Shown: positions 1 to 64,000 of the stretch, one piece after another
How the letters are laid out: every line of letters begins with the position of its first letter
How positions within the stretch are numbered: position 1 is the stretch's first letter
Source: Dichomitus squalens LYAD-421 SS1
Lineage: Eukaryota; Basidiomycota; Agaricomycetes; Polyporales; Polyporaceae
Assembly (NCBI RefSeq): GCF_000275845.1
Contig: NW_006766913.1
Span: 191,679 to 255,678 of the forward strand
DNA length: 64,000 nucleotides
Reading direction: 5' to 3'
Notes under the pieces: generated by a model
Database searches by the model: none
What the model was told of the DNA's origin: nothing
Seen by the model: only the letters and a program-made list of their open reading frames with translations
Position numbers and translations under genes: made by a program

Positions 1-407
1 AGAACGTTCCTCTGACAATCGTCAAGAAGTTCTGTGAAGGTGTTGGTCTTCGACACTAAACGCTCTTCCGTAGGTACGGATTGAGTGGGAGTGTTGAACT
101 TGGACTTATCCGGTCCGTACTACACGAGGCTATGCGTCTCCTAGCGCTTAGCTGTAGTCGCTTATGTAGTATGTTACCATATTTGGGACTCTCTGCTCGT
201 GTACTATAGCTATGCTTCCGGACTCTTCTGGTACTGTCTAGGACAATCTATACTACTCCAGAACGGTCTAGACAGGTCTATGCCTTACTCATCTCTTACT
301 CATCCTATGGTGCGATACGTCGCAATTCTTTCGTTGTTGTATTATTCATCGCACTATGGTACATGTGACTAACCACTCTTCGATTAGTCATGGACACTTC
401 TCTGTAG

Positions 408-416
408 TATATAAGG
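408..416 (+). promoter_or_regulatory. TATA box inside the LTR
   Basis: TATATAAGG lies about 315 nt into the inferred LTR. It is the likely core promoter of the retrotransposon, since LTR promoters sit in the U3 part. Confidence 0.45.
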
Positions 417-441
417 ACTTCAGATTGCGTCCTCCCTCTTC

Positions 442-601
442 AGTCTTTCCTTACTGACTGAAGAGTGAGTACTTCCTTACATCTACTCTCTAACTTGTAG
501 TTACTTACTTGATCCTTTGTAGTCTTGCTTCGACTCTAGGTACAGTTGGTTACTGCAATATAGTCTTTCCTTACTGACTGAAGATCTTGCTTCGACTCTA
601 G
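442..601 (+). repeat. Two pairs of direct repeats within the LTR
   Basis: A 22-nt unit beginning agtctttcct occurs at 442-463 and again at 562-583. A 17-nt unit, tcttgcttcgactctag, occurs at 523-539 and 585-601. The 22-nt unit also contains a small hairpin (cagtc...gactg). The arrangement suggests local duplication inside the U3/R part of the LTR. Confidence 0.7.
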
Positions 602-640
602 TCGGATCTAATCTTTGTCTTCACAGCCCCGAGTTTATCA

Positions 641-990
641 GATATGTACCATATCCTACTCAGAATTCCCAAATGATCGGCGGTCCACGCGTGTTTTTGG
701 TATTCTCACTCTCACTTTATGTCGTCTCAAGCACGAGTTCTGTCTCTCAACTTTAAGCAGTATACATTATTATCTTCGCAGTGGAATGGGCACAAACCCT
801 CATCATCATGGACGATGCTTTCGACAAATATGCATATAATTTCGGCGACGTCAACAAGCTTGTCGAACTGCGTAACGCATGGCTTAGCGGCCCGTTCCTT
901 GGCGGTGTTGTAGGCGCAGCGGTGCAGCTCTTCTATGCCCGCCATATCTGGCTTCTCAGCAAGTCAAGACTATTGGTGGTAGTGTTCTCT
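641..990 (+). pseudogene. Truncated duplicate of a DUF6534 membrane-protein gene
   Basis: This stretch is a close copy of about 7345-7690. The shared part encodes a membrane segment with the signature DKYAYNFGDVNKLVELRNAW and the following helix ending in FYARHIW. After about position 990 the similarity to the fuller gene at 7420-8634 stops, and the later exons (including the GGSALADILIAVSM segment) are missing. The copy therefore cannot encode a complete DUF6534 protein. It sits immediately downstream of the copia LTR, which may have disrupted the original 5' part. I treat it as a decayed segmental duplicate. Confidence 0.65.
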
Positions 991-1130
991 GTGCGGTCGC
1001 TGGCGGCTCTGACGGAACACCCTCAGGCCTCGGCCGTGGACCCTGGTCACACAGTGTTACCCACATGTGATATCATGTGCAGCCCTAACCCTAGGTGTAA
1101 CTGTTGGCCAATCAGCATGCGCAAATAACG

Positions 1131-2947
1131 AACCTTCTGCTACTACATAGCAGCTTGTCTTCTTTCGTGACTTGCTTCACTGTTTGTCCATGGAAGGACT
1201 CAAGGACATCCATCGTATGTACCTATAGGAACACGACACTGCCAACATGCTAATGTGTTCAGTCAGAATTCCTAAAGGGGAGGTGGGGCGCAGTCGACGT
1301 CCCATCACCAGTAAACATGGGAATCACTTAATGCATCTTAAACACGTTTTTAAGGGCATTAAGACGCCTAAGACGGCATTAAGCGTCAGTAAGTCGTAAG
1401 AGTTAAGGTGCTCAATTAAGATGGATTAAGGCAATTAAGATGGGCGAGTGCAAAAACGTTCTGCATCGTCATCGCGCACGCCGGCCTCTGTCATGATGTC
1501 TGTACAGGCTCCAATTGATCTCTCTTGGTCTCTCTCTCTGCTACACTCCATTTTTTGGCTCGCTGTATGGAGTTGAGGGTGAGCAGCTCGAAGATATGCA
1601 TGGGAGAGCTAAGTGGCTTAAGGCGCTAAGCTATTAAGCTAATGCACGGTTTACTGATGTCATCCGCCGGTGGAGGGAATCAACCTTTTGCGGTCGCTCC
1701 CACAGGTATCCGCCGAGGGACTCGGCTTGACACTCGTGCTCCATCCCCTCCTTCACAAGTACCCGCGCGTAGCGGGAGTCCATGGAGTTGTGTCGACTTG
1801 CGCTCCGAATGGAAACATGTTGAGGTCGTGGAGAGTCAAAGTGGTCGAGGCTTCCCCGGTACCTAGCTCTCGTTCGGAGACTGGCACGCACCGTGCCAAC
1901 TGCAGCCCACCCATTTCATCCAGAATATGAAAATCTGTTGCGGCTCCCCTCCGGGCAGACGCACGGTAGTTGTCGTTCTCGGATCCAATCTCCGCAACCT
2001 ACTATGCTCGTCAACTCTTTGCAGGTTCCTTCTATGACCTTTATCGATCTTCCAACTTCAAGTGCGTTTTAACCCGAGTTTGTCTGTGATGCAATGTCCT
2101 CCGGTCCGCTCTCATGATCTAGTACAGGCATTCTCCCTCTCGTCGCTGCACTGGACAACATTGCGATCCCACAGCTTGAGGCATTCTTGGCACCGCCTGA
2201 TGTGAAAAGACACACTCCGACTATTCACCATGCATCTACTGGAAATCCACCCTGGTAGTCTTCAGAGGGTTCAATCACGTCGAGACTCATCGCGACTGGG
2301 ACGACGCCGCTCTATTGCGCGAGCTCGCAAGTGCATACGACGAGTTACGGACGCGGGGCGGGAAGTACTTATCCTTCGCGGACCTCTGGTCAGCAACGCT
2401 GCTGGCTCGCCTACTGCGGGCTCGCTCCTTGCAGAACTACAATTTCCGCTACCACCGGTATGTTGCTGCGGTCAGGGTCAGTCCAGTGAGGTCATCCCTG
2501 AGACGTTCGCCAACAAGTCTGAATGTGGGGCTGGCTGCAGGACGTTTTGCTCAATACCATAACGCTTCCAGGTCGCATGACGGTGCCTGTGCTAATTCGA
2601 GGTTGATCGGTTCTAGCTGGTGTGGCGCTGTGCATCCGGGTTTCGGTAGTGTACGAGTGACGGCTTCGTCGTCATTGGACTACTTTTGGCTGGGGCCACC
2701 TGAGCGTCCTCCAAACACCGTAGCACCATATCATAGCCAAGAGGTCGCAAGTCATTTAGACGCGATGCGCTTGTTGCTGTCTCCTTGGGGGAACACAGGC
2801 GATGTCTTATCGAACAGCCCTCATCACACAGAATTGTAAACGGTGAATACACATTGGTATTTGTCACAGATATCTGGAGCTCAAAAAGGGGTATGTACAG
2901 GTAGATGATGACGAGGGGCCTTCAGCAAAGCGTGTCCTCGAAGTCCG
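1131..2947. other. Intergenic stretch with an ATTAAG-rich motif block; no supported gene
   Basis: No coherent gene was found. Positions 1320-1450 carry many ATTAAG/TTAAG words, including gcattaagacg-like and caattaagatgg pairs, with a further group at 1616-1640. An open stretch at 2315-2500 reads as a plausible helical, charged peptide (YDELRTRGGKYLSFADLW), but it has no recognisable domain and no supported start or end. It may be a gene relic. Confidence 0.4.
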
Positions 2948-5900
2948 TCACTCAGTTCGCATCGCCTTCTCTTTCCCGCTGCGCTGACGGCCGCGCGCAC
3001 CACGGGCACGACCTGCCCTCGCGTTGCTTGACGCTTGCGGGATGCTTCTCTCGTTCCTGCCAGGCTGCATTCGAGACGGGCCAGCCGCACCACCGCCCAC
3101 GGACCGGGTGTTGCTCGCTGGGCCGCGCCAGGACTCCACGTTGACGGCAGAGTGGCCGAGCGAGTGGAGCTCTCTCATAGAGACCCTCTTCGCTAGAGTG
3201 CTCCCCGACGTGCCGACCAAAGTCGTGGCAGCCTTCGTGCTAGATGCACTGACTCGAGTCCCCGACACAGCTGTCTTCCGACGCTTTGCCTCTTGGAATG
3301 GGCTACTGTCGGGGGCGTCGTCCGGCTGATCTTCAGAGTCGGAGTAGTCTAGAATCGCCTCGACCTGGTCGGCCTCGATTAGGGAGACATCGTAGTTTCT
3401 AGTGGGGCTGCAAAGGGTGAACGAAGGGTTGGTCTCGATCAAGCGGGCGGGGTTGGGGGCACCAATGAAGTTCGCGTTGCCTTTGCGGCCATGCATGCGG
3501 ACCCTGCGATCCTCCGAGATCTCATCATAGGGCTCGAAATCCTTGGTTTCATCATCCATGTCGGTTTCTGAATCGCTTCCGGTCCTACGGGCCTTCTCAC
3601 CCTCCCGTTTCCGTTTAGAGGCCCCATGGCGCTGATGCGCACGGCGCTGCCCTGAGGAGAGTTCGTCCTTGATGCGAGTGTCTGGAAGCTTGTAGGCCTT
3701 GGGCGCATCCTTCGCGGGCCATAGATTCCGATACCCGTCCGAATCTAGTACTTTGTCGAAGATCGCAAGTACCTCATCGTAGTCGAGCGGCTGGTCGTCC
3801 GACAACAACTTCTGGACACATAAATCTCCAAATTCCTTCAGGAGAACGGTCAAGGGGACGTTATCGCGTACGCGGAGATCCTTGCGGAGGCGTCCAGAGA
3901 GCCAGCTGTATTTCGCGGCAAGGGAAGCCCGCTCGCCGGGATCGAAGATGTGTGGGCAAGCTTCGTCACCCTTGGGATGAGTGTGATCTGTGTGGCGAAG
4001 GACGACCCAGAGGATGACCCAGTAGAACGACTGCAAGTCGTGGTGAAGCCCATGGATATCGCCTTCATCGCCCAGGAGCTGGATAGCCATGAAGTAGAAC
4101 GTTCCCTGACAACCACGAGGGAAATCAGTAATTGATACGGCTAGAATGCTCATCATGAGAACCCACCGTTCTTTCCTTGAGCTCACCACCATCGTCATCA
4201 CCAAGCAAAAGCTCGGACAATGCCGCCGCGGATAGGGAAGCGATGTTGGCAGCTGGGAACTCGCGACTCATAGAGGAATAATCGAAATCATGGATGAAAC
4301 CTATGAATGAATCTTGTTCTGCCGGGTCGTCGACAATGAGTATGTTGTTGACGCTCACATCCCGGTGGAGGATGCCCGCGCGGGTCATAGCAACACGATG
4401 TCCTAGTAAAGACTTGCTATGAGTCTATCCAGCCACATGAACTGCGATTGTAATTAGACGTACCCCGAATCGCATCCCGAATGGCAGCTGTCATCTCCCG
4501 AGTGTTCCGGAACTTGATCAGAGGTCGTCCAACTTTGTCGACCACGAAGCGCATATGGCTTCGTTCGCGATGCCAATACTCAGACCCCCGAGATTGACGC
4601 CAAGTGAACGTCTGCTGCATCGGACGGTGCGCAGGAAATTGATCGCAGGCCAACCGAGGGGAGAGGGATGGCGGAGGTATGGATGATGAGGCGATATTTG
4701 ATACAGGCCCCGACAAGCGACTCTGGTGGTCTGGTACTGGGGCCCCGTACAGATGTGACTCCCATTGACGCACCTCACGCTCTCCCAGATCCCCACCGAA
4801 GACAAGACTAGGGACCCCCACGTGCTCAGTCGAAGGTACCCTTGACAGGCGTGCATAGAAATCCTTCTCCGAACGTCGAACGACTTGTCGCCACGCGTCT
4901 TTGACAATCCGCACCTTCAGGTCTTCCGCCGGAATCCTGTCCACAAATAGGTCAACGAGGCGACCGTTGACCAAGCTACGGGTGTCACGGATTCCCAGCC
5001 ACACGGTGGTCGCTCGAGAGAACAGACGGCCGTTGACGTCGAGCGCCTTGAAGAGGATGTATGCAGCGGACACACCCGCATTCCCTGACACATCGTCATT
5101 GAAGACCTCGGCCCGACGGGCTTCGGAGGACAAGAGCCCCTCACTGCTCACCCCGGCGAGCTCCAACCGATGCTTAAGCCATTCCTCGTCATCAGGCGTC
5201 AGCCTGCGAACGGTCGGGTCGCAGCCCACCACGGTTTCGCCGTCGTTGGGGTGGGCAAAATTCCAGAAAAACCGTTGGATGATGCGGAGGTCGTCGACCT
5301 CACCCAGCGACAGGGGTTGGGAGAAAATAGCACCGGCGTGGTCGAAGCGAGCAATGCGCACTGTGTCGCCGTAAACACCAACGACAAAGGCAGCAAGGAG
5401 GCTGTGAGCATGCAGGAGATTTCGAGCATTTACAGCGAGCTGGACAAGGGTCTTGCAGTACTTGAGCCCCTTGCCGCGGAATGGATCCTCATTCTCGGCT
5501 TTCAGTTCGACGATCATGGAAAACCGTGACCAGTCGAGATGTGAGGTCTCGGCGTCCAGGATCTGACCAGGAAAAGAGACAGCAATGTCCGGATAGGACT
5601 TGTGATGGTTGGAGGAGAAATCGGCGTAGGGGAACCGCTGAAATTGGGTATGACAGTCGAAGAACGACAGCTTCTTCTGGTCAGGGAATGAAGCAACGAG
5701 CGCATTGAGACCTTCGATCTGATTGAATGTGAGTCGGGATATTTCACAGGTGTATGAAATCTACGTACGAAGGAAGCATACGTTTCGACTTCACCACCCT
5801 TGACAGGTTTGAAGTCGTCGAACTCCTTGCCACTGACATCCGCGCAAGTGCACGGAGTGCTTGAAGGAACGTATGTTTCCAGAAATTCGCTCCCCGTATC

Positions 5901-6095
5901 TTCTGAGAGGTTGAGCTTGCCTCTAAGCTCCTTCTTCCATCCTTCGAGCACGTCAGGGTCGCCGATGCGGGTGCCTTGTAGGTTGACAGGATTGTTAGAG
6001 GCTCTGAGAACCACAGGGGTAGATTGTATGCCGCTCATACCTGAGCTCCCAGAGCAGAGGAAGCTGCTACTGAAGCAACTTGTTGAGATAGACAT
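2948..6095 (-). CDS. FunK1-type fungal protein kinase (copy A)
   Basis: Four exons, complement of 5769-6095, 4464-5718, 4167-4402 and 2948-4105, give 991 residues. The start begins MSISTS, as in copies B-D. The protein has the FunK1 (Pkinase_fungal) layout: an N-terminal module, a conserved central block (ELKAENEDP, FVVGVYGDTVRIARFDHAGA), then the catalytic loop HRDVSVNN (His about residue 540) and DFD in place of the usual DFG. A late block, LQSFYWVILWVVLRHT, is also family-typical. The C-terminal 250 residues are basic and Ser-rich, with KRKREGEKARR-like stretches that could be nuclear signals. FunK1 kinases are expanded in mushroom-forming fungi and their substrates are largely unknown. 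It is on the opposite strand to B-D and is longer. The domain call is firm; the function is open. Confidence 0.88.
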
Positions 6096-7419
6096 TTTAT
6101 AGTGTCGGAAAGTGGCTGCAGAGTCCGTGATAGTGGTTGGAGAGAACAATGGTGGGGCACAAGCGCTAATATATTAGGAAGGTCAGCACACGTTCAGCCC
6201 AGAACGGAACGTTCCGGGCCATTTGACGGCGGGAAATCGTAGATGAAATCTGCTTACCCTCCCAACGTGTATGGTGACGGTGGGGTGGCCCTAAGCAAGG
6301 GTGCTCTATCGTCACGCGGGGGGCTCACCGGACAGCGGCTTTGCGACCGCTAAAAAGATCTACTCTCGATCAATGGATCTGTAACACAAGCGAAATGGCA
6401 GTACGGCAAAGCTGAAAGTTTGTGCAAGCTGCTGAGCGTTCAAGTCATATGGTAACTCGGACCCTAAGACACAGTGCCCGGCGAGTCAGTCGCCGCATCG
6501 AGGTGAGTTGTGAGCCATGTTTGCGGCAGCATACCTTTTGCTCTCGAATTCGCGTATTGAGTTTATCGGGAATTCTACACCAAATGTGATGTTCCGACGT
6601 TGGATGAGCCACCCACGCAATCGTGCTCTCGCCAAGCCTGATGCGGTAAGCGCTAACGAGCAGGCGATGTTGAACTTCGGAACCAACAAGCGCTCATCGG
6701 GCCGAGGACCGGAGCGGTGGTACGGCTCACGGTCAAGCAGGAGCAGAGCTATGAACTTGGTCGGGCACCAACAGGTTTATGAGGGCCTTGCACCAAGCTG
6801 TAGCCCTAAGGTAAGGCGGAATGCTTCCTCGCTCTAGTCAGCGCCATCTGCACTTCAAGCAGTCAGCAATCAACGCCGTCTGGGACCAGAAGCTGCGGAT
6901 AGTGAGGTACTGACTAACCACTGGGTCCCGTGTGCGTGCGGAGTCGGTCATCATTTTAGTGAGCGTGCACCTCTCACTGCGCATTCCCGGGACTCCAGTA
7001 CAGCAGCAAGTCGTGGGTCCTTGGTGCTTTTGGTCCCCAGACTTACACCAGACGTCAATATGAATGCCCCCCACAATCGTGTAGCTAGTTTGTACGTCCG
7101 AGTCTTCGCACATGCTACTTCTCAAGCATCCTCCAGGGCAGTACTGATTATGGTGCACCAGGGCTGGTCTACAGGCACGCGCATGTAGCAATTAGCTCGT
7201 TTCCGCGACTAATTAGATTCTCATGATTAGATTCTAGGCGAATACTTGAATTGGGGCTTAAAGGGGGTACTCAGTTTGTAAGTCTGTGAGTGCCATAGCG
7301 TCTCTTCAAATCAGCAGGTCTAAATGTTCGTCAATCTCCCTTACAGATCTGTACCAAAATTCTTTTCCCAAATGAACGACGGCCCACGCGTGCTTTTGGT
7401 ACTCCCACTTTCTGTCATC
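6096..7419. other. Intergenic between kinase A and the DUF6534 gene
   Basis: I see no gene. The first part is the 5' flank of kinase A. From about 7345 the sequence becomes homologous to the duplicate at 641, and it may hold degenerate 5' exons of the DUF6534 gene. Confidence 0.4.
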
Positions 7420-8634
7420 TGCACTGAAGTACGAGTTCTGTCTCTCAACTTCATACAGTATACGTCATTTTCGCAATTGAGTGGGCACAAATTCTCATCA
7501 TCATGGACGATGCTTTCGACAAATATGCATATAATTTTGGCGACGTCAACAAGCTCGTAGAACTGCGTAACGCATGGCTTAGCGGCCCGCTCCTTGGCGG
7601 TGTTGTAGGCGCAGCGGTGCAGCTCTTCTATGCCCGCCGTATCTGGGTTCTCAGCAACTCAAAACTATTGGTTGGTATTGTGTCTGTCGTAAGTACTTCA
7701 AAGCACAGGTCAGCTTCGATTTGTTTCAAACTTAGTCTTGCGTGATGTCGACCTTCGTAGTTATCGCTTACACAAGGCGCAGCAGGCATTGCAGGAGGTA
7801 TACTGGTAAGGAATTCAATTGATACCCATTGGTCTTTGACCCATCTATCCCTATCATAGCTTAAACATCGCTCTGAAGTGCAAGCAGCATTCAAGTCAGA
7901 CAAGGCGTTGCCTGGTATTTCGGTACGTGACCAGTGCCTGAACAGAAATAGTCCACGACCACATAATTGATTGATCTCATCGGAAAATTACGACTATACA
8001 GATATGGATGGGCGGTAGTGCCCTCGCCGACATCCTGATTGCAGTATCAATGACAATTCTGGTACATTTCGCTAGCTCTCTGTTCCACGCTCGTCCCACC
8101 AAGGCACTCGTACTTGTAGCTACTCAAGAGTCGAAGCGGCCTTCGAGAGATGGATACTATGGTCAAGAAAATCATCTTGCTGGTAATCGAGTCCGGGACT
8201 CTCACACGGCTGCTGTGGCTGTGGCTGTGGTAGGCGTCGTTCTCTTCGCGGCACTCCCCGGCACAATCTACTACGAATTCCCGGCTGTGATTCTGGCCAA
8301 GCTTTACGCGAATACAATGGTCACCTCACTTAACGACCGAGCATTCCTCACAATACAGAATCAAAGCTCTGCGACTACCTATGGCAGCACAAATTCTGAT
8401 ACTATATACAGCCGAATGTTCAGGACAACGACGGCAACGGATGCAGCAGCAACAACGACCGTCGACTCAGTGCGGCTTGACGTACTCAGCGAGGCAGATT
8501 TTGACCCCTCGATCCCACACCATGAAATGGATACGTACACGCGGGTACGTGCGCCACTAAATCCGCATAGACAGTGCCGGGAGCTGACCGGGTAATATCA
8601 GCTGGAGAAGGTAGTCTCAGATTCCAAGGTTTGA
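7420..8634 (+). CDS. DUF6534 family multi-pass membrane protein (5' exons unresolved)
   Basis: Readable exons are about 7420-7688, 7761-7805, 7860-7919 (approximate end), 8002-8544 and 8602-8634. They give the DUF6534 order: a Trp/Ile-rich helix (EWAQILIIMDDAF), the segment ending AVQLFYARRIWVLS, then IWMGGSALADILIAVSM, and later KLYANTMVTSLNDR. These are the helices and the Asn-rich motif of this basidiomycete family, which is predicted to be membrane-embedded and has no known function. The first helices of the family are not recognisable upstream. The 5' end is therefore either in highly diverged exons or lost, and a pseudogene is possible. A truncated copy lies at 641-990 on the other side of kinase A. 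Confidence 0.55.
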
Positions 8635-9529
8635 GCAGCGATCTTAGCACGAGTCACAAAATAATTGGTGTTATCATGGCGTACGGGGGATAGTGCTAAG
8701 AAAAGGTCATATCAAGCCCCGTAGACAGACGACTGTTACGAAATGATGGAGCGGCAAGCGCTGTTGCTCCCTGCAATCCGCATACCTTGAGCAAGGCCTG
8801 GATGAACATCTCATCGCGGCTCTAGTATTAAGATTTGAATCTGGTCAGATCTGCTGCGCACTATGGAGAACAAGGACCAAGCTGCTTCCACCATTGTTGC
8901 AAGGCCTCAGGTCATGACCGAGTCCGAGATCGTATCACGTCAAGACCTTCAGTTTAATCTCGACTTACTCCTGCTCAACGGCTTGCTAGTTGCCTCTCTG
9001 TCCACATTCACGTAGTAGACGAGTATTATGAGAAGTTTTCGAATTTTCTTCATGCACGGGAACAGCACGTACGATGACTTCCAAGTGATGCCACGCGTTC
9101 TCGGGCCTAAACAAGCTAGTGGTCAGGCCATTATGGACGCGGTATGAAACAAGCTGCGGGGAGATGCGGCTCGAGGCCTCGGGCTTCCAAAAATCCGAAA
9201 TATTGTGGGTGATACCTTGAGTCAAAGATACGAGTAGTCACTTTCAACGCCACCAGTTCAAAACTTGGTCGTTGCTCACGGAAAGTAGAATGCTAAGGCG
9301 CTGGATCGGCTTACATACGTCTTGGGCGTTGGCACTGCCACGTCGTCGAGGTAAACGCCGGCGTAACGTGGCGCTGCTCGTTGCCGCGACCCCTCATCTC
9401 AACCGTCTCCCGCGGACTATACATTGGTCGGACCGGCATACCGTAAGTATTGTGGACGACGGCGACGGTGTCGTGATGAGAGTCCACAGTGAACTGAACA
9501 CTCCCGTTCCAGGCGGGATCCTCTTACAC
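8635..9529. other. Intergenic, no gene seen
   Basis: There are no supported coding regions. An in-frame extension upstream of the MINDY start (Met codons at 9272 and 9476) overlaps the last 260 nt, but shows no conservation I recognise. Confidence 0.4.
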
Positions 9530-11118
9530 ATGTCCTCGGAAGTGGTAGAAGCGTCGACGTCTGCTCTTGCACACGGTCCGGATCCATTCGCTGACCCACC
9601 GGCTGCAATTGAGAAAGGGAAGAATGTGCTGCGGCATGAAGAGGAAACACGTCATGATGAGAACATACAAGCGTCCATAGAAGAGATATGGTACCTCAAA
9701 GAGATATCCTTCAGACCGGTCCCGGAGGCGGCCCCACGAATGTACAAGATCATTACCCAGAACTTCAACGGGTCAGTGGTGATTGTTTCTGCTGCTTAAG
9801 GCTAGACTGACCGCCTATTATAAGGCCGTGCTCATTCATTGCTATTTGTGCGTGCGTCGTATGTTGAAATGGCCCAGGGTAATAATTGACATGGCAATGC
9901 AGGCAACATCCTTATTTTGCGGGACAAGATCCAGATTCTACCTTACGACAGGCCCACCGTCTCCTATGAGCACTTGTCTCACCTCGTAGCAGAGTACTTG
10001 CTTCTCTCATGTCCGGACGTAGATATATCCGCCGCGCTGTCCATCATGCCAGCTACTCGAAGTCAGTACACGAGCATCATCATTTTCTGCCACATCATTG
10101 AGGTTGGCGTCTACAGAGGGCATGGACTTGAACCCGCTGTTCACCGGATCAACTTCCTTCCGCCCCGCAGGCGCGGGTGGCGAGCTGAAGCTCTTCGAGC
10201 AAGCTGGAATCAAGCTCGTCCACGGATGGCTAGTCGACCCATCCAGCCCCGAATACAGGGCCATCTCGCGGGTCGAGGACTACGACTCCGCCGTGAACCT
10301 GCTTGTAGAAGCGGACTACCTCACGAAGGGCCAGTTCGTGATTGCCGAGGACGAGCACGGACCCTCGTCTTCCGTCGGGCCGTCGGGGTCCCGTTCTAAC
10401 ACCTACGACCTAACGTCCGAACAACAACAGAAGATCGAGGAAGGTACACATTGCTGCACTCTGCACTATCCCATGACTGACAATGCACTGGATCCGGCAG
10501 CCCTAGTAGTCCGCTCCTTCATCGAGTCCACTTCCTCTCAACTGACGTACTACGGCCTCTTCGACCTCGCCTCCTCCCTCCCACCCAACTCCCTCGTTGC
10601 CCTCTTCCGCAACTCCCACCTTTCTGTGCTCTACAAGTCCCCTGACGCCGACGGGGCGCTTTACGCGCTCGTCACCGACCAAATCTTCCTGCACGAGCCG
10701 TCTGTCGTCTGGGAAAGACTGGAAGACGTCGACGGCCAATGGTCCACCTTCGTGGACTCGCAATTCATCAAGTCCAGCCCGGCCGGCGGCGACTACGCCG
10801 GACACACGGCGGAGAGCGCGCTCGCGGCTCTGGAGCAGCAGGTGGGGGGACTGACGTTGGCAGATCGTGCCGAGTACGTCGTCTGGCTCTCTCGCTTTCC
10901 CGTGATCTGCGAATGCTAACGGCTCGCCATTGGACAGCGAGGCACTGGCACTCCAGCTGCAACAAGCGGAAGAACAGCGCATGCAGGACTACTATGCGCG
11001 CCAGGAGCTGCTGCGTGCGGATAGGGAACACGATCAGCGGGCGCGAGAGCACGCGTCGCGCAGCCGCGCCGTCGAGAATGCCACGCGGCCTAGGAAAAAG
11101 GACTGTATTATTATGTGA
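9530..11118 (+). CDS. MINDY-family Lys48-specific deubiquitinase
   Basis: Exons 9530-9771, 9825-9847, 9903-10061, 10117-10443, 10501-10873 and 10938-11118 give 434 residues. The MINDY fold is clear: IWYLKEISFRP, then Q-N-F-N-G-P-C with catalytic Gln77 and Cys83, then KGMDLNPLFTGS, SQLTYYGL, and FRNSHLSVLYK with the catalytic His near 290. The tail has DEALALQLQQAEE, resembling a ubiquitin-binding MIU helix, and ends in CIIM, a CaaX prenylation box, so membrane attachment is likely. Family members trim Lys48-linked polyubiquitin chains. The catalytic Cys lies in a 23-nt exon between introns of 53 and 55 nt. The 57-nt intron 10444-10500 has no stop and is a multiple of three, so it can be missed. 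The start at 9530 is chosen for length; upstream in-frame Met codons exist. Confidence 0.9.
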
Positions 11119-11810
11119 TCTGATACTCCGCGTTACTCCCTTGGGTTACAGTATATTGTATGTAAGTGAAATGCGTTATTCAAGCACATGAACGCAGATG
11201 AGGCCACGGTGCGGCCGGAAGCCATCTCGGCGTGAATGAGCAGAGCGGGTGCCGAAAGCTCCTCCTTAGCTCCAAATTGGCTTAAAACACACCCAAAACG
11301 AGCGTTCTCGTGGGCCCCAACAACAGGTATGAATGTAATTGATACCAAAGAGCAACCAGCTCATGACGAATGCGTCGCGTCTTTTGTTCTGGGCCAGATC
11401 ATGTAGGCAGCAATCTAAGGCACTTCCAGCTCCTCCGGCCCGGCTCGTGCCACCTCACCATTGTGCCAGAACCACCGTTACTGTTTCTTTTGGAAGGAAT
11501 CTGCATGAATCAACGTTTGTGAAGGGCTGCCGCAACAATCGATACCGCAACTCGCCAATCACATTACCTGTGCTAACGATCGACTCCACACTTAGCTTCA
11601 GCGGTGAGTTGGCCTGATCAGGCCCAGCCCCAACGTCATAAACGTCGCTTAGTCTCGGACATGAGGTTTGCCTCATCGGCTAAGGCTGCGGCAAGCTCAT
11701 ACGAGCGTCTTCAAACTTTCCATTGTCCCGTCTTCTAGGAATTTCTCGCTGACGTCAACCAGACTCATCCTGACCGATTCCTAACCACAGCCAACACTAC
11801 GCTCTATCAA
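11119..11810. other. Intergenic, 5' flank of kinase B
   Basis: No gene or repeat was recognised between the MINDY stop and the kinase B start. Confidence 0.4.
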
Positions 11811-14316
11811 ATGTCAATCTCTACCTCCTCTATTTGCGGTTCCAGTTGGGACTCAGGTGGGTCTCTGCAAGTCATCTCGCGCAGCTGCATATTCCTGACA
11901 AAAGGTACCCAAGCGGCCGACACCGAGCAAGACAGCAAGGTGGTCCAGCAAGGATGGGGGCGAGAGCTCACAAACTGCGTCAACGAGGCTCCCGAGGACC
12001 TCGACGACTACCTCACTGTTTATGTCCCGAGCCACTCCGATCCATCAGAGGACATCAGGGCTCACATCAAACCCAACCTCTTCGACAAGTGGAATCCGGC
12101 CAAAAGGAAGGAAGCGGTGATGTACAACCATTTGGTGTGTTTTCGTCGTCCTGGTACTCCGCTGTCCTCTTCCTAACCACCGTCTAGATCGATGCCTTCG
12201 ACAGTCTCGTCGAGCAATTCCCAAAGCAACGCCGTCTCACATTCTGCGACTGCGCTGACCAGAAGATCTCCTTTCCCTTCAAGGACCACGCTGATCACCA
12301 TGAGACGAAACCCGACCTCGTCGTCTCCTTTCCCGGCAAGGCGCTCCCTCGAAAGCAAACCAACCCCACCTGGTGGACAGTCAGCATGGTCATGGAAGCC
12401 AAAGCCACTGAGGAGCAGGACCCTTTCGGGAAGCAGGGTCAAGTCCACGTCGACACCGTCACGCAGCTCGCTATCAGTGCGAGGAACTTGTTCTTCGCCC
12501 ACGGCTTCTATTGCGTTTTCGTGGTTGGTCTTTATGGCCATTCTGCTCGCATCGTGCGCTTCGATCACTCGTCCGCCATCGTCAGCAAACGATTCGACTA
12601 CCGCAACCGCCCCGATATCCTGCAGAGATTCTTTTGGCGCCTGGTTCACCCCATCGACGGCGATACCATTGCTGGGTGTGATCCTGCTGTGCATCCCTTG
12701 AACCCTCCCGATGTGCAATGGGTCAGGAACCAGCTGAAGAAGATGGAGTGGGGTATCGCTGTCTCTGAGTCCTCTGACGAGCTCCTGAAGGGCCGCAAGG
12801 TCACGGTTCCGGAGAATGACGCCAGGGACGCAGCGACGAGGACCTTCGTCTTATTCGATCTCATCGACATCAACGCTCGCCTGTTCAGTAGGGCTACGAT
12901 GGTTTGGATGGCCATGGAAGACACACGAGAACGCCCACTCGACCAGATCAGCGAAGACTCGTTTCCTAAGCTCGTCGTCTTCAAGGAGGCCTGGCGGCAG
13001 GTCATTCGGCGGCCGGAAAGCGATTTCTACGAACGGCTCTCTAAGATCTCGGATGACGTCCGGACTGGTCTACCCAAGAAGCTCTTTGGTGCTGACCTCG
13101 GGAAGCGGGAGATGGAGGTCTGGAAGGCTGCTGGTGGCAGGTTCCCTCATGAGACGGACATCAACCAGGATTCTGTAAAGAGACCATCCTTCGCTGATGG
13201 TGCCATGGTCCCCACAACGAACGCAGACGACACGCAATCAGTCCCACCTCCCGATGTCACACCGACTCCGAACGCTAGTGCTACATCTGAGCGCCTTCAA
13301 CCTACGACTCCTGCTGTGTCGGCGTCGTCTCTGCTTCCATATCCACTGTATCAGACACATAGCTGGCGGCTCCTGTTCGGCGACAAGTACGTCGCACGCG
13401 AACGTAGTCTTGTTCGCCTGGTGGTGAACGCTGTTGGAAGGCCACTCAAATGCTTCAGAAGCACCCGTGAGCTTGTCGAGGCTGTGCGAGACGCTATCGA
13501 GGGTATGTGCTCATTTCGGAACTTCATTTTGAGTGCTAGTACTGAATCATCGTCAGGTCACCGTGAAGCTTGGGAAGTTGGGGTTCTGCATCGAGACGTA
13601 AGCACGGGCAATGTCCTGATATCGGAACGACCTGAAGAGCGATTGCGCGGCTTCCTGCATGACTTCGATTTTAGTTCCATGACTAAGAACACGCCTCCAC
13701 CTCTTGACAGCTCCGATACGCTTACGGATCCGCGCCTCCGTATGGCCGAGGCAGGTGGCGATGACGACTTGAAAGAACGAACTGTACGTTCCCATCCTCA
13801 TACATATTCTATCACTACTCACAGCGTTGACAATAGGGCACATATCATTGCATGTCATACTACCTGCTTGAGAACGAGGACACCATCCACTCCGTTGAGC
13901 ACGACCTGGAATCTTTCTACTGGGTCCTACTCTGGATCGTCCTGCGTCACACAAAACATGACCTCAAGGTCACCGAAGATGAACCGGATCCCTGCAATGC
14001 TGCGTTCCGATTCGGGAACGACCAAGAGGCTGGGATGATCAAGAGGGCGTGGTTGACTACCGATCAACTCCTCTTCACCGTGGAAGGCAATCGGCCGTTG
14101 ACGGACCTCATGCACGCCTTCAGGATGCTCATCTGGAGGACAAGCCTCGCACCGCCATTCATGCTCCCACGCGAGTATCTCACGCACGCTGCGGTACTCA
14201 AGTTGTTCGATGAGTCACTGGCTCGTACCGCTGAGTGGCCTGACGCGTCCATGGATGGGCCGAAGCCGTTTCAAGTACGTGCGAAGCCTGCCCCGCCGCG
14301 TTTGAACCAGCCGTAG
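11811..14316 (+). CDS. FunK1-type fungal protein kinase (copy B)
   Basis: Exons 11811-12134, 12188-13502, 13557-13783 and 13837-14316 give about 781 residues. An extra short intron after the first 45 nt is possible, as in copy D. Conserved blocks are KATEEQDPFGKQGQ, FVVGLYGHSARIVRFDHSSA, the catalytic HRDVSTGNVL, DFDFSSM instead of DFG, and ESFYWVLLWIVLRHTKHD. The intron at 13503-13556 is 54 nt, in frame and stop-free, so retention would add 18 residues. The frame ends with TAG at 14314-14316 directly after LNQP. Copy D has a Lys codon at the same place and continues. It is the first of three same-strand copies (B, C, D). The kinase family is certain; its role is unknown. Confidence 0.88.
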
Positions 14317-14511
14317 CGCGAAGCAGAGGATGTAAGGGCACAGAAACCATCTCGCAAGCAGAGCAATAAGGGAGACGGATCATCAACCGATGATGATCCC
14401 TTTCAGAGCACTCCCAATCCCCGGTCGAATAGGGGCAGTGGAAGGGGCAGCGGAAGGGGGGTAGGCGCGCGTGCGGGAGGGGGTAGCAAAAGGCGCGGTT
14501 CGAAGAAGTAG
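14317..14511 (+). pseudogene. Untranslated C-terminal tail of kinase B beyond an early TAG
   Basis: Immediately after the TAG at 14314-14316, 64 further codons stay open in the same frame and end with TAG at 14509-14511. They encode an Arg/Gly/Ser-rich tail (SNRGSGRGSGRG, ending SKRRGSKK) that also occurs in copies C and D. I read this as the ancestral C-terminus, cut off by a Lys-to-stop change. Confidence 0.7.
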
Positions 14512-15314
14512 CTATCGGCAGTGGTCGCTCTCACCCTGTGTAGAGCTCTCCATGTCTGGTTGATTGTATATGTGTATACTCCTCCATTATCGCCATGGAA
14601 CGTTACTTCGTGGGTGAGTTTAACGGACGGCTCGACGTGCCAGTGTTGCTTGATGCTTCTAAGGCAATGGCTGGCATATCTGCTCATGTCCGAAGACATT
14701 ATCTATTCTTAATTCATGAAACGGAGCCTGCAGTCATGAGGACGAGATGGTGGTTGGGCTCAGGCTGGCAAGCCCAGGCCCGGGTAACTTTCTGCGTTGC
14801 CCGATGGATCATCGTTCACGTGACCTCTCCGGCGTCTTCTGCCCGCATACGTTCCATGGCGTACACTAGTAGTACTACGTCGTTCCGCCTATCCTGTGCC
14901 GCTATGTGCCTCACTCTCACTGTGCCTGGGTGCCTACAAATAACATCACTTACTGTCCCTGTGTAGGGTACAATGGTGGCTCCACGGTGATGTCTAGCAA
15001 AAGCATCCTCATCCCGCATTCTCCCACCGCGTCGCGCGCTCAACAAAGGCATCCGTTTTGGAGTCAATGGACCTACCGTCATATCCCTTCCTTTCTCTGT
15101 TGAGTAAGCTCGCGATACTGACCCCATGTTGTCACGATTGGATATTGGGTTCTGCTGTGCAAAACATCGACTGTGTCTTCTCGGATTTTCGGATCCACCT
15201 CCTCGGCTGAGGTTGAGCGTCTTCTAGGTTTTGTTCTGTCTATCCTTATAGGAATATCTTTCAAATCTCAAACCTAGCCGATTCCAAACCACAACCAACA
15301 CTACACCTTATAGC
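14512..15314. other. Intergenic between kinases B and C
   Basis: No gene was recognised. Confidence 0.4.
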
Positions 15315-17722
15315 ATGTCAATTTCTGCCTCCTCTCTTTGCGGTTCCAGCGGGTACTCAGGTGCGGGAGAGCTCGCTCATCGCGTCAATGTGGCTTCCCA
15401 GGAGCTCGACGACTACCTCGCCGTCTACGTTCCGAGCCACTCAAACCCTCCTGAGGCTGTCAAAACGAGTGTTCAGCCGGACGTCTTTGACCAGTGGACC
15501 CCCACCGAAGGGAAGGAGGCGATCATGAATAACCACTTGGTGCGCGTTCGTCGTTTTCTTGTCTCTAAGGTCTTCTTCCCTGACCACAGCTTAGATTGAT
15601 GCATTCGATACACTCATCGCACCATTTCCAGACCATCTACGCCTTACTTTTTGCGACTGCGCTGGCCAAAAGATCTCCTTCCCCTTCAAGGACCATGCTG
15701 ATTACCATGTAACAAAGCCCGATATTGTCGCATCGTTTCCCGGAAAGAAGCTCCCTCGTATGCAGACTAATCCCACCTGGTGGACAGTCAGCATGACGAT
15801 TGAAGCCAAAGCTACTGAGGAGCAGGACCCTTTCGGCAAGCAGGGCCAAGTCCACGTCGATACCGTCACGCAGCTCGCTATCAGCGCGAGGAACCTTCTC
15901 TTCGCTCACGGCTTCTGCTATGTCTTTATGATTGGTCTGTACGGTCATTCTGCTCGCATCGTGCGCTTCGATCGCTCCTCCGCTGTCGTCAGCAAAAGAT
16001 TCAACTACCGCGAACGCCCCGATCTCCTGCAGAGGTTCTTCTGGCGTCTGGTCCACCCTATCATCGGCGACACCCTTGTCGGGAGCGATCCTAATGTGCG
16101 GCCGTTGACCTCGAACGAAACTCAGTGGGTCAGTGGCCAGCTGGAGAAGCTTCAGTGGGGTATGACTATTACAGACGAGGAACTCCGGAAGGGACGCAAG
16201 GTCATGGTTCCGGAGAGCGACGCCCACGACGCGAAGACCAGGGATTTCATCTTGTTCGACCTCATCGATGTGAACCCCCGCTTGTTCAGCCGTGCGACCA
16301 TGGTTTGGCTGGCCATTGAGGACACACGTGAACATTCTCTGGACCCGTCTTGCGAGGACCCGCCCCCCAAGCTTGTCGTCTTCAAGGAGACCTGGCGGCA
16401 GATCATCCGACGGCCTGAGAGCCATTTCTACGAGCGTCTCTCTGAGATTCCGGATGACGTCCGGACAGGCCTACCGAAGATGCTTTATGGTTCTGACGTC
16501 GGAAAGCGGGAAGTGGAGGCCTGGAAAGCTGCGGGTGGCCACTTTCCCTACGAGGCGGACAGTAGCCGTGATTCTCCGGTGGAGCCGCTCCCCTCGGAGC
16601 ACCCCAACGGGATCCAGGGTTCCATCTCTAATTCCCACCGAACTTCGTCGGTATCGGCTCCCGATGGCACATTGACGACCGTTAGTGCTGTCTCAAAGGA
16701 GCCTCCAGAGGCGAATGCTCACGCTGGCGAACCCATGACTCCTGCTGTGTCGGCATCGCCTCCGCTGTCATATCCTCTATACCAGACGCATAGCTGGAGG
16801 CTCCTGTTCGGAGACAAGCACATTGCACGTGAACGTAGCCTTGTTCGCCTGGTGGTGAACGCTGTTGGAAGGCCACTCAAATGCTTTAGAAGCACCCGTG
16901 AGCTTGTCGAGGCCACGCGAGACGCTATTGAGGGTATGTGCTCATTTCGGAACTTCAGTTTTAGTGCTAGTACTGAATCATCGTCAGGTCATCGTGAAGC
17001 TTGGGAAGTTGGGGTTCTGCATCGGGACGTCAGCACAGGCAATATCCTCATTTCTGAAAGAGCTGAAGAGCGGTTTCGCGGCTTCCTGCATGACTTCGAT
17101 TATAGTTCCATGACCAAGGAGATGCCGCCACCTCTTGACGACTCCGATCCATGTACCGACCCGCTCCTTTGCATGGCCGAAGTATGTGATGATGACGACT
17201 TGAAAGAGCGAACGGTAACTGCTTTCCCCGGGTACATGCTGTATGCTGGTCTACGTCGCCTTACAGTTTTTGCCATAGGGAACATACTATTATATGTCAT
17301 ACGACCTACTCGAGACCGAGGACTGCGTCCACTCTGTGCACCACGACTTGGAATCGTTCTATTGGGTTTTGCTCTGGATCATCCTGCGCCACACGAAGCA
17401 TGACTTCAAGATTACTAGGAACCAGCCCAACCCTTGCGCTGCTATCTTCCAATTCGGCGATGACCAGGGCGCCGCGAACACGAAGAGGGGGTGGTTGACT
17501 AAGCCCCGGAGCTTCGTCCTCACGGTGGAAGACAACAAACCTTTGACAGATCTTTTGCATGCATTCAGGATGCTCATCTTTCGGACGAATGTCATCAGCC
17601 TGTATCTCGAACCGCGCGAGTACCTCACCCATGCTGCGGTCCTCGAACTCTTCGACAAGGCGCTGGCTCGTACTGATGAATGGCCTGACGCGGCCAAGGA
17701 CGGACCGAGGCCATTCGTATGA
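15315..17722 (+). CDS. FunK1-type fungal protein kinase (copy C)
   Basis: Exons 15315-15539, 15595-16933, 16988-17214 and 17279-17722 give 744 residues. It is closely related to copy B: the EQDPFGKQGQVHVDTVTQLA block is identical, HRDVSTGNILI is the catalytic loop and DFDYSSM replaces DFG. Unlike B and D, the first exon runs directly from the MSIS start into the ELDDYLAVYVPSHS block. The 54-nt intron at 16934-16987 is again in frame and stop-free. The frame ends at TGA (17720-17722), earlier than in B or D. The paralogs are in direct order with similar intron positions, as expected from tandem duplication. Confidence 0.87.
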
Positions 17723-18129
17723 TCGAAGCCTACCCCACCGTGTCTGGACCAACCGAAGCGCGATGCACAGGACCCAGAGGAGACGGAGAAACAATCTCGC
17801 AAGCAGAGCAAGAAGAGCCGCGGAACAGCTATGTTGAATCTCATATTATGTAATTGAGCTCACATTGTGCTCACGCTGGTCTTGTTTCGTCTCGTACTGT
17901 ATATTTTGTCTCAGAGCCTTGTTTACATGTATATATATAGTCTGGCTCGCAACGCGTAGTACCTCACGCGTTTGCACTGCGCCCAAACGCGACTCCCTTT
18001 TTCCTACAAGCTACGGGCGACGATCCCTTCGACAGCACACCTAACCCTCAATCGAACCGGGGTAACGGTAGTGGGAGAGGTAGCCGCGGGAGGACAGGTG
18101 GCAGCAAGAGGCGCGGTCCGGAGACGTAG
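17723..18129 (+). pseudogene. Broken C-terminal tail of kinase C, split by extra sequence
   Basis: After the TGA the kinase tail continues in frame (LDQPKRDAQDPEETEK) to about 17820. It then loses similarity to copies B and D for roughly 190 nt. It resumes near 18013-18129 with DDPFDSTPNPQSNRG and the Arg/Gly-rich end, closing with TAG at 18127-18129. The inserted part is AT-rich and includes tacatgtatatatatag. I saw no inverted termini, so its origin is unclear; it may be a recombined 3' UTR or a small element. Confidence 0.6.
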
Positions 18130-19100
18130 CAGTCGTGGTTCATCTATAGCTTTGATATATATAAAAGGTCGGGGCGAGAACGATGGGATGAGATTCAATT
18201 TCGCGTGTGGCCGAATATAGATACGTTCCCGTACATCGTAGCTATATGCAAGAACTAAACCTATATACTACTAGACATAACTGTACTGTGTGTTCGTCTG
18301 AACACCGGAGGTGTGGTGAGGTAGAAGTGTGCGCCCGGTAGAGACTCAGAGACGGGGTCGCTCGTTAACTTGCGTGTCAGATGATCGACGCCAGAGATCC
18401 AAATGAACACCAGCTAGAAAAATGATAGTCCAGCTTCAGCTGTGAGTTCTAGCTTCAGCTGTAAGTTCTAGCATGCGCTGAAACGACTCAACAAGGTGTC
18501 GTAGGGTTACAGGCTTCATGTAGTATGCCGGGATGAATTTCAAGTTGTATCAGCACGCGCGGCGCACTGCGATGCTTCCATTTCGCGTGGGAGAGTTCAC
18601 ATGACTTGATGCAATCGGGTGGCAGTCGAGTCGATCACGGACCGGGACCGGCGGGGCGCAGATGGTCGAGTTCGACTCATCCGGACTCTTGTCTGGAGTC
18701 GCAACGGTAAGTCCGTGTCTTGAGCGTGGCCTTCATTTTTCTGACATACGGTTGTATCGGCAATGTGTGCATGATGAAGCATGGGCACACTGACATGGTT
18801 GACATTGTGATGTCTAGGTCAACACGTCCATTAGGAAACAGCTGACAGCCGCTGCCTAGTATCCCATCTGTCTAAGGCCAACGATGGTCTTCGCATGCTG
18901 GCTATGGGTAACCTTGATAACTATTAGGTCGTGTATTTTTTCCTTGGCACGAGGATTACACCCGCCTTTACAGACAGCCTTCCTCACACAGACGAGCGTC
19001 TCTCAAGATCCCATTGTTCGCCCTTAGCGGATCTCTATTTCAGCCCCCGACCAGGCTCTGGGCTTCACCGTGACTACGTATGAACCACATCCTCACCAGA
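18130..19100. other. Intergenic between kinases C and D, with a 19-nt tandem duplication
   Basis: No gene was seen. A 19-nt unit (agcttcagctgtgagttct) lies at 18432-18450 and repeats with one change at 18451-18469. Confidence 0.5.
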
Positions 19101-21750
19101 ATGTCTATCCGTACCTCCTCTCTCTGCGATTCCACGTGGGACTCTGGTGAGTATCTCCAGGCCAACGCGGTAGTAGAGGTGAGAGAGCGATAGCATTCAA
19201 TCGAGTCCGAACAGGCACCGTTTCTACCCAGGACATCAAGCTCCATAGAAAAGGATCGATAGGGGAACTCCTTCGTCGTGTCAATCACGCTCCTCAGGAG
19301 CTCGACGACTTCCTCGATATCTACGTTCCGAGCCAATTCAACCCTCCGGAGACTATCAAAACGAGTAACAAGGCGGACATCTTCGATAAGTGGACCCCTA
19401 CCGAAGGAAAGGAAGCGATTTTGTATAAGCACTTAGTGCGCATTTCTCGTCCTTATCTTTTTACCCACCTTCCCTTACCGCCGCCCAGATCGACGCATTT
19501 GATGCTCTCGTTGCGTCGTTGCCAGAACATCTCCGTCTGATATTCTGTGACTGCGCTGGTCAGAGAGTCCCCTTTCCGTTCGAGGACCACGTTGACCACC
19601 ATGCGACGAAGCCCGACCTCATCGTCTCCTTCCCCGGAAAGACGCTCCCGCGCATGCAGACGAACCCCACGTGGTGGATGGTTAGCATGGTCATAGATGC
19701 CAAGGCGACTGAACAGCAAGACCCTTTCAATATGGGTAGTCAAGCCTCTGTCAACTCCATCACTGCGCTGGCTGTCAGCGCAAGGGATCTACTTTTGGCT
19801 CATGGCTTCTGCTATGTCTTCGTGGTCGGTCTTTACGGTGACTTCGCTCGCATCGTCCGCTTCGACCGTTCGTCAGCCGTTGTCAGTAAACAGTTCAAGT
19901 ACCGCGAACATCCAGACATACTGCAAAGGTTCTTTTGGCGGTTGGTCCATCCCATCATCGGCAGCACCATCGTCGGCAGCGATCCTGACGTTCGGCCCCT
20001 GACGAGACCTGACGTGCTGTGGATCAAGGAGCAGTTGCGTAAGCTGCGATGGGATGTACCCATTTCTGATGAGGAACTCCGGAAGGGGCGCGCGGTTGTG
20101 GTTCCGGAGAGTGACGCCGTGGACGCAAAGCCCAGGACGCTTCTTCTATTCGACCTTTTGGACGTGAACGTTCGATTGTTCAGCCGGGCTACGATGGTTT
20201 GGCTTGCGATAGAAGATCTCCGAGCACGTCCTCAGGAGCCCTCCTCCCACCATCCTCCTTGTGCCAGGCTCGTGGTCTTCAAGGAGGCCTGGCGCCAGAT
20301 CACGCGGCGGCCGGAGACCGAATTTTACCAGCGTCTGGCTTCGATCCCGGACGACGTCCGTACAGGGTTGCCCAAGATGCTCTTCGGTGCTGACCTCGGG
20401 GAGCGAAACATGAAGATTCGGCGAGCTGCCGGTGAAAAGTTCTCTTACGAAGCCAACACCGGTCATAACTCTCTAATGGATCCGAGCCCGTCTAGCGCCA
20501 TTGCGGCCACCGCCTCGGACACGTCTGAAACCTGTTTTCCCCCGGATATCGGTGCTCCCGCCCTCACAGATCCCGGTCTCAACAGTCCGCGTCAACTTCC
20601 TGCAGATAATGATGGTTGTGTGCCCTCTCCGCCCTATCCGCCGTCCGCCGTCTTCCCTTGTTCCCCATATCAGACGCACTGCTGGAGACTCCTCTTTGGT
20701 GATGAGTGTAGCAGCCGTGAACGCAGTCTCGTTCGTTGCGCAGTTGACACTGTCGGGAGGCCGCTCAGGCATTTTAAATCCACCCGTGAGCTTGTAGGGG
20801 CCGTCCGAGATGCCATTGAAGGTCAGTTACAGTACGCTGCATATTGTTAGATGATGTGAGGCTGACTACTGTTTAGGACATCGCCAAGCTTGGGAGGTTG
20901 GCGTCTTGCATCGTGACGTCAGCGCTGGCAATGTGCTCATCTCGGAGCAACCTGCAGACCGACTGAGGGGATTTCTTCATGACTTTGACTACAGCTCGAT
21001 GACAAAGGGGGTCCCGCCTCCTCTGAACGAATCTTCGTCCACAGAACCTCTTCTACGTATGGGCGAAGCATATGACGAGGAAGACCTGAAAGAACGAACG
21101 GTTCGTACTCCGTCGCATGCAATACGCCAGAGCAGCTCATTTGTGATCTTCCACAGGGGACGTACTACTACATGGCGCAGTTGCTACTTAGGAAGAAGTC
21201 CATTGTGCACAGCGTTCATCACGATTTCGAGTCCTTCTACTGGGTCTTGCTATGGATCGTCTTGCGTCACACCCAACATGACTTAGAAGTCGACCCGGAA
21301 TCACCCAACCCTTGCACCCGCGTTTTCCGATCCGGGAACAACCTGGAGGCCGCGGACATGAAGAGAGCATGGCTCACCGAAACGGAGGTCCACTTTACTG
21401 TCGACGGCAACAAGCCGTTGACTGACCTCATGCACCAATTCCGCATGCTCATCCTGGAGGCGATCATCATGGGCCCGCGGGCGGCTCCGCGCAGATATCT
21501 CACGCACGCTGCGGTACTGGAACTCTTTGACACGGCCCTCGCTCGGACTGATTGGCCAGATCCTGAGAACGATGGACCCAAGCCGTTTGCGTACGCGAAG
21601 CCCGTACCGCCGCGTTTGAACCAGCCGAAGCGCGCGGCCCAGCCTGAGGACGCAGAAGAGACAGAGAAGCGATCTGGCAAACGGAGAAAGAAAGAAGACG
21701 GATCACCTGTTGATGACGATGCCTTTGAGAGTACACCAGTACTTCGGTAG
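19101..21750 (+). CDS. FunK1-type fungal protein kinase (copy D)
   Basis: Exons 19101-19146, 19263-19435, 19489-20821, 20877-21100 and 21157-21750 give 789 residues. The first exon (MSIRTSSLCDS) is separated from the second by a 116-nt intron, longer than the usual 50-65 nt. The core has KATEQQDPFNMGSQ, FVVGLYGDFARIVRFDRSSA, HRDVSAGNVL, DFDYSSM and ESFYWVLLWIVLRHTQHD. The C-terminus keeps the basic linker KRAAQPEDAEETEKRSGKRR that copy B has lost, then stops at TAG (21748-21750) before the Arg/Gly tail. It is the most complete of the three tandem copies at the 3' end. Confidence 0.88.
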
Positions 21751-21816
21751 TCCAACAGGGGGAGTGTCAGGGGTAGTGGCGCCCGTGGTAGCAAGAGGCG
21801 CGAGTCGAAGAAGTAG
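21751..21816 (+). pseudogene. Residual Arg/Gly tail of kinase D beyond an early TAG
   Basis: The 21 codons after the TAG remain in frame and encode SNRGSVRGSGARGSKRRESKK followed by TAG at 21814-21816. They match the tail ends of copies B and C. The stop replaces what is a Ser codon in B (SNRG follows directly). Confidence 0.65.
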
Positions 21817-22613
21817 CAGTCGTAGAGCTCTCGGGTGCATCGTATCTCTGTATGGTCAGGTTCTGTTGTCCTGGGATTTTGCGATGTAGCCGAGTTAGCT
21901 CAGACTATTCAAGTTATGGTTAGACGTCCTGCACGGGTTCAGGGTCCTCTTATGGACCGCCATGCCCCTGCCTCCGTGCATGGTACCGCGCAATTACGTA
22001 AGGTATCTTCCGGTCGAAAAGATCGTCAAAGATGCGTCTGCTCGCACTGAAGACCGGCCAGATCCCAAAGTTGGTGGCCCAGCCCAGCATGTTGAGTAAA
22101 CGCCGCTACCCGCTCCCAGACTACGAAAGCCGGATGCCGGTCTGTCGCACTAAATATTAATATTACAAACCGTAGAGAAGGGCAGACCCAGTGTTCGGGA
22201 AAAATTGCGTTAGCAGCCATTCCTTAGGCCACAGGCTTTGACTCCGTCGACACGTCAAAAACTGTCACCGGTTGTAGTATCCCAGACATCCTGCACTGTA
22301 GCAAACAGGTTGCCTGTCACCATTCAATCAAACTGTCATTCATCCCGTCAGTCGAGAATAGGACGACAGCCGGGCGACGCAGGTCTTGCATGCACTAAAC
22401 AACCGATAAATGCCATTCTTGTCCACCCGAGATCTCCGACCAGGGCGCAGCATCCTCGCACACGACCCCGCGGTAGCCGTGCACCGCCATTCTTTTGATT
22501 CATTGTCTACACCCAGCGTCCGTACAGCACGGCGTCCGTGCACAGCCCGCGGACCGGGAGGAACCCAGAGTCCAGAGCAAACGAGTGCGAACCGCTCATC
22601 CCGTCTCCGCCCT
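21817..22613. other. Intergenic, no gene seen
   Basis: This is the 3' flank shared by kinase D and the convergent cupredoxin-like gene. Open frames overlapping 22410-23100 on the plus strand are antisense shadows of that gene. Confidence 0.4.
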
Positions 22614-23588
22614 TCAGAGAAGCGCGACACCGAACGCCGCTGCGACAGCCCACACAAGGCCGCTGCGCTCGACCACACCGCCGACGGCCGCGTTGTTCGT
22701 CGTCCCGGTCGTGGACGCCGACTGCGAGGCGGTGCTACTGGAGCCAGCAGAGCCCGAGCCACTGCTCGCGGAGGTGCCGGAGGTCGCCGCGGCGCTGTTG
22801 GTGCTCGATCCGCCGGAGGAGGGCGCGGTCTGGCTGGTCGCACCCGAGGAGCCGACCGCGGTTTGGCTGTTCGCACCCGACGAGCTGATCGCGGTGGGGA
22901 ACGCCGACGCGGACGCTTCAACGCCGGCGAGTGCGGGGGACGGAGTGCCGACGGCGGTCGCGGAACTGGCGAGGGCGACGAAGTGGCTGACGTCGTTCGT
23001 TGCGCCGGGTGCGGGGGCGTTGATGGCGCTAAGCGAGGTAGTCAGCGTGAGGGTCAACAGTGAGGACGAAGCAGATGGACGTACCCAACCATGCCATTAG
23101 TGCAGTGAGTGGTGCCACCAGTGGTTTGGGCGCAGTAGAACCAGATAGCTGTAAAGACGGAAAGGGTTGAGTCCAGATCAAAGCGAATGAGGGCGTAAGA
23201 TCGCAACGCACGCTTGGAGACATCGGTGATGGTCAAGTTCCACGTCGCGGGGGTGTCACCGGACGCGGCAGGGCCCGGGGTGAAGCCAGAGTTGAAGCCG
23301 TTCTGCACGGGCTCGCAAGGTGTCGCGAACGACGACTGCGCGACGTTGTGCATCGAACCCGGCGCGTCGAAGACGAAGGTGACGACGGAGCCCTGGCTCG
23401 CAGTTATTGACTGAGGGGTGAACCCGAGGATCTTGTTGCCGCTGCCGTCGGTACCGACGTGAACCTACAGGAGTGTGAGTGTGAGGTGTCGACAGATGAA
23501 CACGAATAATCATGGGGCTCACAATCTGATCCTGGGCGAGGGCGGCGGTGGCCAATGCCAGAACGGAGACAGGGGCGGCGTAACGCAT
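22614..23588 (-). CDS. Secreted cupredoxin-like, GPI-anchored Ser-rich protein
   Basis: Exons, complement of 23523-23588, 23212-23464, 23085-23148 and 22614-23028, give 265 residues. Residues 1-19 are a signal peptide (MRYAAPVSVLALATAALAQ). A cupredoxin-like domain of about 110 residues follows, with ILGFTPQSITASQGSVVTFV, the metal-site-type H in SMHNVAQSSF, CEPVQNGFNSGF, and PIWFYCAQ...HCTNGMVG. A Ser/Gly/Thr-rich spacer leads to a hydrophobic C-terminus (SGLVWAVAAAFGVALL), as in a GPI signal. Proteins of this type are secreted by many wood-decay fungi; copper binding is likely but not proven here. The three introns are 58, 63 and 56 nt. The model is complete and every junction fits the family. 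Confidence 0.88.
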
Positions 23589-23702
23589 CGTGAATAGGAG
23601 CGTGAGGACGAGGTGCGGGAGAATAGCGTAAGGGTCCCGGCCTGGCGGGAGTGGATGAAGTCGAAGGAGGGGTGAGGATCAAGTGCAGCGGACGCATCCA
23701 CC

Positions 23703-23710
23703 TTAATATA
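23703..23710 (-). promoter_or_regulatory. TATA-like box upstream of the cupredoxin-like gene
   Basis: TATATTAA on the minus strand lies about 115-122 nt before the ATG at 23588. The spacing would give a 5' UTR of roughly 90 nt. This is inferred from position only. Confidence 0.4.
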
Positions 23711-25799
23711 CGCGCGGTCAAGCGGTGGCAGCTGGATGTCCCTGTACGTGATCAGCATGTTGGCAGTTCGGCGGAAGCCTGTGAGACATTGCCCTGCGCA
23801 AGACGGGTGTTTTACGGCAGGTCGTGATGACAGCCGGACGGGATGTTCGAAATGAGCAACTAAGGAGCCAATGAGCATACAGCCTAGAACATAAAGACGT
23901 CGGGGCCTGAGGCTCTAAACGGGCTCCGGAGACTGCGGCTTCGTAAACGCCATATTAGCCGAACTGTAGTTTAGTAACTTCAGTTTGAGAAGTACGGTCT
24001 TGAGCCTTCCACTGATGTGGCTTACAATCCTCCGACGGCGTCGAACCGCGAAAATTGCAAAGCTGTTCTCATCTCCCTCTCCCTGGAATCGAGGAATAGA
24101 AGAGATAGCGGAGGATCGAAGGTCTATGTAAGTATTCTCACGATGTGAAACTATGGACACGAGCGACACTGCGGTAAGATGAGATCTGGGCATTGACAGA
24201 TGCAATGTATTCGAACCTGAGAACTGTTTCACTTCGGCGATGCGCTGTAACACCGGCCGTTGGTTGCTTTGGACAGGGGAGGAAGAAGGACATAACTTAG
24301 CTGACCGCACAACTTCTATCAAGGCGACGAAGGGCTGGCAGTAGCGAAGGCTTCTGTCTATTCTTCAAGGATGCGCGAGTCGAAGAAGTTGATCTTCATC
24401 CGCAAACCGCAGCAGTCAGTCGTGAGGTGAGCTTATGTAATGCATTACCACGCAGGCCGAAATCGCCGCTGCATAGGCCAGCCAAACTCTCCGAGTCCTG
24501 TCCTTGTTGGAGCACTAGTGTTGGTTCAGCAGGTCTTCTCACCGAACAGGCATCGTCGTTGCGCAGTTCGGCATGAATTGTCTGCATGCAACCCACCAGA
24601 CGTTGCTGGTGATACATAGATGCTGCTTTTCTCGGTCGTTGGTAGCGCACCGAACAGCTTTCCTAGTCTGTCAAATCTAAACAGGTAACAGCGACAGTAT
24701 CGATAATAACCGACAAGGCATTGTGAGCCTGCGGAAAACGAATGCTTCTGCCATATCTCCCATCGTATACACGCTTCCCACAGAACTACGCCTCAGCGTC
24801 GTACGCATAGGAACCTTCTGCGTAGCTCTGTTGTTCAAGTTGGCGCAGGCAGCAACCCTGCGGTCTACGGCGCAGGCATTGTACGAGTAACACTGGTGCG
24901 TGCGGTCCGTCCACTATGTGTACTCCAGGGCCGCTTTCCGACTGACCTTGTTCCCCAGACTAGTCCGTCATTTGATCGGAGAATTGGACAGTGGTCCCAT
25001 CATGACAGATACACAGATATGAAGGGACCGGAAACGCTATATGGCTTGCTATGCATGCTCATCATCATCGGCTCGTATCGACTTCCCTTTGTGATATTCC
25101 CCCTGCAAGTCCGTCGTCCCGGTACCTAGCTCATTTCCGCGACCGTTCTCGAGCCATGTCGGAGAAAGGGATGGGGGCGCTTGCGGAGCAATTCGAACGC
25201 TTCGACATATACCTGAGGGGATGCTGAAGAATAATATGGAAGGTGTGGGTGGACGATTCTGGCCGATCCTGGGTTCTTTTCAGCCACAAAATCACTCTCG
25301 GATATTCGGGAAGCAGGCGTCGTATGATCCAAGTACGACGTGGGATGTCCTCCCTAGAATCCACCCACTCACTTGTAGATCCAAGTCTGCAGCAAGGCGC
25401 ATGATGCAATGGGGTCATGGGGAGGAACCATTGGGGAGCGCGGCGAGGAGAGTCGGGCTTCCGTACCTTTCCCGCGCACCAGATCGGATCGGGTAGCAAT
25501 CGTTTGGGGACTTCCTCAACGGAGCACCTCCGTCCAATGCATTTGAGCCTGCGCAGCCTGGCGTGAGCACTCAACTGCTCAACGTTCACGTCGAAGTGTA
25601 GGTTATCGTTGTCTGTGACTCTTCTTCGCACTGATATCTACACGCTAGAGAGTGTTTTTTCTCGTAGATCTATCTTTGCTCTTGATCTAAGCGCCGTTGC
25701 AAGAACCTCATCTTCATCTCGGTAAGTTCAACGATCTCGTAGTTGAAAGAATAAGAGTGTAGGCCACAAAGCGAGCCTAACCACGCTGGTTCCAAGAAA
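23711..25799. other. Gene-poor stretch, nothing recognised
   Basis: About 2.1 kb without a supported gene. The longest open frames (for example 25131-25631, minus) show no domain or conserved splicing pattern. Confidence 0.4.
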
Positions 25800-27242
25800 A
25801 TGTCTCTCAACGACAAGTTGAACGCCGCGCTCGCATCTCGCGAAAAGCGCCTCATCCGCCGCAGGCTCCCCGACCCGTCCGCGGACGACCACCTCGTCGA
25901 CTTTTTCACCAACGACTACCTCTCGCTGTCGCATTCCCCAGACCTCAGGTCGCGCCTCCTCCGCAAACTCCACGACGCGCCGCACGTCCTCGGCTCGGGC
26001 GGGTCGCGCCTGCTCGTGAACGGACACGCGCACGCGTCCTTCGAGGCACGCCTCGCCGCTTTCTTCCGCGCCCCCGCCGCGCTCCTCTTCAACTCCGGCT
26101 TCGACGCCAACGTCGGCCTCTTCTCGAGCGTGCCCCAGCCCGGGGACGCGGTCGTGTACGACGAGCACATACATGCGTCCGTACACGACGGGATGCGCTC
26201 ATCGCGCGTGGCGGCGGGCGCGCGCGTGCCCTTCGCGCACAATTCGCCGTCCGCGCTGCGAGCGGTGCTCGAGAGACTGATCGCGTCGCATCCGCGCTTG
26301 CGCGAGGGGGAGAGCAGCGTGTTCGTAGCGGTGGAGGCACTCTACAGCATGGATGGGACGCTGGCGCCGCTGATGGACATTGTGGAGGTCGTCGAGGCGC
26401 TGCTGCCCAGAGGGAACGGCTATGTCGTCGTCGACGAGGCGCACTCCACCGGCGTATACGGACCGCAAGGCCGCGGACTGGTCGCGGCGTACGGCCTGGA
26501 GGACCGAGTGTTCGCGCGGCTGCATACCTTTGGCAAGGCCCTCGCTGGGACTGGAGGTGCGCCCCGTGTCGGTTGCCCGTGTTGCCCGTATACTCACAGA
26601 AATATGTTCTAGCTGTATTGCTGGTAACGGCGCTTGTGCGGGACTACCTGCTCAACTACGCGCGCTCGCTGATCTACACCACATCGCTGAGCTACGCGAA
26701 CATCATCGCAGCGGACTGCTCCTTCGACCTGCTCGAGGACGGCGAAGCCGACAAGGTCAGTCGATCCATCTCAATCTACGACGCTGCACTCATCTCCGCA
26801 ACCACACCTCTCTCAGCTCGCTAGAAAACTGCTCGACCTCAGCACCTACTTCCTCGCCACCCTCCGCCACCACCTCTCCACGCGCAGCGTCTCGCCCGCG
26901 CTCCTGTCTCTGCCCCCGCACCTCTTTTCTTGCGCGCAAAAGCCTGAGTTCGCAACGCCGATCATACCCGTCCTAACGCCGCACCCGCGTCCGCTCTCCG
27001 CCCACCTTCGCGTCCGCGGCCTGAACGCACGTCCGATCACGTGGCCGACCGTGCCCAAAGGCGCGGACCGTGTTCGGGTGTGCTTACATGCGCACAATAC
27101 GACAGAGGACGTAGATAGGCTGGTCGGTGCGATGGTCGAGTGGGCCGAGAGCCGGGAGCTGGCGCAAAAGGGCGTGGGCGCAGGATCTGGGAATGGGAGT
27201 GGGCAAGGGGAGGGTGTTGCCAGCGTGCAGGCGAAGTTGTGA
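25800..27242 (+). CDS. BioF-like 8-amino-7-oxononanoate synthase (alpha-oxoamine synthase)
   Basis: Exons 25800-26556, 26613-26755 and 26817-27242 give 441 residues. It is a fold-type I PLP enzyme of the alpha-oxoamine synthase group: FTNDYLSLS at the start, GSGGSRLLVNGHAHAS, LFNSGFDANVG, the PLP-contacting VVVDEAHSTGVYG, and the Schiff-base Lys in HTFGKALAGTG (about Lys246). Members condense pimeloyl-CoA (or a similar acyl thioester) with alanine; BioF makes the biotin precursor KAPA. At 441 residues it is longer than bacterial BioF (about 385), mainly through a Gly-rich C-terminal tail. No bioA/bioD gene is nearby, so another acyl substrate is possible. It is convergent with pop5, with 94 nt between the stops. 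Confidence 0.88.
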
Positions 27243-27336
27243 AAATATCCTGTTGAGACAAAGGAAGCTGATGAAACACAGGCCATCTATGATTGTCCTC
27301 GAGCGGTGAAGCATACTTACAGACGGAGTGAGAGAG

Positions 27337-28052
27337 CTAGTCTTGCAGAGCTTCGATTTCCTGAGTGCTCGTCTGTAGGAACTCCTCATAGGAGTCCTGG
27401 TAGCCGGCTGTATGGACGCGTCGTAAGCCACGAGAGATATTGAGTCCCTAGACAGCCAGACTTGCCTGGTGTCTTCGCGCGGGCGCGGTATCTCGCAACG
27501 ACTTCTCGGTTGTGGCGGATGGCTGCTAGCTGGGCTTGCTTGATGGTTCCTATATGCTATACTTCAGCCTCCCAGATGCTGCAATTGGCACAAGACTGAT
27601 ATACCAGAGACGTGGACGACGTGCGGGATGTATTTGCGCCCGTCGATCGTGGTCATGAGCGTCACGCTGGCCCAAGCGATCTTATGCGGGTCCCGGGCGA
27701 CACGGATGATGCACAGATGTGTCCGAGGGGAGAAATACTTGACTTAAAAAGACCGGGTCAGCGACGGCTGTTTGGGCGAGTACATCAATAGAGGATCGGG
27801 AGTCAGGACGCACTAGTCAGGGAGGAGCCGACGGCGCCCCAGCCGGTGTCGCCGAAGTGGGTGATGACGCTCTGCTTGAGCGCAGCCCAAATGTGCTTGC
27901 TCGTGATGTTCTCTTCTTGCGCTCGTGCTACATGTCCGGGTACTGAGGTGGAGACGGGGAGAAACTCGACGAGGAGCCAACGGTTCTATTTTCATTAGTG
28001 AGAGCTTTTCTTTACAGGAAATTGGCATGTCGCTTACCTTGAACCTGACCAT
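27337..28052 (-). CDS. POP5: Ribonuclease P/MRP subunit Pop5
   Basis: Exons, complement of 28038-28052, 27814-27985, 27605-27742, 27466-27549 and 27337-27407, give 159 residues. The Rpp14/Pop5 family signature is complete: MVRFKNRWLLVEF, ITSKHIWAALKQSVITHFGD, GWGAVGSSLTIKYFSP, THLCIIRVARD, and GRKYIPHVVHVSGTIKQAQ. Pop5 is a core protein of RNase P (tRNA 5' processing) and RNase MRP (rRNA processing) in the nucleus. The first exon is only 15 nt. The last intron (27408-27465) has a GC donor (CAG|GCAAGT...CAG): splicing there gives the C-terminus AGYQDSYEEFLQTSTQEI, while reading through gives an unrelated tail. Length is normal for the family. Confidence 0.9.
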
Positions 28053-28615
28053 CTGCGTGGCAGAGCACCTTGTTGTGATGTGGGCTGCCTGAGATTGCGA
28101 CTGGCGTTCCTAGTATTGTCCGGAGAGCTGAACGGCCGTGGATGAAGTTGCTCAATACTATTGCTAATGTAGAGCTCCCCGGCTCGAGCCGGGAGCTTCG
28201 AGCTGAGCGCCCATCGGCAAACGCCGGTGGCGGGAGGTCGAAATCGACCGTATACTCATTTTTTGCTCGTGACTGTCAACAACAAATTATCAAACTCTTG
28301 CTTGGTTGGGCCTGTGTCTACATCATATGGTAGCCATACCCCATAGTCTGGATGAAGGATGCCTTGCGGCAGTGCTGGCTCTGTGGCCAGAGAGGGATGC
28401 CGCCAAGGCTCGCTGCCTGGCACCAAAGTGTGCTACACTCGTCTGTGAGTACTCTCATTGTGCTGAGGTTCTTGGGATAGTGCCTATTTGAGCTGACAGA
28501 AACTTATCACCACTCTCACGCATAGGAGCGCCGGCGTGGAAGCCTTCCTAGACGCATGGCGCACTACGACGAAACTTGCTCGTCAGAAGGTCTCCTCCTT
28601 TGATCACATTTACTC
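28053..28615. other. Intergenic with a 16-nt perfect palindrome
   Basis: CCCGGCTCGAGCCGGG lies at about 28178-28193. Flanking agctc/gagct extends the symmetry apart from one extra C. No gene was seen. Confidence 0.5.
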
Positions 28616-30020
28616 ATGTTTATGTCTTCGCAATTTCTGCTTCCATTGGAGGTGATAGAGCACATCGTCGACCAATGTGCTTATTATCACCCATTGTTGC
28701 ATAGCTTGTCCTTGACATGCCGCGACTTGTCGCTCCGCACTCGCCGCTACCTCCTTCGCAATGTAATGATCAAGGACTTGCCATCCCTCTACGCACTTTA
28801 CAGCTATTTGGACATCAGACGACACCTACGCCCTACGCGCACTAGTACACGCCATCACTTTCAGACAGGATCCCGAATCAGCGTCAGAATCATGGAGAAA
28901 CCTACGAGGGGTTGTTCCTGCGACGCTGTTCAGCCAGCTTCCCAATCACTGCAAGTGGGTCGTCAAATTGCTTGGGCATGACACTAGTGTGTCGACCCTC
29001 GTTACATCTCCTAACAGTAACTTGCTTGCCACTGGATGTGAAGATGGGACCACTATCCTCTGGGATAATCGGGAGAACCGCATCGTGCGCCAATGGGCGG
29101 TCGGTGCTCCCATCGCATTCCTCGAATTCTCCTCTGACAGCAAGCGGATCGCGAGCCCCCGAATCAGTGCCGTCGATCACGAAGTCGCCATACGGAGCGT
29201 CGCGGAGTGCAGCCTGCTTGCTCTGCTGTCTGGCCACATAATGCCGGTCACCACCTGTGCATGGTTCCCGGATGACATCAAGATCGCATCCGTCTCCGCA
29301 GAGACTATTGCGTCTGGGACGCAGGCACCTACGAGCAGGTGTATCTGATAGAAGATTCCTTCGGGATCCCCAGCTGCGCCTATGTCCAGTTCTCTCCCGA
29401 TGGTCGCTGGCTTCAGGTCGCATCCCCGGATCCTCGGGTAACCATTTGTCGTGTATGGGAGGCGGATACCGGCAAACCGTACAGAGTATTCGGCCACAAA
29501 CACCTCGTCACTACTGCCACCTTCGATCCCACGAGCAGACTGATTGCAACGGCTTCATAGCAGGGATGTGTTTTCTTGTGGAAGATAAAAACGATGGAGT
29601 GGCTCGAAGCTTTTCAATAACAGGATCAGATTCACCCTTGCTCACGCTTGGCAACCATCGCGTTTTTGCAGGACGGGATGCAGGTTTCCCTTCCGTGGAT
29701 TGTCCTCTCGACAATCATGGTCCAAATCTGGGACCCTTCGGGTGGAGACCGACTCTTGTCGCTTGAGGGACACAGGGCCTCCGTGCTCTCATTTGAGTTC
29801 TCTCCGACGCGACATACATTGCATCCGGCTCTAGCGACAGGAGTCTGCGGCTATGAGGACTCCGCGACGGTCTGTGCGTTGCGACGTTCGTTGAGCACGA
29901 CTTCGGGATTGGGCACGTCGTCTTCTCTCCGGACGCTGAGGCGTTGTGCTCTGGCGGGTGGGATGGGTCAGTTGTCATTCGTCGTCTCCGCAGTCTCATC
30001 GCTCGTTGAAATGCGTGATG
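28616..30020 (+). pseudogene. F-box/WD40 protein pseudogene
   Basis: The N-terminal part (28616-28825) encodes an F-box-like segment (LPLEVIEHIVDQCAYYHPLL). A one-base frame change near 28828 is needed to continue into DDTYALRALVHAITF and WVVKLLGHDTSVSTL. WD40-type repeats follow (LLATGCEDGTTILWD, IASVSAET, FSPDGRWLQVAS, VQIWDPSGGDRLLSLEGH, YIASGSSDRSLRL), but in several frames. One WD core Trp is replaced by TGA near 29871. Several independent frameshifts and a nonsense codon make a functional product unlikely. Confidence 0.7.
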
Positions 30021-30372
30021 CTTGGTGATGATCCTGTAACTAACAATGGCTCTCTCTTGTGCTCTAGTCCGTCAAATACGCAACAAGACTCCCTGCGCCA
30101 ACGCTTTTGTCAATATGAATACAGTGTATCCTACTTATGTGAATTATAGCAGTGTGATGTACAGTATACAATAAGGGTATGTCCTGAGCAGAGTTCACAA
30201 ATAGGGCTACAATTGGTATCGACGGAACTAAAGAACGGTGAATCGGGTAGAATGTGCTACAAGGCAATGCCTACCAGCTCGTAGGCTAGAGCGGCTTGAT
30301 TCCCTTCGATGATAGCTACCGTCTGCAGGGAGGTAAAATTGTGAATTGTTGAGGGCGTGGAAGCAATCGTCA
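30021..30372. other. Intergenic, no feature seen
   Basis: Short convergent spacer between the WD40 pseudogene and the DUF6534 gene. Confidence 0.4.
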
Positions 30373-32458
30373 TTATCTTACTTCAGTGGATGTATTGCTC
30401 TGTCCTTGCAACTCGAATATCGTCGCCTCCCGCCTAGTTGCCAATGTCGTACTCAGCCCAGTTTCGCTGGAGGACTTAGTGCCCGGAACATATTGCAGAG
30501 AGCTCCGAGCGTTCAGCCTAGGAATATCCAGTCAGCGGAGATTCCCTTGACCCATGTTAATAGAGCACGTACGCTGCGAGTAGAGAGTTGGCATACACTG
30601 TGCTTCTATGTCAGTACTCCAGTCCGTGAGTTCCGTGGGATATTCCCGCTCACATTTTGTAGCAACGATGCCGAAAGCTACATATATCAATTTACTGGGA
30701 AGGAGCACTGACTAAAGGCGGAGAAACAAGATCAGCGAACAGTTTTATCGTATTGTGCTGTGCGCGTAAGCTCACAAAGACCAAGGACAGAAGATTGACC
30801 ACACTGAGAGAGCGGGGAATCACAATCGTATTTTGTTCAGTATGAAGCAAACATGAATATATATCGTCGTACCTCGTTAACAAGCCTATGGAAATGTGTG
30901 TAAACCGACGAAGCAGATAGAAGAGGAGATAGTAGAAAGACCTACCAGTATTGATAGTGTATTTGATCAGCCTGTCCATAATCTGATCCAGTCTGGAATG
31001 AAGGAATGGATGTGCGATCAATACTGCAAGTCATGTCAAGCAATCGCATGACGCACCGCTCCACACCTGTATGTTTGGAGCGCAACAAGTTGACAAGAAC
31101 GCCCGTGAGCAGAGCATCTGCCGCGCACGCTAGTGCTGCTCCTGCCGAGACGAGCCACTGTCAAAAGAAATGGCTTGTTACCTCTATGGGTCGGGTAGGA
31201 TGGAAATGCGACATACCGTATAACGTTGAAAGTCGGAGAAGCTTGGGAATGTGAACCTACACAGTACATGTACCATAAGACGAGATCCAAATGTGTTTTT
31301 GCTCGCAGGACCTACGCTTTTACAGTTGCAGCTTCGCCGCTATGAAAGGAGTGTACTATGCAATGGCGTAGATGCACTCACCGAAAAAGAAGCCTGCAGT
31401 GAAAAGCCACAAATCTCAGCCAAATTGTCATGCATAGCTTTGAACAACCGACCGAGCTCCCCAGCCAGCAAAATCATCTGAAGAGGGAAAGATTTAGTAT
31501 GATCGCGTTGATGCATCGAGAATACTTACGGCGATTGTGACAAGAACACGATATCGGCGTCCACCAACTGTATAGTGAAAGTTCAGATCGTCTTCTGACT
31601 ATGAGTATCACAATGTGGCTTACGCAGGAACACGCGTGCGGCAAAGAAACTTTGAGAGGAAAACGCGTCAGTTACATCATACCAAAGAAGCACATTCGGC
31701 GCGAGTGCGAACCTTTGCGCGCTGATTATTATTATTCCCTGTATGATTGGTTTGGATCAACCTCGTGTTATCGAGGAAGGCGAAGCGAAGCTTACGGATA
31801 TTGCACTCAAGAGCTGAGGTACGTGCCTATGAGCATACGTAACTCGACGTGGGCGAGAGAAAGATCGCTCACATCGATAGACCTGGAATGACTGATGTCA
31901 GAATATATCCAGGCAATGAGAGATGTGATAGACATACCAGACTCCGGAAAGAAGAGCCTCGCCGTTGCTATACTTTGTAACAAGATAATGATAGCTATCC
32001 CGCCCTCAGCCGCATGGTACGAACATCCCAGCAGGCGACCTACCAGATATGCATGCTGGAGACAACGTGAAAAGTTTCGAATACGCTAGTTGACCCGCAA
32101 GACGTTAGAGAGTAAGCTGAATAACCCAAGCAAGATTGAGCTTACAGAATAGCCGAGACCTGCTCAAGGATATTGTTCTATCAGGTAACGACCTGTGACT
32201 GGAGCAGTAGTTACGTACCAATACTTTGATCCAGGAGCTGTCGTTACGGTATGTTCCGAAGTACCGATAACATTGATGGACGACCATGCCATACAATCTA
32301 GGGATTGTGTTCAGACATACAATGGCATCTGGCGAGTCAAGTGGCGCCTACGTAAGGCCAAGGGAGGTGCCAATGAGGACAGCTCCGAAGGTACTGTCAA
32401 GGCGTACTGGGGGAGGGCATCCTAGAGGAGACCGGATCGAGGGCAAAGTCGGAGCCAT
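30373..32458 (-). CDS. DUF6534 family multi-pass membrane protein
   Basis: On the minus strand, confident exons include 32352-32458 (start, MAPTLPSIR), 32219-32297, 32146-32159, a fourth exon beginning near 32090, and later ones. The product has the DUF6534 order: DSTFGAVLIGTSLGLTLYGM, HQCYRYFGTYRNDSSWIKVL, ETFHVVSSMHIW, YHYLVTKYSNGEALLSGVW, SSQSFFAARVFL, WLVSAGAALACAADALLTGV, LDQIMDRLIKYTINTG and ANSLLAALNARSSLQYV, with stop at 30373-30375. The family is predicted to span the membrane several times and has no assigned function. Middle exon borders (31300-31900) are partly uncertain. A 14-nt exon (32146-32159) is shared in size and position with the paralog at 43590-45832. Confidence 0.75.
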
Positions 32459-33838
32459 AGTGTAGCTAGCGCAGTGCCAAAGCTTCTCAAATCCTACCAG
32501 GTGGTAGAGGGGTGCCCATAGATTTATACCCGCGCCGCATCTTCTCTAGTACCTGTCGCTAGCAAGTTTAGCGCCAAGATTTTGACGGTCGTAATGGATC
32601 GACTCAGCAGTGAGATTCGAAAGCGTAGACGATCGGAGAAATGCCAGATGCCGACAGTGGTAGAAAGAACATGTGCAGGAGATGCGCAAGAACATCTCAG
32701 TCGCCCCAGGTCCGGGCGATGCTGTTCGTCACTACTCATGACATGATTGGACACGCGATCCCGTCGATCATGGGAGGGAACGCTTTGGAACCCTGGGATG
32801 CCTGTGGTACCAAAGTGGCTTTGTTGTATTCGTAAGATGCTGTTCTTCTTATTCTCGTGGGGTCCAGATCTTCCAACGCAGGTTGATGTGTGCGCGGAAT
32901 GGGAGCTACTTAGATAGAAGAAGGATCAGCTCCTACATCAAGAAGGAGAAGGCGACGCATACGTGATACTAAGGTCCCCAAGGGAACTGCCACATTCGCG
33001 CAGGCAGTACGTAGGACAGATGGTATGAGTTATGCTATGAGCACACCCAGAACTTGTAGAGATTCGGATCCAGTGGTGGTCAAGGCTGGTCGTTGGTGAA
33101 CTGCCCGGGTAGACTGAGGTACAGCCCACCCCGTCCTGCTTGACGTATTGTGAATGCTACGCAAAGGCCATTGACAAGAACCTCTATTGGTATGAAGAAG
33201 AGCGCATTTTGCAGCTGTGGTGCGATTTGAGACTTGGGGTAGGGTAGATTCATGTCCAAGCTGGCGACGCGGTCCCATGAAGGAACTATTTGGCACCGCC
33301 TCTCAGGGGTAGGCGCCCATACATGGGGTCGGTGTTGCCACGTATCACCATGACATTACTTAGCTTGTAGCATAGGTGCCGACCTTTGCAGTGCAGTGTA
33401 GATCGCTTTGAGACTATTGTTAGTCTTCATGAACATCGTCCTAGTTGTCAAAGCAGGTTTCCTTCTGCGATCACACTACGTCTAAGCAATGCTGATCAAC
33501 ACAGGGACTCATGTCAGACCACAGATCGCAGTATTACAACGATGCTCCAAGCGTCGCTCTATGCATGAGAATGAGCGGCAGAAAACGACAGAAAATATTC
33601 ACTTTAGTGAGGCCAATTCTAGAGGGGGCAGTGAGCGACATTTATGGAAATAATGCGGTGAGTCCATCCCAAAAGTCCAGAATGATGCAGCAGAACAAAA
33701 TGCGTGTGGATGCACTACAAAAGGGTAGCATGAGTTACATAGTGAGGGTGTCATACCCGCAAGCAGGATATAGAGTGCGAACGAACGAAATGACGTGACA
33801 GAGCGTCATCGAGAGAAGCAACCATAAAGTCATTAGAA
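32459..33838. other. Intergenic, no gene recognised
   Basis: About 1.4 kb. Scattered short open frames only, with no family signature on either strand. Confidence 0.4.
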
Positions 33839-34818
33839 TCAGCGCGGGAAAGTCCCATCCGGCCCTGGCGTGGGTGGAAACATGGGGTCATCGAGGTCCG
33901 TGTGCTGGAGGAACTGGTCAATCAGCTCCCGCCAGTCCGACTGCGAGCTAGAATCGTCCCAGTAGTCGGAAGACTTGTGGTCAGCGACCAGCGGCGTGTG
34001 GAGGGGTTCCAGCCCGCCCCCGTTCATCCACCTGTCAACACTGTCTCCGTCTCCGAATCTCTGCACGACGATGGTGGGCGTGATAGGGGAGAGGAATGAC
34101 TGGGGAGATAGAGGCGTGGACCCTGACAGTTGCCGCGAGCTGAACGTGGTGGTCGCGTAAGATGGACTTTCGACTGGGGATGCCGTGAAGGAGAACAGGG
34201 AGTCGAACGGGCTCTCTTCGTCGGACGACATAGGGTCGATGTCGAGGAACTTCAGGCAGTACCGCCGCGGCTTGCGCGAGGCGATCTGTTCCGGGAGGTT
34301 GAACAATGGATCCTGTTCCACATCGGCGTCGCTACACGGTGTCCGATGCGATCAGTATATGGTGATCACGGTGGAGGCTCAGATGCGACGTACTGGGGCA
34401 GAGACATCTGTGGAGGTGAGGTGCGGATCATGATTGTGCTGGGGCCCGCCTTGCTCTTCCAGACGTCAGCGAAGTGTGCTCGCCTCGCGCTCTTTGCAGA
34501 CGTCACACTAGTAGCAGATGCGGGCGAGCACGCCGAGCGTGGTCCGTGGGGGCGGCGTGACGGCCGGTCAGGTGAGTGCATGTTCGTGTTGATCCTCGCA
34601 AGCATGATGGCTGGTCGTGGTCGTGTAGCAGTCGGATCGCGGGCGGGGTAGGGAAGCGGGAAGTGATAGGGAGTGAAATTCGGATGCAAGCTAAGGGACC
34701 GCCTGTGTCTGGGGGATGGTGACCTTACGACGGGAGGTTGACCTTTTGAAAGAGCACTCTGCGCGCCCGGGGACTCGAGATTGGCAGGTGTAGATGACGG
34801 CGATATCAGAGAAGTCAT
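33839..34818 (-). CDS. Hypothetical Ser/Pro-rich protein
   Basis: Two exons, complement of 34394-34818 and 33839-34331, give 305 residues. The start MTSLISPSSTP follows a good context (CCACCATGA). I chose the GTACGT donor (62-nt intron) over a later GTGATC donor that would leave only 38 nt; both keep the frame. The N-terminal half is Ser/Pro/Arg-rich and probably disordered, with RAHFADVWKSKAGPSTI. The second half has SRKPRRYCLKFLDIDPMSS, acidic Ser patches and a terminal stretch with DWRELIDQFLQ. I do not recognise a domain. It may be a regulatory protein, but that is only inferred from composition. Confidence 0.65.
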
Positions 34819-37364
34819 GGTGGAACGGAGGTTGACGTGGGAGCGCTGGTCAGAGGCGTCAATGTGAGTGCGGAGTATGACTCTAAGTGGCTCATGACAT
34901 GAGTGTGGACGGACGAGACTCACAGGTGGCGGCGAACACACGTCGTGCTGCTGTCCAAGTCAGGCTCCGAGTAGGGACGCCACGCTATACCGCTGCTTTA
35001 TGGCTTTTCTTGTGGGGAATGCGCAGGAAACCGCGCCCTCGGGTGTCCATGAGCGTATACCCTGTTCAGATGTTAGCTATGCTCTCCGATAAGGGCGGCT
35101 AGCTGGATTACACTCCCACGGGGCTGTGTCGAGCCAACAGCGTACCGCTAGCAACCACTTATTGCGGCGATGCCAGTGTTCCGGATCGCCAAGACATGGT
35201 TATACCATAGTATATGGAACCACTACTTCATGATTGCCTACAGCATCCATATTGTATCCGGATACATGTATTATATTAGGAGAGCCCAGTGTATGGAAGT
35301 GGACGATCAATTCCGGAGCTCACCTCTGTCATGGTAGGCTTGATCGATTTGATACAGCACGTCTTCGGAAGTCACTTATGCCGGCATCTCCCCGCACGTG
35401 CAGATGGAACCCAAACCCACCTGCAGTGCACCTAGCAGCAAGGGGAAAATGCACCGGTCAAGAAATTGGTGCACTGACGGACGAAATGAAGACGGTCCGG
35501 CCGCGGAGTGTGTAGCGCGAGTGGCGGTGGAAGCGTCTCTGGCCAGCGAAGACAAGACCGGCGGTATCGTTCCCGAGGACACGTCCCGAGGACACCGTAC
35601 ACAGATTACACGATGTTCCCGGCCCTGCGCCTCGGTCCGAGGTAGGTAACCACACATATACGTTGGTGCAAGTTAACAGCCTCGGTACCTGACAGACGGC
35701 CGAGATTGAGTTGTCCACGTTAGATATTTCGCCCATTCCGACAGACGACTGAACCTAACCTCAACGTTTGTAAGACAGGAGGCTATCGGGCGCGAATAAC
35801 GGATGAGACACAAGACGCAGATCGTCGCGGCATCCGTAGGAGTCGGCTCCGGGATAAGATAGGCATCGCTTCTTACTGTGTTAGCCGGCTTCGGATGGGC
35901 CGAACAGCCGGTGTTTTGGCAGAGAGCATGAGCGGTCGAATGGGAGTCGCGAACACAATCTGGCGTATGTCTGCTCTGAGAGAGTGATTTGTCGAGATAA
36001 GCAGTATGGGTCTCCTGAGTAGGAGGGAGAGACTCACGGTTTATGATTTATCACGACCCCGACTGCGCTACCAGCACGAAGGGATCGGATATGACAAACA
36101 GTCTGCAAATGGGTCAGGATTATAACCGCAGAGCGATTACCTGTAATGGACACTCATCACAGGGAGCAGAAGATCCGATTCTAAGGGTACCTGAGTATGA
36201 CCTTCTGTGGTTCAACTAGGAAGGCGGCTCGAGCCTCCACTCGCGTTAATGGAAAACTAGAAGGTAGGTTCATGAGTATATCCAGGATACAACGACGCTC
36301 AGATATCCCAGTTCGCCGCAATCAGCTGGCTTCGCGGCATCACTGTTGTTTCAAGCCAGCCTTCTGTGGAGTGCATGACAAGGTTCATATGTCGCAAGGC
36401 ATTGCGATCGGTAGATGCGGAAGGCTCCAGTCATACGATGCGTCCCTCACACGTCTCCGAGAGTGTACGCAGACGATCATGGGAAAGTACCCACAAGGCC
36501 GTTATGCGAGGCTCGCGGCACATAACACTCCTCACTTTCGGGTCTGTGCCAGGTGAAGGAGCTCGCTTCCTGCGTGCCTGCTGAAACCCAGGAGTACGTT
36601 GGCTATGTCAGGTCGATCATACTGTAAGTGATAGCCACAGCTCACCACTGGCGAGCCATAGTCGTCCGACAGTAGTGTGGAAAGTGATGTGAGTGTAAGA
36701 CCTGCAGGATTGTATTTTATGGCGTACGATAGAAAAGAGATGAGACACTGAGGCACTGTCATCTCTATACTCATCCTAAGCGCCACAACGTAGGGGCCCA
36801 AGTTGGCTCCATCAACCCAGGAGTCCAACTCGTTCCCACTACTTGCAGCATTCGCACCATTGGGAGGGAATCCGATCTGCGTAACACTCTTCTGGCCTAC
36901 GCCGAAAGAAGGCAAAGGTGATCCCGGGAACCCCTGACATCATTTCGCTTACCTCGTGTTACCCACATCCTACTCGACGCTGTTCACATGTGACGCGTGA
37001 GAACAAACACAGAGAATGTCGCAATGACCGTTGAATGCCGTCTTGCTGACATGACATGAGACAATGATACCAAACGTCAATCCTCGTGCCAGCGGCGTGA
37101 AGATTAGTCAAGAATCAAAGCTTCGCTGAGATTATTACATGGTGTACTGCAGAGATCGTCAGTAAGACGATCTTAGAGAGCTTGGAGGAACTACCCACGA
37201 ATACATCTGAGCGGTGGGAGTGACAGCATGTGGGCACGTCATGACATACGTATCTGTCCAGACATAGTCATGCCGTTGCTCAGCAGAGTCGAGTCTTCGA
37301 AGCGCAACTTCACGAGACAGAGAGAATGCCTACGCTGGTGGTCATTGCGTGTGCGGCGGAACGG
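34819..37364. other. Gene-poor stretch, nothing recognised
   Basis: About 2.5 kb. A donor-like CACCT|GTGAGT near 34920 on the minus strand could mark a 5' UTR exon of the hypothetical gene. No protein signature was found elsewhere, including in the 127-codon frame at 36532-36915. Confidence 0.4.
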
Positions 37365-37714
37365 CTACCTGTTTCCAGCGGCATTGGCCTGGTTTTGGGC
37401 CTGGGCCAGGACCCCCTGCTGCTGCTCAGCAAGTACCCTCCGCTTGTTGAAATAGTCGATCTACGAGGCGCAGCACGTCGTCAAATTGACGTCGCCACAG
37501 AGTGGAATGACATACGCACCCAGCTCCTGGCACAATTACGCTCGTATGTCCCTTGTGCATCTGCACAAACGTTGCCCTCGTCTCCGGGTTTCACCACGTT
37601 GGCGCCGTCCAGACAGGCGAAGTACGCATCGCGGCTCTCCCAACACTTCTTTCGGTCCTTTCGTGATGTCAGATCTGGTGTCTCGGAGGCCTTGCCGCCG
37701 CTGAACCAGCCCAT
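37365..37714 (-). CDS. COA6: Cytochrome c oxidase assembly factor Coa6
   Basis: Exons, complement of 37520-37714 and 37365-37460, give 96 residues. The twin-Cys pattern of the Cox6b/CHCH-type family is present: KKCWESRDAYFACLD (C-x9-C) and later NVCADAQGTYERNCARSW, followed by IDYFNKRRVLAEQQQ. Coa6 acts in the mitochondrial intermembrane space, helping copper delivery to the Cox2 CuA site of complex IV. The Trp at the splice junction and the IDYFNKRR helix are family-typical, which fixes the 59-nt intron. Length is normal. The Gln/Asn/Ala-rich tail is short and probably disordered. It is divergent from the TBC gene. Confidence 0.9.
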
Positions 37715-37956
37715 AGCTGCACTGCGGATTGATAGAGGAAAGAGCGGGAGATGGTGGTCGACAACAGAGAATAGCTGGGGTTGATTCGGGACTTATCAGC
37801 AGGATATGTCCCATTTAGGACATAACGACGTAATCCCAATACTTATCCCGCTACGGTCGTCGAGGTCGTGAGGTCCGACGATCTCCCACTCACCTCTACA
37901 CTACTATCTGTACACCCTGGCTCTCCGTCGACGGCACCGCTTGCACCGTTGTCGTC
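37715..37956. promoter_or_regulatory. Bidirectional promoter region between COA6 and the TBC gene
   Basis: Only 242 nt separate the two divergent start codons, so core promoters and 5' UTRs must overlap or adjoin. I see no convincing TATA box. Confidence 0.5.
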
Positions 37957-40900
37957 ATGGCGTCCTCGTCGACACAAACGACGCCCGCACAACATCACCC
38001 GCTCTCTCAAGACGAAGTGCCGTCGCGGGGACGTCGGTCGCGTGGTAAGCCGAGCGAGGATAGCCCAAGACCCCAAACGGACTACTTCGCCCTCAAGGCC
38101 AAGCTGGACAGTGCCTCGAAAGAACACACGAGATACACTAACGCGAATTGGGATGGAAGCGTTCGTGGATACGGGAAGGGCACTCGGTGAGCATGGCTGC
38201 TTGATATCACGCATCCTCGTTCAGAAAGGCTCGCTACCGCCACCAATGTAATTAAGACATCCTCCGTTGAGACAAGTTTCGTGCATAGTGCCCTGGAAAT
38301 CCCGAGTCCACTATGATGTATCGTCATTACCGGCTATTCATCTCATTCATTGGATGTGTCTCAGTCATTAGCAGGTGACCTCTAACTAAAGCATCCATCG
38401 AAACTACACGGAAGTGTCGTCTGTCTCAAGTTTGCACAACTCTGTGGAAGGGCATAATGTCGTGCCCGTGTCCAAAGGTCGCGCAGACAGCGGAAGCTCA
38501 GCTCGCACGTCAGGGCATATGGTGCATCCTATGGCCGGGAACGTAGGTCTTTGTACCAGACAGTCTGAGTTTATCCATGACCCCGAAGTGACCGCGGTCT
38601 TCCGCAAATGAATTGGGGTTAGAATCAACGGAATCCCCGTGGCTTATGCAGTCGCGGACGTCCGCTTTCCTTGGGTAACTTACGTCCTTTGGCCTACATC
38701 TCACCTCCATGCGTAATACATGGACCGTGTTTCACTGACTGATATCCCCATTTCGCAGATCGGTAAAACCGCCGCCCCTAATCGTAGTGGAATCTTCAAG
38801 CGATGACATCTCTTCGCAGCCGCCGAAATACGAGCTTCTCGGCGATCCCTCTGCTGAAGGAGACGGCTCTGGCCCGTTCTCCCCCTCCACCACGGCGAAG
38901 ATTTTGTCTACCAAGTGGCATGCGTTTGCGGACGAGGAGATTCGTTCTACTGTCACCGTATATGCAACGACCACCCCGCCGAACGAATTGTCGGAACATC
39001 CATGCTACGCTATAATGCGGGTGCTCTCGTCAGCTGTCCACAATCTCACGCGTGCGCGACATGAGTTAGAGGAGAGTCGACGTGTACTTCTAGAGAAGGA
39101 GGCTGCGCGGAAAGAACGCGCAAAGCAGCTTTTGCAGGAGCTCTCCTCCTCGGAGAAGGAGATCGGGAACCGCGTTTTCCAGTCTCTCTTCCCGGACGAT
39201 GACGAGACATCACACCACGTTCACCGTATGCAACGACAGCAAAGCGTGCTGGTGAGCGTGGTGTGTTCTATCTGCAGCGGACATACGCTGATGTTTCTCA
39301 GTCTCTTGCAGAGTCGCTTACAGAGGCCATTGAAGATGAAGTGCCAATCTCGCGCAGCGTCCCGGAAGGCGATGTCACCCCAATGGCTTCTGTACTCGTT
39401 GTACCTCCAAAACCACAAATATCCACCACTGTCGTAACGGCACAGGCCGTACCCGCCTCTCCTGTCGCTTCGCGAAGTGTGGCCGAAACACTCCCGGCGG
39501 TCCAGGTTGAGCACGCAGATACCACCGACACACGAGAGGCTCCCGACAACGACGAATCTCGGGCTGCAAGTGCGGACCCAGCGAAAACAGAGCGACCATC
39601 GCTTGGAGACTGGATGGGTACCTGGTGGATAAAACCTAAGAGTAAGACAAGAGCCCCTCAGTTACCCTTTCCAGCCTCCGATGCCTCCGATCCGCTTGAG
39701 GAGTCTCCTCGTGCCGATTCGCAGTGCCTCTCTAGTGATGACCTGCCGCCCACACCCTCTACGCCTCAGACGCCTGGGAAGGAGTCAGCAGCAACGAAAC
39801 GGAAACCGTCGCGGAGCGTCTTCGGTACACTGGGCTTCTCCATGTTGAACCCTGCCTCGTCGTCCACGAATGCAATGGTGGTCAAGAAGCGACGCAACAT
39901 GTCTGTGACAGACGTCGCCGGTGCTGAACTTCCTCCGGAGCCGCAAGATGTCGCGCCCTCAGTCAAGTCCGCGCATGTGTCGCCTTCTTCCAGTCCTCTC
40001 CTTTCTCCTGTCGCTGTTAGTTCCGACCTATCAAGGTTCACTTCGTCAACCAATGCCTCTCCTTCCCCAAGCCTCATGGCCCCGGACGAGAAGCCTCCGC
40101 AAGGCTCATCTCTGCGCGCTATCATTCAGGCAACACGTGTCATGACATCGGATGCGAGCAGCATCCTAATTGATCATGGGCGCGAGACGAGCCCGCTCAT
40201 TGCCCAGCTGGCGCTCGAACTCGTCCGTAACGCACGCGAAGCTGGGCTGGACTTCCGAGAAAGGCCGAAGGAGAAGAAGGAACGCAAGGCAGGCGGTGCC
40301 GAGAGGCGCGCGTCTCCTGCGGCAGATGCAGATGCAACCCCCGTCCCATCTCGCATCCTCACCACGGCGCAGGTAGGGCGGCGCACGCCGAAGAGTCGAA
40401 AGCCGAGCGTCAATCTCCCTTCGTTCGCTTCACCTTTGTTCGGATCGTTCGCCATCCAGCAGCAGAAGAAGCCTGCTATTCCTTCCGACAGTGCCCAGCA
40501 GAACCCATCGAGCGACGCCTCCCAGGGCAACCCTTCCACCGCAGCACCTCAGCCTATGAGCAAAGCCAAAGCTGGCTCGGTCCCACTGGAGTCTATTATC
40601 CCTGTAAACGCGAAGCCCCCTACCCAGTATCTTTCGAGGCAGTATACGCCGCTCACCTCCCGCGACTTCCACTTCTCTATTCCGCTGCCTGACAACGAGT
40701 CTTCCATCGCCGCGCAGGTGGACGAACGCAGCCATGAAGGTCTCACAGACCGTTTTGGGTTCATCTACGATATCGCACGATATGATGCGCTCCTGCTCAT
40801 TCGCGCGAAGGAGTGCAAGAATACCGCTCCCGTGTGTCTCACCGGTATCAAGGTCGCAGACCGCACGGAGGACAATACGTGGCCGGAGGATGAGGAGGAC

Positions 40901-42460
40901 GTGACGGCGAACACGATTGAGATCGTGAAGGATGGGTGCGACTGCAATGGCGAGGGCGATGACGGCGCGGACGCGATTAGCGTCAACTCAACGAGTACGC
41001 GGCCGACAGTGCGCAGCGTGCCTGCTGGTGACTCGACGCGGTCCCGCGGCACGTCTCCAGCCTCGTCCCGACGCGTGAAGCGCACGTCCACACTCCTCAG
41101 CGGGGCAAGCACAACGACGATCAAGTCAACTTCGTCTGTGCTCTCGGTCGACTCGGAGACCCCACGACATATTTGCGGAAACACGATCAGACGGTTACTC
41201 TCCCAGCTCACCGATATCCACGATCAGCGACAGGCGGCACAGCGCAAAGAGTGGGATCTCTTTCTAAAGAACCGCAGTAGGGCGATGACGAGCAAGGCCA
41301 TGTCTGCGGGCTCGCGCAGCGCTTCTGCTGGGGTTGTCGGCGGGGCTGCGCAGCTACTTGGATTGGGCACCGCGGACGAGGCAGAGGAGCTCGAACATAA
41401 CGAGGGCCTCATTGGCTTCGCTCAATTTGGGCTATCGTCGAGCAAGGACGAGAAGAAGGAGTTCGATAGGCTGGTGCGGAACGGAATCCCGCTTGCGTAC
41501 CGCTCGAAGGTTTGGCTCGAATGCAGTGGCGCTCTGGAAATGCGCGAGCCGGGCGTTTTTGCAGACCTCCTTGCGGAGTGCGACACCACGAGCAGTGTTG
41601 TGCGCGAGATCGATAAGGACGTGTGTCGGACGATGCCCCTGAATATCTTCTTCGGTAGGACGGGCGCTGGGGTGGAGAAGTTGCGTCGGGTGCTCATGGT
41701 GTACAGCAAGTAAGCGAACTCCGCACCTCTGGTTCTTGCGCGTGCATGCTAACGCATTCGACCTTGCAGGCGTAATCCAGCTGTTGGGTACTGTCAGGGC
41801 ATGAACCTTGTCACGTCGACGCTTTTGCTCGTCCATGCTGACCAGGAGGAGGCATTCTGGGTTCTAGCCGCAATCATCGAGCGCATTCTCCCCGATGATT
41901 TCTTCTCGCCGTCGCTTCTTAGCTCCCGTGCCTGCCCACTAGTTCTACTCGACTACGTCCAAGATCTGATGCCCAAGTTGTCAGCGCATCTCGCCGAGCT
42001 GGGCGTTGACCTCGGCGCGATCTGTTTTTCCTGGTTCCTTTCGTTGTTCACAGACTGTTTGCCTGTCGAGGTAAGTCGCTGCTTTTGGATGTTCGTCGTT
42101 GAACGCTGAATTCTTGTCAGACGTTGTTCCGGGTCTGGGATGTGTTCATGGTGGAAGGCATCGACGTGCTATTCCGCATCGCTTTTGCCATTCTGCGCAC
42201 GAATGAGCATGAGTTGTTACACTGCACATCTATCCCAGCTGTGTATGTTGCGCTCGAGAGCTTGCCTAACCGTATGTGGGAGGCAGACCGTCTTCTTCAG
42301 GTCAGTTCCCCCCCCCCCCTTTGTCTGCTCTCCAGCAGCTTTGGCTCACTGACTTTTCTGAGTCCAGGCTGAGGCGGATCTCCGGAGCACGATCGTGCAT
42401 GCTGATATCGTCAGGAGACGTAATGCTCATATCGCGCAATTGCGGGAGGTCATGGCATAG
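37957..42460 (+). CDS. TBC-domain Rab GTPase-activating protein
   Basis: Exons 37957-38186, 38759-39251, 39302-41709, 41770-42070, 42121-42300 and 42368-42460 give 1234 residues. The C-terminal 280 residues form the TBC domain: NGIPLAYRSKVWLECSGA, REIDKDVCRTMP (the Arg finger in IxxDxxR), PAVGYCQGMNLVTSTLL (the Gln finger), AICFSWFLSLFTDCLPVE and TLFRVWDVFMVEG. TBC proteins speed GTP hydrolysis on Rab GTPases in vesicle traffic. The N-terminal 900 residues are mostly Ser/Pro/Ala-rich, with a predicted coiled coil around LTRARHELEESRRVLLEKEA. The first intron (38187-38758, 572 nt) is about ten times the local norm and may hide another exon. The intron before the last exon contains a 13-C run. 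Confidence 0.88.
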
Positions 42461-43589
42461 ATCTACTACATGTTAAATAATGGTTTCATGCAATGTGGGG
42501 ACTTCATCGAACATACGTGGACAGCACTAGGGATGTACTATATATAATTCATCACACCACGCAGCCAATTCATCATGCATTGTACTCGAGTCTGTACTGA
42601 TGCGTCGACCTCCGAGTGCATTGGCCCTCCGTCGCGATCAAAGAGGGGTTGGGTCCGTCGCGCAGTAGAGTAATAGATTATCTCGAAGATAATGTGGTGG
42701 GTGAAGAGTACGGACCCGCAGTCTATAGTACAGTGACCTGAGTTAGCTTCAGTGAGAGCTGAAACGCTGACCTCGCATACGTAGTGACGTAGCTTAAGTA
42801 TACTTAAGTAGTAGAACCTCAGGGAAGGCGCTTAGCCTAGTTCGGCCAGTAAACAAGATCCGTCACCATGATGACCTGGCTCTGCTCCGAGCTTCCTCGC
42901 GGCAATGTGTCTGTCGACTCCCAATCTTCTCATATTGATACGGCTCCAGTCTCCCATACCAAGGCTGTACGTCTCATCAACTATGCGTCGCGCCTTAGGG
43001 TGAAAGCCGGCGCCACGGCCCACTGCCCAAGGCTCGTTCTTGGCACCCTGTTCAAGCCAATGAACGCTATCATGTCTGCGTCGTCCGAGCACACCTCTTT
43101 ACAGGGTCAGCGTCGTTTCGTTATCAAGACTCTGTTCAATCCTTCGAATGTTACAAACTTCGCTGAACCTGCTTCCACTCCAGAACCTCTCAATCATCCT
43201 TCTCGCTTCTATCTGTCACCTCGACCTGGACGTCGGCAAGCCGACGATGCATCATTCAGTAAACATAGTCGGCGTACGGAATACCCTTTGTAGAGGTATT
43301 TACTCTTCTGTTGGGTGCATGGCTAGGCGTACCCCAACGGGCTGTGTCATTGCCAAGGTATTTCTGCAAGGCCCGGGTTTTCCGGAACATGTTCTAAGTC
43401 GATCTGTCCCGCCGTTCGAAGTTCAAGTTCTTGTGAGACCGCATTACTGATGGATGCGGCCGCATGATGGTGATGAGGACGTTAGGAACAGGAGCGGTTT
43501 GAAGATGCTCTCAATTGCATTCCTCCCTACACTCTTCGGTGACCTTCTCTGCGAGACCTGCTACGGCCTACGAACTCTTGCACCCTAGT
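42461..43589. other. Intergenic with small palindromes
   Basis: CTTAAGTATACTTAAG is a perfect palindrome at 42793-42808. Another inverted repeat (attatct-cga-agataat) lies near 42675-42692. A 141-codon frame at 42868-43293 shows no known domain. Confidence 0.4.
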
Positions 43590-45832
43590 ATGCCTCCCTC
43601 TGCCGAGTTGCCGATGCTAGACGACACTTTTGGTGCAATGCTCGTGGGGACTTTTGTAGGACTCATGTGAGCACGGCTTTGGATCGCCTACGAACTATGC
43701 TCATGTCGTTTTTCCGGTTGCGCAGATTATACGGAATGGTGATACTACAATCTTTCCGATATTTGAGGATGTATCCTGAAGACGGTCCTTGGCAGAAGGG
43801 CTGGGTCAGTGTTCCAAAGCAGCTTCGTACACACTAACATCTACTGATCCTGGACATTGACTACAGGTCCTTGCTATTTTGTGAGTGGCATGTGACATTT
43901 TGCAGCTGGATTCGATATTGACGAGGACTAGCCTTCTTGAGACGTTTCACATGGTCCTTTGCACGCACATCTGGTGAGTCTCAATCGCACTTCTTGATGC
44001 CAAAATCCTCATGAGGATCCTAGCTACCACTATGTCATCACGAGTTACCGAACCCCTGGTATCTTACTGACATTCAATTGGTGTGTGCTACGATCTCCTA
44101 TTACCTCAGCAAACCCTTTTACAGAAAGGCCGACTATAGGTCGTTCAGTGTGAGAATTAATCTTCCTGCAGAGTCGTTGTAGGCTAATGTTGTACGTTGT
44201 AGTTGCTACCAATCCTCACGGTACGCCTTGCGGAAACCGCGTACGCCCGGGCCATTGATCACATGCTCACGGAACATTGTAGGGTGCTATTGTCGCTATA
44301 TGTCAGAGGTTGGTTCTATTCGTGTTGTGCTGTTGATAGAATCGTTCACAATGGAAGCTGTCAGCTTCTTTGCATGGCGAATTTTCCTCCGTACGTCCGC
44401 CTTATGAAACATGCACCTACTTCCCTTACTGATGAAGTTAAATTCAGTTCAAACGAGATATAGGCCTCTTCCCATGATTATCGTAAGCCCACTTCCAAGT
44501 GAATGAAGAGAGGAATGAACCGATGCAATAATGACGGCACTAGGGTGTCCTGCTTCTAGGCGAGCTAGGTATTCTATTTGCCTTATCCGCATTGTGAACA
44601 GGTCTTGATCAGAACTCACAATCGTATCCTGCACTATATACAGGATTTTTCACAGGTGAGCGAAGGCTCCTCTCTTGTCAGCCATGATGGTATCTCAACG
44701 TTGCGCTGTCATCGTAGCCGCGACCGTCGATATGTGCGTCTCGACATGCATCGTACGTATACAAAGCTCAATACTATGCTGAACGTACAGACTTGGGCAG
44801 CCATTGTCGCAGTTGGAGAGGTTCATCGTACGTACCCTCCGGAATCGATCTCCTCGCGGAGTATCGCAGAGATAGGGCCGACCATCTTGCGCCTCCAGTG
44901 GTTGATCTCGGTAGCAACTGGGATAGTTATCATCTCCGACCTCCTCATGACAACGATGCTCGTGATGATCCTGCGTAACAGTCGAACTGGAATAAAAAGG
45001 TGAGTCTGCCGACTCGGACTAACTTGGTGAATTGATAGTAATCATGTAGTTACACCGACTCGGTATCTTCCTAGAATGGACCTCGTCATAGATGTTTTGA
45101 CGCTGTATGCCATCAACACAGGTGTGTGCTTCTCGATATCCGAAGGGGATGACCACTCATGCCTGCATAGGACTCCTAACAAGGTAGACGATATTGATTT
45201 TCCTCTGTTGAAGCGCTGGGGGTTCTCGATGCTGATAGCATGCACTCTCAGCATTGTCAGCTTCTGCCCTTTTATCTTCGTTAGTCTGTCACGTTTCGAT
45301 GCCGTCAGGGTGACGATTGACTATATCTCAAGTCTCTGATATTCCGACAAAACCTCATCTTCGGGGCATTTGGAATCGTCGCCTCCAAACGTACGTGGCT
45401 CATGCGCCTGTTCGTAGTATTGATACACGATTCTGACATCGCCGCCTTCCTAGTCTATGCCAATGCAGTTCTCGCCTCGTTTGTACTTCCATCATTGCAT
45501 TCCATGAACCATACCGCTGACATCGCTTGATCACGGCTCTCAGCTTGAACGCACGAAAATCTCTGCGATACACATCGGCTATGCTCGAGGATGGCCTGAC
45601 GATACCGCTGACTCCGCGGGGTGTGGCCATTCCCAGGACCAACACTAGCACTTCCTCGACATTTTTGGTTGACTCGCCATATATAGTAGTGGCCCGTAGG
45701 CTCATGGTCGATTTTTGTCCTGTAATGCGTGTAATGCGGCCTCAAATTCGCAATGAAAATGAAACCGTCAGGCTGGCCTGTCGAGGTATCGCATCTAGGA
45801 ACCGTCGTGCAGTGCTGATCTCCGCCTACTAG
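43590..45832 (+). CDS. DUF6534 family multi-pass membrane protein
   Basis: Confident exons are 43590-43666, 43726-43804, 43867-43880, 43932-43973, 44024-44080 and, later, about 44793-45002 and 45527-45832. The order of signatures is typical of DUF6534: LDDTFGAMLVGTFVGLILYG, LQSFRYLRMYPEDGPWQKGW, LLETFHMVLCTHIW, YHYVITSYRTPGILL, LQWLISVATGIVIISDLLMT, MDLVIDVLTLYAINTG and SLNARKSLRYTSAMLED. The segment around 44200-44750 is poorly conserved and its exon borders are unclear. A recent loss of function in the middle cannot be excluded. The function of the family is unknown. Exon 3 is 14 nt, matching the minus-strand paralog at 30373-32458, and exon 2 is 79 nt in both. Confidence 0.7.
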
Positions 45833-45941
45833 TACGCATACCCCAGTATCGTATATTACAGTCTCTCGAGACTTCCCCATAAGTATTTATACAGTTCCAT
45901 CCATTCCTTGTGCATGTCCGTGATCGTCCTGTCCCATACAC

Positions 45942-48248
45942 CTACTTGGCCGTCCCGAACCTGATATTCGGCTGCTCCTCCAACCGCACGCTGCTCGGCG
46001 CCTTGACGTCCCACTCCGCCTCCAGCTGGACCTTCTTCCCCGCCTTCACGCCGCACAGCCACTCATACAAGCCGTCCCTCTCGCCGCCCGCCCCGCTCTC
46101 AACCTTCGTCCACCTGACCGTGGCGCCCTTCGTCTCCCCTGAGAGCTTGACGGCAACGTCTTCGCCGTCCTTGGCCTGCGCGAGGCCCTCGGGCTTCCGG
46201 AGTGTGACCGCGATATTCGCCTCGTCGCTCCCGATCGGGACCGCGTCGCGCACGACGAGGTCCGCGATGTCGAACGGGTGGCCGTTCGAGATCGTTGTGA
46301 CGACGGTGCGCGTCAGAGTCTTGGAGGGCTCGGCGAATGAGCGGCGCGGCTCGTACACGGTCCGCGCCTTGGTGTTATATGCGACCTTCAGCGAGGTGTC
46401 GATGCCGAGGACGCAGACGAAGCTCTCGCTCACGCCGATGAGCTGTGACAGAAAGACAGTCCGTCAGCGGACGAGTTGATGTGCCATCAGAGGAGAGAAG
46501 AAGAGAGACTTACGCCGAGCAACGTCTTCGTGACGAAGCTATCGTCCATGAACACACTGACAGGCCCCGCAAGCAGCTCGAACTCGCTCGTGTTCTTGAT
46601 CCGGCCCTCGATGAACGCCGCGTTCGTCTTCCGCGGCACGCACACGTACTTCAGCACCGCAGAGAAATCCAGCACGGCGATCGACACCTTGTGCGCGATC
46701 CCGTCGCTCGCCAGCGACACCTTGCCCTCCACGCGATACGCGAGCGACAGCGGGCTCCGGTCGAGCACTGCGCCTTGGCCTACCTCGTCCTCTTCCGAAC
46801 CCGGTGTGCCACCGACATGCTCAAACTCCTCTTCGGGGTCGGCGTTGGCGGGGGCCGCGGACGCTGGACGCACGCTGAACGGCCCTGGTGCGGTATTTGC
46901 CTGACTGGGAGGGACGACGATGACAGGTTGAGGGTTTGCAGGCGCGCTGCCCCACAAGCCACCTTGTGCGGGTGACGACACCCTGCCGAACAAACCCGTG
47001 GATACAGCTTGAGCGGGTTGTTGGCCGAGAAAACTCCCAGGCTGAGGTTGAGCAGGCTTTTGCGCTAAGAAACTCGTCAAACTCGTGCCCTGGGATTGAG
47101 GCTGAACGGCGGCTTGGCCGAAGGCTCCGAATCCTGTTTGCACTGGCTGCGGCAGTTGCTGCTGCCCCTGACCGAAAAGCGACGCTTGACCAAACGCTGA
47201 CTGCTGCTGTTGTTGGGGCTGTCCGAACAAACCTCCGCCTCCACCAACGGGCTGTCCGAAAGGTCCACGAGCGACATTGGTGTTGATGTTGTTACCCGAG
47301 CTTCCAAGGAGACGCCCCCCTGCGAACGTAAACCGGAGCGGGTCAACTCTGGGGACGGAGAGGCTGCGCAGCGCATGCGAGTTCGCGGTACTGAGGGTCA
47401 GTGAGGTATTGCTCCAATCCTCGCCAGTGGTCTGAATGATGTTGGCGCAATAGTGAAGGGTGACGTCCGAAGACGGCTTGCCGTCCGAGGTGCTGGCGTG
47501 GAGGTCGTAGTAGGGCTGCCAGGTGACCCCTGTGACGACTGTAGGCCGTGAGCATGGGTTTAGTCGATGTGAGACAGAGCTTCTAGGAAGTTATCGCTTA
47601 CGATAGGTCAGTTGTACTTCGACCTTGCGTTCGTGCTTCGCGAGCACGGTAGCCGTAACGACGCCTGCGGTCTCGCCCTTGTGGATGTTGTTGAGCTGCC
47701 AAATCTCCTGATCAAGCGCTTCAATCTGATCGTCCAAGTCAACGATCGCCTTCATAGCGCTGCGCTTCCGCGAGACCCATGTCTCCATGAAAACGTCAAG
47801 GCCCGTCTCCTTGTCGCTGACGAGCGAGCGCGCGCCGTCATCGAGCAATTCGGACTCCCTCTGGCGCACGGTGCGTTCGCCCTCCAGGAGTTTGCGCTTC
47901 GCAGTGAGTTTCTTGATCTCGATGGCATTCTTACTGCTTTTGTGGCTCGGGGCGTTGGCAAGCGTGGTGTTGCACGAGATGTCAACGACACGTGCGTCGG
48001 TTCCTAGGCCATGGATCCTAGGCGATTCCCTATCAACATGGCTGGAGATGTTCGAGATCTTCACCACGTTGCTGCCAGCCTGTTGCAGCGCAAGGTGAGC
48101 CTCAATATGAACGGCAGCGAATATCGACAGGACTTGCCTTCAAGTCGATGGTGAAGGTGCGCTTCAGCTCCGCCGTCGACGACTGGAAGATGGTCACGGA
48201 CTTGACTGGGTGCTCTGACGCATCGAGAGAGATTGTTGAAGAAGTCAT
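45942..48248 (-). CDS. DUF4140/DUF4139 (MuiA-like) protein with an FG-rich insert
   Basis: Exons, complement of 48138-48248, 47602-48079, 46514-47538 and 45942-46442, give 704 residues. An N-terminal DUF4140 segment (HPVKSVTIFQSSTAELKRTF, KISNISSHVDRESPRIHGLG) is followed by a coiled coil (AIVDLDDQIEALDQEIWQLN) and the DUF4139 domain (VTGVTWQPYYDLHAS, QTTGEDWSNTSLTLSTANSH, SVSESFVCVLGIDTSLKVAY). Between about residues 290 and 420 the domain is interrupted by a low-complexity insert rich in Gln, Gly and FG/GLFG motifs, like nucleoporin repeats. The biochemical role of the family is unclear. The first intron (48080-48137) uses a GC donor (AAG|GCAAGT), needed to join DLK to AGSNVVKIS. Confidence 0.85.
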
Positions 48249-48297
48249 GGTGGTTGGTGAGAGAAGGAGACAAGGGCTGCAATAGCTGAAGGCGACC

Positions 48298-48306
48298 CTT
48301 AAATAC
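48298..48306 (-). promoter_or_regulatory. TATA-like element upstream of the DUF4139 gene
   Basis: GTATTTAAG on the minus strand lies about 50 nt before the ATG at 48248. The assignment rests on position and sequence only. Confidence 0.3.
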
Positions 48307-49119
48307 GCCACATTACGGTTGAGTCAAAATAGAAGCCTCGCGGGACCGTCGCTCGTTGCCGGATGCTGCTGCGATACTAAAGCCCAATGTTTACAGGATG
48401 CGGTGTTCATGTGCTGCAGGATTCTGCTGGAAACAAAGACACAACATACAAGCGATTGAACCTGCCGCCGATTTCCCATCACGTTTACGGATTCGACCGG
48501 TATGGCCTTCAGCAAGAGGACAGAACGGTCATTGTCCCCACAGCACGCCTGCTGTCGAAGGAACAATGAAGCAGTCTCGCGAAGTGCAATTACCAATGAA
48601 CCCCGATGCATACTGCACGACGAAATCGTGCAACGACTACAATGTATTTAAAACAGTGTATTCACCAAGCTAGGAAAGCTTTTAGGTCACAAATTTCCCT
48701 CACACACGAATAGAGAAAAAGCTGTGTAGAGGCCCACAGAACCGCACAAGCTGTCGCTCAAGACCGATAGTCGCTGCGGATATGCTCTCAGCGCGGCAAT
48801 CGGAAGCTCGTAGTCGCTATGTAGGAATCGAGAGTTCAGTGGTATTTGCTGCTATGGCGTGAGAGATGAGAGTACTTGAGCGCAGGCCGATGTCGCCTGG
48901 TCACCACGGTCATACAAACCCATTATATTTGCCTCGATTCGCTCATTGGAGAGAGTCTGGGCGGAGCGAAGATGACCAGAGGGTACGATACTTCGGTAGA
49001 GCGGTTGCCACCTTCCTCTGTCAAGAAACGCAACCTCAGCAGCTTCGGACGATCAGCTCTTATAATTGCCAAGAAACCCAGATGTACACTGACGAATCGT
49101 ACAAGTCCACGCCAAGATA
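48307..49119. other. Intergenic, no feature recognised
   Basis: 5' flank of the DUF4139 gene and 3' flank of the CK2 beta gene. No coding signature was found. Confidence 0.4.
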
Positions 49120-50240
49120 TTATGCGTTCTCCTCCAGCTCTTCCAACCGTGTGATCTGCCTGCAGCCAGTAAGTATCAGCCTCCAACTGAACCTGAAGAT
49201 GGAAAGTGGACACACACCTATCTCTGACCGCCTCCTGCCACCTCTGCAATTTCGCAATCTCGTTCACCTGGAACCCGAAGATCCGCGGGCGGTACCGGTC
49301 CGCCTTCAACGCCACACTCGCCGTGCTCATCCCCTCCCCAACGCCCTCCGTCTCCTGCTCGTCCCTCACCCTCCTGCTCCGCCTGCTGCCTTCGACGTCG
49401 CCCCGTCCCGCGAGCGCGAGCTCGACCGGGCCGCTCTTTGGTGGGATGAGGTTCGGGTAGACGAGGAAGAGGAGGTGCGGGAACGACGTGCCGAAGTACG
49501 CGCCGTCGATGGACCCGTGCCGGGACGACTTGGGCGAGTAGATGTCCTCGCAGCGGCCGCAGTACAGCTTGACGGACTTTTCGTAGGGCACGTCGGTGAG
49601 GCCGACAGGAAGGAGGGGCTGCGATTGGCAGAGGACGCGCGGGCAGCGGCCGAAGTCGGCGCGCTTGTATTTTTCAAGCTGCGTGGACGTGAGCGCGTGG
49701 ATATGAACATGGACGGAAACGGAAGGGGAGAGGACAAAGGTGAGAAGGGGAGGCGCGCAGCGGTGGCGAATTCGTACCATTTTTGCGAGGCCCCGCGCTG
49801 TCACTATCCATCGCGCGTGGATGAGGCCGTACAAGAGGCGGGCTTGCAGGTCGAGGTTGCCACGGAGGTCGTCCTGGATCTCCTCGTCTACTAGGGTAGG
49901 GGTTGGTACTCCAAGAACGATCGGAGCAGACTGAGAGCATACCAAGATTGTCCGTGATCATGTCCAACGCCTGCGCGTAGTGCTGTACCTCCGTGTTGAG
50001 GCCCGTGAGATTGAAGCGGTCAAGGATGTAGTCCTCCTCGACTTCACAGAAGTATTCATTGCCCTTCGACGACAGGAACCAGGAGATCCACTGCAAGACA
50101 CATCAGACCGAAGTCATTGCGCGAGTTGGAGACATATTCACCGAGCTAGGAGAGCTTGAGTACGCGTCCGGCATAGACTGGTGTCTCAGACACTCACTTC
50201 GAATAGTCGGAGCCAGATCCGGTCGAGACTTCCTCCACTG
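49120..50240 (-). CDS. Casein kinase II regulatory (beta) subunit
   Basis: Exons on the minus strand are about 50240-50198 (5' border open), 50145-50142 (4 nt), 50090-49943, 49890-49778, 49678-49218 and 49159-49120. CK2 beta signatures are continuous: [58 protein letters not shown], then [17 protein letters not shown] and [12 protein letters not shown] with the four zinc-binding Cys, [18 protein letters not shown], and the tail [22 protein letters not shown]2 beta dimerises and directs the CK2 holoenzyme. The 4-nt exon supplies the Ser before WISWF; without it the two flanking exons are in different phases. The start codon lies further upstream in an exon I could not identify, so the 5' end is incomplete. 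Confidence 0.85.
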
Positions 50241-50693
50241 CATAGATCTGGCTGTCAGAGAGCGCACTGAATGATATTCTCTAGCGTACTGACTCGTGTC
50301 GAAGGTGCTGAGAGACGAGGACAAGGACAAGGGCAGATCCGTGGCTGGAGGTCGTGAGCGAAGGGAAGCAAGCAAGGATGGCTTCAGACTCGAAGCGAAT
50401 GGAACAGACTCGGATAAGCAAGGAGTTAAGGTTCCATTTATTCTACCCTTGTTAGGGAACAATGTTACCGGATGTCAGACCATTTACCAACATACTTATC
50501 GTCTACTTTACAGGTCAATAGTCCACTACAAATGAGCGTCTACTTCCTTTCAGTAAAGCCACGATCGACCGTTGCCCTCCACATCCATCCCGCTTCTGCC
50601 TCTCCCTGGGTCTCTTTGTCGTCCACGGGTCTCTTTTTCGTAATCAGGCTTGAGATGATCAGCAGTCCAAGCTGAATATAAAAACTCTTGCAC
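50241..50693. other. Divergent intergenic region between CK2 beta and the MBOAT gene
   Basis: It probably contains the first coding exon of CK2 beta (minus) and promoters for both genes. No clear ATG-plus-donor exon was found for CK2 beta. Confidence 0.4.
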
Positions 50694-52994
50694 ATGCTGG
50701 GTGACGCGGTAGTCCAAATGCCCACCGACCTCCGCCCGACCTCCACATTTGAGCTGGACTCGCCGCTGGAGCCCTCGCACAGACCGAAAGGCATCACTCG
50801 ACTGACCGTGGATGTAACCTCTTCCTATAGCTCTCAAGTCAAAGCACAAACCCACCCCGCGCCGAGATGGAGGACACCGGAGTTCATGGTGTACTACGTG
50901 ACGTTCCTGTGCGTGGTGCCGCTAATGGTTTGGATACCCTATACACTAAGCTCGCGTGAGTGCCCGTGTTTAACCATTGGGACCTACACACTGAACCCTC
51001 TGAGCGTAGCGTCGCATCCTAATTACCCATACTACGAGCGCTCATTATCCCCTGGCTGGTTATTCGGTAGACGAGTGGTGAGTACCTGTACTCCTGGTTA
51101 GAGTCAAACATGTGCTCGGCTGGGTCAGAGGTTGAGCCTGAACCTGCACACCTCTGCTACCTAGTCTGGCTGCAGACACTCCTGGTAGAACGGCCAACTA
51201 TGGACTTCAGTTGTCGGATGTTAATGTATTACTTCAGGACAACAGCGACAACCAATACAGATCTTTTCGGAATGGCCTCCTCCCTCTCACTTTGCTCGCG
51301 AGCGTACACTTCGGTCTAAAACTACTCTACGCCGTCCTCACGCGCAAGGCGTCCTCCCTATCGGGCTCGAATAATCTCTACCGCATACCCTTCCTAGTCG
51401 TGTTCTGTACTGCGATGCTCTTCGGCCTGCACGGCGCGAGCGCACTCAAAGTCTTTGCCATCCTCTCCGCCAACTACGGCATCGCGAAGACGTGTAAGGG
51501 CTCGAAAGCGGGGCCCATCCTGACGTGGATCTTCAACGCGCTCGTTCTCTACGCGAATGAGAGGAACAGCGGGCATAGATTCGAGCAGCTACATCCCATC
51601 TTCGCGTCTTTGGTGCGTCCGTCAGGTGCATGCCGCAACCTCGCTGACCTGACTAGCTTGCATGCGGTTCATGTAGGACGCATGGCAGGGAATCTACCCG
51701 CGGTGGTACATCAGCTTCAACATCACTATGCTGCGCCTCGTATCGTTCAGCATGGACTATTATTGGGCGTGTAGGGGCGTTGGCCTGCCTGAGGTGAGCT
51801 CCTGCTCAAGTCGACACGCAGCACGAGGAACCTGACGGTGACGTGCAGACTTCCTTGTCAGATAAACATAGGCCAAGAGTCAACCACAGCCTAGACACCT
51901 ACTCGTTTCTCAACTATATTGCGTACGTGCTGTACCCACCCTTATATATAGCCGGACCTATCATGACATTCAATGACTTCATGTGGCAGGCGAGTCTACG
52001 TTATATGAGACATATTATCGTCCTAACGTTGCACTTGTAGCTGAAAGCACCACTTACTATCACCTGGCGGACTGTGCTCGGCTACCTGGGTCGTTTCGTG
52101 GTGTGCATTATGACGCTGGAGATGATCCTGCACTTGATGTACGTCGTCGCGATCAAGGACCGTAGAGCTTGGGTCGGCTACTCAGCCGCGGAGCTCTGCA
52201 TGGTCGGCTTTTGGAACCTCATCATCGTCTGGCTCAAGGTACCTCCTGGCTTGTCTCTTTCCCCCTCTCGCCCCAGCTAACGGGACCGTCGCAGCTCCTC
52301 GTTCCCTGGCGCTTCTTCCGCCTTTGGGCACTCGCAGACGGCATCGACCCGCCAGAGAACATGTTGCGGTGCATGGCGAACAACTACTCGCCGCTCGGGT
52401 TCTGGCGCGCGTGGCACCGGTCGTACAACCTCTGGATCGTGCGCTACATCTACGTCCCGCTCGGGGGCGCGCGCAACCGCGTCGCCGCGAGTGTGCTCAT
52501 CTTCACGTTCGTCGCGCTGTGGCATGATTTGTCGTTCAAGCTGCTTGCGTGGGGATGGCTCGTGAGCTTGTTTATTCTGCCGGAGGTGGGGGCGAGGTAT
52601 TTGTTGCCAGCTTCGAAGGTGCGTTTCTGGCGTGCTCTGTGGGAGTACTCTTTTGCTGATCAAGTGTGTGCAGTTTGGCGACAGGGCGTGGTACAGACAC
52701 GTCGGGGCTGTCGGCGGTGTGCTCAACGTGCTGATGATGATGACCGCGAACCTGGTTGGCTTCGTCATCGGCACCGACGGGATGAAGTACATGATGGAGC
52801 AAATCGTGGGGAGCTGGCAAGGCATCCGGTTCCTGTTGTTCGCTTGTGCATGTCTATTCGTTGGCATCCAGATAATGTTCGAGTACCGGTAAGTCACAGG
52901 CGTGTTGCTCTGGTCCACGTGGTGTGCGGCTGACTTCGTAAAACATATTTGTAGGGAGGAGGAGGAGCGACAGGGTATTGTTCGTCGTTGCTAA
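50694..52994 (+). CDS. Gup1-like MBOAT family membrane protein
   Basis: Exons 50694-50955, 51010-51077, 51238-51612, 51677-51793, 51849-51989, 52041-52238, 52295-52618, 52674-52888 and 52955-52994 give 579 residues, close to yeast Gup1 (560). Typical blocks are [100 protein letters not shown] and [16 protein letters not shown] with the conserved MBOAT His. Gup1 proteins are ER membrane acyltransferases that remodel GPI-anchor lipids. Many hydrophobic segments are present. Intron 51990-52040 has a GC donor (CAG|GCGAGT), the only choice that keeps [12 protein letters not shown] in frame. Met50721 is an alternative start. Confidence 0.9.
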
Positions 52995-53532
52995 CAATTG
53001 CGGCTCCAATGGACTTCGATAGTGGTAATGTAATTTATTTACTGCCGATTATACTGTTCGACATGCTTTCCATGGTATATCATCGGTCTTTTTGGCCACG
53101 GCGAATCATCTCCGCCTTCGATAGGATTCTTAGTCTTGGACCTTTGAACCTGATCCGTCCTCAGGCCTCAGTAGTTATGGGAATGCGGCGGCCATGCGTC
53201 GATACAGCAGAGGTGTGAGGACGCACTTGAGGTGGAAGGAAGTGATGATGCTCTGATTGAGGCGGTTCGCTATCCCTGTTGCTTTGGAACGGTCCTGTGA
53301 TGGCTCTTAGTGTACAGGGAGCATAAAGTCGGAAGTGATTGTTGTACTCGTACATACTCCTGGTACCGGTTGGCGAGTTCGCGCGGAGCGCCCGGACGAG
53401 AGCTTGCTCGTGAACGACACACCCGCGCGCCAGCCTTCCTACAGCTTTCTGCCTGACCACCACCGTATCTACCTCCATTCCTTTACTTCTCATCTCCCCC
53501 CTTTCATCCGCCAGCTACGCACACTTATCTCG
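52995..53532. other. Intergenic / 3' UTR of the MBOAT gene
   Basis: Short open frames only; probably untranslated sequence of the flanking genes. Confidence 0.4.
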
Positions 53533-54004
53533 ATGCCCTCCGACTACCGATACGAGCGAATCCCGACAAGCGATGAGAAGCGTAGGGTCCCCCGACAGGA
53601 ACCTACGAGCGATGTCAGGGAGCTGCACCGCCGTCTCGAGCAGGACCCCCGCTTCAATCCGCCGACGCCCTCGCCCTGGAAACGGTTCGCGCTGGTCCTG
53701 TTCCTCGTCTTCCTACTCTATGTTGGCCTCAAGCTCCGCGTGAACGCCATCAAGAACCTCGAGCCCGAGCCAAGCGTCGTCCATGCGACCAGGTAAGTAC
53801 GTCTGAGCATCCCCTACACTTCTCTGTAATGGGGGAGACGAGAGCGGTCGGGGCTGAACATGTAGGGGGGCGTTGTAATGGGATGCGTTGTACAGGTACT
53901 CGAAGGACTACAAGTACCGGCCTGCGGCGAGCCCCATCATCACGGAGAGGCTGAAAGATGGTCGGACGCGGGTGCGGGGCGCTGCTCCTACCGCTAGGCG
54001 GTGA
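53533..54004 (+). CDS. Small single-pass membrane protein, function unknown
   Basis: Exons 53533-53792 and 53896-54004 give 122 residues. It starts MPSDYRYERIPTSDEK, has a basic cytosolic part (LHRRLEQDPRFNPPTP), then one hydrophobic helix (RFALVLFLVFLLYVGLKLRV) and a short C-terminal part with DYKYRPAASPIITERLKDGR. The N-terminal basic residues suggest an N-in orientation. The 103-nt intron is longer than usual but has clean borders (GTAAGT...TACAG) and keeps the frame. I do not recognise a named family. Confidence 0.7.
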
Positions 54005-54790
54005 AGGTGCGTTTACACTTCATGCTGTCAGTTGTGCGAAGTCAGGCTCACCTACTATGGTGTACTACAGGCTTGCGGAGACTTGGATTGATCGTCTTGA
54101 CGGAGCATTTACACTTACCCCTTCTCCGCCTTCTCCCTCTGTTAGCTGTTCCTGATCCCTCACGTTCTTTGTTGACAATCGTATATGAATCTCATCCTGC
54201 TTGCTTCTATTTGGATTCGTTTGCGCGGCTGACATGTGGAGCGGTGCGAGGTGAGTTTCAGCTCGTCGGAAAGTTGGGCTGGTATCGGACACTTGGCTGT
54301 ACCTGCAACCACCGAGCACTCAGCACTCAGTACTCAGTACCCAGCGCCGAGCTTGCGTCAATGCATGCGGTAGCGACATCCATCGGTGTTGGTATATTAT
54401 CCGCAGCTCTCGTGTGTCAATGCGCCGTGGGCCCACAGCTTATACAATCCGCTCATCGAGGACGGTCTTCAGACCATGCAATCAAGTGAAGAGCCTGCTG
54501 GATGCCAGCTCTATGCCGGAGGATGTCCTGGCATCCTACAGTATGACATCCACTCGTGTGTCCCGTACTGGGACTACGCAACCACACATCAGGACACGGG
54601 GTGTCGGCATTGCCGGGCACACTGGACTCACGCCAGAAGGGATTTCTCTCCGTATCCGATAGAATTTGCAAAAACGAGTGAGCTAACGGTACAACTAGTT
54701 GTTCTGTGCAGCGAGAGCGAATGATCAAAGAAAATCACAGCTATAGCTAGGGATCCACCGCCAATGACACCGCAAAGTCCACAACACAGC
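54005..54790. other. Intergenic with a short 7-nt tandem repeat
   Basis: Around 54316-54345, CACTCAG-type units repeat four times with small changes. No gene was recognised. Confidence 0.45.
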
Positions 54791-56203
54791 TTACGCGACG
54801 CCCTTCTGGGCCTCACCAGCGTGCTTCTGGTCGGTGGCGATGTTGGTGGTAAGCTTCTTCCTGCAAAGCAGGAAGCATCAGCTCCGCATCCCGACACTAC
54901 CACACGACGACAGCAGAACACGTACTGCTCATCAGCCAGGGAGCTCTCAAGGTCAGACGTGTCCGAGCCCGCAGCCTGGGCCTTCGCGATCTTGATGTTC
55001 AGCGCCTGGACCTCGCCCGTGAGCTTGAGCACCTTATTCGCGATCTTGCCGTTCTGGAGCGCGTCCGCATCCGCGCCGGACGCCGCGTCGATCGCGGGGT
55101 TAAACTGGTCGGTCTCGGCCGACTCGGCCGCCTCGCGCATCGTGTTGATGTTCTCTACGATGGAGTCGTCGACCGTGGCGAGGTCAACGCCGGCAAAGGG
55201 GTCGACAAAGACAGCGTTTGCGTGCTCTTGGGCGCTGCCGGCGGTGCCATCGGAGATCTGGAAGGCGGCGTAGCTGTGGGCGGATATCAGTCACCCTCGC
55301 CTTCCCTCAAGCTGTGTGTAAGTGCAATACTCACTCCTGAACGGGGAAGCTGATCGACGAGCCGTCGGTGCCAGTGGCAGCGTCAACAGGAGCGGAGGGG
55401 GTGGCGACGGCAGCAGACGAGGTGGCCTTCGATGCCTTAGCCGACTTGGTATTGGCGGCCTTGGTCTTAGTCGCCGAGGCCGCAGACGTTGTGGAGGCTG
55501 CAGCTGAAGCCGAATCGGACGCAGATGCGGCGGCAGACGAATCCGATGAGGACGCAGCGGAGCCGCCGGTGACACCCTTGGAGGGCTGGCCGGACGCCTT
55601 CTGGTCGAGCGAAATGTTGTTGTTAAGCTTAGTCTGCTCCTCGGAGATCTTGCTCTGGATAGAGGACGTGTCATCGCCTGACGCCTGGGCCTGTGCGAGC
55701 TGCAGGAGCCACCGACTTATTCAGCATACTTCCCTTAAACAACATCGACACGAACACGCGCACCTGAATGTTCAGCGCCTGGATCTCTCCAGTAAGCTTG
55801 AGGACCTTGTTCTTGATCTTGCCATTCTGGAGGGCGGTAGCCTCATCGCCAGATGCGGCGTCGATCTGAGGATTGAACTGGTCCGTCTCCGCGGACTCGG
55901 CGGCCTCGCGCATGGTTTGGACGGCCTTGAGCGTGGCGTCGTCAACGGTGGCCAGATCGACACCATCGAAGGGGTCGACAAAGACAGCATTAGCCTCGGC
56001 CTGCGCATTACCAGCGGTGCCGTCGGAGATCTGGAAGTCAGCGTAACTGCGGAAGCCATGCTGTAAGTTACGTTCTGGAGCAAGGACGTGCGGGTGTGTA
56101 CGTACTCCTGTTCTTGGAACGCGCGGCGGGTGAGGCGGAGCGGGGCGGCGGCGGCGAAGCCAGCCAAGGCGACGACGATGAACTTGGAGGCAAAGTAGAC
56201 CAT
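54791..56203 (-). CDS. Secreted protein with two tandem copies of an unnamed fungal domain
   Basis: Exons, complement of 56106-56203, 55764-56046, 55335-55699, 54926-55273 and 54791-54860, give 387 residues. A signal peptide (MVYFASKFIVVALAGFAAAA) is followed by domain 1 (YADFQISDGTAGNAQAEANA, VFVDPFDGVDLATVDD, MREAAESAETDQFNPQIDAA), a Ser/Ala-rich linker, and domain 2 with nearly the same motifs (YAAFQISDGTAGSAQ, VFVDPFAGVDLATVDD). Both domains end in a helical LKLTGE(I/V)QALNI stretch and a QKKLTTNI- or QTKLNNNI-type tail. Each domain starts at a matching GA|TAC splice border, so exon duplication is likely. No enzymatic motif is visible. Confidence 0.85.
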
Positions 56204-57146
56204 CTTGGGGAAGTCAACAACGAGGAGTGTTCAACACTGAGCTGATCAAAAGTGAACGAGTTTGATAGTGCTGAACGGCCGATGACACAGAACTAGCTGT
56301 GGAGTCGCTGCAGGAAGAACAACAGAGACAGACTAGCTGCGAGTGCAAGAAGGAAGGAAGAGGCCTTCGAGACCGGACCACGAGGAAAGGAAAGTGGAGG
56401 AGAGAAAGTGTGAGGGTGCAACATGACTCCCTCGGGGTTCTTATATCAGTTCCGTCGAGCTCGCCTTTCTTGCGTGGTGGCGCCAGCGCACCGTATGCTG
56501 ATCAGTGTACCGACGGCTGCTCGACCCGGGTTTCCACAACAGGGTAAGCTCGCGGACAAATCGCCCGGGAACGTTCCAACGTTCTGTTGTCGGCAGTCGC
56601 TTGCAACGCCATCCGCGGAAGAACAAGGTGGCATCATCAAGACCTGCCTGCTTCGGCAATGGGATCGTTCCGGATCCCATTAGCGCTCATGCAATTACCT
56701 CGCGGCCCGTCCCCATGGACGACAACCGGGTTGCCGTGGAAGATCTTGGCTTGGCACACGGCCATGCGTGGGGACAACCGGCGCAACGCTCAGCTATCGG
56801 AGCCGCTAAGAGGGAAAGAAGATCACGCCTGCAAACGCTCATCATCCTCGTGGGGGAGGCTCCGAAGTGCCTCAGCGGCATATAAACGTCATTTGGGACG
56901 ATGTAAACAAGGGAGGAACGGATCGCTGAGAGTTGAAAGAGAGGATTAAATCTTGGGAACGAAAGCGGAGGGGGGAGGGCTGAGTTGACGTGACGTTTGT
57001 AGACCACCCTTATGGTGAAATAGTCCTGAGTTGTCGAGCCCTGGAACAGTTCGGCGCATACCCCGATTCGGATCGGTAACTCGACGCATAACGCAACTAT
57101 GTGTGGGCAATCACATTACAAGAAGAGTCACTGATATGCATGTACA
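56204..57146. other. Intergenic, no gene seen
   Basis: 5' flank of the secreted-protein gene and 3' flank of the aldehyde dehydrogenase. A minus-strand gatataagaa near 56436-56448 could be a distant TATA box. Confidence 0.4.
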
Positions 57147-59265
57147 TCACGCCTTTAGCTGAGGCCGCCTCGACCTGGTCAGCGCGGCCGACGAAACACC
57201 CACGAGGACGAAAAGAAGCCAAAAGGCCCACCTCTTCGTGGCCCGGCTCACGACGCCCTTGCCTGGGCGCGGGGGCAGCGACGAGCTCGTGGCTTTGACA
57301 TACTTCCTGTTCTCCGGCTTTATGACAGTCCCGTCAGCTGTTGCCAGCGTGCACGGACCTGGAGGGGAGGAGAGAAACAGAGGGAGGGCGAACCTTGTAT
57401 GGGGGGTAGCGGAAGAAGAACGCAACCTTGTCGACCCAAGCGGGGTTCTTGAGGGACACGCGGTAGTGGGAGAACTGCTCGAATGCGTGCTTGCCGGTGT
57501 AGTAACCGTACCCGCTGGGGCCGATGCCTCCGACGGGCAGCCCAGGCACGCCTGCGGTGATGACAGTCTCGTTCGTCACGGCGGCGCCGCTCTTCGTGTT
57601 ACTGAAGACTGTGAATTGAAGTATATATGGATGAGCGTGGAACGAGTCAAGGCAAATGGTAGACAATGACATACCCTTCTTCTCGAACTGCTTGTCGTGA
57701 GTGAAGACGTATACTGCCAGTGGATACTCCCTTGCTTGGATGAACTTGATAGCCTCGTCCACGTCCTTCACGGGGACCAGAGCGAGCACCGGGCCGAAGA
57801 TCTCGCTATCCCCTTACACGTCAGTATAGGGCCCCCGAAATGAGGTATGGACGCCAGAGCACGCACTCTCCGAGCAGCGAATCTCCCTCCTTGACGTCCC
57901 GCACCACGGTCGGCGCAATGTACCGCTTCTCGACGTCCGCCTGTCCACCAACGACGATAGTGCCCTTCGTCTCGTCAATGAGCTTCTTGATCCTCGCCGC
58001 ATGCGCAGACGAGACGATGCGCGAGAGCGAATCCGACTTCTCGGGACCCTCTGGGTAGAACGACGCGTACGCCTCCTTCAGGGCCTCCACGAGGGTGTCC
58101 TGGAAGTGCTCGGGGACGAGCACGTACTCGGGCGACAGGCAGATCTGGCCTGCGTTCGAGAAGCGCCCCCAGAGCAGACGGCGCGCGGCGAGCTTGACGT
58201 CGACGCGTGGGTCGATGACGACCGGGTTCTTGCCCCCGAGCTCGAGCGTGACGGGCGTGAGGTGCTTCGCGGCCGCTAGGGCGATTATGCGGCCGACGCG
58301 ACCGTTGCCTGAGTCCCCGTTATGTGAGTCCGCGATAGACGGGACATGAGCAAGTCATACGAACCTGTGTACAAAACTGGAACGATATGTCAGCTATCTG
58401 GAGAAGCTGTCACAGATCAAACGACTCACTATGATCCCATTGTAGCTCTAAGATCTACCGATATAGTACGTTAGCGGGGATCGCTAGACGGTTATACTGC
58501 TACATACCTTCGTTGTTTCAGGAACTCCACCGTTGATGACATGATACAGCTCGGGATCGAGGTACTTGGGCACAAGTTCCGCTATCAATGTGCTGAACGC
58601 CGGTGTCTGCTCTGAAGGTTTCAGCACTGCGGCAGAACCTGCGGCAATGGCGCTGATCTACGAGTGCAAAAACCAGGATGAGCATGACGAGCTAGGACGA
58701 CTGACGACATTGTCGCCCGGAACCGCAAGGCGAGCTGCGGATTGGTGACTCACGAGAGGGGTGAGGAGCAGAAAGATGGGAAAGTTGAAGGGGGAGATGA
58801 TGAGAGCCACGCCCTTGGGCTCGGCAACAACCCGTGGCTTCATTGCGAACCAGTTGATCGAAAAGGGAATGCCTTGTGGCTTCGCCCATTTCGCGACGTT
58901 GCTGTAGGCATCCTTCACTTCTGCATAAGTAGGACCGAAATCCAGCCTGTTCACCACACGTGTTGTCAGTCATTGCTGGGCATATATATAGGAGAATGCG
59001 TCTCACAGCTCCGTCTCTTGGTCTGGTCGGCCAAGGTCGCTACGAAGGGCTTCCTTGAAACGCTGTTCGTTGTCCTTGATCAAATAGCCGACTTGGGCAA
59101 TCTGCGCCTTGCGGAACTCGATGGACTTAGTCCGCCCGGACTGAAAAGCAGCTCGCGCGGTCGCATGGATCTGGACAAGAAAACATGAGCTTAGGAATGT
59201 CACGTCTGACACAGGGCACCTGCCTTAGGGATCTCCTCGATTGAAGTGTAGGCAAGCGTGGACAT
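57147..59265 (-). CDS. Class-3-type aldehyde dehydrogenase with C-terminal membrane anchor
   Basis: Ten exons, complement of 59224-59265, 59007-59170, 58754-58946, 58508-58657, 58430-58454, 58365-58376, 57867-58308, 57675-57805, 57394-57608 and 57147-57317, give 514 residues. ALDH signatures are in order: ISPFNFPIFLLLTPL, ISAIAAGSAAVLKPSEQTPA, GNGRVGRIIALAAAKHL, VTLELGGKNP (Glu218), FSNAGQICLSPEYVL (catalytic Cys252) and EIFGPVLALVPV. The tail has a hydrophobic helix (RWAFWLLFVLVGVSSAAL) flanked by basic residues, as in membrane-bound fatty-aldehyde dehydrogenases (Hfd1/ALDH3A2-like). Exons 5 and 6 are only 25 and 12 nt and together restore the helix before GNGRVGR. The first intron (59171-59223) has a GC donor. 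Confidence 0.9.
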
Positions 59266-59831
59266 TGTGGCTAGTGTCGAAGGTGTCGGATATATATCGC
59301 TATTCACGTTTCAACGATTTGTCTTCAAAGGCAGTAGTCGATGATTTCGTTTGTTGCTCACAGCACTCAGTCGCCGAGACAAACCCAGTATCTTCTGTCT
59401 ATTAGCTGCCTAAACGAGCGCCCAAATTCCAACCGAAGCGAACTTCAAGCGCTTACAGATGACGCTCAGCTCGTTCTGGCTGTGGGTCCTGGGATTGAAG
59501 CTGCTGCTACGACAGAACGTTGGTGACTATGAGCAAGGTGCGGAAAGGGAATAAAGACGCTGTAGAAACGAGAAGGTCAGGTCTTAAGTTGCGGAGATGA
59601 TCAGCGTCGGGAATAAGAAGGGACTCCAACTCGTTCGAATCACACGGCGTCTTTTCACATGCCCACCTGCTGCGGTGCACCCGGAGGCGCTTACTTAGTC
59701 ACTCGCGTCCGATGACTTTGGGATTGCTTCCGGATGGTGCTTAGTTTCAACAATAGGAGTTACATTGCAGTCGCTTATTTCAATGAATGCTCGGGACCCC
59801 GCCAAGACTTCAGCCCGCATGACTGAATCCA
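59266..59831. other. Intergenic, no feature recognised
   Basis: Spacer between the ALDH start and the formamidase stop (both on the minus strand). A gatatatatc element near 59290 lies about 25 nt before the ALDH ATG. Confidence 0.4.
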
Positions 59832-62215
59832 CTACGAATCGACGAGACCATCGGTGCGGATAGCGCATTGACCCCTCGACTTCGCAACCAAGCCATCTTC
59901 CCGTGGCAAAATATCCTATGCGATACGTGAAGCACGGTGTCAAACGGTGCGCGGCATCGCAAGACAGTACTTATGACTCACGTCTTCGAAGATGCCAATC
60001 GGTAGTGCGAGAGTTACGCACGCGTTCGGCGAATCCTGACGATAAGAACATACAGGTCAATTCTTCGCCGGACATGTAGAAGGGAAGTCATGGATTGCGA
60101 ACCACTATGGCGCCGACGTGACTCTCTACCGGGGCGGCGGAGAGGAGAAGATCTGTCATGGTATCAACGACAGTAAGGAGCGTGTGAGAACTGAGGATTA
60201 TCGTATGGACGCTTACATGCTTGTTGGCGTGCTGTTCACGCAGCAGGGTCAATTATAACATACGAAGGAGTGTCAACCGGTACACGTACTGTATCCGAGC
60301 TGTCGCCGTGCAGATGAGTGAGCAGGATGGATGGATGATAGACAAGATACTGACCTTCTGCAGGTACGCGATGGCATTGAGGGCTGCCTGCTTGTAGGCC
60401 ACAGTTCTGTCATGCGATCTCAACACGGTGCGGTGACAGAGATAGGGAAACGCTCACGCATCCATATTGTACTGGGTACCATCGCCATCTGTTCAAGCAT
60501 GAGCCATGCTTCTGGAATTTTCTTGAATGGATCAAACTAACGGTAGTCCACGCTAATCCCTTCGAAGATGAGCTATAATTGAAGGAGAATTCAACATGAC
60601 ATTTTTCGAATCAGTTTCAGATCTCGGTATCTTCTCACCTTGGCAGAATACATCGGATCAACAGGAGATGGCTTGAAGTCGTTCAAGGTCTCAGATATGG
60701 CCTCAACAATGTATGCCATACAGACGCACCAGGAAAATAGGCTGCTTCAATGCGAATTTCTCGATACCATTTTTGATGATGCTGCAGCTGAACGTGATGA
60801 TACCAGCCTGTTCCACGATTAGATTTGGATCTGCTTCATCACATTCGAAAAGCTCACCATCTCGATGGCACCACAGAAGGACATCTACGTGTATGACTTT
60901 CAGCCAAGACATCTGCAACTTCGAGGACATTCCATACCTCTCCCTGTATGGTTGCAACTGGTCAGGCAGTGTCCCGCAGCAGAAATTGTAAACTCACATC
61001 GCCTTGAGAGAAGTGTAGGTCTCCAACGGACAAGTTTGCGCCCTTGATGAACACCGGGAAGTAGCACCGAGACCCCTTCGACAAGTTCTTGATCTACACA
61101 ACATGCGCATTTGTACGTCAGAACTTATCTGCCTGTGGCATCGGATAAGAAGTGAACACGCTGACATCGCAGTTACCACCATGTTCCCGGCCAGGAATAG
61201 TCCTTGCGCCCTCCTTGTACACCTTCGCTCTGATATAGTCCGGCAAGTCCTGCCCGACGTACGCGCCAACGGGTTCCGGGGGGAATGCGACAGCAGGGAC
61301 GGCACCAGGGTGCTTCGCGATGAGCGCGCCCTCGCGGGTGTTCCAGGTGTCGAGCAGCTCCTGCGAGGGTGCAGTACCGATCAGACCTGGGTGCGAGACT
61401 CCGGCGAAGCGCACGCCGGGAATGTGCCGCGAGGATGCGTAGACCCCGTGGAAGTCCCAAATCGCTTTGGCCGCGCGTGACTTGAACTCCTTGGCTGCGT
61501 TGCGGAGTGTGAGCCGGAGTGATGTGACACGGACGAGGAACGTGGGAGAGAGGGAGAACTTACCGAAGAGACCACCACCGTTGTCGAGCTCGAAGATGCC
61601 GGTATATCCCCAAGGCATCTTGTCAAACGGCTGAACTAGATATACATACTGGACTCAGACTTGAAGAGGTTGTACCTTCGCTGGGCGTCGACATACCATC
61701 GAGGATGTCAACGACGAGACAGTCTCCGGGTTCCGCACCCTCAATGGCTACGGGGCCAGAGAGGTTATGGACCTTTGTCAAATCGACGTCTTTGATATCG
61801 TCGCTGGAGTCATTATTGCCGATCTGTGCACCAGTCCAGTCTACTCAAGAGGCATTGCGCTGAAAATATGACACGCTACTCGACTTGCTGGTTACGTACC
61901 GACGCACTGGACTTTGAAGACGTCTCCAGGCTTGACAGTAGCCACTGGGGGAATGTCGGGGCTACCGACTTCGTGCTCAACAGCCCAGTCTAAACACCAA
62001 TCGAGGTCAACTTACTGCCAGCGATTATGAATGCCCTGTGTATAAGGTGAGTAATACGTCATATTGCACACAGATTGGACGATACCTTCTGCTTCTCTGC
62101 AGGACTGGCCAATCTCGGTTAGCGTGCTTGCGAATCACGTCGCCGTCGAAACTCACACGAAAGGGTCGACCTCGATGACAGTCGGGATCGGAACGGAATT
62201 CACTTTGGTCGCCAT
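59832..62215 (-). CDS. Formamidase (FmdA/AmdA family), 20 exons with several microexons
   Basis: Exons, complement of 62157-62215, 62086-62104, 62016-62035, 61900-61961, 61697-61840, 61564-61635, 61166-61494, 60998-61093, 60938-60943, 60858-60884, 60730-60807, 60639-60671, 60542-60572, 60458-60488, 60355-60406, 60290-60299, 60217-60231, 60103-60152, 59982-60035 and 59832-59915, give 423 residues, the family's usual size. FmdA landmarks are continuous: GIHNRWHPDIPPVATVKPGD, VDWTGAQIGNNDSSDDIK, KMPWGYTGIFELDNGGGLF, DFHGVYASSRHIPGVRFAG, HPGLIGTAPSQELL, SQGDGEMSFCGAIEM, LKQPIF, LIFEGISVDYHGDG, AYLLLSAAPVESHVGAIV and DSPNACVTLALP. The enzyme hydrolyses formamide to formate and ammonia. Nineteen introns of 50-72 nt carry about 1.1 kb against 1.27 kb of coding sequence. 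Confidence 0.9.
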
Positions 62216-63054
62216 TACGACTGCGCAGAACCGTTCTCAACAATATCGCTGCTTGAAGGGTGCGCTTCCAGGTCAGCGTCCGAAGAAGACAGAGCGTGTC
62301 TTCCTTCCATTGCCAATTCGCTTTATATCTTCTCTCGTGTATCTCGGGTCTCAGTGGTTGAGATAAGCCCAGCTGCGCTTGTATGCAATTCCCCAGGGTG
62401 AAGCATACAGGGGCCGTGGAGGCTTGATCAGGGCCATCCCAGGATGTGCCGGACACTCGTCGACGTTAGCTATAGATAAGATAGGACTAACAGAATGGTT
62501 GGCGCCTTGGTCGCACGGGTACACGCGGATGACCTCTCGCAGAGCTTCTCGGCGTGCCACGTGGGTAGAAATGCGGAACGACGGAGGGGCGGGTGCCGGC
62601 ATATGTGGAATCGGAGCTACTAAGATCGACGTCAGCATAGCCAAGACTCAAGAGTCGGGCGGGGGTCGGAGACAGGGTCTGGAAGGTTGGACATACCTTG
62701 CGGTGAATGAGCGGGCCTTTGGATTTGTGCGCCCGCAGGGCTTATCGGGAAGTTTAGTGGATCGCATTCTGTGCAGTAACGGTACATGTAGTATTGAACC
62801 GGTGAGCAGATTGGGAACGTCGTTAGTGGTCGTGACAGTGATGGCTCTGAGGTATCGTGAGATATGAGACAAGATAAGACACAAGAGAGACGAATGAATA
62901 AGTCAGAATGGAACGTCAAGGAACCCAAATGCAGTGGTACATGAGTAGAGATGAGTAGAAGATGAGGCGACAGAAAGCGTGAGTGATTGGAATCCCAACA
63001 TGTAGAGGATGGTATATGCAGGAAGAGTCCAGAGTAATGGCCACGGAGTCATGG
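62216..63054. other. Intergenic, no gene seen
   Basis: 5' flank of the formamidase and 3' flank of the Ser/Pro-rich gene. No coding signature was recognised. Confidence 0.4.
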
Positions 63055-63999
63055 TCATGATGAGGTCACTTGTCCTTGGTATCTCTTGATCAGTTCTCTC
63101 AGACGCGCCTGTCCGAATGCATAGTCTGCCTTGGCTGGTGGGGAGCCGGGCGACGTCGTAGTGGGGAGAGTCCCTGTCGTCGTCGCGGCAACTTTGGCCG
63201 CAGTCTGCGCTTTGGGTGCTGGAGTACTGAGATCTACTTCAGAGATGGTAGGTGGCAACTTGACGTTCATCTTCGTACGTTCCGCGCGAGCAGGAGATGG
63301 GCGTGCAAGAGAAGCAGTCGAAGAGAGCATCGGGGTGGCAGTCGAGGATGAGATAACGGCAGGAACGGATGTAGACTTGATCATTCTAGCCCTCCTCGCG
63401 GTAAGGTCTGCGACAGAGGTAATCATCGGGTCTGACGAGGGGGACGTGACAGTCGGCGACGCCTGTGTGGTCTTATTCAACGGCCTGAGGGCCTTAGGGC
63501 GCCCGTCCGATGCCGGCGGAGTTGTCGCACCAGAATTTGCCGACTTCAAGCCCGTCGTCGCAGCGACCGCTGGAGATCTCAAGCCCACCATCGCACCAGT
63601 CGTCGGAGACTTCAATCCATCAGCAGCGACCTTGGTAGGAGAGCGCAGACCCTCAGGCTTCGGCTTCGTTACAGGCAGCGGACTCTTCATCTGCGCACCA
63701 CCCTGCTCAGTGGTGGCAGTCGCCTTCCACTGGTCCACGAGCTTAGTCGCCTCAACCCTCTTCTTCACAGGCTCGGGCGTAGGCTTCGGCTTGGGTGTCA
63801 CTGCCCCAGAGGACTGCGCCTGCGACGCCCAGATCGCCGCTACAGACGCGACGATCCCGCCTTTGCCTCCGCGTGCGGACCGAATGTCGTACTTGACTTC
63901 CGGGTCGAGCGAGCGAGGGGGATATAGCCCAAGCCGGGTCGATGCCTTGGGGTGGAGGTATGCGTCGAGTGGCGTTGCCTGCTTCGCGTTCCCGTTCGC
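63055..63999 (-). CDS. C-terminal part of a Ser/Thr/Pro/Ala-rich protein (runs off the window)
   Basis: The frame is open from the window edge to the stop at 63055. The N-terminal visible part has a compact conserved-looking stretch (RLGLYPPRSLDPEVKYDIRS, ARGGKGGIVASVAAIW). The rest is low complexity, with four GL(R/K)S-P/A type repeats (EGLRSPTKVA, DGLKSPTTGA, VGLRSPAVAA, TGLKSANSGA). It ends in a helical segment, DYAFGQARLRELIKRYQGQV. I do not recognise a named family. The start lies beyond position 64000. Confidence 0.75.
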   Translation of the reverse strand, partial: ANGNAKQATPLDAYLHPKASTRLGLYPPRSLDPEVKYDIRSARGGKGGIVASVAAIWASQAQSSGAVTPKPKPTPEPVKKRVEATKLVDQWKATATTEQGGAQMKSPLPVTKPKPEGLRSPTKVAADGLKSPTTGAMVGLRSPAVAATTGLKSANSGATTPPASDGRPKALRPLNKTTQASPTVTSPSSDPMITSVADLTARRARMIKSTSVPAVISSSTATPMLSSTASLARPSPARAERTKMNVKLPPTISEVDLSTPAPKAQTAAKVAATTTGTLPTTTSPGSPPAKADYAFGQARLRELIKRYQGQVTSS

Positions 64000-64000
64000 G

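Follow-up and report, generated by a model that had tools for sequence, protein, structure and literature searches.

A formamidase gene of Dichomitus squalens with 20 predicted exons, six of them putative microexons of 6 to 27 nucleotides

For the P450 gene families of the white-rot basidiomycete Phanerochaete chrysosporium, microexons encoding 2-10 amino acids were reported together with frequent small introns of 45-55 bp, and, with the shortest of these exons measuring 6 bp, microexons down to that size are already known in this fungal group (PMC1184071). For the P450 families its authors suggest alternative splicing (PMC1184071); the locus described here differs in being one conserved gene for an enzyme, in which six exons measure 6-27 nt, and 15 environmental relatives show no sign that any of them is skipped. 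In Phlebia radiata, exons of very small size, some shorter than a codon, are called typical of the genes, and GAPDH opens with a start-codon exon, but the mean in that species is 6.46 exons per gene (PMC6540522), compared with 20 exons in the 424 codons (stop included) of the formamidase gene; the mean given for Pycnoporus cinnabarinus is 6.7 (PMC4101180). In plants, misannotation of conserved microexons is described as pervasive: reference annotations omit exons of at most 15 nt, which alters the predicted proteins, as was established with RNA-seq (PMC8831610), whereas in the present case misannotation is deduced from protein models. A fungal microexon that affects a conserved domain is also known from Xlr2 of Trichoderma virens; its inclusion is condition-dependent (PMC11121469), unlike the constitutive inclusion favored here. 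The literature found to pair formamidase with microexons was confined to gene-expression work on an ant-infecting fungus, and among the papers listed none was found to deal with the exons of this gene.

The stretch of DNA analyzed here, referred to as the window, comprises 64,000 nt of the genome of Dichomitus squalens LYAD-421 SS1 (40.3 Mb in 116 contigs). It is highly probable, in our assessment, that the window holds a functional FmdA-type formamidase gene in 20 exons, that its introns are old and shared, that they are spliced by intron definition, and that an mRNA containing the microexons gives rise to the full enzyme of 423 amino acids.

Gene model and predicted protein

The FmdA-type gene (62215..59832, minus strand) was reconstructed from the window sequence as 20 exons ranging from 6 to 329 nt and 19 introns of 50-72 nt (Table 1). 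As the first-pass annotation had proposed, all 19 introns are bounded by GT and AG with closing phases, and the reading frame rebuilt from the exons runs without interruption for 423 codons plus the stop. Exons 2, 3, 9, 10, 16 and 17 (19, 20, 6, 27, 10 and 15 nt) are internal, lie between introns with canonical sites and fall within the microexon size limit of 30 nt or less (PMC7821500), some of them within the smallest class of 15 nt or less (PMC8831610). Several borders in the hand-drawn exon drafts proved wrong, and the final 20-exon model is the one confirmed by spliced alignment.

Table 1. Predicted exons of the formamidase gene, in positions of the window
Feature	Position	Strand	Description	Support
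Exon 1	62157..62215	-	59 nt; start codon 62215-62213	spliced alignment
Exon 2	62086..62104	-	19-nt microexon, (V)PAEKQK	spliced alignment, shuffles
Exon 3	62016..62035	-	20-nt microexon, GIHNRW(H)	spliced alignment, shuffles
Exon 4	61900..61961	-	62 nt	spliced alignment
Exon 5	61697..61840	-	144 nt	spliced alignment
Exon 6	61564..61635	-	72 nt	spliced alignment
Exon 7	61166..61494	-	329 nt, biggest of the 20	spliced alignment
Exon 8	60998..61093	-	96 nt; last residues ...HFSQGD	spliced alignment
Exon 9	60938..60943	-	6-nt microexon, GGAGAG = Gly-Glu of GDGE, phase 0-0	alignment, shuffles
Exon 10	60858..60884	-	27-nt microexon, MSFCGAIEM, phase 0-0	alignment, shuffles
Exon 11	60730..60807	-	78 nt	spliced alignment
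Exon 12	60639..60671	-	33 nt	spliced alignment
Exon 13	60542..60572	-	31 nt	spliced alignment
Exon 14	60458..60488	-	31 nt	spliced alignment
Exon 15	60355..60406	-	52 nt	spliced alignment
Exon 16	60290..60299	-	10-nt microexon, LGY(T)	spliced alignment, shuffles
Exon 17	60217..60231	-	15-nt microexon, (T)RQQA(Y)	spliced alignment, shuffles
Exon 18	60103..60152	-	50 nt	spliced alignment
Exon 19	59982..60035	-	54 nt	spliced alignment
Exon 20	59832..59915	-	84 nt including stop TAG	spliced alignment
Intron 8 (54 nt), exon 9 and intron 9 (53 nt)	60885..60997	-	113 nt in total	

The spliced alignments were made with a custom aligner that was blind to the drafted exons and allowed GT-AG introns of 40-130 nt at a fixed cost per intron. 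A profile built from the 120 best-matching relatives, from which the window protein was left out although its columns came from an alignment anchored on that protein, returned the identical model with the stop codon as the sole difference; the 20-exon FmdA gene of the first-pass annotation was thereby recovered, and the coordinates of its six small exons agree exactly. When the single reference 2wkn_A was used instead, exons 4-19, including those of 6, 10, 15 and 27 nt, were identical at all three intron penalties, while exons 1-2 were missed at every penalty tried, exon 3 was found at the lowest penalty only, and exon 20 ended early.

Retention of an intron would introduce an in-frame stop in 15 of the 19 cases. 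In 12 of the 19 introns the loose motif YTNAY, which we take as a branch-like consensus, begins at a distance of 15-30 nt from the acceptor, and in four the stricter branch motif CTRAY lies in that interval, both being raw counts; branch sites are thus not clear for every intron. Intron 18 (60036-60102, minus strand) carries the donor GTTCGC, by eye the least consensus-like among the 19.

The rebuilt protein scores 587.9 bits with the NCBI equivalog model for FmdA formamidase (NF045496; cut-off 500) and 551.9 bits with the Pfam family PF03069 (cut-off 27), and thus passes both. The solved formamidase 2wkn, presumably a bacterial enzyme from Methylophilus, belongs to the same family over its full length and matches query residues 12-404 with 485.2 bits; its gene is bacterial and hence lacks such introns. 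The closest protein among the best 120 matches is that of the polypore Daedaleopsis nitida, which has the equal length of 423 amino acids and 91% full-length identity. Three stretches, labeled HGGN, GDLH and GDGE from the alignment, are conserved in 2wkn and in 23 picked relatives, and GDGE also occurs in 3tkk, a distant relative. In these 23 basidiomycete sequences, which were picked by hand from 142 and include none that lacks exactly Gly-Glu (GE), E269 never varies and G268 is conserved to at least 90%. The gene product is predicted to hydrolyze formamide to formate and ammonia.

Elsewhere in the window, five long open reading frames on both strands between 2948 and 20850 match PF17667, a fungal protein kinase family, and form a local cluster, presumably of FunK1-type kinases. 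An open reading frame of 816 amino acids (39263-41713, plus strand) has a RabGAP-TBC match at its end with 25.6 bits against a cut-off of 25.2; this domain scan covered 10 of the 56 reading frames of at least 150 amino acids.

Microexons in the protein models of relatives

The relatives considered were the best 120 of 7940 matches, 105 from named organisms and 15 of environmental origin only, and, as only the best matches were taken, damaged models are probably under-counted. At the site of exon 9, GE follows GD in 65 of the 105 named models, while the site is altered in the other 40, by the absence of exactly GE in 30 and otherwise in 10. V stands straight after GD in six models, five of which have no intact GE, and in the sixth two additional residues precede GE; the site is otherwise altered in four, two of which lack exactly exons 9 and 10 (P0095 and P0100). 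Exactly the nine residues of exon 10 are missing from the model P0117. At the exon 2 site, 11 residues are absent in 29 of the 105 named models but in none of the 15 environmental ones, and this gap fits a skipped 19-nt exon 2 with use of a GT donor 14 nt upstream (GTCGAC in the window).

The environmental proteins all retain GE (15/15), and they show no gaps at exons 2, 3, 16 and 17. Thirteen of their contigs measure 1297-2150 nt, and a 20-exon structure needs about 2.2 kb (for 421 codons and, at 50 nt each, 19 introns); judging from contig extent against structure, these thirteen are probably cDNA. The remaining two contigs are longer (2859 and 4502 nt) and could hold introns.

Models within one species were compared in eight pairs chosen by name from a larger number, seven of a single species name and one of Postia versus Rhodonia placenta. 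In four pairs (Abortiporus biennis, Irpex lacteus, Rhodofomes roseus and Boletus edulis) one model contains GE and the other lacks exactly GE; this is the sole indel in A. biennis, and the other three pairs have extra indels that are mostly but not all at introns. The only indel in the Taiwanofungus camphoratus pair corresponds to exactly exons 9 and 10, with 426 of 426 aligned residues identical, and in the remaining three pairs the models are set apart by insertions close to residues 53, 336 and 357, all of which are intron sites. A true loss of GE in the GE-less relatives was rejected, as paired models of one named species differ by exactly these residues. Such differences fit a choice made in annotation better than loss by species, and isoforms are possible. 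We infer that the indels in the relatives' models are annotation errors, the microexons being often skipped by gene finders, and expect the microexons to be included in the mature mRNA of D. squalens.

In a rival reading, exon 9 has a regulatory role: under certain conditions it would be left out of the mRNA, the product would be an in-frame but inactive protein without Gly-Glu, and splicing would so tune formamidase activity. Skipping preserves the frame and leaves one intron of 113 nt, and indeed, when both sites of exon 9 were forbidden, the aligner took this single in-frame intron and dropped exactly Gly-Glu. That choice costs the alignment just 9 bits, so partial skipping in transcripts is possible; the corresponding costs of forbidding exons 16, 2, 17, 3 and 10 were 12, 27, 36, 44 and 48 bits. 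Some of the 30 named models without exactly GE are perhaps RNA-based, and the microexon of T. virens Xlr2 provides a precedent (PMC11121469). Against such a switch, GE is retained in every environmental sequence and also in 2wkn and 3tkk, and the residue losses accompany other indels at intron sites, as gene finders would yield. The skipped product would probably be inactive, as it lacks residues that are near-invariant in the 23 picked relatives and also present in 2wkn and 3tkk. We consider a regulated switch very unlikely, and constitutive inclusion of exon 9 a better reading than condition-dependent inclusion.

Intron sites, intron density and chance matches

Indel boundaries were counted in all 120 proteins over residues 12-400, the variable loop 183-210 being left out; intron sites in the relatives are read here from protein models, and the proteins are related, so that the figures do not represent independent trials. 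Of 216 boundaries, 158 fall no more than one residue away from an intron position in the window gene, compared with a mean of 25.3 for random sites (0 of 10000 sets reached the observed number), and 58 are away from introns. Counted as distinct positions, 29 of 53 are at introns versus 6.2 under the null (again 0 of 10000). Insertions of at least four amino acids behave likewise: 22 of 28 are no further than one residue from an intron, against an expectation of 12% (11 of 17 distinct positions). One or more indel boundaries in the relatives' models coincide with 18 of the 19 introns, for introns 3, 6, 11, 12 and 18 in a single model each; intron 5 has none among the 120.

In the formamidase gene, 19 introns interrupt a coding sequence of 1272 nt, or about 15 per kb, versus about 5-6 per kb in three control genes of the same genome; the gene is thus about three times denser in introns than these three, in line with the unusual density claimed by the first-pass annotation. 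The first control, enolase, has 7 introns by spliced alignment (the lowest of the four penalties gave 9 exons, the other three gave 8), its start not being settled by the aligner; a 3-nt enolase exon proposed by the aligner beside a 182-nt intron was not relied on. For GAPDH (contig C54, 177800-181800, minus strand) the aligner gave 5 introns at three of four penalties and reading by eye gave 6. A 5-nt exon near the GAPDH start was found at the same number of penalties and reads TTTCG by eye; the highest penalty merged the first exons, and the start was read by eye. The third control is a second, divergent member of the FmdA/AmdA family (contig C11, 767000-774500, minus strand) with 6 introns and about 7 exons, the smallest of them 21 nt long, a gene read by eye of which only the exon count of 7 and approximate sizes were used. 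The GDGE of this family member falls, by eye, within an exon of about 37 nt, the borders of which are unlike those around the 6-nt exon.

This density of about 15 introns per kb against about 5-6 in the controls would be expected had this lineage or gene recently undergone a burst of intron insertion, but the same sites bear indels in the protein models of relatives belonging to many genera, and exactly GE is lost in 30 of 105 named models, so that most sites appear to predate the lineage and a recent burst is improbable, with only a slight chance of being correct. The heavy intron gain put forward in the first-pass annotation agrees with the high density as such; a gain special to this gene does not agree with the indel boundaries at 18 of 19 sites (five of these in single models), from which most sites look old and shared, nor with the presence of a microexon in GAPDH of the same genome. 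Judged from these protein models, the exon-intron architecture looks old and common to other Agaricomycetes.

A second search, started from a Leucosporidium protein, added 22 proteins, with GE in 21 of them; they include Pucciniomycotina, Tremellomycetes and Ustilaginomycotina, together with two further Agaricomycetes and one more environmental protein. Among them, P0137 of Rhodotorula diobovata reads GDVQQSFC where P0135 of Rhodotorula graminis reads GDGEQSFC, and this replacement of GE by VQ is a six-base read-through pattern found in Agaricomycetes as well. The single Rhodotorula model is a hint that the 6-nt exon may be older than Agaricomycetes and may occur in Pucciniomycotina. It could further be imagined that formamidase genes throughout the basidiomycetes, perhaps from the common ancestor onward, have retained this exon because skipping it in frame provides a way to switch off nitrogen release, an idea to which we give little credence.

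With regard to chance, the observed score was reached in none of 1000 dinucleotide shuffles of the exon 9 region, and in none of 400 shuffles each at exons 2-3, 16-17, 10 and 9-10. Tiny exons are easily found by chance when sought, but a decaying or non-functional gene whose protein was rebuilt through over-fitted exons is extremely unlikely, given that shuffles never matched, that the distant 2wkn_A recovers exons 4-19, and that there is no stop in 423 codons and 91% identity to a relative of equal length. On the sequence evidence, the microexons look real and appear to be coding pieces of a functional gene.

Splicing mode and implications

For a functional formamidase gene of this kind, the mode of splice-site recognition may be considered from the sizes of its parts. 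Introns are short and uniform (50-72 nt), whereas exon size is free to vary between 6 and 329 nt, and intron definition is the mode that fungi are thought to use (PMC2219887). The first-pass annotation had invoked exon definition. Where exons of 6-31 nt alternate with uniform introns of 50-72 nt, intron definition is indicated instead, and we infer the latter as the mode of recognition. Each short intron would then be recognized across itself, and exons as small as 6 nt could be accommodated without an exon-spanning complex. Neighboring introns would probably be spliced out in turn, for example at exon 9, where the sites are six bases apart, and a mature mRNA that keeps the microexons would encode the full 423-aa enzyme.

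In this gene, two near-invariant residues of an ordinary enzyme of nitrogen metabolism depend on one exon of 6 nt. If the present reading is true, the locus would offer a clean substrate for studying how the spliceosome handles two introns separated by six nucleotides, and it would represent a compact and testable example of how microexons are systematically misannotated in mushroom-forming fungi, comparable to the one shown in plants.
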